From Flavobacteriaceae bacterium (GTDB lineage Bacteria > Bacteroidota > Bacteroidia > Flavobacteriales > Flavobacteriaceae), in the NCBI GenBank assembly GCA_030835825.1, contig JAURRA010000005.1, forward strand, positions 1 to 64,000: a stretch of DNA of 64,000 nt. Direction: 5' to 3'. This document shows positions 1-64,000 of this stretch, piece after piece. Under the pieces are notes generated by a model, which did no database searches, had not been told where the DNA came from, and saw only the letters and a list, made by a program, of their open reading frames with translations. The translations under genes were made by a program, and so were the position numbers. Position 1 is the first letter of the stretch; the number at the start of each line of letters is the position of its first letter.

Positions 1-1
1 A

Positions 2-556
2 ACCGATATTGAAAAAGGGCAGTGGTATTTTAGACGATACATCAAGGAGCTTCCAGAGCCTGGTGAAATAGTGTTTTTCGATAGAAGCTGGTATAACAGA
101 GCTGTGGTAGAGCCGGTAATGGGGTTTTGTGATAAGACACAATACGAACAATTTATGGTTCAGGTCCCTGAATTTGAGCATATGCTTTATGAAGATGGTG
201 TTGACATCATCAAGTTTTGGTTTTCCATTTCGAAGGACAAACAAGCCAAGCGTTTCGATTCTCGTTTGCAAAATCCATTGAAGCAGTGGAAGTTTAGTGA
301 GGTAGATAGAGAAGGTCAAAAGCTGTGGAAACAATATACCTACTATAAGGAGCAAATGCTAGGGAAAACCCACACTACCTTTTGTCCTTGGGTAATTGTC
401 AAATCGAATGCCAAGGAACCTGCCCATCTAGAAAGTATCAGGCATGTATTATCTCGTTTCAATTATGACGGAAAGGGCAGTTCAGGAACCGATATTATGC
501 CAGACCCAAATGTTGTACAACGCTATCATAGAATGGTAAAACAAATTGACAAATGA
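2..556 (+). CDS. ppk2: Polyphosphate kinase 2 family protein (5' end outside window)
   Basis: PPK2 enzymes move phosphate between polyphosphate and nucleotides in the cytoplasm. The open frame runs from base 2 to a TGA at 554, so the N-terminus with the Walker A loop lies outside the window. The Walker B region (DRSWYNRAVVEPV) and the later KFWFSISKDKQAKRF and PLKQWKFSEVD blocks, all typical of PPK2, are present. The stop overlaps the next PPK2 start by four bases (ATGA), so the two paralogues are translationally coupled. The direction of catalysis (AMP, ADP or GDP substrate) cannot be read from this fragment. Confidence 0.93.
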   Translation, partial: TDIEKGQWYFRRYIKELPEPGEIVFFDRSWYNRAVVEPVMGFCDKTQYEQFMVQVPEFEHMLYEDGVDIIKFWFSISKDKQAKRFDSRLQNPLKQWKFSEVDREGQKLWKQYTYYKEQMLGKTHTTFCPWVIVKSNAKEPAHLESIRHVLSRFNYDGKGSSGTDIMPDPNVVQRYHRMVKQIDK

Positions 557-1317
557 TTCACTTATCAGACAAAAATATCAAAGCACTAAATTCAAAAAAG
601 GGAATTAGACTCTTTTTACAGGAGGATATGAGGCCCATCAAAGCCCTTCGGGCGATTCAATATGAATCAAGAATAAAAAAGCTAAAGCAAGAACTGATCA
701 AATTGCAGCATTGGGTGGTCAATGAACGTGAAAAAGTGGTGATTATCTGTGAAGGTCGCGATGCGGCAGGAAAGGGAGGTGCAATCCGTAGGATAACCGA
801 ACATCTCAATCCTCGGGAATTTAGAGTGGTAGCCCTGCCAAAACCCACCATCGAAGAAAAGGGTCAATGGTATTTTCAGCGGTATGTTAACCAATTACCA
901 CGGGAAGGTAAAATTGTACTTTTTGATCGCAGTTGGTATAATCGAGCTATTGTAGAGCCCGTCAATAAGTTTTGCACCACTGAGGAATACCATATATTTC
1001 TACATCAAGTCAACGAATTCGAGCGCATGATTATTGAATCTGGTATTCGATTGATTAAATTCTATTTTTCGATCTCCAAAAATGAGCAAATGAGTCGGTT
1101 TGAAGATATCCAAGGCAGCCCATTGAAAAAATGGAAATTTAGCAAGGTCGATCAAAAGGCCATTGAGCTTTGGGACTCCTATACTTCATATAAAGAGAAA
1201 ATGTTTGAAAAAACAGATACCGCTCTTGCTCCGTGGGTGGTAATTGGTGCTAATCGAAAAATGAAGGCTAGAATAGAGGCTATCAAGCATATTCTGGCCG
1301 TAGTGCCTTACAAGTAA
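553..1317 (+). CDS. ppk2: Polyphosphate kinase 2 family protein
   Basis: This is a complete single-domain PPK2 of 254 aa. Walker A is GRDAAGKGG (residues 68-76) and Walker B is DRSWYN (125-130); both blocks also match the PPK2 fold's lid and substrate-binding segments. It uses polyphosphate to phosphorylate nucleotides, or the reverse. It begins inside the stop codon of the preceding PPK2 gene, so the pair forms an operon of tandem, clearly diverged duplicates. Convergent phosphate-uptake genes follow, which suggests a shared role in phosphate storage. The PPK2 class is not assigned. Confidence 0.95.
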   Translation: MIHLSDKNIKALNSKKGIRLFLQEDMRPIKALRAIQYESRIKKLKQELIKLQHWVVNEREKVVIICEGRDAAGKGGAIRRITEHLNPREFRVVALPKPTIEEKGQWYFQRYVNQLPREGKIVLFDRSWYNRAIVEPVNKFCTTEEYHIFLHQVNEFERMIIESGIRLIKFYFSISKNEQMSRFEDIQGSPLKKWKFSKVDQKAIELWDSYTSYKEKMFEKTDTALAPWVVIGANRKMKARIEAIKHILAVVPYK

Positions 1318-1337
1318 TTCGATTTTATATCATTTGC

Positions 1338-1365
1338 AAAAAAAAACACCCTCCTGAAGGAGGGT
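1338..1365 (-). terminator. Rho-independent terminator of the PiT gene
   Basis: A 7-8 bp GC-rich stem (ACCCTCC / GGAGGGT, loop about TGAA) is followed, when read on the minus strand, by GTG and a run of nine T. It lies about 30 bases beyond the stop of the phosphate transporter at 1398. On the plus strand there is no T tract after the stem, so it mainly serves the minus-strand operon. Confidence 0.75.
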
Positions 1366-1397
1366 ATCATTGATCTTAAAGACATCTAGTAAAACGC

Positions 1398-3686
1398 CTA
1401 TTTGTCGGATTTCTTTTGATCGTTGGCAATCATAGCTGGCTCAACCGAACTGTCGTGGGCAGCATGATATTCGTCTAGTAAATTCATAATAGAGTTGATC
1501 AAGTCTTTAGTCTCTAACAAGATGCTAAAGTAAAGTGTTGTATTCTTAGGGTTTGAAACCTCAGATCGGGTTCTATTGACTTGGCTTTTTATTTTCTCCT
1601 TAACCAGATCATAGACCTCTTTTTTCTCATTGAGTATTTTCCCTATTTCTTCAAACGAGCCTGACTCAAAAGCATTTTGGGTGTCCAAAAACAAGACTTC
1701 TAATTTGTCATAAATTTCTCTCAGTTCCTTAACTTGATTGAATTTGAGTTTTTTGTGATTGTTGTTCACATGCTTGTAAGATATCTTAGAAATCAGCTCA
1801 AGCGATTGGGTGATGTCTTGAAGATATCCTAATATATTGATATAAAATCCACTTGCCTCAACACTCGATTCGTCTAGATTTTTGATAAAAAAGAAGATGT
1901 TATCTCTCAAATCCTCGACCTCGTCTGTCAACTTAACCACCTGCTTCTTGGCCTTTTTAAGTGCCGAAAGCTTTTGAGTAGCCAATCCTCCAACCGCATT
2001 TTCATAAATTTGATTGGTTCGTTTGACAACATTGGCGATATTTTTTGCACTTTCAATAATAACTCCTTGCACAGAGCTGCTCTCGGCTTTTGTCAATCGA
2101 TCTTCCTCAATGACATTGTTATATTTGACCTTATGAGAGACATAATTGTTGTAAAGTAAAATAGCTGTAATTATCAATAAAATTGGAATAACGATTTCTG
2201 GATTCCAATTGATTAAAAGAACAATGATTCCCGATGCAAAGAAAGCGCCGATTGCAGTTCCAAACCATCCGCCGATAACGTTGAGCACTCCTGCGACTCG
2301 ATACACCGCGCTATCGCTGCCCCAGGCCCGGTCGGCCAAAGATGTTCCCATGGCTACCATAAAAGTAACATAGGTGGTCGATAAAGGTAATTTCATCGAT
2401 GTGGCAATAGCAATCAAGACGCCGGCTACCATCAAGTTGACACAGGCGCGAATCATATCAAATGCAGGTGCTTCGAGGCTCTGATCTTTTGAAATAACAA
2501 CGTCCGATGTTTTAAATCTGATATTTACTTTTTCCTTAAGATAATTTGGAATTAATGGGCTGAAATAGTTCGATAACTTAGTAATCCCTTTTACGATTCC
2601 TATGGATAGAAAATTAGGTTGAAACTTTTCATGTGTTTCTCCCTGTCGTGACAGGCTAATTTCAGTTTCTGCAACGGTTTTTGCCTTTTTTGACAACAGC
2701 AATGTGGCCACCATAATACCGCCTGAGATAAACAAAAGCAAAGGTTCGGCCGGTACTTTAGACTCTAAGACTTCCATTGAAAAGTCAGAGGCCCCAATTC
2801 CAGAAGACATCCAGGCTTCGTATGAGTGGTAAGCTGCCATAGGAACACCAATAAAGTTAACCAAATCGTTTCCCGAAAAGGCGAGTGCCAATCCGAATGT
2901 GCCCACAGCAATGACAAAAAGAAGCACTGTTCTCTTAAAGATTATTTCAAACAAATAAGAAAAAAGGAACCAAAATGCGAAAGCTCCAAAAACAATCATC
3001 TGCTCTTTCCCATCAATAGCCCCTTTCAAATCACTGTAGTAAGGTGTTCCTTTCAAGCCTTTAAGAAAGATGAAATAAGTGATAGCGGTTAAAGCAAAAC
3101 CCCCAAAAGCCGGGCCAAAATATTTAATTGTTTTGGTGGTATTGAAAGAGAATAAAGCTCTTGAGACCCACTGAACGATAGCCCCGACAGAAAATGCAAT
3201 GACTACTGACAGGAGAATACCAAAGATTATTTCCGTTGCTTTTTTAGTATTGATAAAACCCGAAATGTCAGCTAGTGTCAAGGTGTCTGATTGAGAAATT
3301 TTGATCAGAGACATCATCACAGCCGCTCCCAATAGGTTAAAAACAATAGAAACTGTAGTTGAGGTAGGTAAACCTAGGGTATTAAAAAAGTCCAATAATA
3401 AAATGTCTGTGATCATCACAGCCATAAAAATGAGCATAATTTCATCGAACATAAACTGTCCGGGCACAAAAATACCCTTCCGCGCTACTTCCATCATACC
3501 GCTTGAAAATACCGCGCCGATAAAAATTCCTAAGCTCGCTACTATCATTATAGTTCGCAGCGAAATAGCTTTAGAACCAATCGCTGAATTCAAAAAATTA
3601 ACAGCATCGTTGCTTACACCAACTACAATATCTACTACAGCAAGAATTGTAATGGCGATTAGAATAAAGATATAAATATTGTCCAT
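1398..3686 (-). CDS. pit: Inorganic phosphate transporter, PiT family, with PhoU-like C-terminal domain
   Basis: This is a 762-aa inner-membrane low-affinity phosphate permease (PHO4/PiT family). The two signature repeats are visible: GVSNDAVNFLNSAIG near residue 25 and PLSTTYVTFMVAMGTSLADR in the second half, with many hydrophobic helices between. Roughly the last 220 residues are soluble, helical and Lys/Glu-rich like a PhoU/DUF47 domain, which makes the protein much longer than a minimal PiT. That tail probably senses or regulates transport (inference). It lies directly downstream of the phosphate-selective porin gene, 56 bp away, so the two are probably co-transcribed. Confidence 0.92.
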   Translation of the reverse strand: MDNIYIFILIAITILAVVDIVVGVSNDAVNFLNSAIGSKAISLRTIMIVASLGIFIGAVFSSGMMEVARKGIFVPGQFMFDEIMLIFMAVMITDILLLDFFNTLGLPTSTTVSIVFNLLGAAVMMSLIKISQSDTLTLADISGFINTKKATEIIFGILLSVVIAFSVGAIVQWVSRALFSFNTTKTIKYFGPAFGGFALTAITYFIFLKGLKGTPYYSDLKGAIDGKEQMIVFGAFAFWFLFSYLFEIIFKRTVLLFVIAVGTFGLALAFSGNDLVNFIGVPMAAYHSYEAWMSSGIGASDFSMEVLESKVPAEPLLLFISGGIMVATLLLSKKAKTVAETEISLSRQGETHEKFQPNFLSIGIVKGITKLSNYFSPLIPNYLKEKVNIRFKTSDVVISKDQSLEAPAFDMIRACVNLMVAGVLIAIATSMKLPLSTTYVTFMVAMGTSLADRAWGSDSAVYRVAGVLNVIGGWFGTAIGAFFASGIIVLLINWNPEIVIPILLIITAILLYNNYVSHKVKYNNVIEEDRLTKAESSSVQGVIIESAKNIANVVKRTNQIYENAVGGLATQKLSALKKAKKQVVKLTDEVEDLRDNIFFFIKNLDESSVEASGFYINILGYLQDITQSLELISKISYKHVNNNHKKLKFNQVKELREIYDKLEVLFLDTQNAFESGSFEEIGKILNEKKEVYDLVKEKIKSQVNRTRSEVSNPKNTTLYFSILLETKDLINSIMNLLDEYHAAHDSSVEPAMIANDQKKSDK

Positions 3687-3742
3687 AGTTGTAAATTTTA
3701 TCTCTGTGGTATAAAAACCTGTTTGTTTGGGAATGGTTAGGG

Positions 3743-4927
3743 TTAAAAGTGAATGTCGAATTGTAATCTATAGATGATATGATTATTGTCATCCGCAATA
3801 TCTCTATAACTAATATCTGATTGAACTTTCAGTTTATGGCCTGCAACAAACTTTGAAACACCGAGGGTGTATTCTGTTTCACTGTTGTTTCCAAATATGT
3901 TTTCGTCCAATTTAATGTTAGTGTAACGTCCTGAGACTTCAATGTTGCTTTTAAACAAATATCCCGATTGGATATTTAAGCCTTTGCCAACTTGCACAAT
4001 ATCGCCTGTTAGGGTTCCGTCAGAGTTTTTGGCAAAAGGGTCGTCTGCATTTCTGTCGGCATATTCCGCCATCAAGGAAAAACCCTTATGTTTGTAAATG
4101 GCATCCACAAACAAGGTCGTGATATCTGTTTCATAATGGCCTGTATCATTGGTCATATAGCTCCCTTGATTACTTCTGTTTTTAACAGCATTGTTATTGT
4201 AATCAAATGAGAGTCCGATAGCTAATTTAGGCTTAGGCTCTCTTTTCAAATCAGAGGCACGGTAATCGCCACTGCCAGCAAAAGTACCTAGTGGAAGTAA
4301 TTCTAAACGTCCAGTATATTGATGTCCCCCAATATTTCCTCTGGTAACATTTCTTCCCTCTCCTTGGGCAACAGAAAGAATTTCTCTTATTACGAAGCCA
4401 TTGGAGACTTTAAAATGGTGTCTCAGCTGAATACCAAGATCACGATCAATGTTAAATCGACTGTTCAAGAGCGAGCGGTCGACCTGTTGCATATTTCCAG
4501 AGGAGATTACACGCTCTCTGTTGCCAGGCAATTTAGTTTGACCAAACCAAAGGGAAAAGTCCCCAGAAAAATTCCATTTAATTAAGGCGTCTAATATATA
4601 ATTGGGAGCGTTGTGAGTATAATAAGAAGCTCCAGAAATATCCCTGTTTGACAATCCCAACTCAAGTTTGTATTGCAGTTTCGGAGAATAGGCAAATCCA
4701 TCAAATTTCAAACGGGCTCTTCGCACTAAAAGATTAGATTCTGTCGAAGACTGGTCTTCCCAGTCGGTGCTACTCAAAAATTGCATCCGTGCCCCAATTT
4801 TCATGGTCCAAGTGCTGTCTTGCCCGAACAAATTGAACAGACCTTTCCCAAATTCTGGAACCTGATTTTCTTGAGCATTCAACACACCAACGGATAGAAA
4901 TAATAGAATTAAAAATAAGTTTCTCAA
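3743..4927 (-). CDS. Phosphate-selective porin O/P family protein
   Basis: This is a 394-aa outer-membrane beta-barrel of the OprO/OprP family. An N-terminal signal peptide (MRNLFLILLFLSVGVLNAQ) precedes alternating short beta strands, including RMQFLSSTDWED, RRARLKFDGFAYSPKLQYK and a terminal aromatic strand ending IYRLQFDIHF. It would carry phosphate or other anions across the outer membrane for the neighbouring PiT permease and the Na/Pi cotransporter. The family is broad in Bacteroidota, so phosphate specificity is inferred from context. Confidence 0.88.
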   Translation of the reverse strand: MRNLFLILLFLSVGVLNAQENQVPEFGKGLFNLFGQDSTWTMKIGARMQFLSSTDWEDQSSTESNLLVRRARLKFDGFAYSPKLQYKLELGLSNRDISGASYYTHNAPNYILDALIKWNFSGDFSLWFGQTKLPGNRERVISSGNMQQVDRSLLNSRFNIDRDLGIQLRHHFKVSNGFVIREILSVAQGEGRNVTRGNIGGHQYTGRLELLPLGTFAGSGDYRASDLKREPKPKLAIGLSFDYNNNAVKNRSNQGSYMTNDTGHYETDITTLFVDAIYKHKGFSLMAEYADRNADDPFAKNSDGTLTGDIVQVGKGLNIQSGYLFKSNIEVSGRYTNIKLDENIFGNNSETEYTLGVSKFVAGHKLKVQSDISYRDIADDNNHIIYRLQFDIHF

Positions 4928-4947
4928 AATGAATTAAAGTATTTAAT

Positions 4948-4965
4948 TTGACTCGTAAAAGTCAA
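4948..4965. repeat. Inverted repeat between porin and Na/Pi transporter genes
   Basis: TTGACT CGTAAA AGTCAA forms a perfect 6-bp inverted repeat with a 6-base loop in the 68-bp gap upstream of the porin start. It could be an operator for the porin-PiT operon or a weak terminator of the upstream transporter gene. No T run follows the stem closely on the minus strand, which favours neither reading strongly. Confidence 0.3.
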
Positions 4966-4995
4966 GTTTTAATGTTAACTGAATATTAAGCTTTA

Positions 4996-6762
4996 TTAAT
5001 TTTTGCTGTTGTTGTCCATGATAGCATCCAATTGCCCATAGAGAAGCTCAGCAACTGCAATTAGTTTGCGAATCATATCATGGACGTTGGTATTGTCATT
5101 AAAAAGCGAGGAGGCCATTTCGGCACTGATCTTATTTTTCCTAATGAGATTATCAATAGATTCATTACTGTGCCTGATGTTTTCCTTGGCCTCCATTTTA
5201 AGCACAGCTAATTTCTCGGCATACGCCATGGCCTGCTCTTCCGTTCCAAACAAATAAATCGTTCGTAAAACTTTGGTGACTTTTGCTCTAAAATTATCAT
5301 ACTCTTTAAGCAGATAAGGATTTTCTCCAGACAAGGATCGGCTTACATTTTTATTAATTGCTCGCGCATCGTTGAGAATTTCTACCATCTTGCGGTTGGC
5401 GATTTTAATTTCACTGACTGCACGATTTTGTTTTTTACTGAGATTTAAATCACTTTGAATGGCGGTTGCTTATCTAATTATTTCACCATAAATCAACTTC
5501 ACTTTTTTATAGTAGAGTTCTGCTACGTCCACATTCATATCGTCGGTTGACTTTTTGATAATTTTTTTAATCTTTTGATCCGATTTGATATCGTCTTTAT
5601 GAATATTCAAGGCATGGGACACTATTTCGAAAATGGTGTTATTAAATAAATCCTTTGATTCTAGCAGTAAAGATTAAATGGCAGAGGTTGGAAACTGCAT
5701 GGCAGATGCGTTCAAATATTTGGGTTTATCAATATCGCTGGAGGATTTGTCTTTGATGATTCGAATTAACAACCATTCTAATTTGCCGATAAAAGGGATC
5801 ATAACGACCACGCCTATCACATTGAAAAGGGAATGGAAAATGGCCAACTTGAGGGTGTAATCATCGGAGTCCAAATTCATTGATTCGGCAAGAACATTTA
5901 CCACATTGGCTAAGGGGAAAATCAAAACCAATGCAAGGATTCCAGTCATCAGATTAAAAATAAAATGAGCTCCTGCCAATCGTTTCCCCGCAACGTTTGA
6001 AGCTAGAGCGCCAAAAATAGCCGTAATGGTGGTCCCTACATTGGCGCCTATGGCCAATGTCAGCGCATTTTCATATTCAATTTGCTGTGCCGCCAAGGCC
6101 TTTAAAATCAGGGCTAAAGTGGCACTACTCGACTGAAGAACAGTTGTTATTAATATCCCTAAACCAGCATATATTATGGCTCCCTGAAAACCTGTAACTG
6201 CAAATTCGGTTAAATCAATATAATCCTTAAATACATCGAAACCCTCCTTCATATAGTGAATTCCTAAAAAGAAAAAACCCAGCCCAGCCAACACATTTCC
6301 AATTCCTTTTAATGCGTTTGACTTTTGAAAAGAAAAGATCAAGCCAAAAATCAATACGGGAAGTGCAAGCGATGAGATTTTGATTTTTAATCCAAACGCT
6401 GCGACTAACCAGGCCGTAGCAGTGGTTCCAATGTTTGCTCCGAAAATAAGACCAAGACCCCCCGACAAACTGATTAAACCAGCACTAATAAATGAAATGG
6501 TAATTACTGACACCAGGGAACTCGATTGAATAAAAGCGGTAACAACGGCACCTGTAGCGATACTTTTATACAATCTACTTGTAGCTCTTTTTAAAATGTT
6601 TTGCAACGGCCCTTTGGTAAAGGCCTTGAACCCATCTTCGAGCATGATCATTCCGAAAAGTAGAATAGCAACTCCAGCTAAAATCGTTTTGACATTGGGA
6701 TTGAAAAACAAAACACAGCCTAGTATAGCTAAAAAAGTCAAAAAGAGAATTCGCTTTAACAT
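4996..6762 (-). pseudogene. Na/Pi cotransporter family gene interrupted by two in-frame TAA codons
   Basis: Read from ATG at 6762 this frame gives 588 codons, the normal length of an NptA-type Na/phosphate cotransporter with a C-terminal PhoU-like domain. Residues 1-362 hold the membrane core, with both QSS repeats (TAFIQSSSLVSVITISF and TTVLQSSSATLAL) and GANIGTT/GANVGTT motifs. TAA codons then sit at 5674-5676 (codon 363) and 5470-5472 (codon 431). The frame does not shift, and the intervening and following translation is still PhoU-like and helical, ending at 4996. Each stop is one substitution from a sense codon. The core may still be made as a 362-aa protein; the tail from 5388 (MVEILNDARA) lacks an evident signal for separate translation. 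Recent nonsense decay or base-call error are the alternatives. Confidence 0.85.
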
Positions 6763-6889
6763 ATAAGCAGGTTTTTTATGGCATGGGATGCGCTGGAACG
6801 TCGCCAAACTAAACACGATTCCGTTAGCTATTGACCATTAGTCACCGTCAAAGTCAAAGTTTACTTAACGAACTGTTTCTTTAAAACCA

Positions 6890-7035
6890 AATGATGGTAG
6901 GATACTTGGTCTTTTGGAGACATCCTATCATTCAAATTTATGAAAAACATTTTAAATTCGGAGATCAAAACTGTTCTCTTTGAGAAAATCGTCAATCTGT
7001 AAAAACATTAGAGGCCACAATGCTTGTGGCCTCTA
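6890..7035 (+). ncRNA. Candidate small RNA or leader with tiny ORF
   Basis: Two stem-forming segments bracket a 20-codon ORF (ATG 6940, TAA 7000-7002; begins MKNILNSEIK, ends KIVNL). The ORF ends seven bases before a strong hairpin. There is no clear ribosome-binding site, which is common in this phylum, and no verified promoter. It is a suggestion from structure only, with no family recognised. Confidence 0.2.
7009..7035. terminator. Strong 12-bp hairpin, possible terminator
   Basis: TAGAGGCCACAA, loop TGC, TTGTGGCCTCTA forms a perfect 12-bp stem. On the plus strand it is followed by an A/C-rich stretch; on the minus strand by ATGTTTTTAC. Tail quality is therefore poor on the plus side and moderate on the minus side. 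Confidence 0.45.
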
Positions 7036-7215
7036 AACAACTAACTAACCAAGGACTCGTGCTTACCAACACGAAAACTTAAATTTACCCAAATGAAAAA
7101 ACAACTAACTTACTTTTAGGGTTGATACATTGAAAACGGGACTATTTGAAGTACATTGTATGAGAACGTCCTAAAATATTGTTAAAAAATTGAAATCAAG
7201 GCAATTCCATATTTC

Positions 7216-7245
7216 TTGAGGTTGAAAATTATTTTGGTACTTTTA
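7216..7245 (+). promoter_or_regulatory. Possible gpsA promoter
   Basis: TTG (7216-7218), a 19-base spacer and TACTTTTA (7238-7245, one mismatch to TAnnTTTG) resemble a Bacteroidota promoter. The expected transcription start would fall only a few bases before the ATG at 7255, so translation from the second ATG at 7264 is an option if this promoter is real. Confidence 0.3.
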
Positions 7246-7254
7246 TCCAAATAA

Positions 7255-8265
7255 ATGAAAGACATGTCTCACGGCAAAACCTTTGGAGTACTTGGTGGCG
7301 GAAGTTGGGCTACTGCCCTTGTAAAAATTCTAACAACAAATGAATCTAAGGTTTACTGGAACCTTCGTAACGAGGCGGTTATTTCGCATCTGACAACCCA
7401 TGGTCATAATCCTAACTACCTGAGTGATGTTTCCTTTGATCTATCCAAACTTGTAGTTACCAGCAAACCCGATGAAGTGATTTTGGCTTGTGATATTATT
7501 ATTATTGCTATTCCTTCTGCCTTTGTTTACGACACCCTTTCGCAAATCACTTTGCCTTTGGATCAAAAAATTATGGTCTCAGCTGTAAAAGGAATAATCC
7601 CCCAATCAGGAAAGGTTCTTGGAGAACACCTTCATGAAAAATACCAAGTACCTTTTGATCAAATTGCTGTTATTGCCGGGCCATGCCATGCCGAAGAAGT
7701 GGCCCTTGAACGTTTGTCTTATTTGACAATTGCTTGTCAGAGTAGCACTAATGCCCGGTCGATTGCCGATGCGCTAAATACACATTTTATCAGAACACAT
7801 ATTAGTGATGATGCTATTGGAACCGAATACGCTGTGATGCTAAAAAACATCTATGCCATAGCTGCAGGTATTGCTCATGGATTGGGATACGGCGATAATT
7901 TCCAAAGCGTTTTGATTAGTAATGCCATCAGGGAAATGAAGCGTTATGTGAAAAAAATTCACAAACTCAAAAGAAATATTAATAACTCCTATTACCTCGG
8001 GGACCTCATGGTTACTTGTTATTCCACTTTTTCGAGAAACCGAATGTTTGGTAATATGATTGGCAAAGGGTATACGGTGAAATCCGCTATGATGGAAATG
8101 AACATGGTAGCAGAAGGCTATTATGCCGCAAAATCTGCTTTTGATATCAACGAAAAAAACACCAAGAAAACCAAAATCCCTATCATCAAGGCCGTTTATT
8201 CCATTTTATATCAAAACGCACCCCCTAAAATAACATTTCAAAAATTGTGTGAACAACTGAATTAA
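7255..8265 (+). CDS. gpsA: Glycerol-3-phosphate dehydrogenase [NAD(P)+]
   Basis: This cytoplasmic enzyme reduces dihydroxyacetone phosphate to sn-glycerol 3-phosphate for phospholipid synthesis. The 336-aa protein has the Rossmann loop GGGSWATAL (from residue 14), the conserved SAVKGI and GPCHAEEV segments, and the catalytic-lysine region VMLKNIYAIAAG. Length matches the family. A second ATG nine bases in (MSHGKTFGVL) is also a reasonable start. A GNAT gene follows in the same direction. Confidence 0.95.
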   Translation: MKDMSHGKTFGVLGGGSWATALVKILTTNESKVYWNLRNEAVISHLTTHGHNPNYLSDVSFDLSKLVVTSKPDEVILACDIIIIAIPSAFVYDTLSQITLPLDQKIMVSAVKGIIPQSGKVLGEHLHEKYQVPFDQIAVIAGPCHAEEVALERLSYLTIACQSSTNARSIADALNTHFIRTHISDDAIGTEYAVMLKNIYAIAAGIAHGLGYGDNFQSVLISNAIREMKRYVKKIHKLKRNINNSYYLGDLMVTCYSTFSRNRMFGNMIGKGYTVKSAMMEMNMVAEGYYAAKSAFDINEKNTKKTKIPIIKAVYSILYQNAPPKITFQKLCEQLN

Positions 8266-8745
8266 AAACAGACGATCATCAACAAACTACAACTCATTGA
8301 TTTTAAGCCAGAATTGAGCGGGGCTTTCAAAACATTAAATCAATGGTGGATAGAGTCCTATTTTGTAATGGAAAAAGCTGATTATGAGCTCTTGGATCAT
8401 CCTCAAGAAGCAATTATTGACAAAGGCGGTGTTATACTATTTGCCATGGCGGGCAAGCATCCAGTGGGTGTATGCGCCTTAATAAAGTCTAAAATTGCAA
8501 CTTACGATTTTGAATTGGCTAAAATGGGTGTGCTTCCAGATTGGCATGGACGCGGGATTGGATTTTGTTTAGGAACAGCCTGTTTAAAACGTGCCAAAAG
8601 CCTAGGAGCTAAAACTGTTTTTTTAGAAAGCAATACAAAGCTGGAAGCGGCTATGCATTTATACCTCAAATTAGGCTTTGAAAAAATTGAGGCTTTTCCG
8701 ACACCATACAACCGCTGTAACATCCAAATGTTAACTCACTTATAA
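8266..8745 (+). CDS. GNAT family N-acetyltransferase (start codon unclear)
   Basis: This acyl-CoA-dependent N-acetyltransferase has the acetyl-CoA loop GRGIGFCLG preceded by the beta-4 strand FELAKMGVLPDWHG, and a C-terminal LYLKLGFEKIE motif. The substrate is unknown. The only standard start in frame is TTG at 8314, but that would remove the first strand (LQLIDFKPELSGAF), which looks conserved and is encoded from about 8284. The frame is open back to the gpsA stop at 8263-8265 with no ATG, GTG or TTG before 8314. ATC at 8275 or 8278 is a possible non-canonical start coupled to gpsA; loss of an original ATG is the alternative. Confidence 0.8.
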   Translation, partial: KQTIINKLQLIDFKPELSGAFKTLNQWWIESYFVMEKADYELLDHPQEAIIDKGGVILFAMAGKHPVGVCALIKSKIATYDFELAKMGVLPDWHGRGIGFCLGTACLKRAKSLGAKTVFLESNTKLEAAMHLYLKLGFEKIEAFPTPYNRCNIQMLTHL

Positions 8746-8765
8746 CCTAAAAGTTCAAATCTGCC

Positions 8766-9114
8766 ATGAATACACACCCCAACAGTTATCCCATAGGTCC
8801 TTACAAAAGAATGGAGGATTTTTCAGATGAGAAACGACTAGGGTAATCAATTTGTCTGGAAATGAAGCTATATCTTGAATCTCCCCGACGCCAACGATAT
8901 GGATCTCAGGGCATCGCTATACATCTTAGATGGTATTCATTATCGGTGGGCAAATCTGTTTCTTTCGGCAAGTGAACACGATTACAAAAAAATGGTTTTC
9001 CATCCCCAGTATCGGTTATAGTTCAGTTTAGAAGAACTGTTAAGCCAATATGCCTGGCATTGTAACCACCACTTAGCGCATATTGAACTAGCCATTAAGA
9101 GGAATTCGAATTAA
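8766..9114 (+). pseudogene. Decayed DinB/YfiT-like (DinB superfamily) gene
   Basis: The ATG at 8766 begins an N-terminus typical of YfiT-like DinB-superfamily proteins (SYPIGPYKRMEDFSDEKRL), but it hits a stop after about 26 codons. In another frame, from about 8890, the C-terminal half follows: DLRASLYILDGIHYRWANLF, then a TAG after FHPQYRL, then FSLEELLSQYAWHCNHHLAH, ending with TAA at 9112-9114. The His-rich metal-binding end is still clear. The middle of the usual domain, including its first metal-ligand helix, is missing. The locus is thus internally deleted, frameshifted and carries nonsense codons. It overlaps the convergent pheS stop by four bases. Confidence 0.75.
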
Positions 9115-10130
9115 AGTATGGATCTAAACTGAGACAAGAAGCGCACATCGTTTTCACTCAGCAGGCGAATGTCATCAACTTGATGTAACAATAGAGCAAT
9201 TCGATCTATCCCCATACCAAAAGCGAAGCCAGAATATTCTACCGGATCGATACCGCAGTTTTTGAGGACATTGGGATCTACCATGCCGCAACCCATTATT
9301 TCGAGCCAACCGGTTCCTTTAGTCATTTTATAATCGGTTTCCGTTTCTAGGCCCCAGTAAACATCAACTTCGGCACTGGGCTCTGTAAAGGGAAAATAGG
9401 AAGGTCTCAATCTGATTTTCGATTTGCCAAACATGGCTGTAGTGAAATATTGTAACGTTTGTTTCAAATCGGCAAAACTCACATCTTTATCGATATATAA
9501 CCCTTCTACCTGATGAAAAAAGCAATGTGAGCGCGCTGAAATAGCTTCGTTTCGATATACCCGTCCTGGCGAAATGGTGCGAATTGGAGGTTGATTGTTT
9601 TCCATATATCTCACTTGAACGGAACTGGTGTGTGTCCGCAGCAAAACATCTGGATTAGTTTGAATAAAAAAAGTATCCTGCATATCTCGAGCTGGATGAT
9701 GGCTAGGAAGATTCAAAGCTGTAAAATTGTGCCAATCATCCTCTATTTCTGGCCCTTCACTAATGTTGAAACCAATTCGAGAAAAGATCTCGATGATTTG
9801 ATTTTTAACCAAACTGATAGGGTGCTGTGACCCCACCGCGAAAGGTGTTCCTGGCTTCGTTAAATCGTCTTTTGGCTCTTGACTTTGATGTCCTGAGGCC
9901 CATTGTTCTTTCAATTCTTGAACTCTGTTTTGGGCTGCTGATTTAAGCGCATTTATGGCCAATCCAGCTGCTTTTTTATCGGCATTGGGAACCTCTTTAA
10001 AGGCTGCAAAAAGATCATTTAAAATACCCTTCTTGCCTAAAAATCTAATTCTAAATGCTTCAAGAGATGCTGGAGAATCGGCATGAAAGCCTTTCACCTC
10101 TTGAATATAAGCATTGACCTGATCAATCAT
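9111..10130 (-). CDS. pheS: Phenylalanine--tRNA ligase alpha subunit
   Basis: This is the catalytic alpha chain of the alpha2-beta2 phenylalanyl-tRNA synthetase. The 339-aa protein has the N-terminal helical coiled-coil region (about residues 1-90), then the class II core: FNISEGPEIEDDWHNFTALN, motif 2 around ISPGRVYRNEAISARSHCFF and motif 3 GFAFGMGIDRIALL. Length is normal. pheT is not adjacent, which is common in this group. It converges with the dead DinB-like gene. Confidence 0.97.
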   Translation of the reverse strand: MIDQVNAYIQEVKGFHADSPASLEAFRIRFLGKKGILNDLFAAFKEVPNADKKAAGLAINALKSAAQNRVQELKEQWASGHQSQEPKDDLTKPGTPFAVGSQHPISLVKNQIIEIFSRIGFNISEGPEIEDDWHNFTALNLPSHHPARDMQDTFFIQTNPDVLLRTHTSSVQVRYMENNQPPIRTISPGRVYRNEAISARSHCFFHQVEGLYIDKDVSFADLKQTLQYFTTAMFGKSKIRLRPSYFPFTEPSAEVDVYWGLETETDYKMTKGTGWLEIMGCGMVDPNVLKNCGIDPVEYSGFAFGMGIDRIALLLHQVDDIRLLSENDVRFLSQFRSIL

Positions 10131-10165
10131 AGTTTAATTTATACGTTTACAAAAATAACGAATCT

Positions 10166-10522
10166 TTATTCGATGAAGCCCGATGATAAAAAATAGTTAA
10201 CAATAGATTCCTTCATGAGTACACTCTGTTCGCCAGCCTTAAGGGGTGGTAATGGTTTTTCGACAGTATAATGGGGCCAGCCTTCCTCATCGACATAATC
10301 GAACTTATAATAACCATAGGGCTCTAAAACTTTACAAATAGCAATATGCAGCAATTCGAGTTTTTGATCTTTCTTATAATTACGATGTATCTGACCCAAT
10401 TCTTGAACCCCTATTAAAAACAAAATAGCATCGAGATCCATAGGTTCGCCATCACTAAATTGTGAAGACAATTTAGTCTGAATTTGCTCCCATTGATCTT
10501 TCAGAATTGGATCTCTTGACAT
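10166..10522 (-). CDS. Conserved hypothetical protein
   Basis: This 118-aa soluble protein begins MSRDPILKDQWEQIQ and ends NYFLSSGFIE. I chose the ATG at 10522 because a longer frame upstream would run into the divergent cvpA gene, and its translation there is low-quality. It has a helical N-terminal half and a segment with GYYKFDYVDEEGWPHYT. No catalytic motif is evident. Small proteins like this occur beside pheS and cvpA in related genomes, as far as I recall. Function unknown. Confidence 0.75.
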   Translation of the reverse strand: MSRDPILKDQWEQIQTKLSSQFSDGEPMDLDAILFLIGVQELGQIHRNYKKDQKLELLHIAICKVLEPYGYYKFDYVDEEGWPHYTVEKPLPPLKAGEQSVLMKESIVNYFLSSGFIE

Positions 10523-10540
10523 AGGTGCAAAAATAGATGC

Positions 10541-10548
10541 TATATTTG
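10541..10548 (+). promoter_or_regulatory. Probable -7 box of cvpA
   Basis: TATATTTG is a perfect match to the Bacteroidota -7 box TAnnTTTG, 14 bases before the GTG start at 10563. A TTG at 10516-10518 could be the -33 element, with a slightly long 22-base spacer. Confidence 0.4.
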
Positions 10549-10562
10549 TAGAAACCAACAGC

Positions 10563-11072
10563 GTGAATACAATTGATCTTATTATTAGTGCTGTCCTGAT
10601 TTTAGGATCTGTTCGAGGATTTTTCAAAGGATTTTTTGTAGAAGTCACCAGTGTTCTAGGCCTATTCTTAGGGGTATACATCAGCATCTCCTTTAATTCC
10701 GAAGCCACTACGCTCATTGCAAAGATATATTCTGGAAATACAGATTACATAGAAGTTATTGCTTTTGCACTCACCTTCATTGCCGTTCTACTTGTTGTAA
10801 ACGCTATTGGTAAAATACTGACCAAAATCGCAAATTTTTCAGCACTAGGCTTAGTCAATAAGTTAGCAGGCACTCTTTTTGGATTTCTCAAGTCTGGTTT
10901 AATATTGTGCGTGTTAACCATGATAGTATTGAAAATCAACACACATTTCACACTTATTTCTGAAGAAACTCTAGAAAACTCTGTGATGTTCTCTTATCTC
11001 GAACAAATGAGCATAATGCTTTGGAAAGGAATTGGAGACTACGAAGCTTTAATTCCCGGGGCGATATCCTAG
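10563..11072 (+). CDS. cvpA: CvpA family membrane protein
   Basis: This 169-aa inner-membrane protein has four predicted helices, beginning IDLIISAVLILGSVRGFFKG, the family's conserved N-terminal hairpin. CvpA homologues affect envelope tolerance and, in enterics, colicin V production; the molecular activity is unclear. Translation begins at GTG (10563). The gene is divergent from the hypothetical at 10522, with 40 bp between, and converges on batE. Confidence 0.88.
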   Translation: MNTIDLIISAVLILGSVRGFFKGFFVEVTSVLGLFLGVYISISFNSEATTLIAKIYSGNTDYIEVIAFALTFIAVLLVVNAIGKILTKIANFSALGLVNKLAGTLFGFLKSGLILCVLTMIVLKINTHFTLISEETLENSVMFSYLEQMSIMLWKGIGDYEALIPGAIS

Positions 11073-11091
11073 TGGAATGATAGAGGGTAAG

Positions 11092-11844
11092 CTAGAGCAA
11101 TTGAAAAGAAGACGTCTTGATCCACCCCGTTTTACCGTCCTCTAATTCTACTTTAGCCCATTCCGAATCATAATACTCCAAAACAAAAATTTTCAACCCT
11201 TCGTGAACATCAATAACCTTGTCGCTCAAGCTGTTTGGTTCAGTCGTTAAACTGTTTTGGCGGTCAAATATGATGGCTGGCTGATGGTTGTTGTCCAAAT
11301 TGTTTTTATGAAAAGTTAGTGTCAAAGTAATGCCAAAGACAAATAATGAGGTAAAGGCTACAATAAAAGATAGTCGCTTTCTTGTAGATCTATCAAACCA
11401 TATAAATAAAGAAAAACTCAGCACACAAATAATGAGTAAGGTAATGGAGGATATGGCCCACTGCTTGACAGTCAATCGATGAGTTACTGCCCTATTCAAA
11501 TTATCCCAGAAGGATGGGGGCATCGGAGAAATATCATCTATAGTTCGATTGTTGGCATAATTCAAATTATTGATTACCTCCTTATCCATGGGTAACAATT
11601 GCTTGGCTTTTTCGTAGTAGTAAATACTCGAAGCAACAGCTTCTTGCTTGTAATAAGCATTAGCCATATTGAAATACAACTCTCCTGAATGTTGTCCTGA
11701 ATCGACTATACTTTGATACACCTCAATCGCTTTTTGATAATCGCCTTGAAGGTAAAGGGCATTACCTTTATCGAATAGTTCATTCGATTGGGCAAAACAA
11801 GACAAACCAATAAACATCAATAAAAATACTATTCCCCTTTTCAT
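11092..11844 (-). CDS. batE: BatE: TPR and SH3-like aerotolerance protein
   Basis: This 250-aa protein has a signal peptide (to about residue 18), TPR repeats (NELFDKGNALYLQGDYQKAIEVYQ and SGELYFNMANAYYK), two membrane helices around residues 128-175 and a C-terminal SH3-like domain ending KTGWIKTSSFQLL. It is the last gene of the moxR/bat operon. In this phylum Bat proteins are thought to form a periplasmic and membrane complex linked to oxygen or envelope stress tolerance. Start is four bases after the batD stop. Confidence 0.9.
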   Translation of the reverse strand: MKRGIVFLLMFIGLSCFAQSNELFDKGNALYLQGDYQKAIEVYQSIVDSGQHSGELYFNMANAYYKQEAVASSIYYYEKAKQLLPMDKEVINNLNYANNRTIDDISPMPPSFWDNLNRAVTHRLTVKQWAISSITLLIICVLSFSLFIWFDRSTRKRLSFIVAFTSLFVFGITLTLTFHKNNLDNNHQPAIIFDRQNSLTTEPNSLSDKVIDVHEGLKIFVLEYYDSEWAKVELEDGKTGWIKTSSFQLL

Positions 11845-11848
11845 AAGT

Positions 11849-13606
11849 CTATATCTTACTGAGTTCTACAATTAATATTCTGGCACGCCCATAGTCTTTT
11901 GTCATACTGTCCAATGCACTTGGGGTATAGCGAGCAAATTCACAAGATTGCAACAGACTATTGAGCTCCGCAATTGTAGATGTATTAAACTTTTTATCTG
12001 TTAGTATTTTCTGTATGCCATCTTTATTCAATGCGCTAATGGAAACTTTCAGTTTCGACTTGAGCACGTTATACAAGGCCCGTTCTAGAGCAGCATAAAA
12101 CAATTTTGAGTCGCCCATAACGGATTTCGCCTCCTTCAAATAACGTTCCGCCTTTTTCCAATCAGCCTTACTCTTGGCGCCAATCAGGTCGGCACTGCGG
12201 GCATTTTTCATCTGTTTTAGCAATAAAACCAGAGGTAATATCAACAGCGGGACAAGTAGCCAAGTCCAAAAGGATTTTGAATTAAAAAACTTCTGTGTTA
12301 AAATCGGTTGAAGTGTTGTTTGATTTTTAAATCCCGAAAAGGCCCCAGTGTTTGATGTAGTCTTTGGTTTTGTCCTTAAATCTTCCGAAGCCGCATTGTT
12401 TACAGGACCATCTGTAACGTCAATGCTAATGGACTCACTAGAAATGGTTTGATAAGAATTAGTCTTGAGATTGAAGTAAGAAAAATTGACGTTCGGCAAA
12501 GGATATACGCCTCGAAAGGCCGGGACCACGGTATAATTTACGGTGACATCACCACTCATGCCCGATATATTTGTATTGATATTTTCTTTACGCTCTGGCT
12601 CATAGACCTCCAAAGAACTAGGGAGTTGAAATTCAGGCATTTTAAACAACTTCAAGTTACCCTTTCCAGCTACCTTGAGCTTCACTTGAAAGGCTTCTCC
12701 CGCTTTCAAAACCATCGGTGTAGCCGTCATTGAAAAATCGAATGACCCGACTGCTCCATTGAAATTTTCAGGCTTTCCAACCTCTGGCAAAGGTTTTACT
12801 CTAATGGTTCGTGATGGTGCTGTAATTGTTTTTCGAACGGTTTGCCTTAAAAACCCTCCGAACATATTTCGTCGCTGGGAGGGAACTTCTAAGCTAATAT
12901 CTAAAGAAAGAGGCTCAATGGTCAATTCGCCTTCTTTTTGGGGATATAACACCGCCCTAGAAACCATCACATAATTGTAAGGCTGGTTCTTAAAAGTGCC
13001 TTGTTCTATTTCTAGTTTATTTATTGGAATAATTTGGCTCCAAAAATTATTGTATTTAGGTTGATCGAGGATATTGAGGCCCGACAAATAAACATCGTTT
13101 GAAACGTACAGTTTATACACGACCGAAACCGCCTCATTCAAGTATGGATTAGCGTTCGACAATTCGGCCACCAATTCTATATTCTGGTCAGCCACATATT
13201 CGGGGTCATTAGGGTCCTTGGGTTGATCTACTGCGGCTGTTACAGTAACTTTTACTGGTTGTGATTTATAGACTTTTCCATCAACTTCAATGGTTGCTTG
13301 ATCGATATTAAATACCCCTTTACTTTTTGGTGATAAATAATAGCTGTAAGTTTTTGAATAGGAACTTCTGCCATTAATCCAAGAGTTGCTAATCGATTGG
13401 TTTGGACCTCCTACCAATAGAAATTGCTCAAAAGAAGGCGCAACAAAATTGTCTCCATCTTGGTTCATAATAAAATCCACCCTCAAACGTTCATTTATTC
13501 CTAACTGTGTTTTACTCACTTTTGTCTCAAAAGACACGCCGTCCTGAGCCAACACATCATGTGTCAGAATAAGAAACAAAAGGCAATATGTCAATAGTCT
13601 TACCAA
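11849..13606 (-). CDS. batD: BatD: oxygen tolerance protein
   Basis: This 585-aa BatD-family protein has an N-terminal signal peptide ending LTHDVLAQ and a long periplasmic beta-rich region with repeated Ig-like strands (for example VSFETKVSKTQLGINERLRV, and MVLKAGEAFQVKLKVAGKGN). A transmembrane helix sits near residue 448 (WTWLLVPLLILPLVLLL), followed by a cytoplasmic helical tail. It overlaps batC by seven bases. Its role is inferred from family and operon context. Confidence 0.92.
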   Translation of the reverse strand: MVRLLTYCLLFLILTHDVLAQDGVSFETKVSKTQLGINERLRVDFIMNQDGDNFVAPSFEQFLLVGGPNQSISNSWINGRSSYSKTYSYYLSPKSKGVFNIDQATIEVDGKVYKSQPVKVTVTAAVDQPKDPNDPEYVADQNIELVAELSNANPYLNEAVSVVYKLYVSNDVYLSGLNILDQPKYNNFWSQIIPINKLEIEQGTFKNQPYNYVMVSRAVLYPQKEGELTIEPLSLDISLEVPSQRRNMFGGFLRQTVRKTITAPSRTIRVKPLPEVGKPENFNGAVGSFDFSMTATPMVLKAGEAFQVKLKVAGKGNLKLFKMPEFQLPSSLEVYEPERKENINTNISGMSGDVTVNYTVVPAFRGVYPLPNVNFSYFNLKTNSYQTISSESISIDVTDGPVNNAASEDLRTKPKTTSNTGAFSGFKNQTTLQPILTQKFFNSKSFWTWLLVPLLILPLVLLLKQMKNARSADLIGAKSKADWKKAERYLKEAKSVMGDSKLFYAALERALYNVLKSKLKVSISALNKDGIQKILTDKKFNTSTIAELNSLLQSCEFARYTPSALDSMTKDYGRARILIVELSKI

Positions 13607-14373
13607 TCTTTACCCGTTTTAATGACTGCCCCTTTTTCCTTTTTAGCATTCATTTTTTCTTGAACTTTTTTCTCCTGATTGCTCATGGCTTCAAGTAAGC
13701 TTTTTATTTGTTGTTTGGACAACTGACTTGGTCTGGGCTGCAGCTTATTTTGATCGCCTTTCTTGTCATTCGGTTTGCCGTCTTTCTCTTGGTCCTTGCC
13801 GTCCTTTTCGTCTTGGTTTTTATCCTGCTGATCTTGATCTTTTTGGTCTTTCTTTTGGTCTTTGTCTTGCTGTTCTTTATCCTCGTTATTCTTATCTTTA
13901 TCGTCTTCGCCGTCGTTTCCTCCTTGCTCTTTGGCGCATTCTTGGGCTATAGCCAAATTATATCTAGACTCGTCGTCGGTTGGGTCATTGCGCAAAGCAT
14001 TTTTATATGCTTCCACAGCTTTCATGCAATCTTTTTGTTTCATTAAAGCATTCCCTAAATTGTGAAAAGCCAAATGGCGTTCTCTAGGAGTAGTAGCTCC
14101 TTGAGCGGCCTCAGAATGTCGTTGAAGCGCCTCGGGAAAGTAGCCGGAATTGTAATAGGCGTTCCCCAAATTATAGGGAGCCTGAGGCTTGGTTTCAGAA
14201 AGCGAAATAGCTCTACGATAGGACGCCTCGGCCTGAGAGAAGTTTTCGGATAGTTGCTTGTTTCCTTGATAAACCAAGTTGGTAACCCGTTGGTTTATCT
14301 TTATTGAATCTTGTGCTTTGCCCTCAGAAAGAGAGAGAAAAAGCAGTACAATAATATATATAGATCTAACCAT
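13600..14373 (-). CDS. batC: BatC: TPR protein with charged low-complexity tail
   Basis: I chose ATG at 14373 because it gives a clean signal peptide (MVRSIYIIVLLFLSLSEGKA). A longer in-frame start at 14433 would add a non-signal extension overlapping batB. Of 257 aa, residues about 35-145 form TPR repeats (PQAPYNLGNAYYNSGYFPEA, HLAFHNLGNALMKQKDCMKA). Residues about 151-210 are almost entirely D, E, K, Q, N and G. TPR proteins of this type are thought to scaffold the BatA/B VWA proteins in the periplasm. Confidence 0.9.
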   Translation of the reverse strand: MVRSIYIIVLLFLSLSEGKAQDSIKINQRVTNLVYQGNKQLSENFSQAEASYRRAISLSETKPQAPYNLGNAYYNSGYFPEALQRHSEAAQGATTPRERHLAFHNLGNALMKQKDCMKAVEAYKNALRNDPTDDESRYNLAIAQECAKEQGGNDGEDDKDKNNEDKEQQDKDQKKDQKDQDQQDKNQDEKDGKDQEKDGKPNDKKGDQNKLQPRPSQLSKQQIKSLLEAMSNQEKKVQEKMNAKKEKGAVIKTGKDW

Positions 14374-14429
14374 TTTGGATGAGATTTGAGAATAATTGCA
14401 TGAAATTAGTTCAAATTTTAATTTCAGTC

Positions 14430-15470
14430 TCATAAGTTTTCGTTAAAAAGATTTAATCTTTTTATCCATGCTGTCTTACGTTCGAGGAACAATACATCTA
14501 AGATCAAAAATAATATTCCTAACCCTAAAAACCATTGAAATTGATCTTTAAACTCGGCGAATTCTGTGGATTCAAACTCCTTTTTATCCATTTGACTCAA
14601 AATGTCTGTCACGCGTTCAACGACCTCATTTGTCGAATTTCCATCAATATAAAATCCGTTTGATGCCTCCGCAATTTCTTTTAAAGTAGATTCATTTCTT
14701 TTAGAGATGACCACTTCTCCATTTTGATCTTTTTTATAACTGATCATCACCCCGTTCTGTTTGATGGGTATGGGAACGCCTTGGTTTTCTCCAACGCCAA
14801 TTGAAAAAATTCTAATGCCGAGATCGGCAAGGTTCTCGGCCATTTCCTGAGCCGATATTTCACCATGATCTTCACCATCTGAAACAATGAATAAGATTCT
14901 ATTGGTTTGTGCCTCGTCGTTGTAATAGGTCTGAGCTAGTAATAAGGCTTGATCAATAGCTGTTCCTTGCGAACTCAACATATCTGTGGACAAGTTTTGG
15001 AGGAACATTTTTCCAACACCATAGTCAGTGGTAATGGGTAACTGAGGAAACGCTTTTCCTGCGTAGGCAATAATACCGATACGATCACTCACCAAATTAT
15101 TGATAATTTGGGAGACCAGTTGCTTAGCCTTTTCCAGTCGATTTGGCGCTACATCTTCGGCAAGCATACTTTTTGACACATCTACAGCAAATACAATATC
15201 AACACCTTCTCTCTTAACGGTTTCGAGCTTCGTTCCAATTTTTGGGTTCACCAATGCAAGCACCAGAAATAGGATTGTCAGGCACCTTAGAATCAACTTC
15301 AGGGTCGACTTAAATGATGATCGATCAGGGCTTAAATAATCAAAAAGAGCAGCGTCTGCAAACTGGCGTTGGACTTTAGACCTCCAGATATGGACTAACA
15401 GTGTCCCCAGTACAAACGTTGGAAGAGCCAATAATGCCCAAAACCATATTTGTTCTTCAAATTGATACAT
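14430..15470 (-). CDS. batB: BatB: VWA domain membrane protein
   Basis: This 346-aa protein has two N-terminal membrane helices, a VWA domain with an intact metal-binding MIDAS motif (FAVDVSKSM near residue 100; later GTAIDQAL and IVSDGEDHGE), and a C-terminal helix (WFLGLGILFLILDVLFL). VWA proteins bind partners through a coordinated metal ion. Its start codon shares one base with the batA stop (TGATG), so expression is coupled. Confidence 0.93.
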   Translation of the reverse strand: MYQFEEQIWFWALLALPTFVLGTLLVHIWRSKVQRQFADAALFDYLSPDRSSFKSTLKLILRCLTILFLVLALVNPKIGTKLETVKREGVDIVFAVDVSKSMLAEDVAPNRLEKAKQLVSQIINNLVSDRIGIIAYAGKAFPQLPITTDYGVGKMFLQNLSTDMLSSQGTAIDQALLLAQTYYNDEAQTNRILFIVSDGEDHGEISAQEMAENLADLGIRIFSIGVGENQGVPIPIKQNGVMISYKKDQNGEVVISKRNESTLKEIAEASNGFYIDGNSTNEVVERVTDILSQMDKKEFESTEFAEFKDQFQWFLGLGILFLILDVLFLERKTAWIKRLNLFNENL

Positions 15471-16462
15471 CAGAGCGCACTTTTAAAAAATGTTAAACGC
15501 AAAAACATTTCTAAAGCGAAAAGACTCAAGGCTAAAAGAACCAATGGCCTAAACAATTCTTCATACCGATAGTATTTAAATTCCTCAATTTCTGTCTTTT
15601 CCAATTGATTAATTTCATTGTAAATAGCCTCCAACTTGTCATTGTCTGTTGCCCTAAAATATTGACCTCCGGTTTTTTCAGCAATGGACTTTAGTAAGGT
15701 TTCGTCTATCTCTACTTGCATGCGGCGATACTGAAATTTCCCATCTGGAGAAATAGCGTATGGCGAAAGGGCTGTTCCATTGGTGCCAAGTCCAATGGTA
15801 TAAACTTTAATGCCATATTCTATAGCCAATTCACTTGCAGTGGTGGGATCAATGAATCCTGCATTATTAACGCCATCGGTCAGCAATATGATGATCTTAC
15901 TTTCTGCCTTGCTGTCTTTTAATCTATTTACGCCAGTGGCAAGCCCCATGCCAATGGCTGTACCCCCTTCTATTAGATTAGAGTAGCGGATGTCTTTCAA
16001 CGTACTGAGAACAATTGACTTGTCAGAGGTTATCGGAGTTTTTGTATAACTTTCTCCTGCATATTCAACCAAGCCTATACGGTCATTGGGCCGGCGAGAA
16101 ATGAAATCCGCCGCAACGCTTTTCAACGCCTCAAGTCTATTTGGGTTAAGGTCTTTGGCCAACATAGACGCCGAAACATCAATAGCCATCACGATATCTA
16201 TTCCTCTGGTTGTTTTGGTTTTGGAGGACACATCTACAGACTGTGGACGAGCCATGGCTAAAATTAATAAACATAACGCCAATAGTCTTAAGACTAACAT
16301 CAACTCATGTCCTCGTGATTGTCCTTTTCCAAAGCCTGCCGATCTGGAGATGGCAAGACTGGCCTTCCATTGTTTTCTCTGCCAAAAGAACCACAATCCT
16401 AACAACGGAATTACCGTCAATAGAATTAAGAAATACGGTGATGCGAGCTGAATGTTATTCAT
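15470..16462 (-). CDS. batA: BatA: VWA domain membrane protein
   Basis: This 330-aa paralogue of BatB has the same architecture: two N-terminal helices, then VWA with MIDAS DVSASM (AIDVSASMLAKDLNPNRLEA), TPITSD, GGTAIGMGL and LLTDGVNNAG, then a terminal helix. It lies directly after the BatD-like gene with no gap. BatA and BatB probably pair at the inner membrane. Confidence 0.93.
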   Translation of the reverse strand: MNNIQLASPYFLILLTVIPLLGLWFFWQRKQWKASLAISRSAGFGKGQSRGHELMLVLRLLALCLLILAMARPQSVDVSSKTKTTRGIDIVMAIDVSASMLAKDLNPNRLEALKSVAADFISRRPNDRIGLVEYAGESYTKTPITSDKSIVLSTLKDIRYSNLIEGGTAIGMGLATGVNRLKDSKAESKIIILLTDGVNNAGFIDPTTASELAIEYGIKVYTIGLGTNGTALSPYAISPDGKFQYRRMQVEIDETLLKSIAEKTGGQYFRATDNDKLEAIYNEINQLEKTEIEEFKYYRYEELFRPLVLLALSLFALEMFLRLTFFKSAL

Positions 16463-18094
16463 CTATTCGTCCTCTTTTTTTTCTTTTTTTAATAATTCAA
16501 TCGATCCTACAATACTATCCGAAATCTGTTCGGCATATATATCATCTTCTGGCCAAACCATGATCAATTCCTGAAGCGTGGTTTTCCCAGAAATGAAGTA
16601 AAACAAATTGAATGCTACCTTTTCTCCTGTGTGCCATTCCGCTGTACCAAATACCTTGAAGCCTTCGGCACCATTTGGAGTTTTAAAAGGCAATCGCTTT
16701 TCAAAAATGTTCTTCACCTCCTGATTCTCCCAATCCACAAATTGAGAGTCGAGTTTTTTAAGAACATCAAGCTTAACTTGAGTCGTGTCAATCACATGAG
16801 TAGATTTTACTTCTACTAAAGGCAGTTCGTCAGAATCAAGCATAATAAATTCAGAAATCCTCTGGCCAGCCTCAACATTTTGATCGGATGGGTTCGAAAT
16901 CCTTTGTAAAACTAATGGAGTTGTTATTGTAATTCCTGGGAATCCATATTCACTGGTTACCCAATCTGAAGTTTCCAATAAGCGCTTGTTTCTGTCGAAT
17001 GTCACGGTATCCCAAGCGTACTTTGGACTCTTAACTAACATAAAAACAGCAAATGCCAGAAATGGCAGTGTAGCTAGGGCAAATAAAATCATTCTGCGTC
17101 TCCGCAGTTTTTTGAGTCGTTGTTGCTCTTGCTGGTAGGCTAAGTCTCTAGCCAATTCCTCCGCAGTGGGTTCTGGTATCCCGTCGTTGATTTGACTGAT
17201 AGCCACATCGAAAGTTTGCCAGTCCATTCTTAATAGGTCTTTTTCTGGTAATGATTTGGCGAATTTTACCAAGTCACTCCGTTGGAGGACACGGGTAATA
17301 TTGTCCAAAACGGTATCCGAAATGTTCAATTGACCGCCATCTCGAATCAATCTCAGACGTCCTATTAATTCTTCTGTGGTACTTTCCAAGGCATGATCGT
17401 ATACCTTGCTCTCCAGAAATGATTTTAATACGAAGGTTAAGTGAGAGTAATACTTCTTAATGGTCTCTTGGTCATCGGCAGAAGCCTCGGCAATAGATAA
17501 GAGCGATTGTTTTGCTCTTTCAAAAGGCTCAAGTTGATCCATTGGGTCTTCGCGCGCTTTTCTCTGTTTCAAAAACACTAATGCTGCCCAGACAAAAACA
17601 CCCAATAATGCCGTAAATAACAAATATAACAGCCATGTCCAATCGGAAGTTTTAGATACGTCAATTATGGGCTTGATGTCGTATAATCCCTGTTTTGTCG
17701 TATCGACTTGAACGGTGTTAACCTGAACTTTTAGGGAGTCTGAAAAATGTATTTCATCACCTATTTGAACGGGTTGTCTTGGAATGGTATAAACTCCTGA
17801 GTCAAATTGTGTTAAGCCATAGGTGGTGATCAATTCAACAATAGCCTGTTTACGCACAGTGTCTGTCTTTGACCTGCTAATCACCTCCAAAGGAGCAAAG
17901 GTTTGTCCTTCTGGAAATACCACCAGTTCCGAGGAATCAACCTGAACCGTCAAGGTGTACAAAAGTTTTTCACCTATTCGGATGCTAGTCGTATCCATTG
18001 AGGCTTTAACATGTTGTCCAAAAGAAAAACTACTTACCAAGAGGCAAGCCCATAAACTCCTTTGAAAAATTGTATTTATGGCTCTAATCTTCAC
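16463..18094 (-). CDS. BatD-like membrane protein of the bat operon
   Basis: This 543-aa protein has a signal peptide (ending SFSFG), an N-terminal Ig-like beta region (VKASMDTTSIRIGEKLLYTL), a membrane helix near residue 155 (WTWLLYLLFTALLGVFVWAAL), a cytoplasmic helical domain, a second helix near residue 340 (MILFALATLPFLAFAVFML) and a C-terminal domain. Proteins in this slot between DUF58 and BatA genes are annotated as BatD-like or hypothetical; specific activity is unknown. It directly abuts both neighbours. Confidence 0.8.
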   Translation of the reverse strand: MKIRAINTIFQRSLWACLLVSSFSFGQHVKASMDTTSIRIGEKLLYTLTVQVDSSELVVFPEGQTFAPLEVISRSKTDTVRKQAIVELITTYGLTQFDSGVYTIPRQPVQIGDEIHFSDSLKVQVNTVQVDTTKQGLYDIKPIIDVSKTSDWTWLLYLLFTALLGVFVWAALVFLKQRKAREDPMDQLEPFERAKQSLLSIAEASADDQETIKKYYSHLTFVLKSFLESKVYDHALESTTEELIGRLRLIRDGGQLNISDTVLDNITRVLQRSDLVKFAKSLPEKDLLRMDWQTFDVAISQINDGIPEPTAEELARDLAYQQEQQRLKKLRRRRMILFALATLPFLAFAVFMLVKSPKYAWDTVTFDRNKRLLETSDWVTSEYGFPGITITTPLVLQRISNPSDQNVEAGQRISEFIMLDSDELPLVEVKSTHVIDTTQVKLDVLKKLDSQFVDWENQEVKNIFEKRLPFKTPNGAEGFKVFGTAEWHTGEKVAFNLFYFISGKTTLQELIMVWPEDDIYAEQISDSIVGSIELLKKEKKEDE

Positions 18095-18961
18095 CTATCT
18101 TCTTTGTTTAAAATAGCCCAATAACTTTTTGACATAATTATCTGTTACCGCACAATCAATGGTTCCGGCACCTGCTCTATTAAAAGTATCTTCAAAATAG
18201 TTGAGATGTTCAGTGTAAGACTCGCGATAAGCTGTTCTCACTTTTCTGCGGCTGGTATTGATAAATTTAACTTTATCGGTTTCTTGATCTAAAACAGGGA
18301 CTAGGCCAAGATTGGGAATTTCGATTTCCTTGGGATCAAAAATTCTTATCCCAGTTAGGTCGTGTTTTTTGGCAGCAATTCTTACCGCAGTATCATAAGG
18401 TGAGCTCATAAAATCAGATAGCACAAAGACAATGGCTTTTTTTTTCAAAACACTTGATAAAAACTCAAGCGCAAGTTTGAAATCTGTGGCCTTGTGTTGG
18501 GGCTCAAACTCAATCAAATCTCTTATAATTCTCAACACGTGAGAGCGTCCTTTTTTTGGAGGAACAAATCGTTCGACTTGATCAGAAAACATCAGTAACC
18601 CAATTTTATCATTATTTTGGGTTGCCGAAAAAGCCAACGTAGCTGATAATTCTGTGATCAAATCTTTTTTTCTTTGCACAGTCGTTCCAAACAATGCTGA
18701 TCCAGAAACATCCACCATCAACATCATGGTGAGTTCCCGCTCTTCTTCAAACACTTTGATGTGCGGCTCGTTAGTTCTGGCCGTTACGTTCCAGTCAATG
18801 TTGCGAACGTCATCTCCATATTGATACTGCCGAACTTCACTAAAAGTCATTCCGCGACCTTTGAATTTGGAATGGTATTCCCCGCCAAAAATATGATCAG
18901 ACAGGCGTCTGGTCTTTATTTCAATGGTTCTTACTTTTTTGAGAAGTGATTTGGTATCCAT
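18095..18961 (-). CDS. DUF58 domain-containing protein
   Basis: This 288-aa soluble protein has the hallmark DUF58 block YQYGDDVRNIDWNVTARTNE followed by a degenerate VWA-like fold (MMLMVDVSGSALFG). DUF58 proteins accompany MoxR ATPases, probably as partners or clients. It lies 11 bases after moxR and abuts the next gene. Confidence 0.92.
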   Translation of the reverse strand: MDTKSLLKKVRTIEIKTRRLSDHIFGGEYHSKFKGRGMTFSEVRQYQYGDDVRNIDWNVTARTNEPHIKVFEEERELTMMLMVDVSGSALFGTTVQRKKDLITELSATLAFSATQNNDKIGLLMFSDQVERFVPPKKGRSHVLRIIRDLIEFEPQHKATDFKLALEFLSSVLKKKAIVFVLSDFMSSPYDTAVRIAAKKHDLTGIRIFDPKEIEIPNLGLVPVLDQETDKVKFINTSRRKVRTAYRESYTEHLNYFEDTFNRAGAGTIDCAVTDNYVKKLLGYFKQRR

Positions 18962-18972
18962 AGATTCTAGAC

Positions 18973-19974
18973 TTATGGAACAGCAATTTCATTCACAATG
19001 GCATTAATAATATCTTCTGAAGTCACATTTTCAGCTTCGGCTTCATAGGTCAGTCCAATTCTGTGACGCAAAACGTCCAAAACAACGGCCCTAACATCCT
19101 CAGGAATGACATAACCTCGACGTTTGATAAATGCGTAACAACGCGATGCACTGGCCAAATTTATGCTGCCTCGCGGCGAAGCTCCAAAAGAAATTAACGA
19201 TTTGAGGTTTTCAAGATTATATTTTTCAGGATAACGGGTAGCAAAGACAATATCAAGAATATATCTCTCAATTTTCTCGTCCATATATACCATTTGAACG
19301 GCCTTTTGGGCAGTATCAATTTGTTTCAAACTAACCACCTTTTTTACTGGTTCGGCGCTGTTGCTCAGATTAGCTCTTATTATTTTTTGCTCTTCATCCA
19401 TTTTAGGGTAGTCAATGACTGTTTTTAGCATAAATCTATCGACCTGAGCTTCTGGCAGCGGATATGTCCCTTCCTGTTCGACAGGGTTTTGAGTAGCCAT
19501 AACCAAAAAAGGTGCTTGTAGCTTAAAGCTCTCATCGCCAATAGTAACTTGTTTTTCTTGCATGGCCTCAAGTAATGCCGATTGAACCTTAGCTGGTGCT
19601 CGATTGATCTCGTCAGCCAAAACAAAATTCGCAAAAACAGGCCCTTTTTTGATAGAGAAGTCGTTCTCCTTAATGTTGTAAATCAGTGTTCCCACAACAT
19701 CTGCAGGAAGCAAATCTGGGGTAAACTGAATTCTACTAAAACTCCCCCCCATAGCCTGAGAAAGGGTGTTGATAGCCAATGTTTTAGCTAGCCCTGGCAC
19801 CCCTTCCAGTAGGATGTGCCCTTTGCCAAGCAACCCTATTAAAAGCCGCTCAACCATGTGTTGTTGACCCACGATGACTTTACCCATCTCCAAGGTTAAC
19901 AAGTCAATAAATGCGCTTTCTTTCTGAATGGTCTCATTCAAAGCATTAATGTCAATAGTCGTCTTTTCTTCCAC
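18973..19974 (-). CDS. moxR: MoxR family AAA+ ATPase
   Basis: This 333-aa chaperone-like ATPase leads the operon. Walker A is EGVPGLAKT (about residues 57-65) and Walker B is LADEINRAP (119-127); the sensor region contains ATQNPVEQEGTYPLPEAQVD. MoxR proteins are thought to help assemble or insert metal into VWA protein complexes, which fits the BatA/BatB genes downstream. Transcription probably starts in the 150-bp gap before the divergent gene at 20125. Confidence 0.96.
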   Translation of the reverse strand: MEEKTTIDINALNETIQKESAFIDLLTLEMGKVIVGQQHMVERLLIGLLGKGHILLEGVPGLAKTLAINTLSQAMGGSFSRIQFTPDLLPADVVGTLIYNIKENDFSIKKGPVFANFVLADEINRAPAKVQSALLEAMQEKQVTIGDESFKLQAPFLVMATQNPVEQEGTYPLPEAQVDRFMLKTVIDYPKMDEEQKIIRANLSNSAEPVKKVVSLKQIDTAQKAVQMVYMDEKIERYILDIVFATRYPEKYNLENLKSLISFGASPRGSINLASASRCYAFIKRRGYVIPEDVRAVVLDVLRHRIGLTYEAEAENVTSEDIINAIVNEIAVP

Positions 19975-20124
19975 AATTTTTTCTTTTTGAAATGCAACGC
20001 AAAGTGATAAAATTTTCCGCTTTTGGCTGTTAATAATTGGTTAAAAATTAAGTCTTTCTAACATGGCTACGTAATAACATTTTTTAATTTTATAACAAGT
20101 CCAATCGCCTGATAGAGCTTCATC

Positions 20125-21258
20125 ATGATTAACAAACGTCTTTTGATTAAAAACTTATTGGCTCATAATGATGAGAATAGCTTTTATGACAAAAAACTTC
20201 AAATTGATATCAGTGAAAAAGAAGGAAAAGCCAAATTCTTAAAACATGTCTGCGCCCTATCAAACAGCAACCCCAAAAACAACTCTTATATTGTAATTGG
20301 TATTCAGGATGAAGATAATAAAATTATCGGTGTCGATTTTTTTGATGACAGTAAAATTCAAAATTTAATTAATGCCTATTTAGAAAACCCCCCTTCAGTT
20401 CAATATGAAAACATCTCATTTCCACATCTTCCCGATGACAAGGTAGTTGGGTTGGTCACCATAAGGTCAAGCAGCAGACTGACTTCCCTCAAGCGAAATA
20501 TTTGGAAATACTATGGGGGATCTGTCTTCTTTAGAGACGGAAGCATGAGCATGCCTAAAGTTTTTGATATCCAAGTGGAAGATAAAAACTCCAGTATTGT
20601 TGCGGCTATTGAAGCTCACGCGCAAAACAATATCGAATATACCCTCGACGGCGTATTTGCGTTTATGGAAAAGCGGCGCGTTTATGACCCCAAATACTTA
20701 GTCTTTCAAGAATATTTTGTGATGTGCTGGGCAGGGCAGAAAAAAACGGTTAACGATAAGACCTTTTACTCCAGAGTTGATATTGCTCTGATCAATGAGC
20801 AGGTAAGATTGTTTTATTCCGACCTCGATGAGGTGTCTATTTCCTACAGTAAAGATTGGTTTAAAATTGTAGAATTTATCAATCTTGGCTTTCATAATAA
20901 CAGTGCATATTACAAATTGGAAGAAACCATCATTCGATTTCAAAATAACGCCTCCTACCAAATCGAATCCCAGCTACTATTTGACCCACCGCAAATTGAT
21001 CTCAAAGTATTACACCATATTTTTAATTCAAATAACCTGATCATTGATAAATTAGCCCGACAACAACCACTCTCCGATCGAGAAAACAAAGACCTTCTCA
21101 ATTTACCCATTTCCTATTTGATGTGTCATTTCAACGGTTTTGAGGATGCTTTAAATCGGCTGAAAGACGCCAGACTTTTAATCAGGACGCACAGCAAAAC
21201 AATGCATCAAATCTATAACGAGAGCATGAGAATTCTTCGAAAAGTAAAATACAATTAA
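20125..21258 (+). CDS. AlbA_2-type putative DNA-binding protein
   Basis: This 377-aa protein has an N-terminal AlbA_2/Schlafen-like domain (about residues 15-130). Visible are the KEGKAKFLKHVCALSN helix, the NNSYIVIGIQDEDNKIIGVD strand-turn-strand, and VVGLVTIRSSSRLTS. The rest has no motif I recognise. AlbA_2 proteins are often called ATP-binding or transcriptional regulators, but here function is unknown. It converges on the ALDH gene with a 7-bp gap. Confidence 0.8.
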   Translation: MINKRLLIKNLLAHNDENSFYDKKLQIDISEKEGKAKFLKHVCALSNSNPKNNSYIVIGIQDEDNKIIGVDFFDDSKIQNLINAYLENPPSVQYENISFPHLPDDKVVGLVTIRSSSRLTSLKRNIWKYYGGSVFFRDGSMSMPKVFDIQVEDKNSSIVAAIEAHAQNNIEYTLDGVFAFMEKRRVYDPKYLVFQEYFVMCWAGQKKTVNDKTFYSRVDIALINEQVRLFYSDLDEVSISYSKDWFKIVEFINLGFHNNSAYYKLEETIIRFQNNASYQIESQLLFDPPQIDLKVLHHIFNSNNLIIDKLARQQPLSDRENKDLLNLPISYLMCHFNGFEDALNRLKDARLLIRTHSKTMHQIYNESMRILRKVKYN

Positions 21259-21265
21259 CAGTAAA

Positions 21266-22813
21266 TTATAAATCGAATTTGATGCCTTGGGCCAGTGGCA
21301 AATCTGCCGTATAATTAATGGTATTAGTTTGTCGGCGCATATAAACTTTCCACGCATCACTTCCCGATTCGCGCCCTCCGCCAGTATCCTTTTCACCACC
21401 AAAAGCCCCTCCAATTTCAGCTCCAGAGGTTCCAATATTGACGTTCGCAATCCCACAATCACTCCCTGCTTGAGACAGAAACAATTCAGCTTCCCGTAAG
21501 TTATTGGTCATAATAGCTGATGACAGTCCTTGAGCAACACCATTTTGAAGGGCTATGGCATTATCAGCTGTCCCAGTGTACTTGATCAAATAAAGCACAG
21601 GGGCAAAGGTTTCGTGCTGAACAATTTGAAAATCATTCTCTGCCTCGGCAATAGCTGGTTTTACATAACAGCCACTTTCATAGCCCTCGCCTTGAAGTAC
21701 ACCGCCCTGGACCACTAGTCGGCCACCTTGCTCGACAACGGCTTTCAACGCTGCTTGGTACATTTGAACAGCATCCTTATCAATGAGCGGCCCAACGTGG
21801 TTACTCTCATCTAAAGGGTTGCCAATTCTAAGTTGACCATAGGCTTTAACCAAAGCATCCTTAACTTGGTCATACATACTTTCATGAATGATCAAACGTC
21901 GGGTTGAAGTACAACGCTGTCCTGCAGTTCCAACAGCTCCAAAGACAGCTCCTATAACCGTCATTTTAATGTCAGCATCAGGAGTTACTATAATGGCGTT
22001 ATTCCCTCCCAATTCTAAGAGTGATTTGCCAAGTCGTTTCGCAACAGCTTGAGCCACTAGACGCCCCATCCGTGTACTTCCTGTAGCAGAAACTAAAGGC
22101 ACTCGTTTGTCGTTTGACAGCATTTCGCCAATGGTATAATCGCCATTTACCAAACAGGAAATCCCTTCAGGAAGATTATTTTCTCTTAAAATATCTGCAA
22201 TAATCATTTGACAGGCCACGCCACATAGAGGTGCTTTTTCGCTTGGTTTCCAGACACAAACATCCCCACAAACCCATGCTAAGGCTGTATTCCAAGCCCA
22301 AACAGCCACTGGAAAATTGAACGCTGAAATGATCCCTACAACACCCAAAGGATGATATTGCTCATACATTCTGTGTCCTGGACGCTCACTGTGCATGGTC
22401 AACCCATGTAATTGTCGTGACAAGCCAACAGCAAAATCGCAAATGTCTATCATTTCTTGAACCTCTCCGAGACCTTCTTGTAGTGATTTTCCCATTTCAT
22501 AGGACACAAGTTGTCCTAAGGGTAATTTCAACGCTCTGAGTTTATTGCCAAATTGGCGTACAATTTCACCGCGCTGAGGTGCTGGCATTAGTCTCCAAAC
22601 AGGAAAAGCTTGTGTAGCAGCAAGCATCGCTTTTTCGTAATCTGCCGGACTAGCTCCAGAAACAGAGGCAATCCTTTTTCCATCCACAGGTGAATAACTG
22701 TCGAATGAACCGCCTGTTGAAAACCAGTTTTGTCCTGTAGAACACCCGGCATTTTGATCTTTAAGCTGCAGCTGACTTAGCATACTTGCAATATTCAAAG
22801 AAGAAATTGACAT
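21266..22813 (-). CDS. Aldehyde dehydrogenase, ALDH7 (alpha-aminoadipic semialdehyde dehydrogenase) type
   Basis: This 515-aa NAD-dependent aldehyde dehydrogenase has the catalytic glutamate in SLLELGGNNAIIV and the catalytic cysteine in GTAGQRCTSTRR. The GGN and TSTRRL context resembles the ALDH7/antiquitin group, which oxidises alpha-aminoadipic semialdehyde in lysine breakdown. It ends a probable operon run with CYTH, pyk, IPExxxVDY, rnc, fabF and acpP. The lysine role is inferred from family only. Confidence 0.88.
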   Translation of the reverse strand: MSISSLNIASMLSQLQLKDQNAGCSTGQNWFSTGGSFDSYSPVDGKRIASVSGASPADYEKAMLAATQAFPVWRLMPAPQRGEIVRQFGNKLRALKLPLGQLVSYEMGKSLQEGLGEVQEMIDICDFAVGLSRQLHGLTMHSERPGHRMYEQYHPLGVVGIISAFNFPVAVWAWNTALAWVCGDVCVWKPSEKAPLCGVACQMIIADILRENNLPEGISCLVNGDYTIGEMLSNDKRVPLVSATGSTRMGRLVAQAVAKRLGKSLLELGGNNAIIVTPDADIKMTVIGAVFGAVGTAGQRCTSTRRLIIHESMYDQVKDALVKAYGQLRIGNPLDESNHVGPLIDKDAVQMYQAALKAVVEQGGRLVVQGGVLQGEGYESGCYVKPAIAEAENDFQIVQHETFAPVLYLIKYTGTADNAIALQNGVAQGLSSAIMTNNLREAELFLSQAGSDCGIANVNIGTSGAEIGGAFGGEKDTGGGRESGSDAWKVYMRRQTNTINYTADLPLAQGIKFDL

Positions 22814-22870
22814 TTTTTATGTTTTTATATTGAGTGCGAAACTAAATAAAAATGGGCAAATGAGGTAGAA

Positions 22871-23338
22871 TTACCAGAATTTAAATGGGTTTTTAACCAA
22901 TTGAGAGTTGTAATATTTAATCCTACCTGTTACTTCATTTCCAAGCCAATCAGGACGGTCAAAGCTATCGGATTCCCGTGTCAATTCGACCTCAGCGATA
23001 ATCAATCCTTCATTTAGACCTTTAAATTCATCGACTTCAAACAATAGATCTCCAACCGGGATCTCATATCTAACTTTTTCCAATAGTGGCTGTTCGCAAA
23101 GCAGCAGTAGATCTTTGGCCTCATCAATAGCAATGTCCTTCTCCCACTCAAATCTAGACATCCCCGAATCGGAAGACAATCCTTTGATAGTGATATAACC
23201 ACATGTATCATTGATTCTGACTCTAACGGTGCGCTCGGGATGGGTGCTTAGAAAGCCTTGAACAATATTAAAATGACGGGTAGCATTACGTTTAAAATCA
23301 TCTGAAGCAACCAAAAATTTACGTTCAATTTCCAACAT
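22871..23338 (-). CDS. CYTH domain protein
   Basis: This 155-aa protein of the CYTH/triphosphate tunnel metalloenzyme type opens with the signature EIERKFLV (ExExK), and has GYITIKG and RFEWEKDI strands and a terminal LVKNPF segment. Family members hydrolyse triphosphate compounds using divalent metal. It sits 9 bases after pyk. Possible activity on tripolyphosphate is only suggested by family. Confidence 0.88.
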   Translation of the reverse strand: MLEIERKFLVASDDFKRNATRHFNIVQGFLSTHPERTVRVRINDTCGYITIKGLSSDSGMSRFEWEKDIAIDEAKDLLLLCEQPLLEKVRYEIPVGDLLFEVDEFKGLNEGLIIAEVELTRESDSFDRPDWLGNEVTGRIKYYNSQLVKNPFKFW

Positions 23339-23347
23339 AATAATAAT

Positions 23348-24814
23348 TCATCGGGCCCTTCCCGCTAATTTCATAATTTCTCCTGTAATTTCAGAAACTC
23401 GAAGGGTATTGACCATGCCTTTTTCTTTGATGGGCATAGCAGCCAAACTTATTAGCATATCGCCTTCATCGAGATATCCTGCCTTACAAGCCAACAAATT
23501 CAAATCATCAACCGTTTCATCGGTGCTGACAAATTTCTCATAGAAGAAGACTTCAACGCCCCAAAGTAAGCTCAATCTATTCAGGATGCGTCGGTTGGAC
23601 GAAAAGACCAAAATATGAGCATGCGGTCGCCAAGCAGAAATTTGAAAAGCCGTGTAGCCACTGTTAGTTAAGGTTGATATGGCCTTGGCATCTATTTCGT
23701 TGGCCATTGTTGCCGCATGATAACAAACGGACTTAGTGATGTAGCGGTTGGTTCTAATTTGAGGTGCAAGTTGAGGCACCTGAATTAAATCCGAATGTTC
23801 GACACTTTTCAAAATTTCACTCATCTTTTGGATAACCTGAACAGGATATTGCCCAACGGAGGTTTCTCCTGACAACATTACCGCATCGGCACCATCCATA
23901 ACAGAATTGGCAACATCATTTACCTCTGCTCTGGTTGGTGTCAGACTATCTATCATGGTCTCCATCATTTGCGTAGCAATGATAACGGGAATTCTTGCTC
24001 TTTTGGCACGATGCACCAATTGCTTTTGAATTAACGGAACCTCGGCGGCAGGCATCTCTACGCCCAAATCTCCACGTGCTACCATCATTCCATCGCAATG
24101 AGCCACAATTTTATCAATGTTTACAATAGCTTCGGGCTTTTCAATTTTCGCAATAATAGGAATCTTAATCGCTGATTTTGCTTTAATAATGGCCTGTAAT
24201 TCCTTTAAATCATCTTCATTTCTAACAAAAGACAAAGCAATCCAATCGACCTGTTGTTTAATAGCAAAATCGGCGTCTTTAAGGTCCTTAGGGGTCAATG
24301 CAGGAAGTGAGATTTTCGTATTGGGCAAGTTCACGCCTTTATTGGATTTGAGCGGCCCTCCTTGAACAACTTTAGCATCAACTTTGGCCGTTCCATCGGT
24401 AGACTCAACTTCAAATATCAACTTACCATCATCTAGCAAAATGCGCTCTCCCGGCTTTACATCCGAAGGAAATTGAGGGTAATTCATGTATGCTTTTTCG
24501 TGATTCCCAACAAAACGCTCTCCAGTATAAAAAGAAATTCTATCTCCTGCTTTAACCACAATACCGTCTTCCATCACGCCGACCCGAAGTTTAGGCCCTT
24601 GCAAGTCAGCCAGAATTGCCGTATGATAGTCAAACTCTGAATTTAAGTCGCGAATAATTTTAATGCGCTCCTCAACATCTTGGTAATCGGCATGAGAGAA
24701 ATTAATTCGAAAAACATTCACCCCTGCATCTATCATGGCTTTAATGGTTTCCTTACTACTCGATGCAGGTCCAAGAGTTGCTACTATTTTTGTTTTTTTA
24801 CGATGCTGAGTCAT
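23348..24814 (-). CDS. pyk: Pyruvate kinase
   Basis: This 488-aa glycolytic enzyme converts phosphoenolpyruvate and ADP to pyruvate and ATP. Present are KIVATLGPASSSKETI, FRINFSHA, the active-site PIIAKIEKPEAIVNIDKI and MVARGDLGVEMP, and the TRAEVNDVANSVMDGADAVM helix. Length is normal. Its start overlaps the upstream IPExxxVDY stop by one base (TAATG). Confidence 0.97.
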   Translation of the reverse strand: MTQHRKKTKIVATLGPASSSKETIKAMIDAGVNVFRINFSHADYQDVEERIKIIRDLNSEFDYHTAILADLQGPKLRVGVMEDGIVVKAGDRISFYTGERFVGNHEKAYMNYPQFPSDVKPGERILLDDGKLIFEVESTDGTAKVDAKVVQGGPLKSNKGVNLPNTKISLPALTPKDLKDADFAIKQQVDWIALSFVRNEDDLKELQAIIKAKSAIKIPIIAKIEKPEAIVNIDKIVAHCDGMMVARGDLGVEMPAAEVPLIQKQLVHRAKRARIPVIIATQMMETMIDSLTPTRAEVNDVANSVMDGADAVMLSGETSVGQYPVQVIQKMSEILKSVEHSDLIQVPQLAPQIRTNRYITKSVCYHAATMANEIDAKAISTLTNSGYTAFQISAWRPHAHILVFSSNRRILNRLSLLWGVEVFFYEKFVSTDETVDDLNLLACKAGYLDEGDMLISLAAMPIKEKGMVNTLRVSEITGEIMKLAGRAR

Positions 24815-25293
24815 TAACTAAAAATTAAATTTATTTTACTTTTAATAGGTTTACTTTCAACCGTATAGGCAGTTAGGACTTGGGGTAAGTCATGTAATTG
24901 AGTTACTAATTGGGGCACATCTATAACCGATCCTTCTTCCTCAATTGCTAAAAAATAATTCACCTTTTCAACATCTGGAATCAAATATATCAATTGTGTA
25001 ACAGGAGTTTGGTTATCAAATAAACTGCCCGAGTCCTCTATAAAAGCGTCCATTTGAAAACGATTCGCGACCAAATTCCATGTGCAAAATTGTTTTTCAT
25101 CATGCCAAATAAACCAGCTAAATGAGGCTGGAGAATCATTAAAACACAGGTCGTGATCTGTTCTCGATAGATTTAATCCTAAAGCTTTATTAATGGCGTA
25201 ACAGAGTCTAAAATCCTCTATATCTGTGTGAATAGCAATAATTTGATTATTCACTTGACCTAAATCATCGTCGAGGATAGAATGTTTTATCAT
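24814..25293 (-). CDS. IPExxxVDY family protein
   Basis: This 159-aa protein belongs to a Bacteroidota family named for a short motif, here as IPDVEKVNY (residues 105-113). It has no known activity. It lies between rnc and pyk, the position seen in other flavobacteria, and it overlaps pyk by one base. Confidence 0.85.
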   Translation of the reverse strand: MIKHSILDDDLGQVNNQIIAIHTDIEDFRLCYAINKALGLNLSRTDHDLCFNDSPASFSWFIWHDEKQFCTWNLVANRFQMDAFIEDSGSLFDNQTPVTQLIYLIPDVEKVNYFLAIEEEGSVIDVPQLVTQLHDLPQVLTAYTVESKPIKSKINLIFS

Positions 25294-25394
25294 GCCTTAA
25301 AATACTGCCGCTAAGATAGATTATTCCTTCGTACTAGGGCAAAAAGGAAGCCAGATAGTTCTATGTTATAACGCTCTAGTTTTAGGCGCACTAA

Positions 25395-26132
25395 CTATGA
25401 ATTGATTTCCTTTTGAAGGGAATAATAAGCTCTTCTAGCTGATTTCTCCTCTGCTTTCTTTTTTGAAGTATCACGTGCTTTGGCTACGAGTTTACCGTTC
25501 AAAAAGAGTTTTGCAGTAAAATGCCTGACAACTTCCTTCCCAGAATCATGCTCAGAAACGAACTCAAATCGAATTCTATTTTTTTGACACCATTCAACAA
25601 GAAGCCCTTTGTAGCTCAATATTTTAGACTCCAATTTTGAGATATTAACATGAGGTTTAATGACCCGTCTAAAAATAAATTCTTCACAGATTTGGTAACC
25701 TTTGTCGAGATAAATTGCACCCACTAAGGCTTCAAATAAATTACCGTGAACATTCTCGCCAAATTGATTGTCTGGATCCTCTAAATTGAGAAATTGCTTT
25801 AATTTGAGCTCTTTTCCCAATTCATTGAGATGTGCTCTACTGACAATTTTTGACCGCATCTCTGTCAAATAACCTTCATTGCCGCTGGGCACTTCGTGAT
25901 ATAAAAAATTGGCGATTATCATGCTTAACACCGCATCTCCTAAAAATTCTAATCGTTCATAATTTTGAGGATGGCCCTCAGCATTGGTCCTATGCTCTGA
26001 TTTGTGCAAAAAGGCGAGCTCATAGTATAGCGGTGTGCCGATTTTAAAGCCAAGAATATCATTGAGCTCTGGAGCAACAGTAGAACTAGATAAGGATTTT
26101 GAGCGCTTGAATATATTTTTCAGTCCGCCCAT
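25395..26132 (-). CDS. rnc: Ribonuclease III
   Basis: This 245-aa double-stranded RNA endonuclease processes rRNA and mRNA. The catalytic signature is ERLEFLGDAVLSMII; a second acidic block is GNLFEALVGAIYLDKGY. A C-terminal dsRNA-binding domain ends KAEEKSARRAYYSL. I chose ATG at 26132 (MGGLKNIFKR), five bases after fabF. A longer frame would overlap fabF by 50 bases. Confidence 0.95.
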   Translation of the reverse strand: MGGLKNIFKRSKSLSSSTVAPELNDILGFKIGTPLYYELAFLHKSEHRTNAEGHPQNYERLEFLGDAVLSMIIANFLYHEVPSGNEGYLTEMRSKIVSRAHLNELGKELKLKQFLNLEDPDNQFGENVHGNLFEALVGAIYLDKGYQICEEFIFRRVIKPHVNISKLESKILSYKGLLVEWCQKNRIRFEFVSEHDSGKEVVRHFTAKLFLNGKLVAKARDTSKKKAEEKSARRAYYSLQKEINS

Positions 26133-26136
26133 AGAG

Positions 26137-27387
26137 TTATTCGAATTTTTTGAAAACAACACAAGCGTTATGCCCTCCAAAGCCAAAAGTATTACTCATA
26201 GCAATGTTAACTTCTCTTTTTTGAGCCTTATTGAGGGTTAAATTCAACTCAGGATTAATGTTGTCATCTTGAGTGCTATGATTAATTGTTGGGGGCACAA
26301 TACCTTTAGTTATTGAAAAAACTGAAGCTATAGCCTCTATCGCTCCCGCAGCTCCCAATAGATGTCCTGTCATGGACTTGGTAGAATTGATATTAATATT
26401 TTTAGCGTGATCTCCGAACACATCCGAGATAGCTTTGAGTTCTGCAACATCACCAAGGGGAGTAGATGTCCCGTGAGTATTGATGGCATCAACATCATGC
26501 GCATCAATTTTTGCGTCGCGAAGACTGTTTTCCATTACCGCCTTTACTCCGATTCCTTCAGGATGCGGTGCTGTCATATGATAGGCGTCTGATGACAACC
26601 CTCCTCCAATAAGTTCGGCATAAATGTGTGCTCCTCGTTTTACGGCATGATCGTATGACTCCAACACGATGGCACCAGCACCTTCTCCAAGTACAAAGCC
26701 GTCTCGATTGGCATCAAATGGTCTTGAGGCTGTTTTGGGATCATCATTTCTGACTGATAAAGCATGCATGGCGTTGAAGCCTCCAATACCAGCAATGGTA
26801 ACTGCAGCCTCGCTACCCCCTGTTACGATAACGTCACAATAGCCCAATTTGATGTAATTCATGGCATCAATCATGGCATTGGCTGCTGAGGCACAAGCCG
26901 AAACAGTAGTATAATTGGGCCCCATAAAGCCATATTTCATAGATATATTAGCTGGCGCAATGTCAGCAATCATCTTGGGAATGAAAAATGGGTTGAATCT
27001 TGGTGACCCATCACCAAGAGCGAAATTGATAGCCTCATTTTGAAAAGTTTCCAAACCTCCTATTCCAGCACCCCAAATGATTCCAACTCTCAATTTATCC
27101 AGTTTGTCTAAATTAAAATTGGCGTCCGAGATGGCTTCATCGGAAGCTACCATGGCGTATTGCGCAAAGCGGTCCATCTTACGGGCAGCCTTTCGATCCA
27201 TGAAATTTTCTGGATCAAAATTCTTCAACTCGCAAGCGAAATTTGTTTTGAACTTTTCCGAGTCAAAATAGGTAATAGGAGCGGCTCCGCTAACACCAGC
27301 TACAAGAGCGTTCCAATAAGCATCTTTATTGTTACCTATTGGCGTTAGCGCGCCCATTCCTGTTACGACAACGCGATTTAAGTCCAT
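26137..27387 (-). CDS. fabF: Beta-ketoacyl-ACP synthase II
   Basis: This 416-aa condensing enzyme elongates fatty acids on acyl carrier protein. The active-site Cys is C165 in TVSACASAANA; catalytic histidines are in NTHGTSTPLGD and KSMTGHLLGAAG. It follows acpP by 16 bases in a fab operon. Confidence 0.97.
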   Translation of the reverse strand: MDLNRVVVTGMGALTPIGNNKDAYWNALVAGVSGAAPITYFDSEKFKTNFACELKNFDPENFMDRKAARKMDRFAQYAMVASDEAISDANFNLDKLDKLRVGIIWGAGIGGLETFQNEAINFALGDGSPRFNPFFIPKMIADIAPANISMKYGFMGPNYTTVSACASAANAMIDAMNYIKLGYCDVIVTGGSEAAVTIAGIGGFNAMHALSVRNDDPKTASRPFDANRDGFVLGEGAGAIVLESYDHAVKRGAHIYAELIGGGLSSDAYHMTAPHPEGIGVKAVMENSLRDAKIDAHDVDAINTHGTSTPLGDVAELKAISDVFGDHAKNININSTKSMTGHLLGAAGAIEAIASVFSITKGIVPPTINHSTQDDNINPELNLTLNKAQKREVNIAMSNTFGFGGHNACVVFKKFE

Positions 27388-27403
27388 TAATTATGGGTGT
27401 AAC

Positions 27404-27634
27404 TTATGCCTTTTCGATATAAGCAATAGCTTGACCAACGGTCGCGATATTTTCTGCTTGATCATCAGGAATTTGAATATCAAATTCTTTTTCGAATTCC
27501 ATAATCAGTTCAACAGTATCCAAAGAATCTGCTCCTAAATCGTTGGTGAAGCTTGCCTCAGCTACAACTTCATTTTCATCAACTCCTAATTTGTCAACGA
27601 TAATCGCTTTTACTCTTGATGCAATGTCTGACAT
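27404..27634 (-). CDS. acpP: Acyl carrier protein
   Basis: This 76-aa acidic protein carries fatty acyl chains on a phosphopantetheine attached to Ser37 in [12 protein letters not shown]. Length and charge are typical. It is the first gene of the acpP-fabF-rnc run; a -7 box lies about 30 bases upstream. Confidence 0.97.
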
Positions 27635-27664
27635 AATGTTTAGTTTTACGGTTTAATTAAGCGA

Positions 27665-27672
27665 CAAAAATA
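27665..27672 (-). promoter_or_regulatory. Probable -7 box of the acpP-fabF operon
   Basis: On the minus strand TATTTTTG matches TAnnTTTG exactly, 30 bases upstream of the acpP ATG. I see no good -33 TTTG at the usual distance. Confidence 0.4.
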
Positions 27673-27807
27673 GAAAAACTTTATTTGATAGTGGTTTTTA
27701 ATGTTTAAAATAACATCTAATCAAAATTCCCTTCAAATTATGCCAATGCTAATAACGTCTCAAACTAATTTCTACAATAACTCTTTTAAGTTCATTAAAT
27801 TGAGAAA

Positions 27808-28395
27808 ATGAAGTCAATTTGCACTAATTTAGAGATTAAAAAAATTGTGGTTTTTGCCTCTGGAAGTGGCTCAAATGCAGAAAATATCATACGATATTTT
27901 AGCAAGAGTAACCATACGGAGATTTCGGCAGTCTTTACCAACAATTCGAACGCAGGAGTAATTGAGCGATGTGAGCGACTAAAAATTGCCTGTTCCGTAC
28001 TCTCCAAAGAAACATGTTTAAACGGCGCTTTACTCCGGGCCGAACTTGATAAAATTCAGCCCAATTTAGTTGTTCTTGCCGGCTATTTGTTGAAGATTCC
28101 TTCGGAAGTCATTCAATTGTACAATATAATTAACATCCACCCCGCCTTATTGCCTAAGTACGGCGGCAAGGGTATGTATGGTCACCACGTTCATGAGGCG
28201 GTTATTGCCTCCAAAGACTTAGAGTCTGGGATTACAATTCATTTTGTCAACGACCAATACGATGAGGGTCAAATTATTTTTCAAGCATCTTGTCAGATTG
28301 ATCCTAGCGATAACGCCAATCAAGTAGCGGAAAAAGTCCATCAGTTAGAAATGACACACTACCCCCTGATTATTGATCAAGTGCTTAATGGCTAA
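27808..28395 (+). CDS. purN: Phosphoribosylglycinamide formyltransferase
   Basis: This 195-aa enzyme of de novo purine synthesis transfers formyl from 10-formyltetrahydrofolate to GAR. Motifs are FASGSGSNAENI and NIHPALLPKYGGKGMYG with HVHEAV. It overlaps the RNase H gene by eight bases. It is divergent from acpP. Confidence 0.95.
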   Translation: MKSICTNLEIKKIVVFASGSGSNAENIIRYFSKSNHTEISAVFTNNSNAGVIERCERLKIACSVLSKETCLNGALLRAELDKIQPNLVVLAGYLLKIPSEVIQLYNIINIHPALLPKYGGKGMYGHHVHEAVIASKDLESGITIHFVNDQYDEGQIIFQASCQIDPSDNANQVAEKVHQLEMTHYPLIIDQVLNG

Positions 28396-29029
28396 GAAAA
28401 AACCAAAATTTTATGTTGTCTGGAAAGGTCATAACACTGGCATATTTGACAGTTGGGATGACTGTAAGTCTCAGGTCAATAATGTCCAAGGTGCTCAGTA
28501 TAAAAGTTTTGAAACGTTTGAAGAGGCTAAAAGTGCTTTCAAAATGCCTTATGAAGCTTCCATAGGTAAAAGCAAAGAAAAACCTCAAAGCTTGTCCGAA
28601 GCCAAGCTTCTAAAAATTGGTCAACCCAACCTAAAATCCATTGCGGTCGATGCGGCAGTCAAAGGCAATCCAGGTCTTATGGAGTATCAAGGTGTAGATA
28701 CTTCAACCAAAAAAGTCTTGTTCAAACAGGGGCCTTTTGAGGAAGGAACCAACAATATAGGAGAATTCTTGGCCCTAGTTCATGGCCTGGCTTATCTCAA
28801 ACAACATAAGAGCGAACTGCTATTGTATAGTGATTCTAAAATTGCCATCAATTGGGTGAAGCAAAAGCAATGCAAAACCAAACTCGAAGAGTCGTCTAAA
28901 AATAAAGTGATTTTTGATCTTGTGCGGCGCGCTATTTTGTGGTTGAACAACAATGAGTACAAAACCACCATCGTTAAATGGGAAACCAAAGCATGGGGAG
29001 AAATTCCTGCAGATTACGGAAGAAAATAA
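28388..29029 (+). CDS. rnhA: Ribonuclease HI with viroplasmin-like N-terminus
   Basis: I chose ATG at 28388 (MAKKKPKFYVVWKGHNTGIF), which gives the classic Caulimovirus viroplasmin-like start; it lies inside purN's last codons. Residues 1-50 bind RNA:DNA hybrid. The rest is an RNase HI fold with acidic residues in SIAVDAAVKGNPG, NNIGEFLALVHG and LLYSDSKIAINW. It removes RNA primers or hybrids. Confidence 0.93.
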   Translation: MAKKKPKFYVVWKGHNTGIFDSWDDCKSQVNNVQGAQYKSFETFEEAKSAFKMPYEASIGKSKEKPQSLSEAKLLKIGQPNLKSIAVDAAVKGNPGLMEYQGVDTSTKKVLFKQGPFEEGTNNIGEFLALVHGLAYLKQHKSELLLYSDSKIAINWVKQKQCKTKLEESSKNKVIFDLVRRAILWLNNNEYKTTIVKWETKAWGEIPADYGRK

Positions 29030-29081
29030 TGTGAAATTTTTACTGAACTTTTCAATCAAGGTAAAATTGCAAGAAAATTTA

Positions 29082-29089
29082 TATATTTG
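29082..29089 (+). promoter_or_regulatory. Candidate -7 box before the accessory patch
   Basis: TATATTTG matches TAnnTTTG perfectly and lies 28 bases before the ATG at 29118. No -33 TTG lies at a standard spacing, so support is partial. Confidence 0.3.
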
Positions 29090-29117
29090 ATTTAATAATC
29101 TAAAAGCCCCTTAGATA

Positions 29118-29507
29118 ATGACCCTCAAATCAAGCATTTATTTTGTTTTATTTTTTTTGGTTGCTTGGTTTTTCAGAATTGTCGATTCAAGAAAATTATT
29201 CGCACGGCTATGTTGAAGACACATTGGCATCATCAAAGACCTTAGATTCAAATTCGGATATTGCAAGTTCTTTAGAAAATTTTATTTCTTTATTAGAAGA
29301 ATACGAACCTCTGTATTTTACATGGATTTCATTTGGAATTTAAATGAAGTTATGAGGTCTAAGTCAATTGTTCATGAAATTTCTGTTTTATCTTTAGAGG
29401 AGAAAGCAGTTGGAAAATATAGTGATAAGTTCATTTCTAAATTCGAGCAGCTTTCAACGGAATTTTATGAATTGGAAAACTTTAAAAAAGTTCCTAATTG
29501 TTGGTAA
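29118..29507 (+). pseudogene. Broken ORF for an exported-type protein (two frameshifts)
   Basis: From ATG 29118 the frame encodes a hydrophobic signal-like start (MTLKSSIYFVLFF) and would then be shifted by one base in the T8 run at 29151-29158. Losing one T would join it to WLLGFSELSIQENYSHGYVE and continue to about 29317. A second shift, repaired by one extra T in the T4 run at 29316-29319, would join DFIWNLNEVMRSK and continue to the TAA at 29505-29507. The whole is AT-rich and resembles no family I know. It may form one longer gene with the Cys-rich frame that follows. Real decay and homopolymer sequencing errors both fit. Confidence 0.5.
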
Positions 29508-29881
29508 TGAATAGCCAAGATTTCTATCGTTGTCTAATGAAAAACGAAACGTATTTTTTATATTATTTTAATACTATTAAAAATGATTTAAAAGATCCGA
29601 TGCAAGAAACTTATTTTGATTCTTTTCAAAGTGATTTGTGAATTTTAAGCAGTGATCCTGATTGTCTACAGTGCATTACTACTGCAACTCGCTGTGCGGC
29701 CGCAGCCTATAACGCTCTGAGCTATGCTCTAATAGTAAGCGCATCGATGGCAGTTGTTAACCCAGTAGCCGCAGCTTTATATTTGGGTTATGCCTATATT
29801 CAACATAGTAATGCTCAACAGAATTGTAGTTCAAATTTTAACCTTTGTGCTGACGTTCATTGTTTTAATAATCAAGATTAA
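29507..29881 (+). pseudogene. Cys- and Ala-rich ORF interrupted by an in-frame TGA
   Basis: ATG 29507 overlaps the preceding TAA (TAATG). A 44-residue polar stretch ends at TGA 29639-29641. The same frame continues unbroken for 79 codons to TAA 29879-29881. That second part has CLQC near its start, another Cys after six residues, an Ala-rich hydrophobic core of about 40 residues (AAAAYNALSYALIVSASMAV, then NPVAAALYLGYAYIQ) and three further Cys, six in all. I do not recognise the family. It could be a small secreted or membrane-active protein, or the C-terminus of the broken gene before it. Confidence 0.45.
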
Positions 29882-30210
29882 TGGTGAGAATATTAAAGTT
29901 TATTCAACTTGCATTGTACGTTATTATTATTGCCGTGGCAATAATAGCCGCGTTTCCAGCAATTTTTAACGACACTTTGATTTTTAAAGTGCTTAGCCGA
30001 TTTGGTTTAGGAAATTTTGGTTTAATTGTAGTCATTCTTACCCTCATGATCAAGCTACTTCGCGAGTATTTCACTTCGAAAGAAGAGTTCAAAATCAAAC
30101 GATTAAATTCGTTTTCTATTTTTATTTTTGTAATTACTGTTCTAGTTGTTACCTACGCATTATATAGACTCAAAACAATCACTATTTTTAATATGGTTCT
30201 TTTCATATAA
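29881..30210 (+). CDS. Small three-helix membrane protein
   Basis: This intact 109-aa protein has three hydrophobic helices (about residues 8-26, 44-57 and 77-93) separated by charged loops such as KLLREYFTSKEEFKIKRLN. Its ATG shares one base with the TAA of the Cys-rich ORF (TAATG), so translation is probably coupled to it. No family recognised. Size and position resemble immunity or partner proteins beside small secreted peptides, but that is only an analogy. Confidence 0.6.
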   Translation: MVRILKFIQLALYVIIIAVAIIAAFPAIFNDTLIFKVLSRFGLGNFGLIVVILTLMIKLLREYFTSKEEFKIKRLNSFSIFIFVITVLVVTYALYRLKTITIFNMVLFI

Positions 30211-30214
30211 TATG

Positions 30215-30222
30215 TAGTTTTG
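30215..30222 (+). promoter_or_regulatory. Candidate -7 box of the PfkB kinase gene
   Basis: TAGTTTTG matches TAnnTTTG exactly, 20 bases before ATG 30243. It separates the accessory patch from the housekeeping genes that follow. No clear -33 element was seen. Confidence 0.35.
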
Positions 30223-30242
30223 TAGAATAACACATTCTATCT

Positions 30243-31166
30243 ATGAGTCAATTGGTTGCTGTTGGAACTGTTGCTTTCGACGCCATTGAAACGCCTTTCG
30301 GGAAAACAGACAAAATACTAGGTGGTGCCGCAACATATATCGGTTTGGCGGCGAGTCATTTAAGCGTTGACGTGGCCTTGGTAGCCATCATCGGTGACGA
30401 TTTTCCTCAAACTTTTTTAGACCTCCTAAAATCACGCCGCATTAACATTGACGGTGTCGCAATAATTCCTGGAGAAAAATCTTTTTTTTGGAGCGGACGG
30501 TATCATCATGACATGAATTCGCGAGACACTCTGGCCACTGAATTAAATGTTTTGACGCAGTTTGACCCCAAGGTGCCAAAGATATATAAGGATGCAGATG
30601 TTCTACTTTTGGGAAACCTCAATCCTGAAGCACAGCTCGCAGCTATTGCGCAAATGACAGGTCCAAAGTTCATTGTTATGGACACAATGAACTATTGGAT
30701 GGATAACAGTTATGATGCCTTAACTAAAGTGATTGCCAAGGTGGATGCCATCACCATCAATGACGAGGAAGCGAGGCAATTGTCTGGCGACTACTCCTTG
30801 GTCAAAGCAGCCAGTAAAATTCAAAGTATGGGGCCGAAATTTGTTATCATAAAAAAAGGGGAACACGGCGCTCTACTTTTTCATAAAGATCAGGTGTTTT
30901 TTGCACCAGCGCTGCCACTAGAAGAGGTGTTTGACCCCACAGGAGCAGGCGATTCATTTGCTGGTGGATTTGCAGGCTATTTGGCAAAAACAGAAGATTT
31001 CTCCTTTGAAAACTTAAAATCGGCCATTATTTATGGCACTGCTTTAGCCTCATTTTGCGTCGAGGCTTTTGGCACAAAACGTTTAACCGAAATCAATCAT
31101 TCTGACATTCAGTCCAGACTGAGCATGCTGAAATCTCTGATACAGTTTGATATAGAATTGCATTAA
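30243..31166 (+). CDS. PfkB family carbohydrate/nucleoside kinase
   Basis: This 307-aa ribokinase-fold kinase shows the N-terminal GGAATYIGLAASHL sugar-binding motif and the C-terminal catalytic DPTGAGDSFAGGFAGYLA with its Asp base. The substrate may be a sugar or a nucleoside. It lies 43 bp upstream of a PurF-like gene, so a role in nucleoside salvage is plausible but not shown. Confidence 0.88.
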   Translation: MSQLVAVGTVAFDAIETPFGKTDKILGGAATYIGLAASHLSVDVALVAIIGDDFPQTFLDLLKSRRINIDGVAIIPGEKSFFWSGRYHHDMNSRDTLATELNVLTQFDPKVPKIYKDADVLLLGNLNPEAQLAAIAQMTGPKFIVMDTMNYWMDNSYDALTKVIAKVDAITINDEEARQLSGDYSLVKAASKIQSMGPKFVIIKKGEHGALLFHKDQVFFAPALPLEEVFDPTGAGDSFAGGFAGYLAKTEDFSFENLKSAIIYGTALASFCVEAFGTKRLTEINHSDIQSRLSMLKSLIQFDIELH

Positions 31167-31209
31167 AAAATACATCTATGATCACTAGAACAATTAATAC
31201 CTTTGACTT

Positions 31210-33108
31210 ATGAGTGATGTGATCAAACACGAATGTGGAATAGCCTTAGTTAGGCTATTAAAGCCACTTTCTTTTTATCAGGAAAAATACGGTTCGGCAT
31301 TTTACGGCATCAACAAAATGTATCTGATGCTTGAAAAACAGCACAACCGCGGGCAAGATGGCGCCGGGTTTGCCAGTATAAAATTGGATGTAGCTCCAGG
31401 TCAAAGATTTATCAGTCGTGTTCGCTCAAATGAACCTCAACCTATAAAAGACATTTTCAGTCAAATTAATGGGAGAATCAATACATCTTTAGAGGAAGAT
31501 CCTGCTCTTATTAACGACACAGAGCGCCTTAAAGCAAGTGTTCCATATCTCGGAGAATTGATGTTAGGGCATTTACGCTATGGTACTTTTGGAAATAACA
31601 GCATAGAGAGTGTCCATCCCTTTTTGAGACAAAACAATTGGATGCATAGAAACCTGATCATCGCTGGAAATTTTAACATGACCAACGTGAAGGAATTGTT
31701 CGAAGATTTGGTTGAAATTGGACAGCACCCCAAGGACTACACCGATACAGTAACAGTGATGGAAAATATTGGCCATTTTCTCGATGATGCTGTTCTAGAT
31801 TTATACTACGACCTCAAACAACAAGGCTATGACAAAAAAGAGGCCTCTCCGTTAATTTGTGATCAAATGAATGTTGGAGAAATTTTAAAAATGGCCTCAA
31901 AAAAATGGGATGGTGGATATGCTATTGCTGGCTTAATTGGCCATGGCGACGCCTTTGTTTTGCGCGATCCTTCAGGTATTCGGCCAGCCTATTATTACCA
32001 AGATGACGAAGTCGTGGTGGTGGCCTCAGAACGTCCTGCCATCCAAACAGTATTTAATGTCAATCAAAACAATATTCGCGAAATTGACCCCGGTCATGCT
32101 TTGATTATCAAAAAGAACGGCTCGGTCTTTATGACTGAAATTAATACCCCAATGGCACGAATGGCTTGTTCTTTCGAGCGCATCTATTTTTCTCGCGGAA
32201 ATGATGCCGACATTTATCAGGAGCGAAAAAAATTAGGGCAGTTGTTGTTGCCTCAAGTTTTGAAGGCTATTGACGACGATATCATGAATACTGTTTTCTC
32301 CTACATTCCTAATACGGCAGAAATTTCTTTCTATGGTATGGTTGAAACCGTAGAGCGAATATTGAATAACAGAAAGGCACAAGAAATTATCGACAAGAAC
32401 GGGAGCCTAACCACAGAGGAAATTCAGTCCATTTTAGACCGACGACCAAGAATTGAAAAGATTGCCATAAAAGATGTCAAATTGAGAACTTTTATTACTC
32501 AAGACAGCTCAAGAGATGATTTGGTGGCTCACGTTTACGATTCCACATACGGTGTTGTAAAACCAACAGACAATTTGGTAATAATTGACGATAGTATCGT
32601 TCGGGGTACAACCCTTAAAAAGAGTATTTTGCGTATTCTTAGCCGATTGAATCCAAAACGGATCGTTGTTGTTTCCTCGGCCCCTCAAATCCGATACCCA
32701 GACTGTTACGGCATTGACATGGCCAATTTGGGTGACCTTATTGCGTTTCGAGCAACATTATCGCTACTCCAAGACCATCAAATGTCGCATCTGCTCAATG
32801 AGGTCTATCAAAAATGCAAATCAGAAGTTGTCATAAAGGATAGGGTACAAGTCAATCATGTCAAAGCCTTGTATGCACCTTTTACTCCCGACATGATTTC
32901 AGATAAAATCGCAGAATTAATCAACTCGGATAAAGTAGATTGTGAAGTTAAGGTGATTTTCCAGACCATCGAAAACCTACATTTGTCATGTCCTCAAAAT
33001 CTTGGCGACTGGTATTTCACAGGTGATTACCCAACTCCTGGGGGGCACCGCGTGGTTAACCAAGCATTAATTAATTTTGTTGAAGGGTCAACTGAAAGGG
33101 CTTATTGA
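31210..33108 (+). CDS. Amidophosphoribosyltransferase-like protein
   Basis: This 632-aa protein combines an N-terminal class II glutamine amidotransferase (propeptide MSDVIKHE, then nucleophile Cys9 in ECGIALV; QHNRGQDGAGF) with a phosphoribosyltransferase domain (PRPP loop VIIDDSIVRGTTLKKS near residue 458). It would make 5-phosphoribosylamine, the first step of purine synthesis. Classical PurF is about 470-500 aa; the C-terminal extension of more than 100 residues and the altered N-terminus mark a flavobacterial-type variant. Whether a canonical purF exists elsewhere is not visible here. Confidence 0.88.
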   Translation: MSDVIKHECGIALVRLLKPLSFYQEKYGSAFYGINKMYLMLEKQHNRGQDGAGFASIKLDVAPGQRFISRVRSNEPQPIKDIFSQINGRINTSLEEDPALINDTERLKASVPYLGELMLGHLRYGTFGNNSIESVHPFLRQNNWMHRNLIIAGNFNMTNVKELFEDLVEIGQHPKDYTDTVTVMENIGHFLDDAVLDLYYDLKQQGYDKKEASPLICDQMNVGEILKMASKKWDGGYAIAGLIGHGDAFVLRDPSGIRPAYYYQDDEVVVVASERPAIQTVFNVNQNNIREIDPGHALIIKKNGSVFMTEINTPMARMACSFERIYFSRGNDADIYQERKKLGQLLLPQVLKAIDDDIMNTVFSYIPNTAEISFYGMVETVERILNNRKAQEIIDKNGSLTTEEIQSILDRRPRIEKIAIKDVKLRTFITQDSSRDDLVAHVYDSTYGVVKPTDNLVIIDDSIVRGTTLKKSILRILSRLNPKRIVVVSSAPQIRYPDCYGIDMANLGDLIAFRATLSLLQDHQMSHLLNEVYQKCKSEVVIKDRVQVNHVKALYAPFTPDMISDKIAELINSDKVDCEVKVIFQTIENLHLSCPQNLGDWYFTGDYPTPGGHRVVNQALINFVEGSTERAY

Positions 33109-33221
33109 CACTTTGTCGATAATAATTGCATTTAATCTAAAAACTGACGCCCAATTTATGGCTTCACTTATCTTCGTTTCACCATAACATAAGTAGGTTA
33201 AGTTCATGGTAGATTTGGGGC

Positions 33222-33252
33222 AAAAAAGGTGAACATCTTGTTCACCTTTTTT
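33222..33252. terminator. Bidirectional rho-independent terminator
   Basis: AAAAAAGGTGAAC, loop ATCTT, GTTCACCTTTTTT gives a perfect 13-bp stem whose ends are A6 and T6, so it ends transcription from both sides. It lies between the convergent PurF-like gene and sodA. Confidence 0.85.
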
Positions 33253-33276
33253 ATTTTACCTAAAATAGGGTTTAAA

Positions 33277-33885
33277 TTACTTGCCTTGCGCGAACCTGCG
33301 AGCTACTTCATTCCAATTAATAATATTGAAAAAAGCATTAATATAATCTGGTCTGCGATTTTGATAATTCAAATAATAGGCGTGCTCCCATACATCCAAG
33401 CCTAAAATAGGGGTGCCTCCACAACCAACATTAGGCATTAAGGGACAGTCTTGATTTGGCGTTGAACAAACCTTTAAGGATCCGCCCTTATGAACGCAAA
33501 GCCATGCCCATCCTGAACCAAATTGACCTGCCGCAGCAGCCGAAAAGGCGTCCTGGAAAGCTTCTAATGACCCAAACGAGGTGTCAATGGCGTCTTTTAA
33601 CTCCCCTGATAATGAGCCGCGATTATTTGGGCTAATCACTTTCCAAAACAAATCGTGATTGTAATAACCTCCTGCATTATTGCGGAGTGCTGAATTTCCC
33701 ATATCCAAATTAGGCAACAAGGAATCCATTGGTGTCCCGTCAAGATCAGATCCTTCAACTGCTGCATTAAGTTTGGCCGTGTATCCACTGTGATGTTTTG
33801 AGTGGTGAATTTCCATTGTTCTAGCATCAATATGAGGCTCTAAGGCATCATAGGTGTAATCCAATTCTGTTAATTGATATGGCAT
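33277..33885 (-). CDS. sodA: Superoxide dismutase (Fe/Mn family)
   Basis: This 202-aa enzyme disproportionates superoxide. Metal ligands are His27 in MEIHHSKHH, the His in [10 protein letters not shown], and Asp/His in [11 protein letters not shown]. The FGSGWAWL and PILGLD motifs are standard. Metal choice (Fe or Mn) is not certain from the sequence. It converges on the PurF-like gene. Confidence 0.96.
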
Positions 33886-33917
33886 AATGAATAGTTTTTA
33901 ATAGTTTATTGAATGCT

Positions 33918-33925
33918 CAAATTTA
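33918..33925 (-). promoter_or_regulatory. Candidate -7 box of sodA
   Basis: TAAATTTG on the minus strand matches TAnnTTTG, 32 bases upstream of the sodA ATG. The upstream TTTG is only 12 bases away, so a proper -33 element is not evident. Confidence 0.3.
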
Positions 33926-33994
33926 CAATTTTAGACGCAAACCACAGCAGCAGATTCGTTAAGAATACCTAAATTGTTAGCTTAATTCTAACCA

Positions 33995-36900
33995 TTGAAA
34001 AAAGCAACTTTCAAAGTTTTTAGCGCCTCGGCTGGTAGCGGAAAAACATATGCTCTAGTGCAATCATATCTAGAAGTGCTTTTATCTGCGTCACATCCAG
34101 CGATTTGTAAAAAAATTCTAGCGGTCACCTTCACCAATAAGGCTGTCGAGGAAATGAAAAGTAGGATTTTGACAACATTGGGTGAATTTTCAAATCCTGA
34201 CATCATATACCACCCCAACGACATGTTCGTGGACTTATGCAAATCCACAAAACTACCTGCCCAAAAACTTCATGAAAGAGCAAAAAATGGACTGCAATAT
34301 ATTGCGCATCATTACCACGATTTCAATGTATCCACTATAGACAGATTCACTCAAAAAGTTGTTCGCACCTTTGCGCAAGACCTGAAATTATCTCATAATT
34401 TTGAAGTATCCCTCGATCATTCAAAGGTATTGTCAGAGGCTGTTGATCGATTTATTTCTAAAGCAGGTGGAGACTCACAATTGACAGAAATCATGTTAGA
34501 TTTCGTCTTTGACAAAGTCCAAGACGATAAAAGTGCTGATATCAGTATTGACTTTTTTAAAATGTCCGAACGGCTGCTTTCGGAAAACGATCTGCCTATT
34601 TTAGAACAAATCAGCACTTTGGAGATCAAAGATCATATGGCCTTCAAGAAACTTCTGAAAAACACCATCCATGATCTTCACGAGCAGGTGAAGTCCGTAG
34701 CTCAGTCTGTTCTCGAGAGTCTTGAAGAACAGGAGATCGCATTGACTAGTTTTCCTTATCAAACTTTACCCAATCACTTCAAGAAAATCGCTAGTGGAGA
34801 AATTAAAAATTTGTACGCCAATAAACTAGAAGAACAAATTGAAGTAGGGCAATTGCTGAGCAAAAAGGCCTCGGAAGATGAGAGGCTAAGACTCGACCAT
34901 CTATTGCCAGAGATTCAAAAAGCCTATCAACATCTGAAAGTTTCGATTCACTTGCTTGGATTATACCAAAATTTTCACAGCAATATCACACCATTGTCGA
35001 TACTAAAGGGCCTGGACAAAGAGCTGGAACAAATGAAACTGGAGCAAAATTTCCTGCTCATTTCGGAATTCAACAACCTTATCAGCAATCATTTGAAAAA
35101 CGAACCTACCCCATTTATTTATGAACGATTGGGCGAAAATTACAGTCACTTTTTTATAGATGAATTTCAAGATACTTCTGTAAAGCAATGGGAGAATTTG
35201 CTCCCTTTACTGAGCCACAGTTTAGCCTCAACTGGTTCAAGTGTCACCTTAGTTGGAGATGCCAAACAGGCCATATACCGCTGGCGCGGCGGGAAGGTAG
35301 AACAATTTATACGCTTAAGTGAGCGCTCTCCATTTCATATCAAATTAGATCGAATCGTCTTACCCAAAAACTATAGAAGTGACTTTCATATTGTGGATTT
35401 TAACAATAAATTATTTCAATGCCTTTCTAAATTCGTTTTTTCCGACCCGTCGCATACCCAACTTTTTGAACAGAGCAAACAAGATCACAAAAAAACTGGC
35501 GGGGGCTATGTCAGTTTAACATTCATAGATACAATTGCTGAAAGCAAATACGCGGATTACTGCGCTGCCGTTTTTGACCGAATTGTGCAATGCAATAAGG
35601 ACGGCATTGATTTAGGAGACATTGTAGTCTTAGTGAGAAAAAATAAAGAAGGTATTGCTGTCGCTCGACACCTTGCCAAAAACAATATTGCAGTTGTGTC
35701 TTCCGAATCCTTGATTTTGTCAAGTTCTCCGGAAGTTAGGCTGGTCGTAAAGATTTTAAAAATGATTTTAGAGCCAAAAAATCTTAACGTCAGACTTGAG
35801 GTTTTAACCTATTTAGGCCAAAATCGGGAGGATATTGACGACTGGCATGCCTTTTATGTCAAACATCTCTTTCTAAGGGAATGGGACTTTTTCAAATCTT
35901 TGAGCACTCTGGGGGTTGACTTCAATCCCAAGGATTATTCTGGAATGTCAATCTATGAAATGGTAGAGGGGGTGATCATAGCATTTGGATTAGCCCATCG
36001 GTCTGATGCCTATTTGCAGTATTTTCTAGATGAGGTGTTACAATTCATGTCTCAAAAGTCTGCAGGACTGTCAGCCTTTCTGGAGTACTACGAGCAAAAC
36101 GAAAGCAAACTAAGTATCGTCGGCACCAAACAATCTAATGCGGTACAAATTATGACCATTCATTCGGCAAAAGGTCTAGAATTTCCAGTTGTTATATTCC
36201 CTTTTGCCGAACAAAATATCTACAAAGAACCATCAACTAAATTGTGGTATAATTTGGACAACACCCCGTTTAGTCATATGGCCTATTCACTGGTTAATGT
36301 AAATAAAGATTTACCTCATACAGGCACTCAGGGAACTGATATATACAACAAGCATCGGTCAGATTTAGAGCTCGATAATTTAAACTTACTGTATGTTGCT
36401 CTGACCAGGGCGGAAAATCAATTACACGTCATTGGAAATCAAGGGCATCAGCCGCACGAGCGGACATACAGCGGATTTTTGAAATACTATCTAGAAAAAC
36501 AAGGGGTCTGGAATTCACAAAAACAGTTTTACCAATTTGGTGATTTGTATGATGGTAAAAAAATGGATTCCAATACTAACGAAAGTATTGAAAAAATTAG
36601 GTGTTCTATGCGGCCCATCTCTAGTTTGCCAGCACGAATTATAACCAATGCCTCATTAATGTGGAATGAAAAATTTGGCGATGCTCTAGAAAGGGGTAAT
36701 TTAATGCATTGGTATATGGCTCAAATCAAGCAAGAGACCGATATTCCATTCGCCTCGAAATTACTTTTGAGAAATGGGATGGCTAGCGAATCCCAAAAAG
36801 AAGATCTCGAAACAATTGCAAGGAATATTGTCAGTAATCCCATGGTAAAACCCTTTTTTAGTGGTGCTCATAAAACCTACAACGAAAGGGATATTCTCGA

Positions 36901-37114
36901 TCCTGAGGGCAATATTTCACGACCTGATAGAATCAATATCATTTCAAAAAATGAAGCTGTTATTATAGACTACAAAAGCAGCCAGCCTGACTCCATTGAT
37001 CAGAAGCAACTCAACGGATATCGCTTTGCATTGCATCAAATGGGGTATGAGTTTGTCAAAAATATCTTGATTTATGTCTCAGAAGATACAACCCCGGAAT
37101 TCGTAGTGTTTTAG
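33995..37114 (+). CDS. AddA-like UvrD/RecB helicase-nuclease
   Basis: This 1039-aa protein resembles exodeoxyribonuclease V beta/AddA. Walker A is SASAGSGKTYALV; other UvrD motifs are FIDEFQDTS, GDAKQAIYRWRGG and LYVALTRAENQL. A C-terminal PD-(D/E)xK nuclease carries VIIDYKSSQP. It would resect double-strand breaks for recombination with the AddB-like protein encoded at 39945. Translation starts at TTG 33995, directly after an in-frame stop at 33989. Confidence 0.9.
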   Translation: MKKATFKVFSASAGSGKTYALVQSYLEVLLSASHPAICKKILAVTFTNKAVEEMKSRILTTLGEFSNPDIIYHPNDMFVDLCKSTKLPAQKLHERAKNGLQYIAHHYHDFNVSTIDRFTQKVVRTFAQDLKLSHNFEVSLDHSKVLSEAVDRFISKAGGDSQLTEIMLDFVFDKVQDDKSADISIDFFKMSERLLSENDLPILEQISTLEIKDHMAFKKLLKNTIHDLHEQVKSVAQSVLESLEEQEIALTSFPYQTLPNHFKKIASGEIKNLYANKLEEQIEVGQLLSKKASEDERLRLDHLLPEIQKAYQHLKVSIHLLGLYQNFHSNITPLSILKGLDKELEQMKLEQNFLLISEFNNLISNHLKNEPTPFIYERLGENYSHFFIDEFQDTSVKQWENLLPLLSHSLASTGSSVTLVGDAKQAIYRWRGGKVEQFIRLSERSPFHIKLDRIVLPKNYRSDFHIVDFNNKLFQCLSKFVFSDPSHTQLFEQSKQDHKKTGGGYVSLTFIDTIAESKYADYCAAVFDRIVQCNKDGIDLGDIVVLVRKNKEGIAVARHLAKNNIAVVSSESLILSSSPEVRLVVKILKMILEPKNLNVRLEVLTYLGQNREDIDDWHAFYVKHLFLREWDFFKSLSTLGVDFNPKDYSGMSIYEMVEGVIIAFGLAHRSDAYLQYFLDEVLQFMSQKSAGLSAFLEYYEQNESKLSIVGTKQSNAVQIMTIHSAKGLEFPVVIFPFAEQNIYKEPSTKLWYNLDNTPFSHMAYSLVNVNKDLPHTGTQGTDIYNKHRSDLELDNLNLLYVALTRAENQLHVIGNQGHQPHERTYSGFLKYYLEKQGVWNSQKQFYQFGDLYDGKKMDSNTNESIEKIRCSMRPISSLPARIITNASLMWNEKFGDALERGNLMHWYMAQIKQETDIPFASKLLLRNGMASESQKEDLETIARNIVSNPMVKPFFSGAHKTYNERDILDPEGNISRPDRINIISKNEAVIIDYKSSQPDSIDQKQLNGYRFALHQMGYEFVKNILIYVSEDTTPEFVVF

Positions 37115-37128
37115 GTCAGGGATTTTAG

Positions 37129-37136
37129 TAAATTTG
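37129..37136 (+). promoter_or_regulatory. Candidate -7 box of kbl
   Basis: TAAATTTG matches TAnnTTTG, 25 bases before the ATG at 37162. No good TTTG -33 box is present. Confidence 0.3.
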
Positions 37137-37161
37137 ATTTTTTAAATCCAATTCGCAAGCC

Positions 37162-38355
37162 ATGTACAACAAAATTAAAACTCATCTTCGCCTAGAACTA
37201 GACGCTATTCGGTCTCATGGTCTTTTCAAAGAAGAACGGATCATCACTTCCCCACAAGGTGCAGAAATCGAGCTGAGCACTGGGCAAAAAGTATTAAACT
37301 TTTGTTCAAACAACTATTTAGGCCTGTCTTCACACCCCGAAGTGATAGCTGCCGCTAAAGATGCTTTAGACAGTCATGGCTTCGGTATGTCATCAGTGCG
37401 GTTTATCTGCGGGACTCAAGATATTCACAAAGAACTTGAGCACAAAATAGCAGCGTTTTATCAAACCGAAGATACCATTCTATATGCCGCCGCTTTCGAC
37501 GCCAATGCCGGGATTTTCGAACCCCTACTCTCCGAGCAGGACGCCATCATATCTGACAGCTTAAACCATGCCTCAATCATTGATGGGGTGCGTCTTTGCA
37601 AGGCAAAAAGATACCGATATCAGAATAGTGACATGTCGGATTTGGAGGCGCAGTTGATTGCCGCCAATAAAGATGGTCATAGGTTTAAAATTATAGTTAC
37701 GGACGGCGTTTTTTCTATGGATGGCATTGTAGCGCCTTTAGATAAAATCTGCGATTTAGCAGAACAGTATGACGCGCTGGTCATGGTTGATGAATGCCAT
37801 GCTGCTGGCTTCATTGGTGCAACAGGCCGCGGTACCTTAGAAGCAAAAAAGGTACTTGGCAGGGTCGATATAATTACTGGGACTCTAGGAAAAGCATTAG
37901 GCGGAGCCATGGGTGGTTATACAACTGGTAAAAAAGAAATTATTGAAATTTTACGCCAACGCTCTAGACCCTATTTGTTCTCAAATTCATTAGCTCCTGC
38001 CATCGTTGGGGCTTCTATCAAAGTTTTTGAACTACTCTCTACTGATACCACTCGGAGAGATCAATTGGAATGGAACACCAATTATTTCAAAAAGCACATT
38101 AAGTCTGCCGGTTTTGACATAGTTGATGGGGACAGCGCCATAGTGCCAATCATGCTTTACGACGCACAATTATCTCAAAACATGGCCAATGAACTCCTCA
38201 GTTTGGGTGTTTATGTCACTGGATTTTTCTATCCCGTTGTACCCAAAGAAAAAGCAAGAATTCGGGTTCAATTATCGTCGGCTCATACCCAACAACATCT
38301 GGACAGAGCAATTTGGGCTTTTACTCAAGCAGGGCGTAAGTTTGGAGTGATTTGA
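37162..38355 (+). CDS. kbl: Glycine C-acetyltransferase (2-amino-3-ketobutyrate CoA ligase)
   Basis: This 397-aa PLP enzyme cleaves 2-amino-3-ketobutyrate with CoA to glycine and acetyl-CoA in threonine breakdown. Signatures are SNNYLGLSSHPEV, VDECHAAGFIG and the PLP-lysine in TGTLGKALGGAMGG. Close relatives include KAS-type serine palmitoyltransferases and BioF, but the sequence is Kbl-like throughout. Confidence 0.92.
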   Translation: MYNKIKTHLRLELDAIRSHGLFKEERIITSPQGAEIELSTGQKVLNFCSNNYLGLSSHPEVIAAAKDALDSHGFGMSSVRFICGTQDIHKELEHKIAAFYQTEDTILYAAAFDANAGIFEPLLSEQDAIISDSLNHASIIDGVRLCKAKRYRYQNSDMSDLEAQLIAANKDGHRFKIIVTDGVFSMDGIVAPLDKICDLAEQYDALVMVDECHAAGFIGATGRGTLEAKKVLGRVDIITGTLGKALGGAMGGYTTGKKEIIEILRQRSRPYLFSNSLAPAIVGASIKVFELLSTDTTRRDQLEWNTNYFKKHIKSAGFDIVDGDSAIVPIMLYDAQLSQNMANELLSLGVYVTGFFYPVVPKEKARIRVQLSSAHTQQHLDRAIWAFTQAGRKFGVI

Positions 38356-38404
38356 GTTCATTCAACTCTAAAGGTCATAATATTGTGTATTTTTAGCCAA
38401 CAAA

Positions 38405-38436
38405 TTTGCTAGGTAACCGCAAATCTGCTACTTTTG
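38405..38436 (+). promoter_or_regulatory. Promoter of the OmpA-family gene
   Basis: TTTG (38405-38408), a 20-base spacer and TACTTTTG (38429-38436) match the Bacteroidota -33/-7 consensus in full. The start codon follows after 34 bases, leaving a normal leader. Confidence 0.65.
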
Positions 38437-38470
38437 GAGATAATTTTAATATTTAAAGACTCATATTTCT

Positions 38471-39868
38471 ATGAAAAAGCAAAACTTACTTACGCTTATG
38501 GTTGGTTTGTTCTTTGGATTAACGACTGTTATGTCTCAAAACAGTGACAATCCTTGGCAAGTAACCCTTGGGGTTAACGCGGTAGATTTTTACCCCGTTG
38601 GTGGCCATACATCAATTCAGGGTGGAAATTTTGAAGGCATCACAGATGTCAGCCACTGGAACACTTTACCCTCAATTTCTTACCTCGGAGTATCTAAAAA
38701 CATTTCAGGAAACTGGTCTTTAGGTCTTGCAGGATCAATTAATTCGATCACTCAGTGGGGTGTAGCAGAAGTTGAAACCACACAGTACTATGCAGCTGAT
38801 TTAAACATCAAATACAGTTTAGGTGAGCTGATCAAAAGTAAAAAGTTTGAGCCATTTGTTGGCTTTGGCGGAAGCTGGGTTGGGATTGAAAGAAATGATT
38901 TCTACAGTTTTTCTGGTGACAATGTCGGACAGCCAGCAGCTAACGCTCTTGGTGGTTTGTCTGTTTGGTTTTCAGACGGCTTTGGCGTGACTTTCCAATC
39001 TCAATACAAACATTCTTTTGGTGAGCGCAAATCGGCTCAACATTTTCAACACACTCTCGGAGTGGCTCTACGCTTTGGCGGCAAAGACACTGATGGCGAT
39101 GGTGTTTATGACAAAAACGATTCGTGTCCAGAAACTCCTGGCTTAGCCGCGTTCAATGGTTGTCCTGATTCAGACGGCGATGGCGTTCAAGACAGTAAAG
39201 ACAACTGCCCTAACGTCGCTGGTTTAGCTCAACTCAATGGTTGTCCTGATTCAGATGGTGACGGTGTAGCTGATAATAATGACAGCTGTCCAGAAGTTGC
39301 TGGTTCCGCTGCTATGCAGGGCTGTCCAGATAGTGACAATGACAAAGTTGCGGATAAAGATGACAACTGTCCGAATGAGGCAGGACCTGCAGCTAACAAA
39401 GGCTGCCCATGGCCAGACTCCGATAATGATGGGGTTCTTGACAAAGATGATAACTGTCCGAACGAAGCCGGAACAGTTGCTAATAACGGCTGTCCTGAAG
39501 TGTCCGTTCCAAGAGAAGTAGCCGATCGGCTTTCAAACTACGCCAGAACAATTAACTTCAACACAGGACAGTCATCCTTCAAAGCTGAAACTATTCCTGT
39601 CCTAAAAGCTGTTTCTGCAATAATTTTAGAATACCCTAATGCAGAATTCCTTATTGAAGGTCATACTGACTCAACAGGTAGCGATGCCTTAAATCAAAGA
39701 TTATCTGAACAACGTGCTAACGCTGTGAAAAATTATTTGGTTGATAACGGTGTCAATGCTTCTCGTCTAACTGCAGTTGGATATGGCGAAACTCGCCCTA
39801 TTGCCTCAAACATTACTGTTAAAGGTCGTGCTGAGAATAGAAGAGTAGAAGTAAAATTAAAAAATTAA
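38471..39868 (+). CDS. OmpA family outer-membrane protein with thrombospondin type 3 repeats
   Basis: This 465-aa protein has a signal peptide ending LTTVMSQ, an N-terminal beta-barrel (to about residue 200), then five or so calcium-binding TSP3 repeats (DTDGDGVYDKNDSCPE, SDGDGVQDSKDNCPN and so on), then an OmpA peptidoglycan-binding domain (FLIEGHTDSTGSDALNQRLS). It links the outer membrane to the cell wall. The TSP3 repeats are also near-identical at DNA level. It has its own promoter and terminator, so it is a highly expressed single gene. Confidence 0.95.
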   Translation: MKKQNLLTLMVGLFFGLTTVMSQNSDNPWQVTLGVNAVDFYPVGGHTSIQGGNFEGITDVSHWNTLPSISYLGVSKNISGNWSLGLAGSINSITQWGVAEVETTQYYAADLNIKYSLGELIKSKKFEPFVGFGGSWVGIERNDFYSFSGDNVGQPAANALGGLSVWFSDGFGVTFQSQYKHSFGERKSAQHFQHTLGVALRFGGKDTDGDGVYDKNDSCPETPGLAAFNGCPDSDGDGVQDSKDNCPNVAGLAQLNGCPDSDGDGVADNNDSCPEVAGSAAMQGCPDSDNDKVADKDDNCPNEAGPAANKGCPWPDSDNDGVLDKDDNCPNEAGTVANNGCPEVSVPREVADRLSNYARTINFNTGQSSFKAETIPVLKAVSAIILEYPNAEFLIEGHTDSTGSDALNQRLSEQRANAVKNYLVDNGVNASRLTAVGYGETRPIASNITVKGRAENRRVEVKLKN

Positions 39869-39887
39869 TCCCCATTTAATTTTGTTT

Positions 39888-39918
39888 AAAAAAGCGTTCC
39901 TTAAGGAACGCTTTTTTT
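39888..39918 (+). terminator. Rho-independent terminator after the OmpA gene
   Basis: AAAAAAGCGTTCC, loop TTAA, GGAACGCTTTTTT is a perfect 13-bp stem with a T7 tail, 20 bases after the stop. It also lies just before the AddB-like gene. Confidence 0.88.
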
Positions 39919-39944
39919 ATTTTAGGGTATCCTATAAATAGCGC

Positions 39945-42698
39945 ATGAACTCCTTTATATTAGATGTTTTAAATGATCTTCACAGGAAAGAAAAAGACAT
40001 TTCTGATCTCGTCTTTGTTCTCCCTAACAAGCGTTCTGGAGTTATACTTAAAAACGAATTAGCCGCCTTCTCAAAAGAATTTCAATTTGCCCCTTCCATT
40101 CTATCTGTAGAGGAGTTTGTTCAAGAGATTTCTGACCTACAACTCGTGTCTCCAACGCGACTATTAATTGAAACCTATAAGGCCTATCGCTCAACAACAC
40201 CATCAGAAAACCCTGAATCCTTCGATCAGTTCTTAAATTGGGGGCCAAGATTAATTCAAGATTTTATTGAGATAGATCGATACCTTATTGACGTTGATGA
40301 CCTATTTAAAGGTATAATGCAATTGAAATCTATTGAAGCTTTTGGTAAGGATCCCAAAACACCAATGGTCAGAAATTATCTTAAGTTTTGGGATCAACTT
40401 TTACCCATATATGATGAACTCAGGGCAACTCTTATCCGTAACGGTTTCGGTCACCAAGGCCTCATGTATAGGCAAGCACTAGAGCACCTAGAAAGCTACC
40501 TCAACCTAAACGAAGTCAACAAATATGTGATCTTAGGATTCAATGCCCTAAATGCCTCTGAAGAAATTATTTTTAAAGAACTTCTAAGTCACGAAATGGC
40601 CGAGGTATATTGGGACAATGATCAATATTTTTTGGATAATGAAGTAGAAGAAGCTGGACTATTTATGAGGGGTTATTTCAATTCATGGCCTTATTACCAA
40701 AATCATCCCGTTTTGGGAATTCACAACCACTACACCTCTCCAAAATCCATTCGGTCTGTTGAGACCCCCAAATCCGTTGGACAGGCCAAGTTTGTTGGCG
40801 GTCTAATCAAAACTCTATGGCAGAAGAACAAGTGCCACAACACCGCCATTGTCCTTGCACATGAAACCCTATTGATCCCCTTGCTTACTGCCTTGCCTGA
40901 TGAGGTGGATGTGGTCAACATCACCATGGGGTTCCCTTTGAAGTCAACTCCCGTAGCCGGATTAATCGCCAGTTTATTCGACCTACAAACAAACGGCAAA
41001 GACAATCAGTACTATTATAAATATATCATAAATGTTTTGTCAAACCCTCTTATACATGGCCTATTCAATACCAATCACAGTCACTGGATCAATGACGTGA
41101 TTGTTTATATTCATGAACAAAATCTGACTTTCGTTTCCGTTGATCAACTGAAATTGAAAGCGCCTGAAAATTCCGACTGGATTGATTTGATCTTTGGCTC
41201 ATGGCAAACTCCAAGCCAAGCGCTCGACCATTTGATATTACTCATCGAACAGATTAAACATAAGTCCAGTAAAAACAGCCGAGTAGACATTCTAATATTG
41301 GAGTGCCTATACAAATTTTACACCTTATTCAACAGCCTCAAAATCGATATAGACACCTTTGAAGGTATGGAAAGTATAAAAACCTTGGAGCATCTCTACA
41401 CAAATCTATTGGAAGAGGCAACGCTAGACTTCAAAGGAGAGCCCGTCAAAGGACTTCAAATCATGGGCATACTAGAATCGCGAGTGTTAGATTTTGAAAC
41501 TGTAATTGTCACGACCGTTAATGAAGGTGTTCTGCCTGCCGGAAAACAACAGCATTCGTTTATTCCTTATGATGTCAAAAGAGCCTTTGACTTGCCAACT
41601 ATCAAAGAAAAAGATGCCATTTATGCCTACCACTTTTATCATTTGATGCAGAGGGCTTCGGAGGTTTATCTTATTTACGACGCCGTTGTAGATCGGCTTC
41701 AAGGGGGCGAATGTAGCAGGTATTTATTGCAACTGGAAGTAGGCGGTATTCATACCATTCAACGTACAAAGGCTGTAGCCGAAACGCCTTTACAACAAGA
41801 GCAATCATTGTCAGTATCTAAAAGTGAGCTCGCCTTAGAGTCTTTAAAAGAGTTGGGGAGTTATGGCTATTCTCCATCTGCCTTGACCCTATACATCAAA
41901 GATCCGTTGCTGTTTTATCGCAGGTATCTATTGGGGCTTAAAGAAACAAACGAATTGGAAGAATCCATGGCGGCAAGAACATTTGGGAATGCCATTCACA
42001 ATACACTCGAAGCCCTCTACAAGCCCCTCAAGGGCGCTCAACTTTCAGCATCAACTTTGGCGCAAATGAGGTCGCAGGCCGCTTCTTTAGCAGAAATATT
42101 TTTTAAGGAGGAAATGAAAGGCGCCGACATTAAATCAGGCAAAAATCTCTTGACCTTTGAGGTTGGAAAACACTATATTTTTCAACTAATCGATGAAGAC
42201 CTAAGAATGATTAAAGAGGGTAACTCTATTAAAATTGTCTGTATCGAAGAAAAACTTGAGGCCTATATCCCTATTTCGTCTATCCCTTATAAAATAAAGC
42301 TCAGAGGAAAAATTGACAGAGTAGATGAGTTCAACGGGAAAACACGTGTCATCGACTATAAAACTGGCAGTAATATTACAGCAAGCAGTCTAAAAATTAA
42401 AGACTGGTCAGCTTTAGGGTCTAATTATGACAAATATCACAAGTGCTTTCAAATTCTTTGCTACGCGTATATTTGGAAAGCCAACAACCCGAAAACGATT
42501 AGCTTAGAAGGGGGTGTTTACGCTTTAAAGAACATGTCTCTTGGGTTTCTCAAACTTGGAATTCCTGAAGAAGACAGCAAAAGTTTCCATTTTGATCTTG
42601 ATGCGGTCGTCCTCAATAGGTTTGAAAAAACACTAATCGATTTGATTTCATCAATTCACGATTCAACAGTTCCCTTTGAAAGCATTGAGGTGTCATAA
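39945..42698 (+). CDS. AddB-like PD-(D/E)xK nuclease
   Basis: This 917-aa protein has a UvrD-like region without an intact Walker A (N-terminal FVLPNKRSGVILKNEL) and a C-terminal nuclease with KIDRVDEFN and TRVIDYKTGSN. The architecture matches AddB, the partner of the AddA-like protein at 33995. It ends exactly before the convergent ribE. Gene order addA-kbl-ompA-addB is a group feature, as far as I recall. Confidence 0.85.
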   Translation: MNSFILDVLNDLHRKEKDISDLVFVLPNKRSGVILKNELAAFSKEFQFAPSILSVEEFVQEISDLQLVSPTRLLIETYKAYRSTTPSENPESFDQFLNWGPRLIQDFIEIDRYLIDVDDLFKGIMQLKSIEAFGKDPKTPMVRNYLKFWDQLLPIYDELRATLIRNGFGHQGLMYRQALEHLESYLNLNEVNKYVILGFNALNASEEIIFKELLSHEMAEVYWDNDQYFLDNEVEEAGLFMRGYFNSWPYYQNHPVLGIHNHYTSPKSIRSVETPKSVGQAKFVGGLIKTLWQKNKCHNTAIVLAHETLLIPLLTALPDEVDVVNITMGFPLKSTPVAGLIASLFDLQTNGKDNQYYYKYIINVLSNPLIHGLFNTNHSHWINDVIVYIHEQNLTFVSVDQLKLKAPENSDWIDLIFGSWQTPSQALDHLILLIEQIKHKSSKNSRVDILILECLYKFYTLFNSLKIDIDTFEGMESIKTLEHLYTNLLEEATLDFKGEPVKGLQIMGILESRVLDFETVIVTTVNEGVLPAGKQQHSFIPYDVKRAFDLPTIKEKDAIYAYHFYHLMQRASEVYLIYDAVVDRLQGGECSRYLLQLEVGGIHTIQRTKAVAETPLQQEQSLSVSKSELALESLKELGSYGYSPSALTLYIKDPLLFYRRYLLGLKETNELEESMAARTFGNAIHNTLEALYKPLKGAQLSASTLAQMRSQAASLAEIFFKEEMKGADIKSGKNLLTFEVGKHYIFQLIDEDLRMIKEGNSIKIVCIEEKLEAYIPISSIPYKIKLRGKIDRVDEFNGKTRVIDYKTGSNITASSLKIKDWSALGSNYDKYHKCFQILCYAYIWKANNPKTISLEGGVYALKNMSLGFLKLGIPEEDSKSFHFDLDAVVLNRFEKTLIDLISSIHDSTVPFESIEVS

Positions 42699-43295
42699 TC
42701 ATAGGGCGTCGCTTTTTTTGTGCAAGCGCGACACATATTTTCCAATCACATCAAACTCCAAATTGACTTTTGATCCTTGCTCTAATAGGTGAAAATTAGT
42801 ATGTTCATAGGTATAAGGAATGATTGCCACACTAAAGCTGTCATCCCTCGAATTTACCACAGTCAAGCTAACGCCATTGATGGTAATCGAGCCCTTTTCA
42901 ATGGTTATATTTCCGAGACTGCTGTCGTATTGAAAGCTGTAAATCCAACTGCCACTATTTTCAGTTATCATGGTACACACCCCAATCTGATCGACATGTC
43001 CTTGCACCATATGGCCGTCTAAGCGATCGCCCAGCCTGAGTCCGCGCTCTAAATTCACCCGATCACCGACCCGCCATGACCCCATAGTTGTCTTGTCTAA
43101 AGTCTCCTTTATGGCTGTTACCGTGTACTGTAATTCTGTTTTTTGAACTACTGTCAGGCAAATTCCGTTATGAGAGACACTTTGATCTACCTTCAATTCG
43201 CCAGAAAATGGCGCCTCAAGTGTTAGGTGCATGTTCCCAGAGTCGGTCGCAATAGCGTGCACTTTACCTATCTCCTCAATGATTCCTGTAAACAT
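42699..43295 (-). CDS. ribE: Riboflavin synthase alpha chain
   Basis: This 198-aa enzyme dismutates two lumazines to riboflavin. Two lumazine-binding repeats are visible: MFTGIIEEIGK with VSHNGICLTVV, then GHVDQIGV with SITINGVSLTVV. Normal length. It is divergent from pdxA. Confidence 0.96.
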   Translation of the reverse strand: MFTGIIEEIGKVHAIATDSGNMHLTLEAPFSGELKVDQSVSHNGICLTVVQKTELQYTVTAIKETLDKTTMGSWRVGDRVNLERGLRLGDRLDGHMVQGHVDQIGVCTMITENSGSWIYSFQYDSSLGNITIEKGSITINGVSLTVVNSRDDSFSVAIIPYTYEHTNFHLLEQGSKVNLEFDVIGKYVSRLHKKSDAL

Positions 43296-43313
43296 TAGTT
43301 ATGTTTCGTTAAT

Positions 43314-43345
43314 TTTGATCGACGAAAGTACAAAACATATTTTTC
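43314..43345 (+). promoter_or_regulatory. Candidate pdxA promoter
   Basis: TTTG (43314-43317), a 20-base spacer and TATTTTTC (43338-43345, one mismatch) resemble the consensus. The start codon at 43353 follows so closely that the transcript would be leaderless or nearly so. Confidence 0.3.
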
Positions 43346-43352
43346 ATTCACT

Positions 43353-44360
43353 ATGTCATACCAATCACGTCCTAGAATTGGAATCTCCATTGGAGACCTT
43401 AACGGCATTGGTAGTGAGGTGGTCTTAAAATGCTTAGATCAGTTCAGCAACTTTGATTTTGTGCCTATTATTTTTGCCAGTAGCACCCTAGTTTCTGCTC
43501 TTCAGGAAAAGTTTGGCACCACATTAAAATTGTCTCAATGGCATAATCAGACTACAATTGACCAACACACCGTCTATGTTGCTAACGTTTGGACAGAAAC
43601 ACCCGCCATTTCCTACGGCACCTTAGACCATTCCATAGGCCAATACGCTTTCCAATCACTTGAAGCAGCAACCAAGGCCTTAAGGAAGGAGGAGATCGAT
43701 GTGCTTTTGACTGCGCCAATCAATAAAGCGAGTATAAAATCAACTGACTTTCCATTTCCAGGCCATACCGATTATTTGAACCAACATTTAGACGGCAAGA
43801 GTTTGATGCTAATGGTTTCGGGGAGTTTAAGGATTGGATTACTCACCGACCATTTGCCTTTAAATGAGGTCAGCCTGGCCATTACTGTCAAATTAATATC
43901 GGAAAAAGTTAGAGCCATGCATTGGTCATTACGTTTTGATTTTGATATAGAAAGCCCGAAAATAGCGCTGCTAGGTCTCGACCCCCACGCAGGTGATTCA
44001 GGGGCAATTGGACAAATCGATCAAGACCTTATCAGGCCATGTCTGGATTCTCTTCGAAAAAAAGGCATTGACGCTGAAGGTCCATTTGCTGCGGACGGGT
44101 TTTTTGGATCTGGAATGTTTAAAAATTACGATGGTATTTTAGCCTGCTATCACGATCAGGGCTTAATTCCTTTTAAACTGCTCTCTTTTGGAAAAGGTGT
44201 AAATTTTACTGCCGGTTTAAATAGGGTCAGGGTATCACCCGACCACGGCACAGCTTTTGATATTGCAGGGCAAAACAAAGCATCCATTTCGTCATTTAAG
44301 GAAGCGCTAAAAGCTGGGATTACTATTCATACCAACCGGCTAAAACAAAAGGGCAAATAA
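43353..44360 (+). CDS. pdxA: 4-hydroxythreonine-4-phosphate dehydrogenase
   Basis: This 335-aa NAD enzyme of pyridoxal 5'-phosphate synthesis has zinc-binding histidines in FPGHTDYLNQHL and ACYHDQGLIPFKLL. It is divergent from ribE. In many flavobacteria DUF177-rpmF-fabH follows pdxA (from memory); here that block is some 7 kb away in inverted orientation. Confidence 0.95.
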   Translation: MSYQSRPRIGISIGDLNGIGSEVVLKCLDQFSNFDFVPIIFASSTLVSALQEKFGTTLKLSQWHNQTTIDQHTVYVANVWTETPAISYGTLDHSIGQYAFQSLEAATKALRKEEIDVLLTAPINKASIKSTDFPFPGHTDYLNQHLDGKSLMLMVSGSLRIGLLTDHLPLNEVSLAITVKLISEKVRAMHWSLRFDFDIESPKIALLGLDPHAGDSGAIGQIDQDLIRPCLDSLRKKGIDAEGPFAADGFFGSGMFKNYDGILACYHDQGLIPFKLLSFGKGVNFTAGLNRVRVSPDHGTAFDIAGQNKASISSFKEALKAGITIHTNRLKQKGK

Positions 44361-44787
44361 TTGAGCTAAACCGTTGATCTTGATAATTTAAACAGGCATT
44401 GATAAGTAATTGTGCAGTAAAATTTTAGTAGGGATTCATAGATTTCTAACTGCAAAACAGGCGTGCTGATTGGCGTGTAATTAAGATGCCATACCACAGT
44501 GTGTTTTTCAGTAGAAGTTATAGGTAATGTGGGGCAATAATTATAGGTCCACAAAGAACAACATTTAACACAAAGCAGCGGCTCTCCTAGTATAACTGCT
44601 CTCCGAATAGTTATAACTGTAGTCCAATTGACTATAAATGGGCAAATTATGCGTATATCGGGTAAAGTTACAAAAAATGCGAATCTTTACATCTTTGGAG
44701 AAATCCTTCCCTAGAGGAGTTAATCCATTCTCCAATTTTGTAAATTTACCCCAGTCCTGTAAAATGGATCCAAGGTTCTCAAAGTAT
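44361..44787. other. Intergenic region between pdxA and tdk
   Basis: No convincing gene is seen in 427 bp. A 62-codon minus-strand frame (44366-44554) has no recognisable features. AGTATAACTG and AGTTATAACTG form a short near-repeat around 44590-44620. The region is a candidate breakpoint of the inferred inversion. Confidence 0.45.
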
Positions 44788-45432
44788 ATGTTTTTAGAAA
44801 GTACAGGAAGTCAAGAAAATAAATTCGGTTGGATCGAAGTCATTTGTGGCTCGATGTTTTCTGGAAAAACGGAGGAGTTAATTCGGCGACTGAAGCGAGC
44901 TCAGTTTGCTAAACAAAAAGTGGAAATCTTTAAACCATCGATGGACGTCAGGTACAACCAAGACAAAGTGGTTTCTCATGATGCCAACGAAATTATGTCC
45001 ACACCTGTACCCGCAGCTGCCAATATCCCTATTCTGGCCGATGGCTGTGAGGTTGTAGGTATTGATGAAGCTCAGTTTTTTGACGCCGAAATTGTACGAG
45101 TTTGTAATGATTTGGCCAACAAAGGGGTGCGTGTCATTGTCGCCGGATTAGATATGGATTTTAAAGGCAATCCTTTTGGCCCCATGCCCAATCTCATGGC
45201 AACCGCCGAATATGTCACCAAAGTCCACGCCATTTGTACCCGAACAGGGAATCTTGCCCAATACAGCTACAGAAAATCTTCTAATGACGATATTGTTCTG
45301 TTGGGGGAGGTTGATGAATACGAGCCCTTATGTCGTGCCGCATTCTATAAAGCCATGCGTCAAGAGGCAATCAAATCGAACGACATGAGCAACAATAATC
45401 CGGCAGAATTTGATCCGCTCACTGATGAATAG
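44788..45432 (+). CDS. tdk: Thymidine kinase
   Basis: This 214-aa type II thymidine kinase has the P-loop GSMFSGKT (residues 21-28), the VGIDEAQFFD block and a zinc-finger-like C-terminal region. I chose ATG 44788 (MFLESTGSQENKFGWIEVIC) because this start fits the family; an in-frame extension to 44638 lacks conserved sequence. Its last codons overlap the alanine racemase start. Confidence 0.94.
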   Translation: MFLESTGSQENKFGWIEVICGSMFSGKTEELIRRLKRAQFAKQKVEIFKPSMDVRYNQDKVVSHDANEIMSTPVPAAANIPILADGCEVVGIDEAQFFDAEIVRVCNDLANKGVRVIVAGLDMDFKGNPFGPMPNLMATAEYVTKVHAICTRTGNLAQYSYRKSSNDDIVLLGEVDEYEPLCRAAFYKAMRQEAIKSNDMSNNNPAEFDPLTDE

Positions 45433-46531
45433 ACCATTCCCTACTTTTTTGGAAATTGACCTGAATGCACTTGAGGCTAATTTCCTTCATTTGAAGGAAA
45501 AACTTGCCCCCAAAACCAAGTTTCTTGCTGTCATCAAAGCCTTTGCCTATGGTAGCGCTGCCGCGGTTGTAGCAGAAAAATTAGAGTCTTTAAATGTCGA
45601 TTACTTTGCTGTAGCCTATACCCAAGAGGGCGCTGCTCTTAGAAAAGCTGGTGTCAAAAAACCCATCATGATACTCCATCCCCAAGTGCAATGTTTGGAG
45701 CAAATCATTGACCATTGTTTGGAACCCTGTATATACAATTTTGAAGTGTTAAAGGCTTTTTTAGCCGAAGCCCAATTAAAAAAACAACGCAAATACCCGG
45801 TACATATTAAATTTAACACAGGCCTCAATCGCCTTGGATTTCAAGACGATCAGGCTCAGGCCGTTGCCAAGGTTTTTGATCGTCAAGATGTCTTATATAT
45901 TACTTCACTATTGTCCCATCTTGCGGCCAGCGAGGATCCCGAAGAAAAAGAATTTACCATTAATCAAGTCCGAAAATTTGAATCAATCAATGATCAATTC
46001 ATTGCCTCACTCGGTTATCAACCCATTCGGCATCTGTGCAACACCTCTGGTATTCTAAATTATCCCGAAGCGCACTTTGATATGGTTCGAAGCGGCATTG
46101 GCTTATATGGCTTCTCAAACGATCCCGAAAAACATGCTGGTTTGAAGCCAATCGCCTCCCTAAAGACGCACATATCACAAATACACCATGTGCCTTCAGG
46201 AGAATCTGTGGGTTACAACCGCGGCCATGTGTGCACCGAAGCTCAATCTATTGCCGTTGTTCCGATTGGTCACGCTGACGGTATTGGCCGTCAATACGGC
46301 AAAGGCAAAGGCCAAATGATGGTTAACGGTCAAAAAGCGCCCATAGTGGGTAATGTTTGTATGGATATGATCATGCTGGATGTCACAGGCATAGCATGCT
46401 CAGAAGGAGATCTGGTAGAAGTTTTCGGACAACATCAAACTGCAGAAGAGCTCGCCGAAGGTGCGGGCACTATTTCCTACGAACTGATAACAGGGGTTTC
46501 TAGTCGCGTACCGAGGGTTGTCCTCCCCTAG
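45425..46531 (+). CDS. alr: Alanine racemase
   Basis: This 368-aa PLP enzyme makes D-alanine for peptidoglycan. The PLP lysine is K38 in FLAVIKAFAYGS, and the second catalytic tyrosine lies in ESVGYNRGH. ATG 45425 (MNRPFPTFLEIDLNAL) is preferred over an upstream TTG; it overlaps tdk by eight bases. Confidence 0.95.
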   Translation: MNRPFPTFLEIDLNALEANFLHLKEKLAPKTKFLAVIKAFAYGSAAAVVAEKLESLNVDYFAVAYTQEGAALRKAGVKKPIMILHPQVQCLEQIIDHCLEPCIYNFEVLKAFLAEAQLKKQRKYPVHIKFNTGLNRLGFQDDQAQAVAKVFDRQDVLYITSLLSHLAASEDPEEKEFTINQVRKFESINDQFIASLGYQPIRHLCNTSGILNYPEAHFDMVRSGIGLYGFSNDPEKHAGLKPIASLKTHISQIHHVPSGESVGYNRGHVCTEAQSIAVVPIGHADGIGRQYGKGKGQMMVNGQKAPIVGNVCMDMIMLDVTGIACSEGDLVEVFGQHQTAEELAEGAGTISYELITGVSSRVPRVVLP

Positions 46532-46589
46532 TATTATGTTTTCGTGTTTCGTAACTTTCGACTAATTTTACAATCAATATTTTTCAGCT

Positions 46590-47618
46590 ATGACAATTGC
46601 AATTATAGGAGCAACTGGTTTGGTAGGTCAAACAATGTTAAAGGTATTGGAAGAGCGCCAATTACCCATTGACACATTGTTAGTTGCCGCCTCTGACCAA
46701 AGTGTTGGACAAACTGTGACTTTTGGGACCAATCCATTGACTTTGATTTCTATGCGCGAAGCCTTGGAGGCTAGGCCAGATATTGCTTTATTTTCAATTG
46801 GCGCCGAATTATCAGAAATATGGGCGCCTCAATTTGCGCGCTGTGGCACCACGGTTATAGACAACTCTTCTGCTTGGAGAATGCATGATAACATCAAGCT
46901 GGTAGTACCTGAAATCAATGCCAAAACGCTGACTGCTGAAGATAAAATTATAGCTAATCCTAATTGCTCTACCATTCAACTTGTGGTTGCTTTGCATGAC
47001 CTCCACCAAGTTTTTGGTCTCGACAGATTAGTTGTCTCGACCTATCAGTCGGTAACAGGTAGTGGACAAAGTGGTATTGATCAGCTCAAAAATGAACAAA
47101 ATGGAATTCCTGGCGACAAATTCTATCCGCATACCATTCACGAAAATGCTCTTCCTCAATGTGATGACTTTAGTCAGGATGGTTACACAAAAGAGGAGTG
47201 GAAATTGATTCTTGAAACCAAGAAAATTCTCAACGACAATTCTATTGGCATTACAGCAACTGCGGTTAGAGTGCCTGTAATTGGCGGTCATTCAGAATCC
47301 GTTAATATTACTGTTTCTAGGCCCGCAGAGCTGGCAGAGGTCGCTCAGGTTCTTAAAAATACAGCTGGCGTTGTTTTTGTGGAGGAAAGCTATCCCATGC
47401 CGCTAAACGCTTATGGTTCCGATGATGTTTTTGTGGGCCGACTGAGAGTAGATCATTCACACGACCGGAGTTTCAACCTATGGATTGTTAGTGACAATTT
47501 GCGAAAAGGTGCAGCTACCAATGCCGTTCAAATCGCCGAGTACTTAATTGATAATAAGCTTAGCCCTCAGAATTTGTCATCAGTTTTGACAGCTGATGTC
47601 CGACCAGACTCCCTATAG
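46590..47618 (+). CDS. asd: Aspartate-semialdehyde dehydrogenase
   Basis: This 342-aa enzyme reduces aspartyl phosphate for lysine, threonine and methionine synthesis. The N-terminal loop is GATGLVGQTML; active-site Cys is in ANPNCSTIQLV; GGHSESVNI carries the His. The C-terminal 19 codons overlap the convergent FAD oxidase gene by 59 bp. Confidence 0.95.
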   Translation: MTIAIIGATGLVGQTMLKVLEERQLPIDTLLVAASDQSVGQTVTFGTNPLTLISMREALEARPDIALFSIGAELSEIWAPQFARCGTTVIDNSSAWRMHDNIKLVVPEINAKTLTAEDKIIANPNCSTIQLVVALHDLHQVFGLDRLVVSTYQSVTGSGQSGIDQLKNEQNGIPGDKFYPHTIHENALPQCDDFSQDGYTKEEWKLILETKKILNDNSIGITATAVRVPVIGGHSESVNITVSRPAELAEVAQVLKNTAGVVFVEESYPMPLNAYGSDDVFVGRLRVDHSHDRSFNLWIVSDNLRKGAATNAVQIAEYLIDNKLSPQNLSSVLTADVRPDSL

Positions 47619-48702
47619 CAACGCCCATTCCTCCCATTCTAACGCCGCAATAAATGTTGGGTTTTACTTGCTTTACAATAGGTTTCTTTTGGTCTCCTAC
47701 CCCTAAAATGCCGCTCCATCGTTGTTCAATTTCGAAAGAATCGTGAGGTAAGATATATTTGTGTAGTAGCTCTTCCAAATGAGATTGAATTTTAGCGGTC
47801 TGTTTCATTTCCGAAGTACATTCTGCTAATGCATCCAAATGCCTCCCTCCGCCAACTAACAGACGGTTACCCACATTACGAAAATAAAAATACCCTTGAT
47901 CTAAATGAAAACTCCCTTGAACCTTCAGCCCAAAGATTGGCGTGGTAATGAGCACTTGATTTCTGGCAGGCTTAACATCTAATTCGAGTAATTCTGAGGC
48001 AAATCCATTGGTACAAACGGCCAGATGTTGGCATTTGAGTTCCAGCCCTTCTAGGTCTATTATTACACCATCCGAAACCGAAGACACTCCAGTGACCTCA
48101 ACGCCATTTAAAATCATTACCCCCAAAGCGTGGGCTCTATGCAAAAGTGCTTGCATCATATCGCCTGTATTGAGCTGGCCCTCAAATCGATTTACAATAG
48201 TCTTTGCTCCAAATCCTGAAAAAGACGGGATGGTATTTGTGATCTCAAAAACTGGTTCTCGGAAGATGCCTGACAATTTATCGTTGAGATCTGGAATTGC
48301 ATCCAAACATCGATGTGCAATTGCTGTATCGCCTTTTCTAAACACCTCAAACCCACCCGTTGCTTCATATCCAAATGGCTTGTCGCGCAGCTCTTGACGC
48401 AACAGTCTAAGGCCTTCCCACCTGGCTTCGACCAGGTCTAGAACTTCGGCCTCGCTATGCAGACTCAAATCGGACAAGAGTTCACTAACACTGCCAAAAC
48501 AAGCAAAGCCAGCGTTTTTAGTACTAGCGCCATGAGGCAGGGTCCCTCTTTCAAGAATTAAGATTTTGGCTTTTGGTCGCTGTTTTTTGAGCTGAATCGC
48601 TGTTTGAAGGCCTACAATACCGCTTCCAATGATGGCATAGTCAATATGGCTAAGCCAAGTTTGGCGATCCCAGAAAGACAATTGTGGCATTGGAGGCGGC
48701 AT
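47560..48702 (-). CDS. FAD-dependent oxidoreductase (DAO family)
   Basis: This 380-aa flavoprotein of the D-amino acid oxidase type has the FAD-binding start DYAIIGSGIVGLQTAIQL, ASTKNAGFACFG, and a C-terminal GVRMGGMGVAIGSLVGHQLS. It may oxidise amino acids or glycine-type amines; substrate unknown. It lies three bases after accC and its 3' end overlaps asd. Confidence 0.85.
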   Translation of the reverse strand: MPPPMPQLSFWDRQTWLSHIDYAIIGSGIVGLQTAIQLKKQRPKAKILILERGTLPHGASTKNAGFACFGSVSELLSDLSLHSEAEVLDLVEARWEGLRLLRQELRDKPFGYEATGGFEVFRKGDTAIAHRCLDAIPDLNDKLSGIFREPVFEITNTIPSFSGFGAKTIVNRFEGQLNTGDMMQALLHRAHALGVMILNGVEVTGVSSVSDGVIIDLEGLELKCQHLAVCTNGFASELLELDVKPARNQVLITTPIFGLKVQGSFHLDQGYFYFRNVGNRLLVGGGRHLDALAECTSEMKQTAKIQSHLEELLHKYILPHDSFEIEQRWSGILGVGDQKKPIVKQVKPNIYCGVRMGGMGVAIGSLVGHQLSKLMTNSEG

Positions 48703-48705
48703 GGG

Positions 48706-50058
48706 CTATTCCTCTTCTGGAACACCTATGTCAAAAGATTCCATGAATTTGGTGGTGTATTTCCCTTTAAGATAATCAGGATGATCCATCAAAGCGCGGT
48801 GAAACGGAATAGTAGTCTTAATTCCCTCAATTACAAATTCATCAAGGGCCCTCTTCATTTTGTTAATGGCCTCCTCGCGCGTTTGTGCTGTTGTAATCAA
48901 TTTGGCAATCATGGAGTCATAATTAGGCGGAATGGTATAGCCTGCATAGACGTGGGTATCCAGTCTGACACCGTGACCCCCTGGCGCGTGGAGTGTTGTA
49001 ATTTTACCTGGTGATGGACGAAAGCCGTTATAAGGATCTTCGGCATTGATACGGCATTCAATTGAATGCAAATTAGGCAAATAGTTTTTTCCCGATATAG
49101 GCACTCCCGCAGCAACTAATATTTGCTCTCTAATCAAATCAAAATCAACTACTTGCTCGGTAATAGGATGCTCCACTTGAATTCTGGTATTCATCTCCAT
49201 AAAAAAGAAATTGCGGTGCTTGTCTACCAAAAATTCGATGGTTCCCGCCCCTTCATACTTGATGAACTCTGCTGCCTTTACTGCTGCTGCCCCCATTTTT
49301 TTTCGCAAAGCGTCAGTCATAAAAGGAGAAGGCACCTCCTCGGTTAGTTTTTGATGTCGTCTTTGAATAGAACAATCTCTTTCTGACAAATGACAAGCCC
49401 GACCTGTGGAGTCGCCTACGACTTGAATTTCAATATGCCTTGGCTCTTCAATGAGTTTTTCCATGTACATGTCGTCATTTCCAAAGGCTGCTTTCGATTC
49501 TTGTCTCGCGCCTTCCCAAGCTGGAAGTAGTTCTTCTTCTGACCAAACTGCCCGCATTCCACGTCCTCCGCCACCTGCAGTAGCTTTAAGCATCACTGGG
49601 TAGCCGACAACTTTAGCCGTTTTTTTGCAATCATTAAAATCTTTCAATATCCCCTCACTACCTGGAACACAAGGAACGCCAGCGGCCTTCATAGTTGCTT
49701 TGGCAGTAGCCTTATCTCCCATTTTACTGATCATCTCCGCAGATGCCCCTATAAACTTGATACCATGATCGGAACAAATTTTTGAAAACTTGGCGTTTTC
49801 AGACAAAAAGCCATATCCTGGATGAATTGCGTCAGCGTTGGTTATTTCAGCTGCTGCAATAATATGAGGAATTTTCAAATAGGATTCTGAACTCGACGGA
49901 GGACCAATGCATACAGCTTCATCTGCAAATTTCACATGGAGACTATCCGCGTCAGCAGAAGAATAAACGGCAACCGTTTGAATGCCCATTTCCTTGCAAG
50001 TACGAATGATCCGCAGGGCAATTTCTCCTCTATTTGCAATAAGTATTTTTTTGAACAT
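48706..50058 (-). CDS. accC: Acetyl-CoA carboxylase, biotin carboxylase subunit
   Basis: This 450-aa ATP-grasp enzyme carboxylates biotin on AccB. Motifs are [20 protein letters not shown], the glycine-rich [21 protein letters not shown] and [16 protein letters not shown]. It is last but one in the DUF177-rpmF-fabH-accB-accC-DAO run. Confidence 0.97.
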
Positions 50059-50101
50059 AGCCTCTTAGATTATCAAGCTTTGAGAAAATTTTCTCATTTT
50101 T

Positions 50102-50581
50102 TTAGGAAGGATCGACCAAAAAGAGAGGTTGGTCGAATTCTACTGGAGAAGCGTCATCAACCAAAATCTTCACGATGGTTCCACTTACCTCAGACTCAAT
50201 TTCATTAAAAAGCTTCATGGCTTCAATTATGCAAAGTACATCGCCTTCTGCAATGCGCTGCCCAACATCTGTAAAGTTTGGTTTATCGGGAGAAGGCTTC
50301 AAATAAAAGGTCCCAATCATAGGAGATTTAACCGTAATATATTTACTCGAGTCTTGTGTCTCCGAGGATGTCGTTGCCGACTGTTGATCAGTGGTAAAAG
50401 CAGGAGTTTGAGGCACAGCAATAGGAGCGGCAGCTGTCAGTGGCATGTACTGAGCAATTTTTTGATCGGATTCTGAACCAGTTTTAACACTGATTTTATA
50501 GTCAGGGGTTTCGAGTTTGACCTCGCTAGCGCCCGATTTAACAACAAATTTGATAAGGTTTTGAATGTCTTTTAAGTCCAT
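50102..50581 (-). CDS. accB: Biotin carboxyl carrier protein of acetyl-CoA carboxylase
   Basis: This 159-aa protein has a biotinyl domain with the biotinylated Lys123 in CIIEAMKLFNEIES, after an Ala/Pro/Thr-rich linker (about residues 48-80). I chose ATG 50581 (MDLKDIQNLIKF), the standard start; eight codons of extension upstream look non-conserved and overlap fabH. Confidence 0.96.
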   Translation of the reverse strand: MDLKDIQNLIKFVVKSGASEVKLETPDYKISVKTGSESDQKIAQYMPLTAAAPIAVPQTPAFTTDQQSATTSSETQDSSKYITVKSPMIGTFYLKPSPDKPNFTDVGQRIAEGDVLCIIEAMKLFNEIESEVSGTIVKILVDDASPVEFDQPLFLVDPS

Positions 50582-50597
50582 TTTTGTAGTGTTTATT

Positions 50598-51590
50598 TTA
50601 CGCACTAGGGTTGTAGGCCCATGTCAAATATAATGCTCCCCAGTTAAATCCACCACCAAAAGCGGCAAAAATTATTTTATCTCCCTTTTTCAATTGAGAT
50701 TCATAATCAAATAATAACAGCGGTAGCGTCCCAGAGGTCGTATTTCCATATTTCTGGATATTCATCATCACTTTATCTTCTTCAACGCCTATTCTGCTGG
50801 CGGTGGCGTCAATGATTCTTTTATTTGCTTGATGAGGTGCAAGCCAATTGACGTCCTCCTTAGTCAATTGATTCCGTTCTAAAATTTTCTCAGAAACATC
50901 TGCCATATTAGACACGGCATGCTTGAAGACGTTTTTGCCGTCCTGAAAAACAAATTGTTCTTTATGCTCTATATGTAATTGTTCAATGGGGTAGGCCGAT
51001 CCACCATACTTAACCAGAAGATGCTCCCTCCCCGACCCATCGCTACGCAAATACTCGTCTTGCACACCAAAACCTTCTTCGTTGGGCTCAAACAACACGG
51101 CTCCAGCCCCATCACCAAAAATGATGCAAGTTGCCCTGTCCTCATAATTGATCATCGATGAATTTTTATCTGCTCCGATAAGTAAAACTTTTTTATAGCG
51201 GCCAGACTCTATATAGCTTGATGCTGCTGACATCCCAAACAAAAAACTAGAACAAGCAGCGTCTAAATCGAATGTAAAAGCATTAGTCGCTCCGATTTGG
51301 GCGGCCGTATAGGCTGCGGTGGAAGCGGCTTGCATGTCTGGAGTTGCCGTAGCTAAAATAACCAGATCGATAGTAGATGGGTCAAGATTGCTTTTTTGAA
51401 TCAAGTCATGAGCCGCGCGAATGGCCATAAACGAAGTCCCACGCCCTTCCCCTTTGAGGAGTCTGCGCTCTTTTATCCCAGTCCGTGAAACAATCCATTC
51501 GTCGTTAGTCTCCACCATTCCCTCGAGCATTTTGTTGGTTAAAACAAAATCAGGAACGTATCCTCCGACGGCTGTAATTGCTGCGTTCAA
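50598..51590 (-). CDS. fabH: Beta-ketoacyl-ACP synthase III
   Basis: This 330-aa enzyme begins fatty acid chains from acetyl-CoA. Catalytic Cys113 lies in LDAACSSFLFG, with His in LAPHQANKRI and Asn in YGNTTSG. The start is TTG at 51590: the only upstream in-frame codons before a TAG (51606-51608) are non-starts, so TTG is the only usual start. Confidence 0.95.
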   Translation of the reverse strand: MNAAITAVGGYVPDFVLTNKMLEGMVETNDEWIVSRTGIKERRLLKGEGRGTSFMAIRAAHDLIQKSNLDPSTIDLVILATATPDMQAASTAAYTAAQIGATNAFTFDLDAACSSFLFGMSAASSYIESGRYKKVLLIGADKNSSMINYEDRATCIIFGDGAGAVLFEPNEEGFGVQDEYLRSDGSGREHLLVKYGGSAYPIEQLHIEHKEQFVFQDGKNVFKHAVSNMADVSEKILERNQLTKEDVNWLAPHQANKRIIDATASRIGVEEDKVMMNIQKYGNTTSGTLPLLLFDYESQLKKGDKIIFAAFGGGFNWGALYLTWAYNPSA

Positions 51591-51644
51591 AAGCTTATTG
51601 TTTGTCTATACAAGTTAAAATGCCTCTCAGCGTTGAAATATAGC

Positions 51645-51842
51645 TTAAGCTTGGGCTGTTTCAGAATTGTCAATAAGAACTTGACCTCTGTGATATAGTT
51701 TGCCTTCAAACCAATGAGCTCGGTGAAAAAGGTGAGCCTCACCAGTAGTTGGGCATGTCGCGATTTGAGGTGCGGTAGCCTTGTAATGCGTACGGCGTTT
51801 ATCGCGACGTGTTTTCGATATTTTGCGTTTTGGATGTGCCAT
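51645..51842 (-). CDS. rpmF: 50S ribosomal protein L32
   Basis: This 65-aa ribosomal protein starts [20 protein letters not shown] and has the family HRAHW and YHRGQV end. It lies eight bases after the DUF177 gene and before fabH, a layout found widely in bacteria. Confidence 0.97.
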
Positions 51843-51850
51843 TATTTCAA

Positions 51851-52390
51851 TTAGTTATCCGTTAATAAATTTTTTAATCCCTCCCAACGCGGGTCAACCT
51901 CATGATCTTGGTCATACCTACTGTTATTAGGATTGAGTTCCTCAAGCTTAGACAATATGTCTGAATTTAATGTGCCATCCTTTATTCCTGGATGTTCGCG
52001 CTTTGCTGGTATAGAAAGAACAATTAGTTCAAAAATATACTGCGCAACATTCATTTCAAAAGAACCATGAGGCAGAATTAAGATGGATTCGTTGTCGTCG
52101 TTAAACTCCTCTCCAAAATTAACTACTAGCTCGAATTGACCCTGAACTGAAAGGTCAAAAGTCTCATTGGTGACGTCGCAATTCACATTTACGAGGCCCG
52201 AAACTTCAAATTTGAAGTCCAAAATGGTAGTTTTTTTATCCAAAAAAACATGGGCTTTTAATGCTGCGTCATTAAATTCTGCATAATCAAATGCTTCAAA
52301 GAACGTACTGTCAATGTCGTATGCAAACTCATGATGGCCAATTTTTAAACCAACAAACTGAATATCATATGGTTTAAAAGCTTTAACCAT
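51851..52390 (-). CDS. DUF177 (YceD) family protein
   Basis: This 179-aa protein (ATG 52390, [16 protein letters not shown]) is of the YceD family, normally placed upstream of rpmF and linked to 23S rRNA processing. Features are [18 protein letters not shown] and a C-terminal [11 protein letters not shown]. An N-terminal extension in the longer frame to 52441 is not conserved. Confidence 0.92.
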
Positions 52391-52469
52391 GAGTTGCGCA
52401 TTGAGCGTGCAAATATAAAAAAAAATTGTGCGCCGCCTCACAATAGCCTATCATTTCGATGTTTTTGCA

Positions 52470-52500
52470 TTGTGAGAATAGATAGTTTTTGATACCTTCG
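52470..52500 (+). promoter_or_regulatory. Candidate promoter of the hypothetical gene and rsmI
   Basis: TTG (52470-52472), a 20-base spacer and TACCTTCG (52493-52500, one mismatch to TAnnTTTG) lie 18 bases before ATG 52519. Confidence 0.35.
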
Positions 52501-52518
52501 GTGAAAACTATCCCTGCA

Positions 52519-53175
52519 ATGGCTCAAGACCCGAGAAATCTCCAAGAATTCATCGCACAACTCATAGCATCAATTGATACCAAAGACTATGTTGCCGCTC
52601 TGTCGTCTGCTCGAAAAATTTATGATATATTAGTCATTTTAGAACACCAAGCTAACTTTGAAACACCGCTAGTTCAGCCTGAAGACGGGCCTTCCGACAA
52701 CGCACTAACCGAGCTTGGTATCGAAACAATAAAAGATATCGTGGCCCAAATAGACCCTGAAGCGGAACACATTGACTCTATTCTAGACAACCAAGCCCAT
52801 TCAGAAAGCGCAGCAAGTCAGGGCGACGATTTTGAATCTTTGACCAAAGATCATAGAAATCTTCCCGAGTTTGATCCCGTTTCGACTAATCTATCTTATG
52901 ATTCTAAAAGTAAGCCTTTGTCTTTGAACGAGACGCTAAGGCCAGGAAGAATTTCACTCGATTTAAATGACCGTCTTGCTTTTATGAAGCATCTTTTTGA
53001 AGGTAAAAGTGGTGAATTTGAGCGCATTTTCGAAATGCTTGAGGCGATGGAAAGCCATAAAGAAGCTGTAGATTTTATTCAATCTAAAGTGAAACCCGAT
53101 TATAATAATTGGGAGGGCAAAACTGAATATGAACAGCGATTGATGGACCTCATTGCTAATAAATTTGGACAATGA
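52519..53175 (+). CDS. Conserved flavobacterial hypothetical protein
   Basis: This 218-aa acidic helical protein has a variable middle and a C-terminal block of the form RLAFMKHLFEGKSGEFERIF that looks conserved in the group. I chose ATG 52519 (MAQDPRNLQEFIAQL); TTG 52489 is the longer alternative. It overlaps rsmI by four bases (ATGA). No function is apparent; it may act with RsmI. Confidence 0.75.
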   Translation: MAQDPRNLQEFIAQLIASIDTKDYVAALSSARKIYDILVILEHQANFETPLVQPEDGPSDNALTELGIETIKDIVAQIDPEAEHIDSILDNQAHSESAASQGDDFESLTKDHRNLPEFDPVSTNLSYDSKSKPLSLNETLRPGRISLDLNDRLAFMKHLFEGKSGEFERIFEMLEAMESHKEAVDFIQSKVKPDYNNWEGKTEYEQRLMDLIANKFGQ

Positions 53176-53846
53176 GCAAGCTATATGTCGTCCCTACTCC
53201 AATTGGTAATTTAAAAGACATGACTTTTAGAGCGGTTGAGGTACTCCAAAATGCAGATAAAATATTGGCCGAAGACACCCGAACTTCAGGAAAGTTATTG
53301 AAGCATTATCAAATTGACACGGCAATGCAATCGTATCACATGCACAACGAACACCGCATGATTGAGGGATTAGTAAAGTCCATTACAGCAGGAACTGTCA
53401 TGGCGCTAATTAGCGATGCAGGGACCCCTGCCATTTCAGATCCTGGTTTTCTTATTTTACGGGCGTGTATTCAAAACAACATCCCCGTTGAGTGTCTTCC
53501 TGGAGCTACAGCTTTTGTCCCAGCACTCGTGGCTTCTGGACTACCCAATGACCGATTTGTCTTTGAAGGATTTTTGCCACCTAAAAAAGGGCGGCAAAAG
53601 CGACTTCAGTTCTTAAGGGAAGAGTCAAAAACCATAATACTATATGAAGCACCTCACAAGCTGCTGAAAACCCTTCAAGATTTATCCAATTCATTAGGAG
53701 CAGATCGCCAAGCCTGTGTTTCTCGCGAAATCAGCAAGCATTTTGAAACGCACGAGCGAGGTAGTCTGGAAGCGCTCCGAATTCATTTTGAAGCGCAACC
53801 ACCTAAAGGAGAAATCGTACTTGTTGTTGCAGGAAAAACCGATTAA
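53172..53846 (+). CDS. rsmI: 16S rRNA (cytidine(1402)-2'-O)-methyltransferase
   Basis: This 224-aa SAM methyltransferase of the tetrapyrrole methylase fold has LYVVPTPIGNLKDMTFRAV, LAEDTRTS, ALISDAGTPAISDPG and FLPPKKGR. It modifies C1402 of 16S rRNA at the ribosome decoding centre. It is six bases before recJ. Confidence 0.95.
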   Translation: MSKLYVVPTPIGNLKDMTFRAVEVLQNADKILAEDTRTSGKLLKHYQIDTAMQSYHMHNEHRMIEGLVKSITAGTVMALISDAGTPAISDPGFLILRACIQNNIPVECLPGATAFVPALVASGLPNDRFVFEGFLPPKKGRQKRLQFLREESKTIILYEAPHKLLKTLQDLSNSLGADRQACVSREISKHFETHERGSLEALRIHFEAQPPKGEIVLVVAGKTD

Positions 53847-53852
53847 ACTCTT

Positions 53853-55538
53853 ATGATTTGGCAAACTAATTCTCCTCCAAACGAAAAAGTAATCTCCAAA
53901 TTAATGGCTGATTTGGGTGTAGATAAGGCCATTGCTAGTCTTTTGGTTCAAAGAGGGATTCAAACTTTTGAAGATGCCAAAACTTTTTTTCGTCCTTCCC
54001 TCGAACAGCTTCACGACCCCATGCTAATGGCTGATATGCACAAAGCCATTGACCGCATCACAACCGCTTTGAATGACAATGAAGCCATTATCGTTTTTGG
54101 CGACTATGACGTCGATGGCACTACTGCGGTTTCGCTTATGGCTACTTATCTCGGCAACAGAACAGACAAGGTAACTACCTATATCCCAGACCGCTACTCT
54201 GAAGGATATGGCCTGTCTTTACAAGGCATTGATTTTGCAGCAGATAATGACATAAGCCTCATGATTGTATTAGATTGCGGCATCAAGGCCATTGATAAGG
54301 TAGCTTACGCAAAGAATAAAGGCATTGATATTATCATTTGCGATCATCATACTCCAGGAGAAACTATCCCAAATGCTGTTGCCGTTTTGGACCCAAAACG
54401 CAAAGACTGTTCCTATCCTTTTAAAGACTTGTGCGGCTGTGGCGTTGGCTTCAAACTGATTCAAGGCATTGAGCAAAGTGAAGGCCGTCCGGCAGAAGGT
54501 ATGATGCCCTATTTAGATTTGGTGGCCGTAGCTATTGGAGCGGATATTGTCTCGATGACTGATGAGAATAGGGTGATGACTCATTTTGGGCTTCAACAGA
54601 TTAACACAGATCCACGGCCAGGACTCAAGGCCATTATGGCGACTTTTCAGCTGAATAACTTCAGTAATTCTGATGTGGTGTTTAAAATAGCTCCCAGAAT
54701 TAATGCCGCTGGAAGGATGGAGCAAGGCAATTTTGCAGTTGACCTACTGATGGCGCGCGACCATAAACGCGCTAAAGAGTTAGCCAAACAAATAGAAACA
54801 TATAATACCGACAGGAGAGTGTTGGATCGAGAGATTACCGAAGCAGCTTTGACTCAAATTCAAACAAACAACGAGGTTAACCAGTTTTCCACTGTGGTCT
54901 ATAATCCCAATTGGCGCAAAGGCGTGATTGGAATTGTCGCTTCCCGTCTTACAGAAACCCACTATAGACCAACCGTTGTTTTTACTAAAAGTGGCGACCA
55001 CTTAGCCGCCTCAGCACGATCGGTCAAAGGATTTGATTTGTATAGTACACTGGAAGCTTGTAGCGACGCCATTGTTCAATTCGGAGGACACAAATACGCC
55101 GCTGGCCTAACCATCCGAGAGGACCAGTACGATTACTTTAAATCCCGTTTCGAAAATGAAGTAGCCAAAAGGATTACCGAAGCCCAACGCGTGCCAACGC
55201 TCCGTATTGATTTGGCGTTAGATTTTAGTGAAATCAGTCCCAAGTTTTTTAGGATTTTGGAGCAATTTGCACCTTTCGGACCCGACAACATGACCCCCGT
55301 CTTTATGAGCAAATCAGTTCGTGATACTGGCTTTGGAAAGCGGGTAGGTGCCAATGAGGATCACCTGAAATTAAATTTACAGCAATCAGGGCAATTGTTC
55401 CCCGCTATTGGGTTTGGTCTTGGTGCTAAATTAGAGCAAACACAAAACAATGCCCCCTTTGATGTGGCTTACACTGTTGAGCAAAATGAGTGGCATGGCA
55501 ATACAAGTTTACAGCTCAAGCTGAAGGATTTGAAATAA
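53853..55538 (+). CDS. recJ: Single-strand DNA exonuclease RecJ
   Basis: This 561-aa 5'-3' exonuclease of the DHH family has VFGDYDVDGTTAV, LDCGI, the DHH metal motif in IICDHHTPGE, and the C-terminal DHHA1 region with GGHKYAAGLTI. It works in recombination and mismatch repair. It converges on lpxH with a five-base gap. Confidence 0.95.
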   Translation: MIWQTNSPPNEKVISKLMADLGVDKAIASLLVQRGIQTFEDAKTFFRPSLEQLHDPMLMADMHKAIDRITTALNDNEAIIVFGDYDVDGTTAVSLMATYLGNRTDKVTTYIPDRYSEGYGLSLQGIDFAADNDISLMIVLDCGIKAIDKVAYAKNKGIDIIICDHHTPGETIPNAVAVLDPKRKDCSYPFKDLCGCGVGFKLIQGIEQSEGRPAEGMMPYLDLVAVAIGADIVSMTDENRVMTHFGLQQINTDPRPGLKAIMATFQLNNFSNSDVVFKIAPRINAAGRMEQGNFAVDLLMARDHKRAKELAKQIETYNTDRRVLDREITEAALTQIQTNNEVNQFSTVVYNPNWRKGVIGIVASRLTETHYRPTVVFTKSGDHLAASARSVKGFDLYSTLEACSDAIVQFGGHKYAAGLTIREDQYDYFKSRFENEVAKRITEAQRVPTLRIDLALDFSEISPKFFRILEQFAPFGPDNMTPVFMSKSVRDTGFGKRVGANEDHLKLNLQQSGQLFPAIGFGLGAKLEQTQNNAPFDVAYTVEQNEWHGNTSLQLKLKDLK

Positions 55539-55543
55539 CTGCT

Positions 55544-56323
55544 TTACTCAAACTTTTTCAGCTCGAATGTAATGCCGTTAAACTGGCCGTAGGTGTTATG
55601 CCCAATCCAGTCTCCTAGATTAATATAGGTAGCATTGTCCTTCAATTTAATGTTTAAAGGCATGTGGCGGTGGCCAAAGACAAAAAAATCTCTGTGTGAC
55701 TGACTCAACTTGCGGCGGCAGTATTGCACTAACCACTCCTTCTCATTACCTTCAAACTTGGCGTCTTCTTCGCCAGAGATAAGTTTGTTTTTAACGGAAA
55801 GGTATTGCGCTATCTTCATGCCAATGTCGGGATGTAGCCATTTGAAGCACCATTTGAAAAACGAATTGGACACTACTTTTTTAAACCTTTTATAGCCCTT
55901 GTCATGCGGGCCTAGTCCATCTCCATGACCGATGAAAAAGTGCTTTTCTCCAATCAAAAATTCTTGAGGCCTATGAAATACTGTGATGTTGAGTTCTTCT
56001 TCAAAGTACCCATGCATCCATAGGTCGTGATTGCCAGTGAAAAAATAAATCGGGATTCCAGCATCAGAGAGCTCGGCCAATTTGCCCAAAACTCGCGTAA
56101 ATCCTTTGGGGATTACTGTGTCATATTCAAACCAGAAATCAAATAGATCTCCCAACAAAAACAGTGCTTGCGCATCGGCTTTCACACTGTCCAACCACGC
56201 TACAAAATGCTTCTCTCTGGGTCGGCTTTCGGCCAATGTTGGTGCACCCAAATGATTGTCAGAAGCGAAATATACTTGTTTGCCTTTGGTTAATGGAATG
56301 TTGGTAACGGAAGTCATTGTCAT
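55544..56323 (-). CDS. lpxH: UDP-2,3-diacylglucosamine diphosphatase
   Basis: This 259-aa metallophosphatase of lipid A synthesis carries SDNHLG, LLGDLFDFWFEYDTV, TGNHDLWMHG, IGHGDGLGP and FGHRHMPLN. It hydrolyses UDP-diacylglucosamine to lipid X at the inner membrane. It lies eight bases after the QueD-like gene. Confidence 0.93.
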   Translation of the reverse strand: MTMTSVTNIPLTKGKQVYFASDNHLGAPTLAESRPREKHFVAWLDSVKADAQALFLLGDLFDFWFEYDTVIPKGFTRVLGKLAELSDAGIPIYFFTGNHDLWMHGYFEEELNITVFHRPQEFLIGEKHFFIGHGDGLGPHDKGYKRFKKVVSNSFFKWCFKWLHPDIGMKIAQYLSVKNKLISGEEDAKFEGNEKEWLVQYCRRKLSQSHRDFFVFGHRHMPLNIKLKDNATYINLGDWIGHNTYGQFNGITFELKKFE

Positions 56324-56330
56324 TGTTCGC

Positions 56331-56783
56331 TTACGAATTATCTGCAGCTACCCATTCGGCAAATGCGGTTTCCGTTTCTTGAAGTTTCACCGAAAACAGC
56401 TTGATATGCTCAGGCAAATGGGCGGTAATAGTCTGAGCAAAATCCACAACCATGCATTCGCTCGTAGGCTGATAATCCACTAATAAAACGTTATGCCCTT
56501 CTCGCTGTAAGGTATGTGCCAAATCAACATGAGGCGTATTTTTATTGAACACCGTGGCGTGGTCAAAGACATCAACTATCTCCCTTTTTACAATATTTTT
56601 TAAATCGCCAAAGTCCATTACCATGCCCTGTTTAACATGGCTTGTGTCCTGTATAGGATGCCCAATGACCGTCACAGACAGCTTGTAGCTGTGGCCATGA
56701 ACATTGCGACATTTGCCGTCATAGCCATATAGAGCATGCCCTGTTTCGAAAGTAAATTGCTTGGTAATTCGAACCGTATTCAT
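56331..56783 (-). CDS. queD: 6-carboxytetrahydropterin synthase (QueD/PTPS family)
   Basis: This 150-aa enzyme (ATG 56783, MNTVRITKQFTFETGHALYG) has zinc-binding histidines in ETGHALYG and CRNVHGHSYKL and the DFGDLKNIVK block. It probably makes 6-carboxytetrahydropterin for queuosine, though a 6-pyruvoyl-type role is possible. Confidence 0.85.
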   Translation of the reverse strand: MNTVRITKQFTFETGHALYGYDGKCRNVHGHSYKLSVTVIGHPIQDTSHVKQGMVMDFGDLKNIVKREIVDVFDHATVFNKNTPHVDLAHTLQREGHNVLLVDYQPTSECMVVDFAQTITAHLPEHIKLFSVKLQETETAFAEWVAADNS

Positions 56784-56870
56784 CCTATTGCTTTGCTGCA
56801 AATTTACATTTTTCTCCTCAAGAATGATTTAAAGCCTTTTAAAACTGAATCTTGTAGAGAGAAATTAGCC

Positions 56871-56899
56871 TTTACATTTTAGAATATTATGTATATTGC
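56871..56899 (+). promoter_or_regulatory. Possible tRNA promoter
   Basis: TTTACA (56871) and TATATTGC (56892-56899) lie 12 bases before the tRNA. The -7 box has mismatches to TAnnTTTG, so confidence is low. Confidence 0.25.
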
Positions 56900-56911
56900 G
56901 CCTCCAAATAA

Positions 56912-56985
56912 GGGGCATTAGCTCAGCTGGCTAGAGCGTTTGGCTGGCAGCCAAAAGGTCATCGGTTCGACTCCGATATGCTCCA
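56912..56985 (+). tRNA. tRNA-Ala (anticodon GGC)
   Basis: The sequence folds as a standard cloverleaf: acceptor GGGGCAT/ATGCTCC (one G-T pair), D arm GCTC-GAGC, anticodon stem TTTGG/CCAAA with loop CTGGCAG (GGC, reads GCC), and T arm ATCGG-TTCGACT-CCGAT. The discriminator is A and CCA is not encoded. It stands alone and not in an rRNA operon. Confidence 0.96.
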
Positions 56986-56987
56986 CG

Positions 56988-57020
56988 AAAAACCCCACTC
57001 AAACTGAGTGGGGTTTTTGT
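56988..57020 (+). terminator. Terminator after tRNA-Ala
   Basis: AAAAACCCCACTC, loop AAACT, GAGTGGGGTTTTT is a perfect 13-bp stem with T-rich ends, starting three bases after the tRNA. Confidence 0.88.
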
Positions 57021-57057
57021 TTTTATCCATATCTTGGGTTCTTTCAATCTAAGGACT

Positions 57058-58395
57058 ATGAAACATCTTCTTTTTCTCCTACTTGGCTTATCGCTTTCCG
57101 CACAAGCGCAATTGATTTTACCCGAACGCCAGCGCGCCGAAGTAGTCGATCAAATTTTAAAAGAACGTTTCGAGGAGCTATTACCTGAACTCATGGATCG
57201 CACAGGAATTGACATGTGGGTGTTGATTTCTCGGGAATATAATGAAGATCCTGTTTTAATAAATATGCTTCCAGCTACGTGGCTCAATGCTCGGAGAAGA
57301 ACCATAATACTTTTTTATAGAAACGCTCAAGAAAACACTCTGGACAAACTGGCCGTAGCGCGTTACAATTTTGGTGAAAACATCCAATCTGCTTGGGACA
57401 AAGATCGACAACCCAACCAATGGTTGAGGCTCATGGAGTTGATAGAAGAGCGCAATCCAAAATCCATTGGGTTGAACTTTTCAGATCATTTCAATATAGC
57501 CGATGGCCTAGATCATACTGACTTCAAGATGTTCATGAACTATCTTCCCAAAAAATTTCAAAACAGAGTGGTTTCGGCTCAACCATTGGCTACTGCTTGG
57601 ATTGAATCGCGAACTGAGCGTGAAATGGCCATTTACTCCCATCTGGTCAATATTACTCACGACATCATAGCCGAAGCCTTTTCAGAAAACGTGATTACCC
57701 CCGGTATCACAACTACCACCGATGTGGAATGGTGGATGCGTGACAAGGTTACTAGGCTTGGTCTAGAAACGTGGTTCCATCCCTCTGTTGATATCCAGCG
57801 CTCCCATGAAGTTGTGGGAGATCACCTCTATGCCTTTTCGAATAGACCACAAGAAAACGTCATTCTACCCGGAGATTTGGTTCATTGCGATTTCGGAATC
57901 ACCTACTTACGTCTCAACACCGATTGTCAAGAACTGGTCTATGTGCTCAAACCTTTTGAAACTAAAGCCCCTGAGTTTTTAACCCAAGCATTAGCCAAAG
58001 GCAACCGACTACAAGACTTGCTAACAGAGAATTTTAGACTGGGAGACTCTGGAAATAATATCCTCAGGAACACTCTAGATCAAGCCAAGGCCGAAGGGCT
58101 ACGCCCTTCAGTATATACCCACCCCCTTGGAAGCTACGGACATTCTTCAGGGCCAACAATTGGCATGTGGGATGCGCAAGACGGTGTTCCGGAAAATGGA
58201 GACTATCCCTTATACCTCAATACTGTTTATGCTATTGAACTGAACACCACTGTTTATATTGAGGCATGGCAAAGAGACATCAGGATTATGCTTGAAGAAG
58301 CCGGTTTTTTTGGCAAAGACGGTTTCCGCTATGTCAGTGGCCGGCAAACTAACCTTTTAACCATACCAAGAACTCAAAACCACTTGGGCGAATAA
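57058..58395 (+). CDS. Exported M24-family peptidase (Xaa-Pro aminopeptidase-like)
   Basis: This 445-aa protein (ATG 57058) has a signal peptide MKHLLFLLLGLSLSAQAQ. The M24 metal ligands are visible: HCDFGITYLRLNTD (two Asp, 11 apart), YGHSSGPTIGMWD (His), IELNTTVYIE (Glu). It probably cleaves N-terminal Xaa-Pro dipeptides or related substrates in the periplasm. It heads a run of exported hydrolases. Confidence 0.88.
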   Translation: MKHLLFLLLGLSLSAQAQLILPERQRAEVVDQILKERFEELLPELMDRTGIDMWVLISREYNEDPVLINMLPATWLNARRRTIILFYRNAQENTLDKLAVARYNFGENIQSAWDKDRQPNQWLRLMELIEERNPKSIGLNFSDHFNIADGLDHTDFKMFMNYLPKKFQNRVVSAQPLATAWIESRTEREMAIYSHLVNITHDIIAEAFSENVITPGITTTTDVEWWMRDKVTRLGLETWFHPSVDIQRSHEVVGDHLYAFSNRPQENVILPGDLVHCDFGITYLRLNTDCQELVYVLKPFETKAPEFLTQALAKGNRLQDLLTENFRLGDSGNNILRNTLDQAKAEGLRPSVYTHPLGSYGHSSGPTIGMWDAQDGVPENGDYPLYLNTVYAIELNTTVYIEAWQRDIRIMLEEAGFFGKDGFRYVSGRQTNLLTIPRTQNHLGE

Positions 58396-58410
58396 TTAAT
58401 ATTATTTACA

Positions 58411-60810
58411 ATGACTAGATTCTTTTTACTTTCTATTGCTTTGTTTTCGCAACTCAGCACAGCACAACCCGACCTCAGTAAAGCCAGTAAATCCTTCTCG
58501 GGCTACTTTGACTTCTATTATTTTGAAGATTCGGACCAAATTTTTCTCGAAGTGGAAAAGCTCGGTGAAGAATTTTTATACGTCAACGCCCTAAGTCAAG
58601 GGCTTGGCAGTAACGACATTGGTTTAGACAGGGGTCAGCTGGGCGCTACGCAAGTCGTTTTTTTCCAGAAAGCAGGAAACAAATTGATGTTGATTCAGCC
58701 CAATTTGGGCTTTAGGGCAAACACAGATAACGCTGCGGAAAAAAAATCAGTTCGCGAAGCCTTTGCCAAATCAGTTTTATTTGGATTCCCTATCGTGACT
58801 AAAACTGCCAAAGGTTATTTGATTGACCTCACTCCTTTCATAATGCAAGACAGTCATGGTGTCACAGGTCGCTTGAAGGGATCTGGGCAAGGAAATTATA
58901 GCTTAGACAAAAGTCGCTCTGCGCTGGCTATAGATCAAACAAAGGCCTTCCCAAAAAATGTAGAGTTTGACGCTATGCTGACATTTAGTGGCAACGGAAC
59001 AGGACGCAACATACGGTCAGTGGCACCCAATTCTGACTTTGTCACCGCCTATCAACATCATTCGTTTATTGAACTTCCCGACAACCAGTTTGAACTGCGC
59101 GACTATGATCCGAGAAGTGGCAGCTATCCTTTTTCGTACATGGATTATGCCACGCCTGTGAATCAATCCATTACAAAACGTTACACTACCCGCCATCGAT
59201 TAGAGAAGAAATTTCCTGATCAAGCGATGAGCGAAGCCGTTGACCCCATTATTTACTACCTCGACCCCGGAACGCCTGAGCCCGTCCGCTCGGCGCTTCT
59301 CGAAGGAGCTAGTTGGTGGAACCAAGCTTTCGAAGCCGCTGGATTTATCAATGCCTTTCAGGTAAAAATGTTGCCCGAAGACGCTGATCCTTTAGATATT
59401 CGATACAACGTGATTCAATGGGTGCACCGCTCTACCAGAGGCTGGAGTTATGGCGCGAGTGTGGCCGACCCGAGAACAGGAGAAATCATTAAGGGGCACG
59501 TGAGTTTGGGTAGTCTGAGAATACGGCAAGATTATTTAATTGCCCAAGGCTTGTCTAAAGCCCCCTTTGCTGAAAACGGTGATGGAGATAGCGCTATGAT
59601 GGCCTTAGCCTTGGCCCGCATTCGTCAACTTTCAGCGCACGAAGTAGGACATACGCTTGGATTTCAACACAATTTTGCAGCCAGTGCGAATAATCGCGCG
59701 TCAGTCATGGACTATCCCCATCCTTTGATTTCTCTTAAAAATGATAACATAGTTTTCGACGACGCCTATGCTATAGGCATTGGCGCGTGGGACATCGCAA
59801 CTGTTATTTATTCTTACTCGGATTTTCCCGATGGGACAGACGAGACCAAAGCCCTGAATAACATCCTCAACAAAGCCTATGGGAATGGGTTGAGATACAT
59901 TTCAGATAGCGATGCAAGAGCTTCAGGCGGGGCACATCCCTATGCTCATTTGTGGGATGGCGGCAGGTCGGCCTCAGAGGAATTAGACCGGGTTATGGCC
60001 GTTAGAAAAAAAGCCATTGAGCAGTTTTCCTTAGATAATATTAAGGATGGAGAAGCTGTTTCCGTTCTTGAAGATGTATTTGCCCCCATTTATTTTTTTC
60101 ATAGATATCAGGCAGAAGCCGCTTCTAAATTAATAGGTGGTGTTGAATACAATTATGCCACCAAAGAGGATTTACAATCACCAAGACCCGTCAGTGCAAA
60201 AGAACAGCGATTGGCATTGTCGGCCATTTTAAAGACTCTCCAAGCGAGTGAACTGGCTATTCCCAAAGCTCAATTGGAGTTGTTTCCGCCAAGATCTCCT
60301 GGATATGGCCGAACACGCGAAAGTTTTAAAAGCCAGCTTGGCCCTATTTTTGACCCAATGGGAGCAGCAGCAACAGCAGCCGATTTTACCTTGAACTTCT
60401 TGTTTCATCCCGAAAGAGCTTCTCGATTGGTCCTTCAAAAAGCCCAAGATTCAAACCAATTAGATGTCTCCGAAATGACCAACTTAACACTAGATCATAT
60501 TAAAAACACCACCTATTCAGACCCCTATTCGCAAGAAGTTCAAAACAGTATTAATGCTCAAATATTGAGTCATTTATTTGCTTTGAGTCAAAACGATCAG
60601 GCTTATCCTCAGGTAGGAATGTCTGTAATGTCAGCGTTGCAAAACTTCAGATCAGAAATGGCAAAGAGCAAAAAAAGATCTTCAGAGCAACAATTTATTC
60701 TGACATTGCTCGATCGGTTTTTTAGTAATCCAACCGCTTTCAAGCCAGTTGAAAGTCCTAACATTCCCGATGGGTCTCCCATAGGTAGTGACTGGTGCAG
60801 TTATCATTAA
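58411..60810 (+). CDS. Exported zinc metalloprotease (DUF5117/DUF4953 type)
   Basis: This 799-aa protein has a signal peptide (ending LSTAQ) and a long N-terminal DUF5117-like region. The HExxH zinc motif is AHEVGHTLGFQHNF near residue 410, with a downstream VMDYPHP Met-turn, and the DUF4953-like C-terminus follows. Such proteins are abundant in marine Bacteroidota, but substrates are unknown. It lies 15 bases after the M24 gene and 13 before the amidohydrolase. Confidence 0.9.
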   Translation: MTRFFLLSIALFSQLSTAQPDLSKASKSFSGYFDFYYFEDSDQIFLEVEKLGEEFLYVNALSQGLGSNDIGLDRGQLGATQVVFFQKAGNKLMLIQPNLGFRANTDNAAEKKSVREAFAKSVLFGFPIVTKTAKGYLIDLTPFIMQDSHGVTGRLKGSGQGNYSLDKSRSALAIDQTKAFPKNVEFDAMLTFSGNGTGRNIRSVAPNSDFVTAYQHHSFIELPDNQFELRDYDPRSGSYPFSYMDYATPVNQSITKRYTTRHRLEKKFPDQAMSEAVDPIIYYLDPGTPEPVRSALLEGASWWNQAFEAAGFINAFQVKMLPEDADPLDIRYNVIQWVHRSTRGWSYGASVADPRTGEIIKGHVSLGSLRIRQDYLIAQGLSKAPFAENGDGDSAMMALALARIRQLSAHEVGHTLGFQHNFAASANNRASVMDYPHPLISLKNDNIVFDDAYAIGIGAWDIATVIYSYSDFPDGTDETKALNNILNKAYGNGLRYISDSDARASGGAHPYAHLWDGGRSASEELDRVMAVRKKAIEQFSLDNIKDGEAVSVLEDVFAPIYFFHRYQAEAASKLIGGVEYNYATKEDLQSPRPVSAKEQRLALSAILKTLQASELAIPKAQLELFPPRSPGYGRTRESFKSQLGPIFDPMGAAATAADFTLNFLFHPERASRLVLQKAQDSNQLDVSEMTNLTLDHIKNTTYSDPYSQEVQNSINAQILSHLFALSQNDQAYPQVGMSVMSALQNFRSEMAKSKKRSSEQQFILTLLDRFFSNPTAFKPVESPNIPDGSPIGSDWCSYH

Positions 60811-60823
60811 TCCAACAGCAATC

Positions 60824-62407
60824 ATGAAACAAATCAAGTTATTAGTACTCACAATAGTTATTTCTTTAGGGGCACAAGCTCAAGAAAATTATTTGGGTGA
60901 TGGCCCATACAATCAGTTAATCATTAGAGGGGTTACCTTAATCAATGGCGATGGGTCGCCGCCTCGAGGGCCTGTTGATATTGTCGTTGAAAACAATATC
61001 ATCAAGCAAATACAAGTTGTGGGATACCCAGGAGTACCAGTCAAGGAGGCGTATCGTCCAAAGCTCAACGAGGGCGGCAGAGAATTAGATGCCAATGGCA
61101 TGTATCTATTGCCAGGCTTCGTTGATATGCATGGACATATTGGCGGCAGGGCCCAAGGTGCGGAATGGGATTATGTGTTTAAATTATGGATGGCTCATGG
61201 GGTGACTACTGTAAGAGAGCCTAGCGGTAGAGGAATAGACTATACCCTTGACCTCAAAGAGCGTTCGGCCAACAATAGCATCGTAGCGCCACGGATTTTT
61301 TCCTACACGGCCTTTGGCCAAACCTCCAAACAATTTAACCCCTTTAATGACGCGCCCATTTCAACCCCTGAAATGGCCAGAACTTGGGTTAAAGCCAACG
61401 CCAAAAGAGGCGCCGATGGCATCAAGTTTTTTGGCGCAGAGCCCGACATTATGGCTGCTGCATTGGACGAAAATAAAAAATTAGGATTAGGATCAGCATG
61501 TCATCATGCGCAGCTTAGTGTGGCGCGATGGAATGTCCTGCATTCTGCCCGAGCGGGCTTGACCAGCATGGAGCATTGGTATGGCCTGCCTGAAGCCTTG
61601 TTTGAAGATCGTACAGTTCAGGATTACCCATTGGACTATAATTATCAAAATGAGCAAGACCGCTTTGAAGCGGCGGGAGAATTGTGGGCTCAGGCCGCCG
61701 AACCTTACTCTGATCACTGGAATGCCGTAATGAATGAGCTATTGGAATTGGACTTTACTCTTGACCCCACTTTTAATATTTATGACGCCAATCGAGATTT
61801 GCAACGCACTCGCAGAGCAGAGTGGCACGAAGACTATACACTCCCCTCCTTGTGGAAATTCTTTGAACCTAGCAAAATCTCTCATGGCAGTTATTGGCAT
61901 TATTGGGGAACCGAACAAGAAGTCGCTTGGAAAAAGAATTTTCAATTGTGGATGACCTTTGTAAACGAATATAAAAATCGCGGCGGGAGGGTCACAACTG
62001 GGTCAGACTCGGGTTACATTTATCAACTCTATGGCTTTGCCTATATCCGAGAGCTGGAATTGCTTCGCGAAGCTGGATTTCATCCCTTGGAAGTAATCCG
62101 CTCGGCAACGCTCAACGGCGCCGAAGCTCTGAAAATTGATGACCAAATTGGCAGTGTTCAAATCGGTAAACTGGCCGATTTTGTCATTGTCGAAGAAAAT
62201 CCTCTGGTCAATTTGAAATCTCTTTACGGTACAGGCGCCATCAAACTGACTGAAGACAATGAAATCGTTCGGGTAGGTGGTGTGAAATATACTATCAAAG
62301 ACGGTATTATCTACGATGCCAAACGATTACTAGCTGAAGTAAAGACCATGGTAGATCAAGAGAAAGAAAAAGTGAACTGGGAATTGAAGCAACCAGGCGT
62401 TGAGTAG
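60824..62407 (+). CDS. Exported amidohydrolase
   Basis: This 527-aa metal-dependent hydrolase (ATG 60824) has signal peptide MKQIKLLVLTIVISLGAQAQ, the LPGFVDMHGHIG metal site, GVTTVREP, MEHWYG and TTGSDSGYIY with the catalytic Asp, and a C-terminal IGKLADFVIVEENPL. Members act on cyclic amides, dipeptides or imidazolone compounds. The neighbouring peptidases suggest dipeptide use, but substrate is not shown. Confidence 0.9.
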   Translation: MKQIKLLVLTIVISLGAQAQENYLGDGPYNQLIIRGVTLINGDGSPPRGPVDIVVENNIIKQIQVVGYPGVPVKEAYRPKLNEGGRELDANGMYLLPGFVDMHGHIGGRAQGAEWDYVFKLWMAHGVTTVREPSGRGIDYTLDLKERSANNSIVAPRIFSYTAFGQTSKQFNPFNDAPISTPEMARTWVKANAKRGADGIKFFGAEPDIMAAALDENKKLGLGSACHHAQLSVARWNVLHSARAGLTSMEHWYGLPEALFEDRTVQDYPLDYNYQNEQDRFEAAGELWAQAAEPYSDHWNAVMNELLELDFTLDPTFNIYDANRDLQRTRRAEWHEDYTLPSLWKFFEPSKISHGSYWHYWGTEQEVAWKKNFQLWMTFVNEYKNRGGRVTTGSDSGYIYQLYGFAYIRELELLREAGFHPLEVIRSATLNGAEALKIDDQIGSVQIGKLADFVIVEENPLVNLKSLYGTGAIKLTEDNEIVRVGGVKYTIKDGIIYDAKRLLAEVKTMVDQEKEKVNWELKQPGVE

Positions 62408-62446
62408 GTCGTTAATTTTCTGAAAAATACTAATCATTGGTCATCG

Positions 62447-62869
62447 ATGGAATATAAAATATTAGATCAGAGTCACTTCAACGCCATGGTTGATTTGGCG
62501 CAGCAATTGAACCCCAACCTAGAAAGAAGTTTAATCGAAAAGAGACAGGCTGCCATGTTAGACTACGAGCATTACACTCCTTTCGGTTGTTTTTTAAACG
62601 GGGTTTTGGTCGGCATTACTGCGGGATGGACAACTACGAGAATATACTCGGGCAAACAGTTAGAATTGGACAATGTCGTCATGGACTCATCATTGCGTGC
62701 TCAGGGTTTGGGCAAGGATTTTATGGCATGGATTGAAAACTGGAGTCGGAATAAGGGCTATGAGAGTATCGAGCTTAATTCTTATGTAGACAGTCCAAAA
62801 GCTCATAAATTTTATTTTAATCTAGGCTGTCGTATCGCTGGCTTTCATTTTATCAAAAAACTCGACTAA
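62447..62869 (+). CDS. GNAT family N-acetyltransferase
   Basis: This 140-aa acetyltransferase has the VVMDSSLRAQGLGKDFMAWI acetyl-CoA motif and the C-terminal SPKAHKFYFNLGCRIAGFHF segment. Substrate unknown. It precedes the CDGSH gene by 34 bases. Confidence 0.9.
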   Translation: MEYKILDQSHFNAMVDLAQQLNPNLERSLIEKRQAAMLDYEHYTPFGCFLNGVLVGITAGWTTTRIYSGKQLELDNVVMDSSLRAQGLGKDFMAWIENWSRNKGYESIELNSYVDSPKAHKFYFNLGCRIAGFHFIKKLD

Positions 62870-62903
62870 GAAATTGTACCTTTACGAAAACAAAGCGATA
62901 CTC

Positions 62904-63089
62904 ATGGAAGAAAACACACAGCCAACCATTCAGGTTACCAATAGCGGAAAAGTAGTTGTTACTAATGCCAAAGACGTCAACTTGTTAGATGGAGACGGAA
63001 ACCCTATTCCAAAAAGAAACCGTTTTTCCTTGTGCAACTGCGGCAAAACCTCAGACGGTCCTTTTTGCGATGGATCACACAATGGATAA
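62904..63089 (+). CDS. CDGSH iron-sulfur domain protein
   Basis: This 61-aa protein contains the [2Fe-2S] CDGSH motif LCNCGKTSDGPFCDGSH, with three Cys and one His ligand. I chose ATG 62904; TTG 62874 upstream would add ten residues. Small CDGSH proteins handle electrons or clusters. Roughly 130 bp without a gene follow. Confidence 0.9.
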   Translation: MEENTQPTIQVTNSGKVVVTNAKDVNLLDGDGNPIPKRNRFSLCNCGKTSDGPFCDGSHNG

Positions 63090-63221
63090 TCCTGATTCTC
63101 GCCAATAGTCAGCACTCAAGATTTCGCTTATTTTATTGACTTACCATCGCCTAAAACATTAATTGAAAACGCAACAATCTCTGATGCTGACTAGTTAAAA
63201 GCTTAGCGGTCATTGCCGTTT

Positions 63222-64000
63222 TTATATGTTTAAAATGGTCTCTATCCAATCTTCCTTGGAGGGCCAATCTTGTGCTTTTATATTTTTTTGAAGTGCCTGA
63301 TAATCGTTTTCCGAGAGGCTGAAAATTTGTTGCAATTGTTCTTTCGAATTAGTGTTGTCAAAAAGATCCAGACAATAACCCGTTTGGCCTTGGTCTATCA
63401 TTTCGCAAGAGCCTCCTGTGTGGTTAGCGATAACAGGAACGCCATAGGCGATAGCTTCTAAAATGACCGTGGCTAAAGGTTCGTTCCACAGGGAGGGAAC
63501 TAACAAAAATTTAATTTTAGGAAAAACCCGCTCTGGAGCAGTTTGACCTAAATAGTTTATGGATGGGTGGGTATTGACCAAGGTCAAAAAGTCTTGAAAA
63601 TATTGACCTTCACCAGAACCCGCAATCATCATGTTAACCCCCAAAGATTCGAGTAAAGGAAGGTGCGCTTGAAGAAATTGAAGAATCCCTTTGTTTTCGG
63701 AAATCGCTCCTAAATAGCCTAAAGTAAACTCTGGGGCTTGTTTAGAACTCACTAAATCATTGTTGGCGACATTCTGTTTAGGATTGTATAAGACTTGGGT
63801 TGAGCTAAACTTTAGTTCACTTGTAATGCTGCTTTGGATTGCCTGGCTCACAAAAGCGGCCTCTACAGATTGACTGAACAGCTTGACCGGGGCCCTAAGC
63901 AATGCGCAGCTAGTACAAGTTTTCTCACAATTTCGGCCAGCCCTAAATCTAGAGGACTTGACGCATGTGTAATAATAGTCATGTGAGAATTGCACGTATT
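63222..64000 (-). CDS. Glycosyltransferase, GT4 type (5' end outside window)
   Basis: The frame is open to the right edge, so only the C-terminal part is present. It has the SSRFRAGRNCEKTCTSCALL region, TLGYLGAISENKGILQFLQA (start of the C-terminal Rossmann domain), VPSLWNEPLATVILEAIAYG (E-x7-E motif) and PVIANHTGGSCEMI. The enzyme would transfer sugars from nucleotide donors for cell-surface polysaccharide. It is convergent with the CDGSH gene. Confidence 0.9.
   Translation of the reverse strand, partial: YVQFSHDYYYTCVKSSRFRAGRNCEKTCTSCALLRAPVKLFSQSVEAAFVSQAIQSSITSELKFSSTQVLYNPKQNVANNDLVSSKQAPEFTLGYLGAISENKGILQFLQAHLPLLESLGVNMMIAGSGEGQYFQDFLTLVNTHPSINYLGQTAPERVFPKIKFLLVPSLWNEPLATVILEAIAYGVPVIANHTGGSCEMIDQGQTGYCLDLFDNTNSKEQLQQIFSLSENDYQALQKNIKAQDWPSKEDWIETILNI

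Follow-up and report, generated by a model that had tools for sequence, protein, structure and literature searches.

Two in-frame stop codons in a Na/Pi symporter gene of a Flavobacteriaceae bacterium: possible recent gene loss within a phosphate cluster

Pseudogenes created by nonsense mutation are a known class in bacteria that are streamlined or restricted to a host. The gene described here resembles them in its in-frame stops, its otherwise intact sequence and the likely functional alternative nearby, whereas two stops without missense erosion are unusual for that class. The closest described transporter is the NptA type of S. aureus, in which, as here, an Na_Pi_cotrans core is followed by a PhoU-fold tail, with intact orthologues of about 590 aa (PMC13170248). 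The same paper reports that S. aureus NptA goes on importing phosphate when the PhoU domain is removed: the shortened protein sustains growth when phosphate is scarce at alkaline pH, a condition that requires NptA, and performs less well when phosphate is in excess. It also lists natural NptA types that lack PhoU and names those of B. subtilis and V. cholerae.

In contrast to the S. aureus type, the tail of the gene studied here is removed by two nonsense codons. The predicted 362-aa product would share the bare-core architecture of the natural PhoU-less types, but those evolved as short proteins, while the tail DNA of the present gene persists, at 74–84% identity to that of a same-genus genome, G002. 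Assembly error is a documented source of false internal stops (PMC11017572). The locus is like such spurious stops in its substitution-type stops, intact frame and draft assembly; it differs in having two of them in one gene and in that the gene is also broken in the assembly of a sister species. The Na/Pi-PhoU architecture, its PhoU-less forms and the gene-loss process are all already known. A literature search for the Na/Pi-PhoU architecture as a pseudogene returned nothing relevant, and one on streamlined Flavobacteria returned only an unrelated review.

A Na/Pi symporter frame with two internal TAA codons

The window, i.e., the whole stretch of 64,000 nucleotides that was analysed, comes from a genome designated G000, and three genomes of the same genus (G001, G002 and G003) were used for comparison. 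From position 6762 to 4996 on the minus strand, the window reads as one 588-codon frame of a Na/Pi cotransporter (NaPi), in which codons 363 and 431 are the only internal stops and the frame's own terminal stop lies at 4996–4998. The first TAA (codon 363, 5674–5676, minus strand) is located close to where the PhoU domain begins, in a variable column with 12 residue types among 47 aligned rows, while the second TAA (codon 431, 5470–5472, minus strand) occupies a conserved column with 2 residue types. The alignment with the intact 587-aa copy of G003 runs end to end without an indel at 80% identity, in agreement with the original prediction of two in-frame TAA codons in an otherwise intact frame. 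The prediction also pointed out that a single base separates each stop from a sense codon, which is correct but holds for any TAA and is uninformative. On the predicted structure of the G003 protein, codon 363 falls 27 residues beyond the last membrane helix (302–335) and near the beginning of the first PhoU helix (358–384). The contig end is about 5 kb away from both stops. The viral contigs scanned contained no exact match to 18 bases taken at the first stop.

The stops are not shared by relatives. When 397 genomes of the family were searched, 34, among them G000 and G001, had a NaPi match of at least 59% identity; 31 of the other 32 carry an open frame of 589–626 aa, and in the remaining one a contig end interrupts the gene. 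Stops at codons 363 and 431 are absent from the intact orthologues. Within the genus, G002 and G003 have intact genes of 587 aa, with 80% identity in the core. The G001 gene is in three frame pieces, and both breaks are inside 8-base homopolymers, a classic site of long-read errors; 133 other 8-base A or T runs lie within open G001 frames of at least 150 aa.

Seven stop-free PhoU-less homologues of 316–344 aa are also present in the family. With 27–33% identity, they are a distant subgroup and not truncations of this NaPi. An additional short homologue of 330 aa (G311) carries a TAA.

Membrane core, PhoU-fold tail and age of the stops

The first 362 codons (5677–6762, minus strand) encode the membrane core. 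Both PF02690 (Na_Pi_cotrans) repeats lie within residues 1–362 (5e-48, 163 bits against a cut-off of 29.1), so the core is complete ahead of the first stop, as predicted. The core also exceeds the cut-off of the NCBIfam Na/Pi symporter model NF037997 (170.5 against 50 bits), matches TIGR00704 under its cut-off, and contains two QSSS motifs, at 79 and 210. By these matches, the 362-aa product is a predicted Na/Pi symporter.

The tail is divided by the second stop into codons 364–430 (5473–5673, minus strand; 84% identical to G002) and codons 432–588 with the natural terminal stop (4996–5469, minus strand; 74% identical to G002). Neither the tail pieces nor the intact G003 protein matched the Pfam PhoU family (PF01895). 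The model of the G003 tail had a mean pLDDT of 91.9, and its ten best Foldseek rows were PhoU or PhoU-like chains with probabilities of 0.99–1.00, including 1sum, titled merely hypothetical protein; the best E value was 1.6e-3 (probability 1.00), and none of these ten reached 0.001. Residues 357–581 of the full-length G003 model aligned with P. aeruginosa PhoU (4q25_B) over 203 residues, with a Z score of 16.8 and an rmsd of 3.3. The tail is thus a predicted PhoU helical bundle, and its proposed PhoU-like character is borne out by modelled fold, though not by a Pfam name. A PDB profile search with the tail returned no chain at E 1, whereas a search with the whole NaPi alignment matched SLC34A2 chains to the core and, weakly, two designed helical proteins to the tail. 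No SLC34 chain was among the 50 structural matches listed for the G003 model, which we did not count against that fold.

Sequence constraint was assessed in an alignment in which the 47 other rows were open frames of at least 570 aa together with the G001 pieces; one sequence cut by a contig end (L107) was dropped, and at least four row pairs are identical sequences fetched twice, at zero tree distance. As rows were chosen as open frames, they are stop-free by construction, and the unselected evidence is the 397-genome search. Columns invariant in the 47 rows are unchanged in the G000 gene, both in the core (0/90) and in the tail (0/20). When one deviant was allowed, the gene differed at 3/128 core and 0/33 tail columns, numbers that fall inside the spread seen for the other rows. 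One of the changes is private and radical: at core residue 221, 46 of the 47 other rows agree, and 39 wider homologues carry T, A or S.

The unchanged invariant columns argue that the stops are young. Two random stops predict about 34 missense changes, of which about 6.4 would fall at invariant columns, against 0 observed there (P ~0.002 if mutation is uniform, ~0.03 with a G>T/C>A spectrum). This deficit looks odd for neutral decay and equally so for random error, but it is suggestive only, since the gene was picked out by its stops. Branch dN/dS estimates (GY94) were discarded: branches exceeded 1 substitution per codon, foreground omegas on short sister branches were at the bound, and synonymous sites were saturated, which made the test uninformative.

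The phosphate cluster and its lesions in related genomes

The NaPi neighbourhood is a phosphate cluster consisting of two polyphosphate kinase 2 (PPK2) genes, a PiT transporter, porin O/P and NaPi. Directly downstream of NaPi is an open phosphate-selective porin O/P gene with a TTG start (3743–4927, minus strand; PF07396), and porin O/P matches adjoin NaPi in G001, G002, G003 and Lutibacter L024. It is followed by an intact PiT-family (PHO4) transporter (1398–3686, minus strand; PF01384), so the cell does also have PiT, as had been noted. PiT is without a stop in G000, G001 and G003, and in G002 it is split across two contigs. The second PPK2 copy, PPK2b (553–1317, plus strand), is intact in the window and broken in G001. 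The first, PPK2a, is represented by its 3' part (2..556, plus strand), cut by the contig end; its 5' part is on contig C14, with a 141-base overlap.

Different members of the cluster are broken in different species: NaPi in G000, NaPi and PPK2b in G001, and PPK2a in G003. The G001 PPK2b (L140 14846–15620; G001:C1 266,845–267,619) has two frame changes and a TGA; of the frame changes, one lies close to a run of six A and one has no homopolymer. The G003 PPK2a (L135 1968–2816; G003:C21 21,968–22,816) has an in-frame TAG in an otherwise intact frame. A possible fifth lesion, judged from sequence, is an in-frame TGA in the signal-peptide region of the G003 porin O/P (L135 near 7177; G003:C21 27,177), where G001 and G002 read through and no obvious later start is seen; as it lies at an alignment edge, it was excluded from the four cluster lesions.

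Lesions affect 4/15 copies of the five cluster genes in three genomes, compared with 12/735 background ORFs (Fisher's test, p = 1.6e-4). The units were matched ORFs, namely 347 of G000 found with G001 queries and 342 of G001 plus 66 of G003 found with G000 queries, less the 6, 7 and 7 that matched the cluster; the 12 background lesions were sorted by hand and include doubtful cases. Without the copy first noticed, the enrichment was 3/14 versus 12/735 (p = 2.1e-3). Counting all flagged background ORFs (20/735) gave p = 8.7e-4 for 4/15 and 7.4e-3 for 3/14; several of these resemble start-codon or antisense-ORF effects, and keeping them is conservative. With clean stops and frame switches only in the background (9), p was 6.7e-5, and with the G003 porin TGA included (5/15 versus 20/735) it was 6.5e-5. 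The test is post hoc, the cluster having been picked afterwards, and the G001 NaPi breaks may themselves be errors.

A separate PhoU was not found in any of the four genus genomes (PF01895 at E 0.001), nor was PstB above its cut-off, lower matches resembling other ABC ATPases; completeness is below 90% for two of these genomes. Relatives with the same stops and a separately encoded PhoU, which the original prediction had named as the finding that would overturn it, were likewise not found among the family and genus genomes searched.

Internal stops elsewhere in the assembly and competing explanations

The background of internal stops was estimated from a sample of 720,632 of the 1,624,941 bases of G000 (44%), in which 347 ORFs of G001 had a match (119,964 codons). 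Well-flanked internal stops were found twice in NaPi and once each in atpD, a DinB_2 remnant and a 110-aa ORF; the sample also contained five stops at alignment edges and one 118-aa ORF that switches frame. Internal stops like those of NaPi are rare in this genome.

The atpD gene (F1 ATP synthase beta; L158 117–1619, G000:C14) carries an in-frame TAA at 615–617, in the nucleotide-binding domain just past the P-loop and about 600 bases from the contig end, at what we take to be a catalytic position. It is the sole copy in the assembly (the next match is 26% identical) and is otherwise 97% identical to the G003 gene; it shows 7 private differences, the stop among them, where the sisters show 4 and 8. 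Because a living cell without atpD is unlikely, this TAA is probably either false, as a consensus error near the contig end, or a minority variant, and the NaPi stops could be so too. Contigs C14 and C26 overlap at their ends by exactly 141 bases, which we take to be the residue of a de Bruijn assembler with k = 141; such assemblers normally require several reads per k-mer, which speaks against lone read errors. The DinB_2 remnant (8766–9111, plus strand), about 2 kb from NaPi, is of another kind: about 185 bases are missing inside it, the frame is shifted and further stops follow, while the G003 counterpart is an intact 177-aa protein (PF12867). This deletion pseudogene indicates that real decay occurs in G000. 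The flanking ORFs are, we assume from their appearance, a GNAT acetyltransferase and pheS.

Our preferred reading, which we hold with a probability of about 0.52, is the recent loss of a NaPi gene redundant with PiT, through two nonsense substitutions, in a small-genome Flavobacteriaceae lineage. The symporter gene, of the NptA type with PhoU at its C terminus, would have gained the two substitutions, and ribosomes would terminate at codon 363. Phosphate uptake would be covered by PiT, which is open in all three genomes that have it whole, so that NaPi and one or other PPK2 gene would become dispensable and each species would lose them on its own. For a time, a 362-aa transporter lacking PhoU may be produced, but it would not be what keeps the locus. 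The points we count for decay are the 31 of 32 frames kept in the family, the intact genes of G002 and G003, the breaks in G001, the cluster lesions, the open PiT, the nearby DinB_2 pseudogene and the radical change at residue 221. Counted against it are the lack of missense erosion beside the stops, which is odd, the TAA in the sole atpD, a hint that not every stop here is real, the position of the G001 NaPi breaks in 8-base homopolymers, and the post hoc nature of the enrichment test with its hand-sorted background.

The main rival, second to decay and in itself unlikely, is that the gene is intact in the living cell: the assembly is of metagenome type, and one TAA codon or both would have entered it by error or from a minority strain. 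This would fit the absence of erosion, the stop near a contig end in a presumably essential single-copy atpD, and the exact contig overlap, presumably left where a de Bruijn graph branched. Internal stops made by assembly are indeed documented (PMC11017572). However, apart from NaPi only 3 of the 347 matched ORFs have a well-flanked stop, one of them being the deletion pseudogene, and it would be remarkable for two such errors to hit a single gene by chance. Random errors also predict missense changes at invariant columns, where none is seen; the NaPi stops are 5 kb away from the contig end, and the gene is broken in G001 as well, though perhaps also by error. The original argument that two independent substitutions speak against chance error is nevertheless weakened by atpD, as false or minority stops may occur in this assembly.

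Less probable again is that the first stop removed PhoU and the resulting working, deregulated transporter was selected, the second stop falling later in an unexpressed tail. The position of codon 363 on the model, past the last membrane helix, the unchanged invariant core columns and the existence of PhoU-less homologues in the family are all compatible with it. By analogy with S. aureus NptA, which functions without its PhoU domain, the 362-aa protein could possibly work in a deregulated form, and the earlier suggestion that a truncated transporter may be made is in line with phosphate import by PhoU-less NptA in that species and with the natural PhoU-less types (PMC13170248). Yet tail and core are equally unchanged, which leaves no visible constraint on the core alone; within the core itself, residue 221 is altered radically, the short stop-free forms are distant, and dN/dS gave no information. 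The sequences at hand give no sign of selection for keeping the 362-aa form. Early loss of phosphate regulation, as first proposed, is therefore one option, but residue 221 and the cluster lesions of the sister species fit whole-gene loss at least as well, and the earlier interpretation is partly supported overall. Least probable by far is read-through or recoding, in which TAA is decoded as an amino acid and full-length NaPi is made. The frame is intact on either side of both stops and atpD is likewise interrupted in frame by TAA, but clean TAA interruptions affect just 2 genes among 347 matched ORFs, and no single recoded residue fits well because the columns at 363 and 431 differ in kind (12 versus 2 residue types).

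If the stops are real, as in the preferred reading of gene loss, they record a recent loss in a phosphate-uptake cluster of which sister species lost different members, and they offer a natural test of a PhoU-less Na/Pi symporter working with neither Pst nor a separate PhoU detected. If they are artefacts, the NaPi and atpD stops warn against reading single substitutions here as biology. A bolder and rather improbable view is that a small-genome genus with no PhoU or PstB detected repeatedly and independently breaks one phosphate/polyphosphate cluster while keeping PiT, and that here a single domain-boundary stop yields a bare constitutive Na/Pi symporter, a snapshot of how PhoU-less NptA originates.

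The PiT protein of the window has a 240-aa C-terminal extension with a weak PhoU match (PF01895, E 0.0017, below the cut-off), and PiT may possibly have its own fused PhoU-like regulator.
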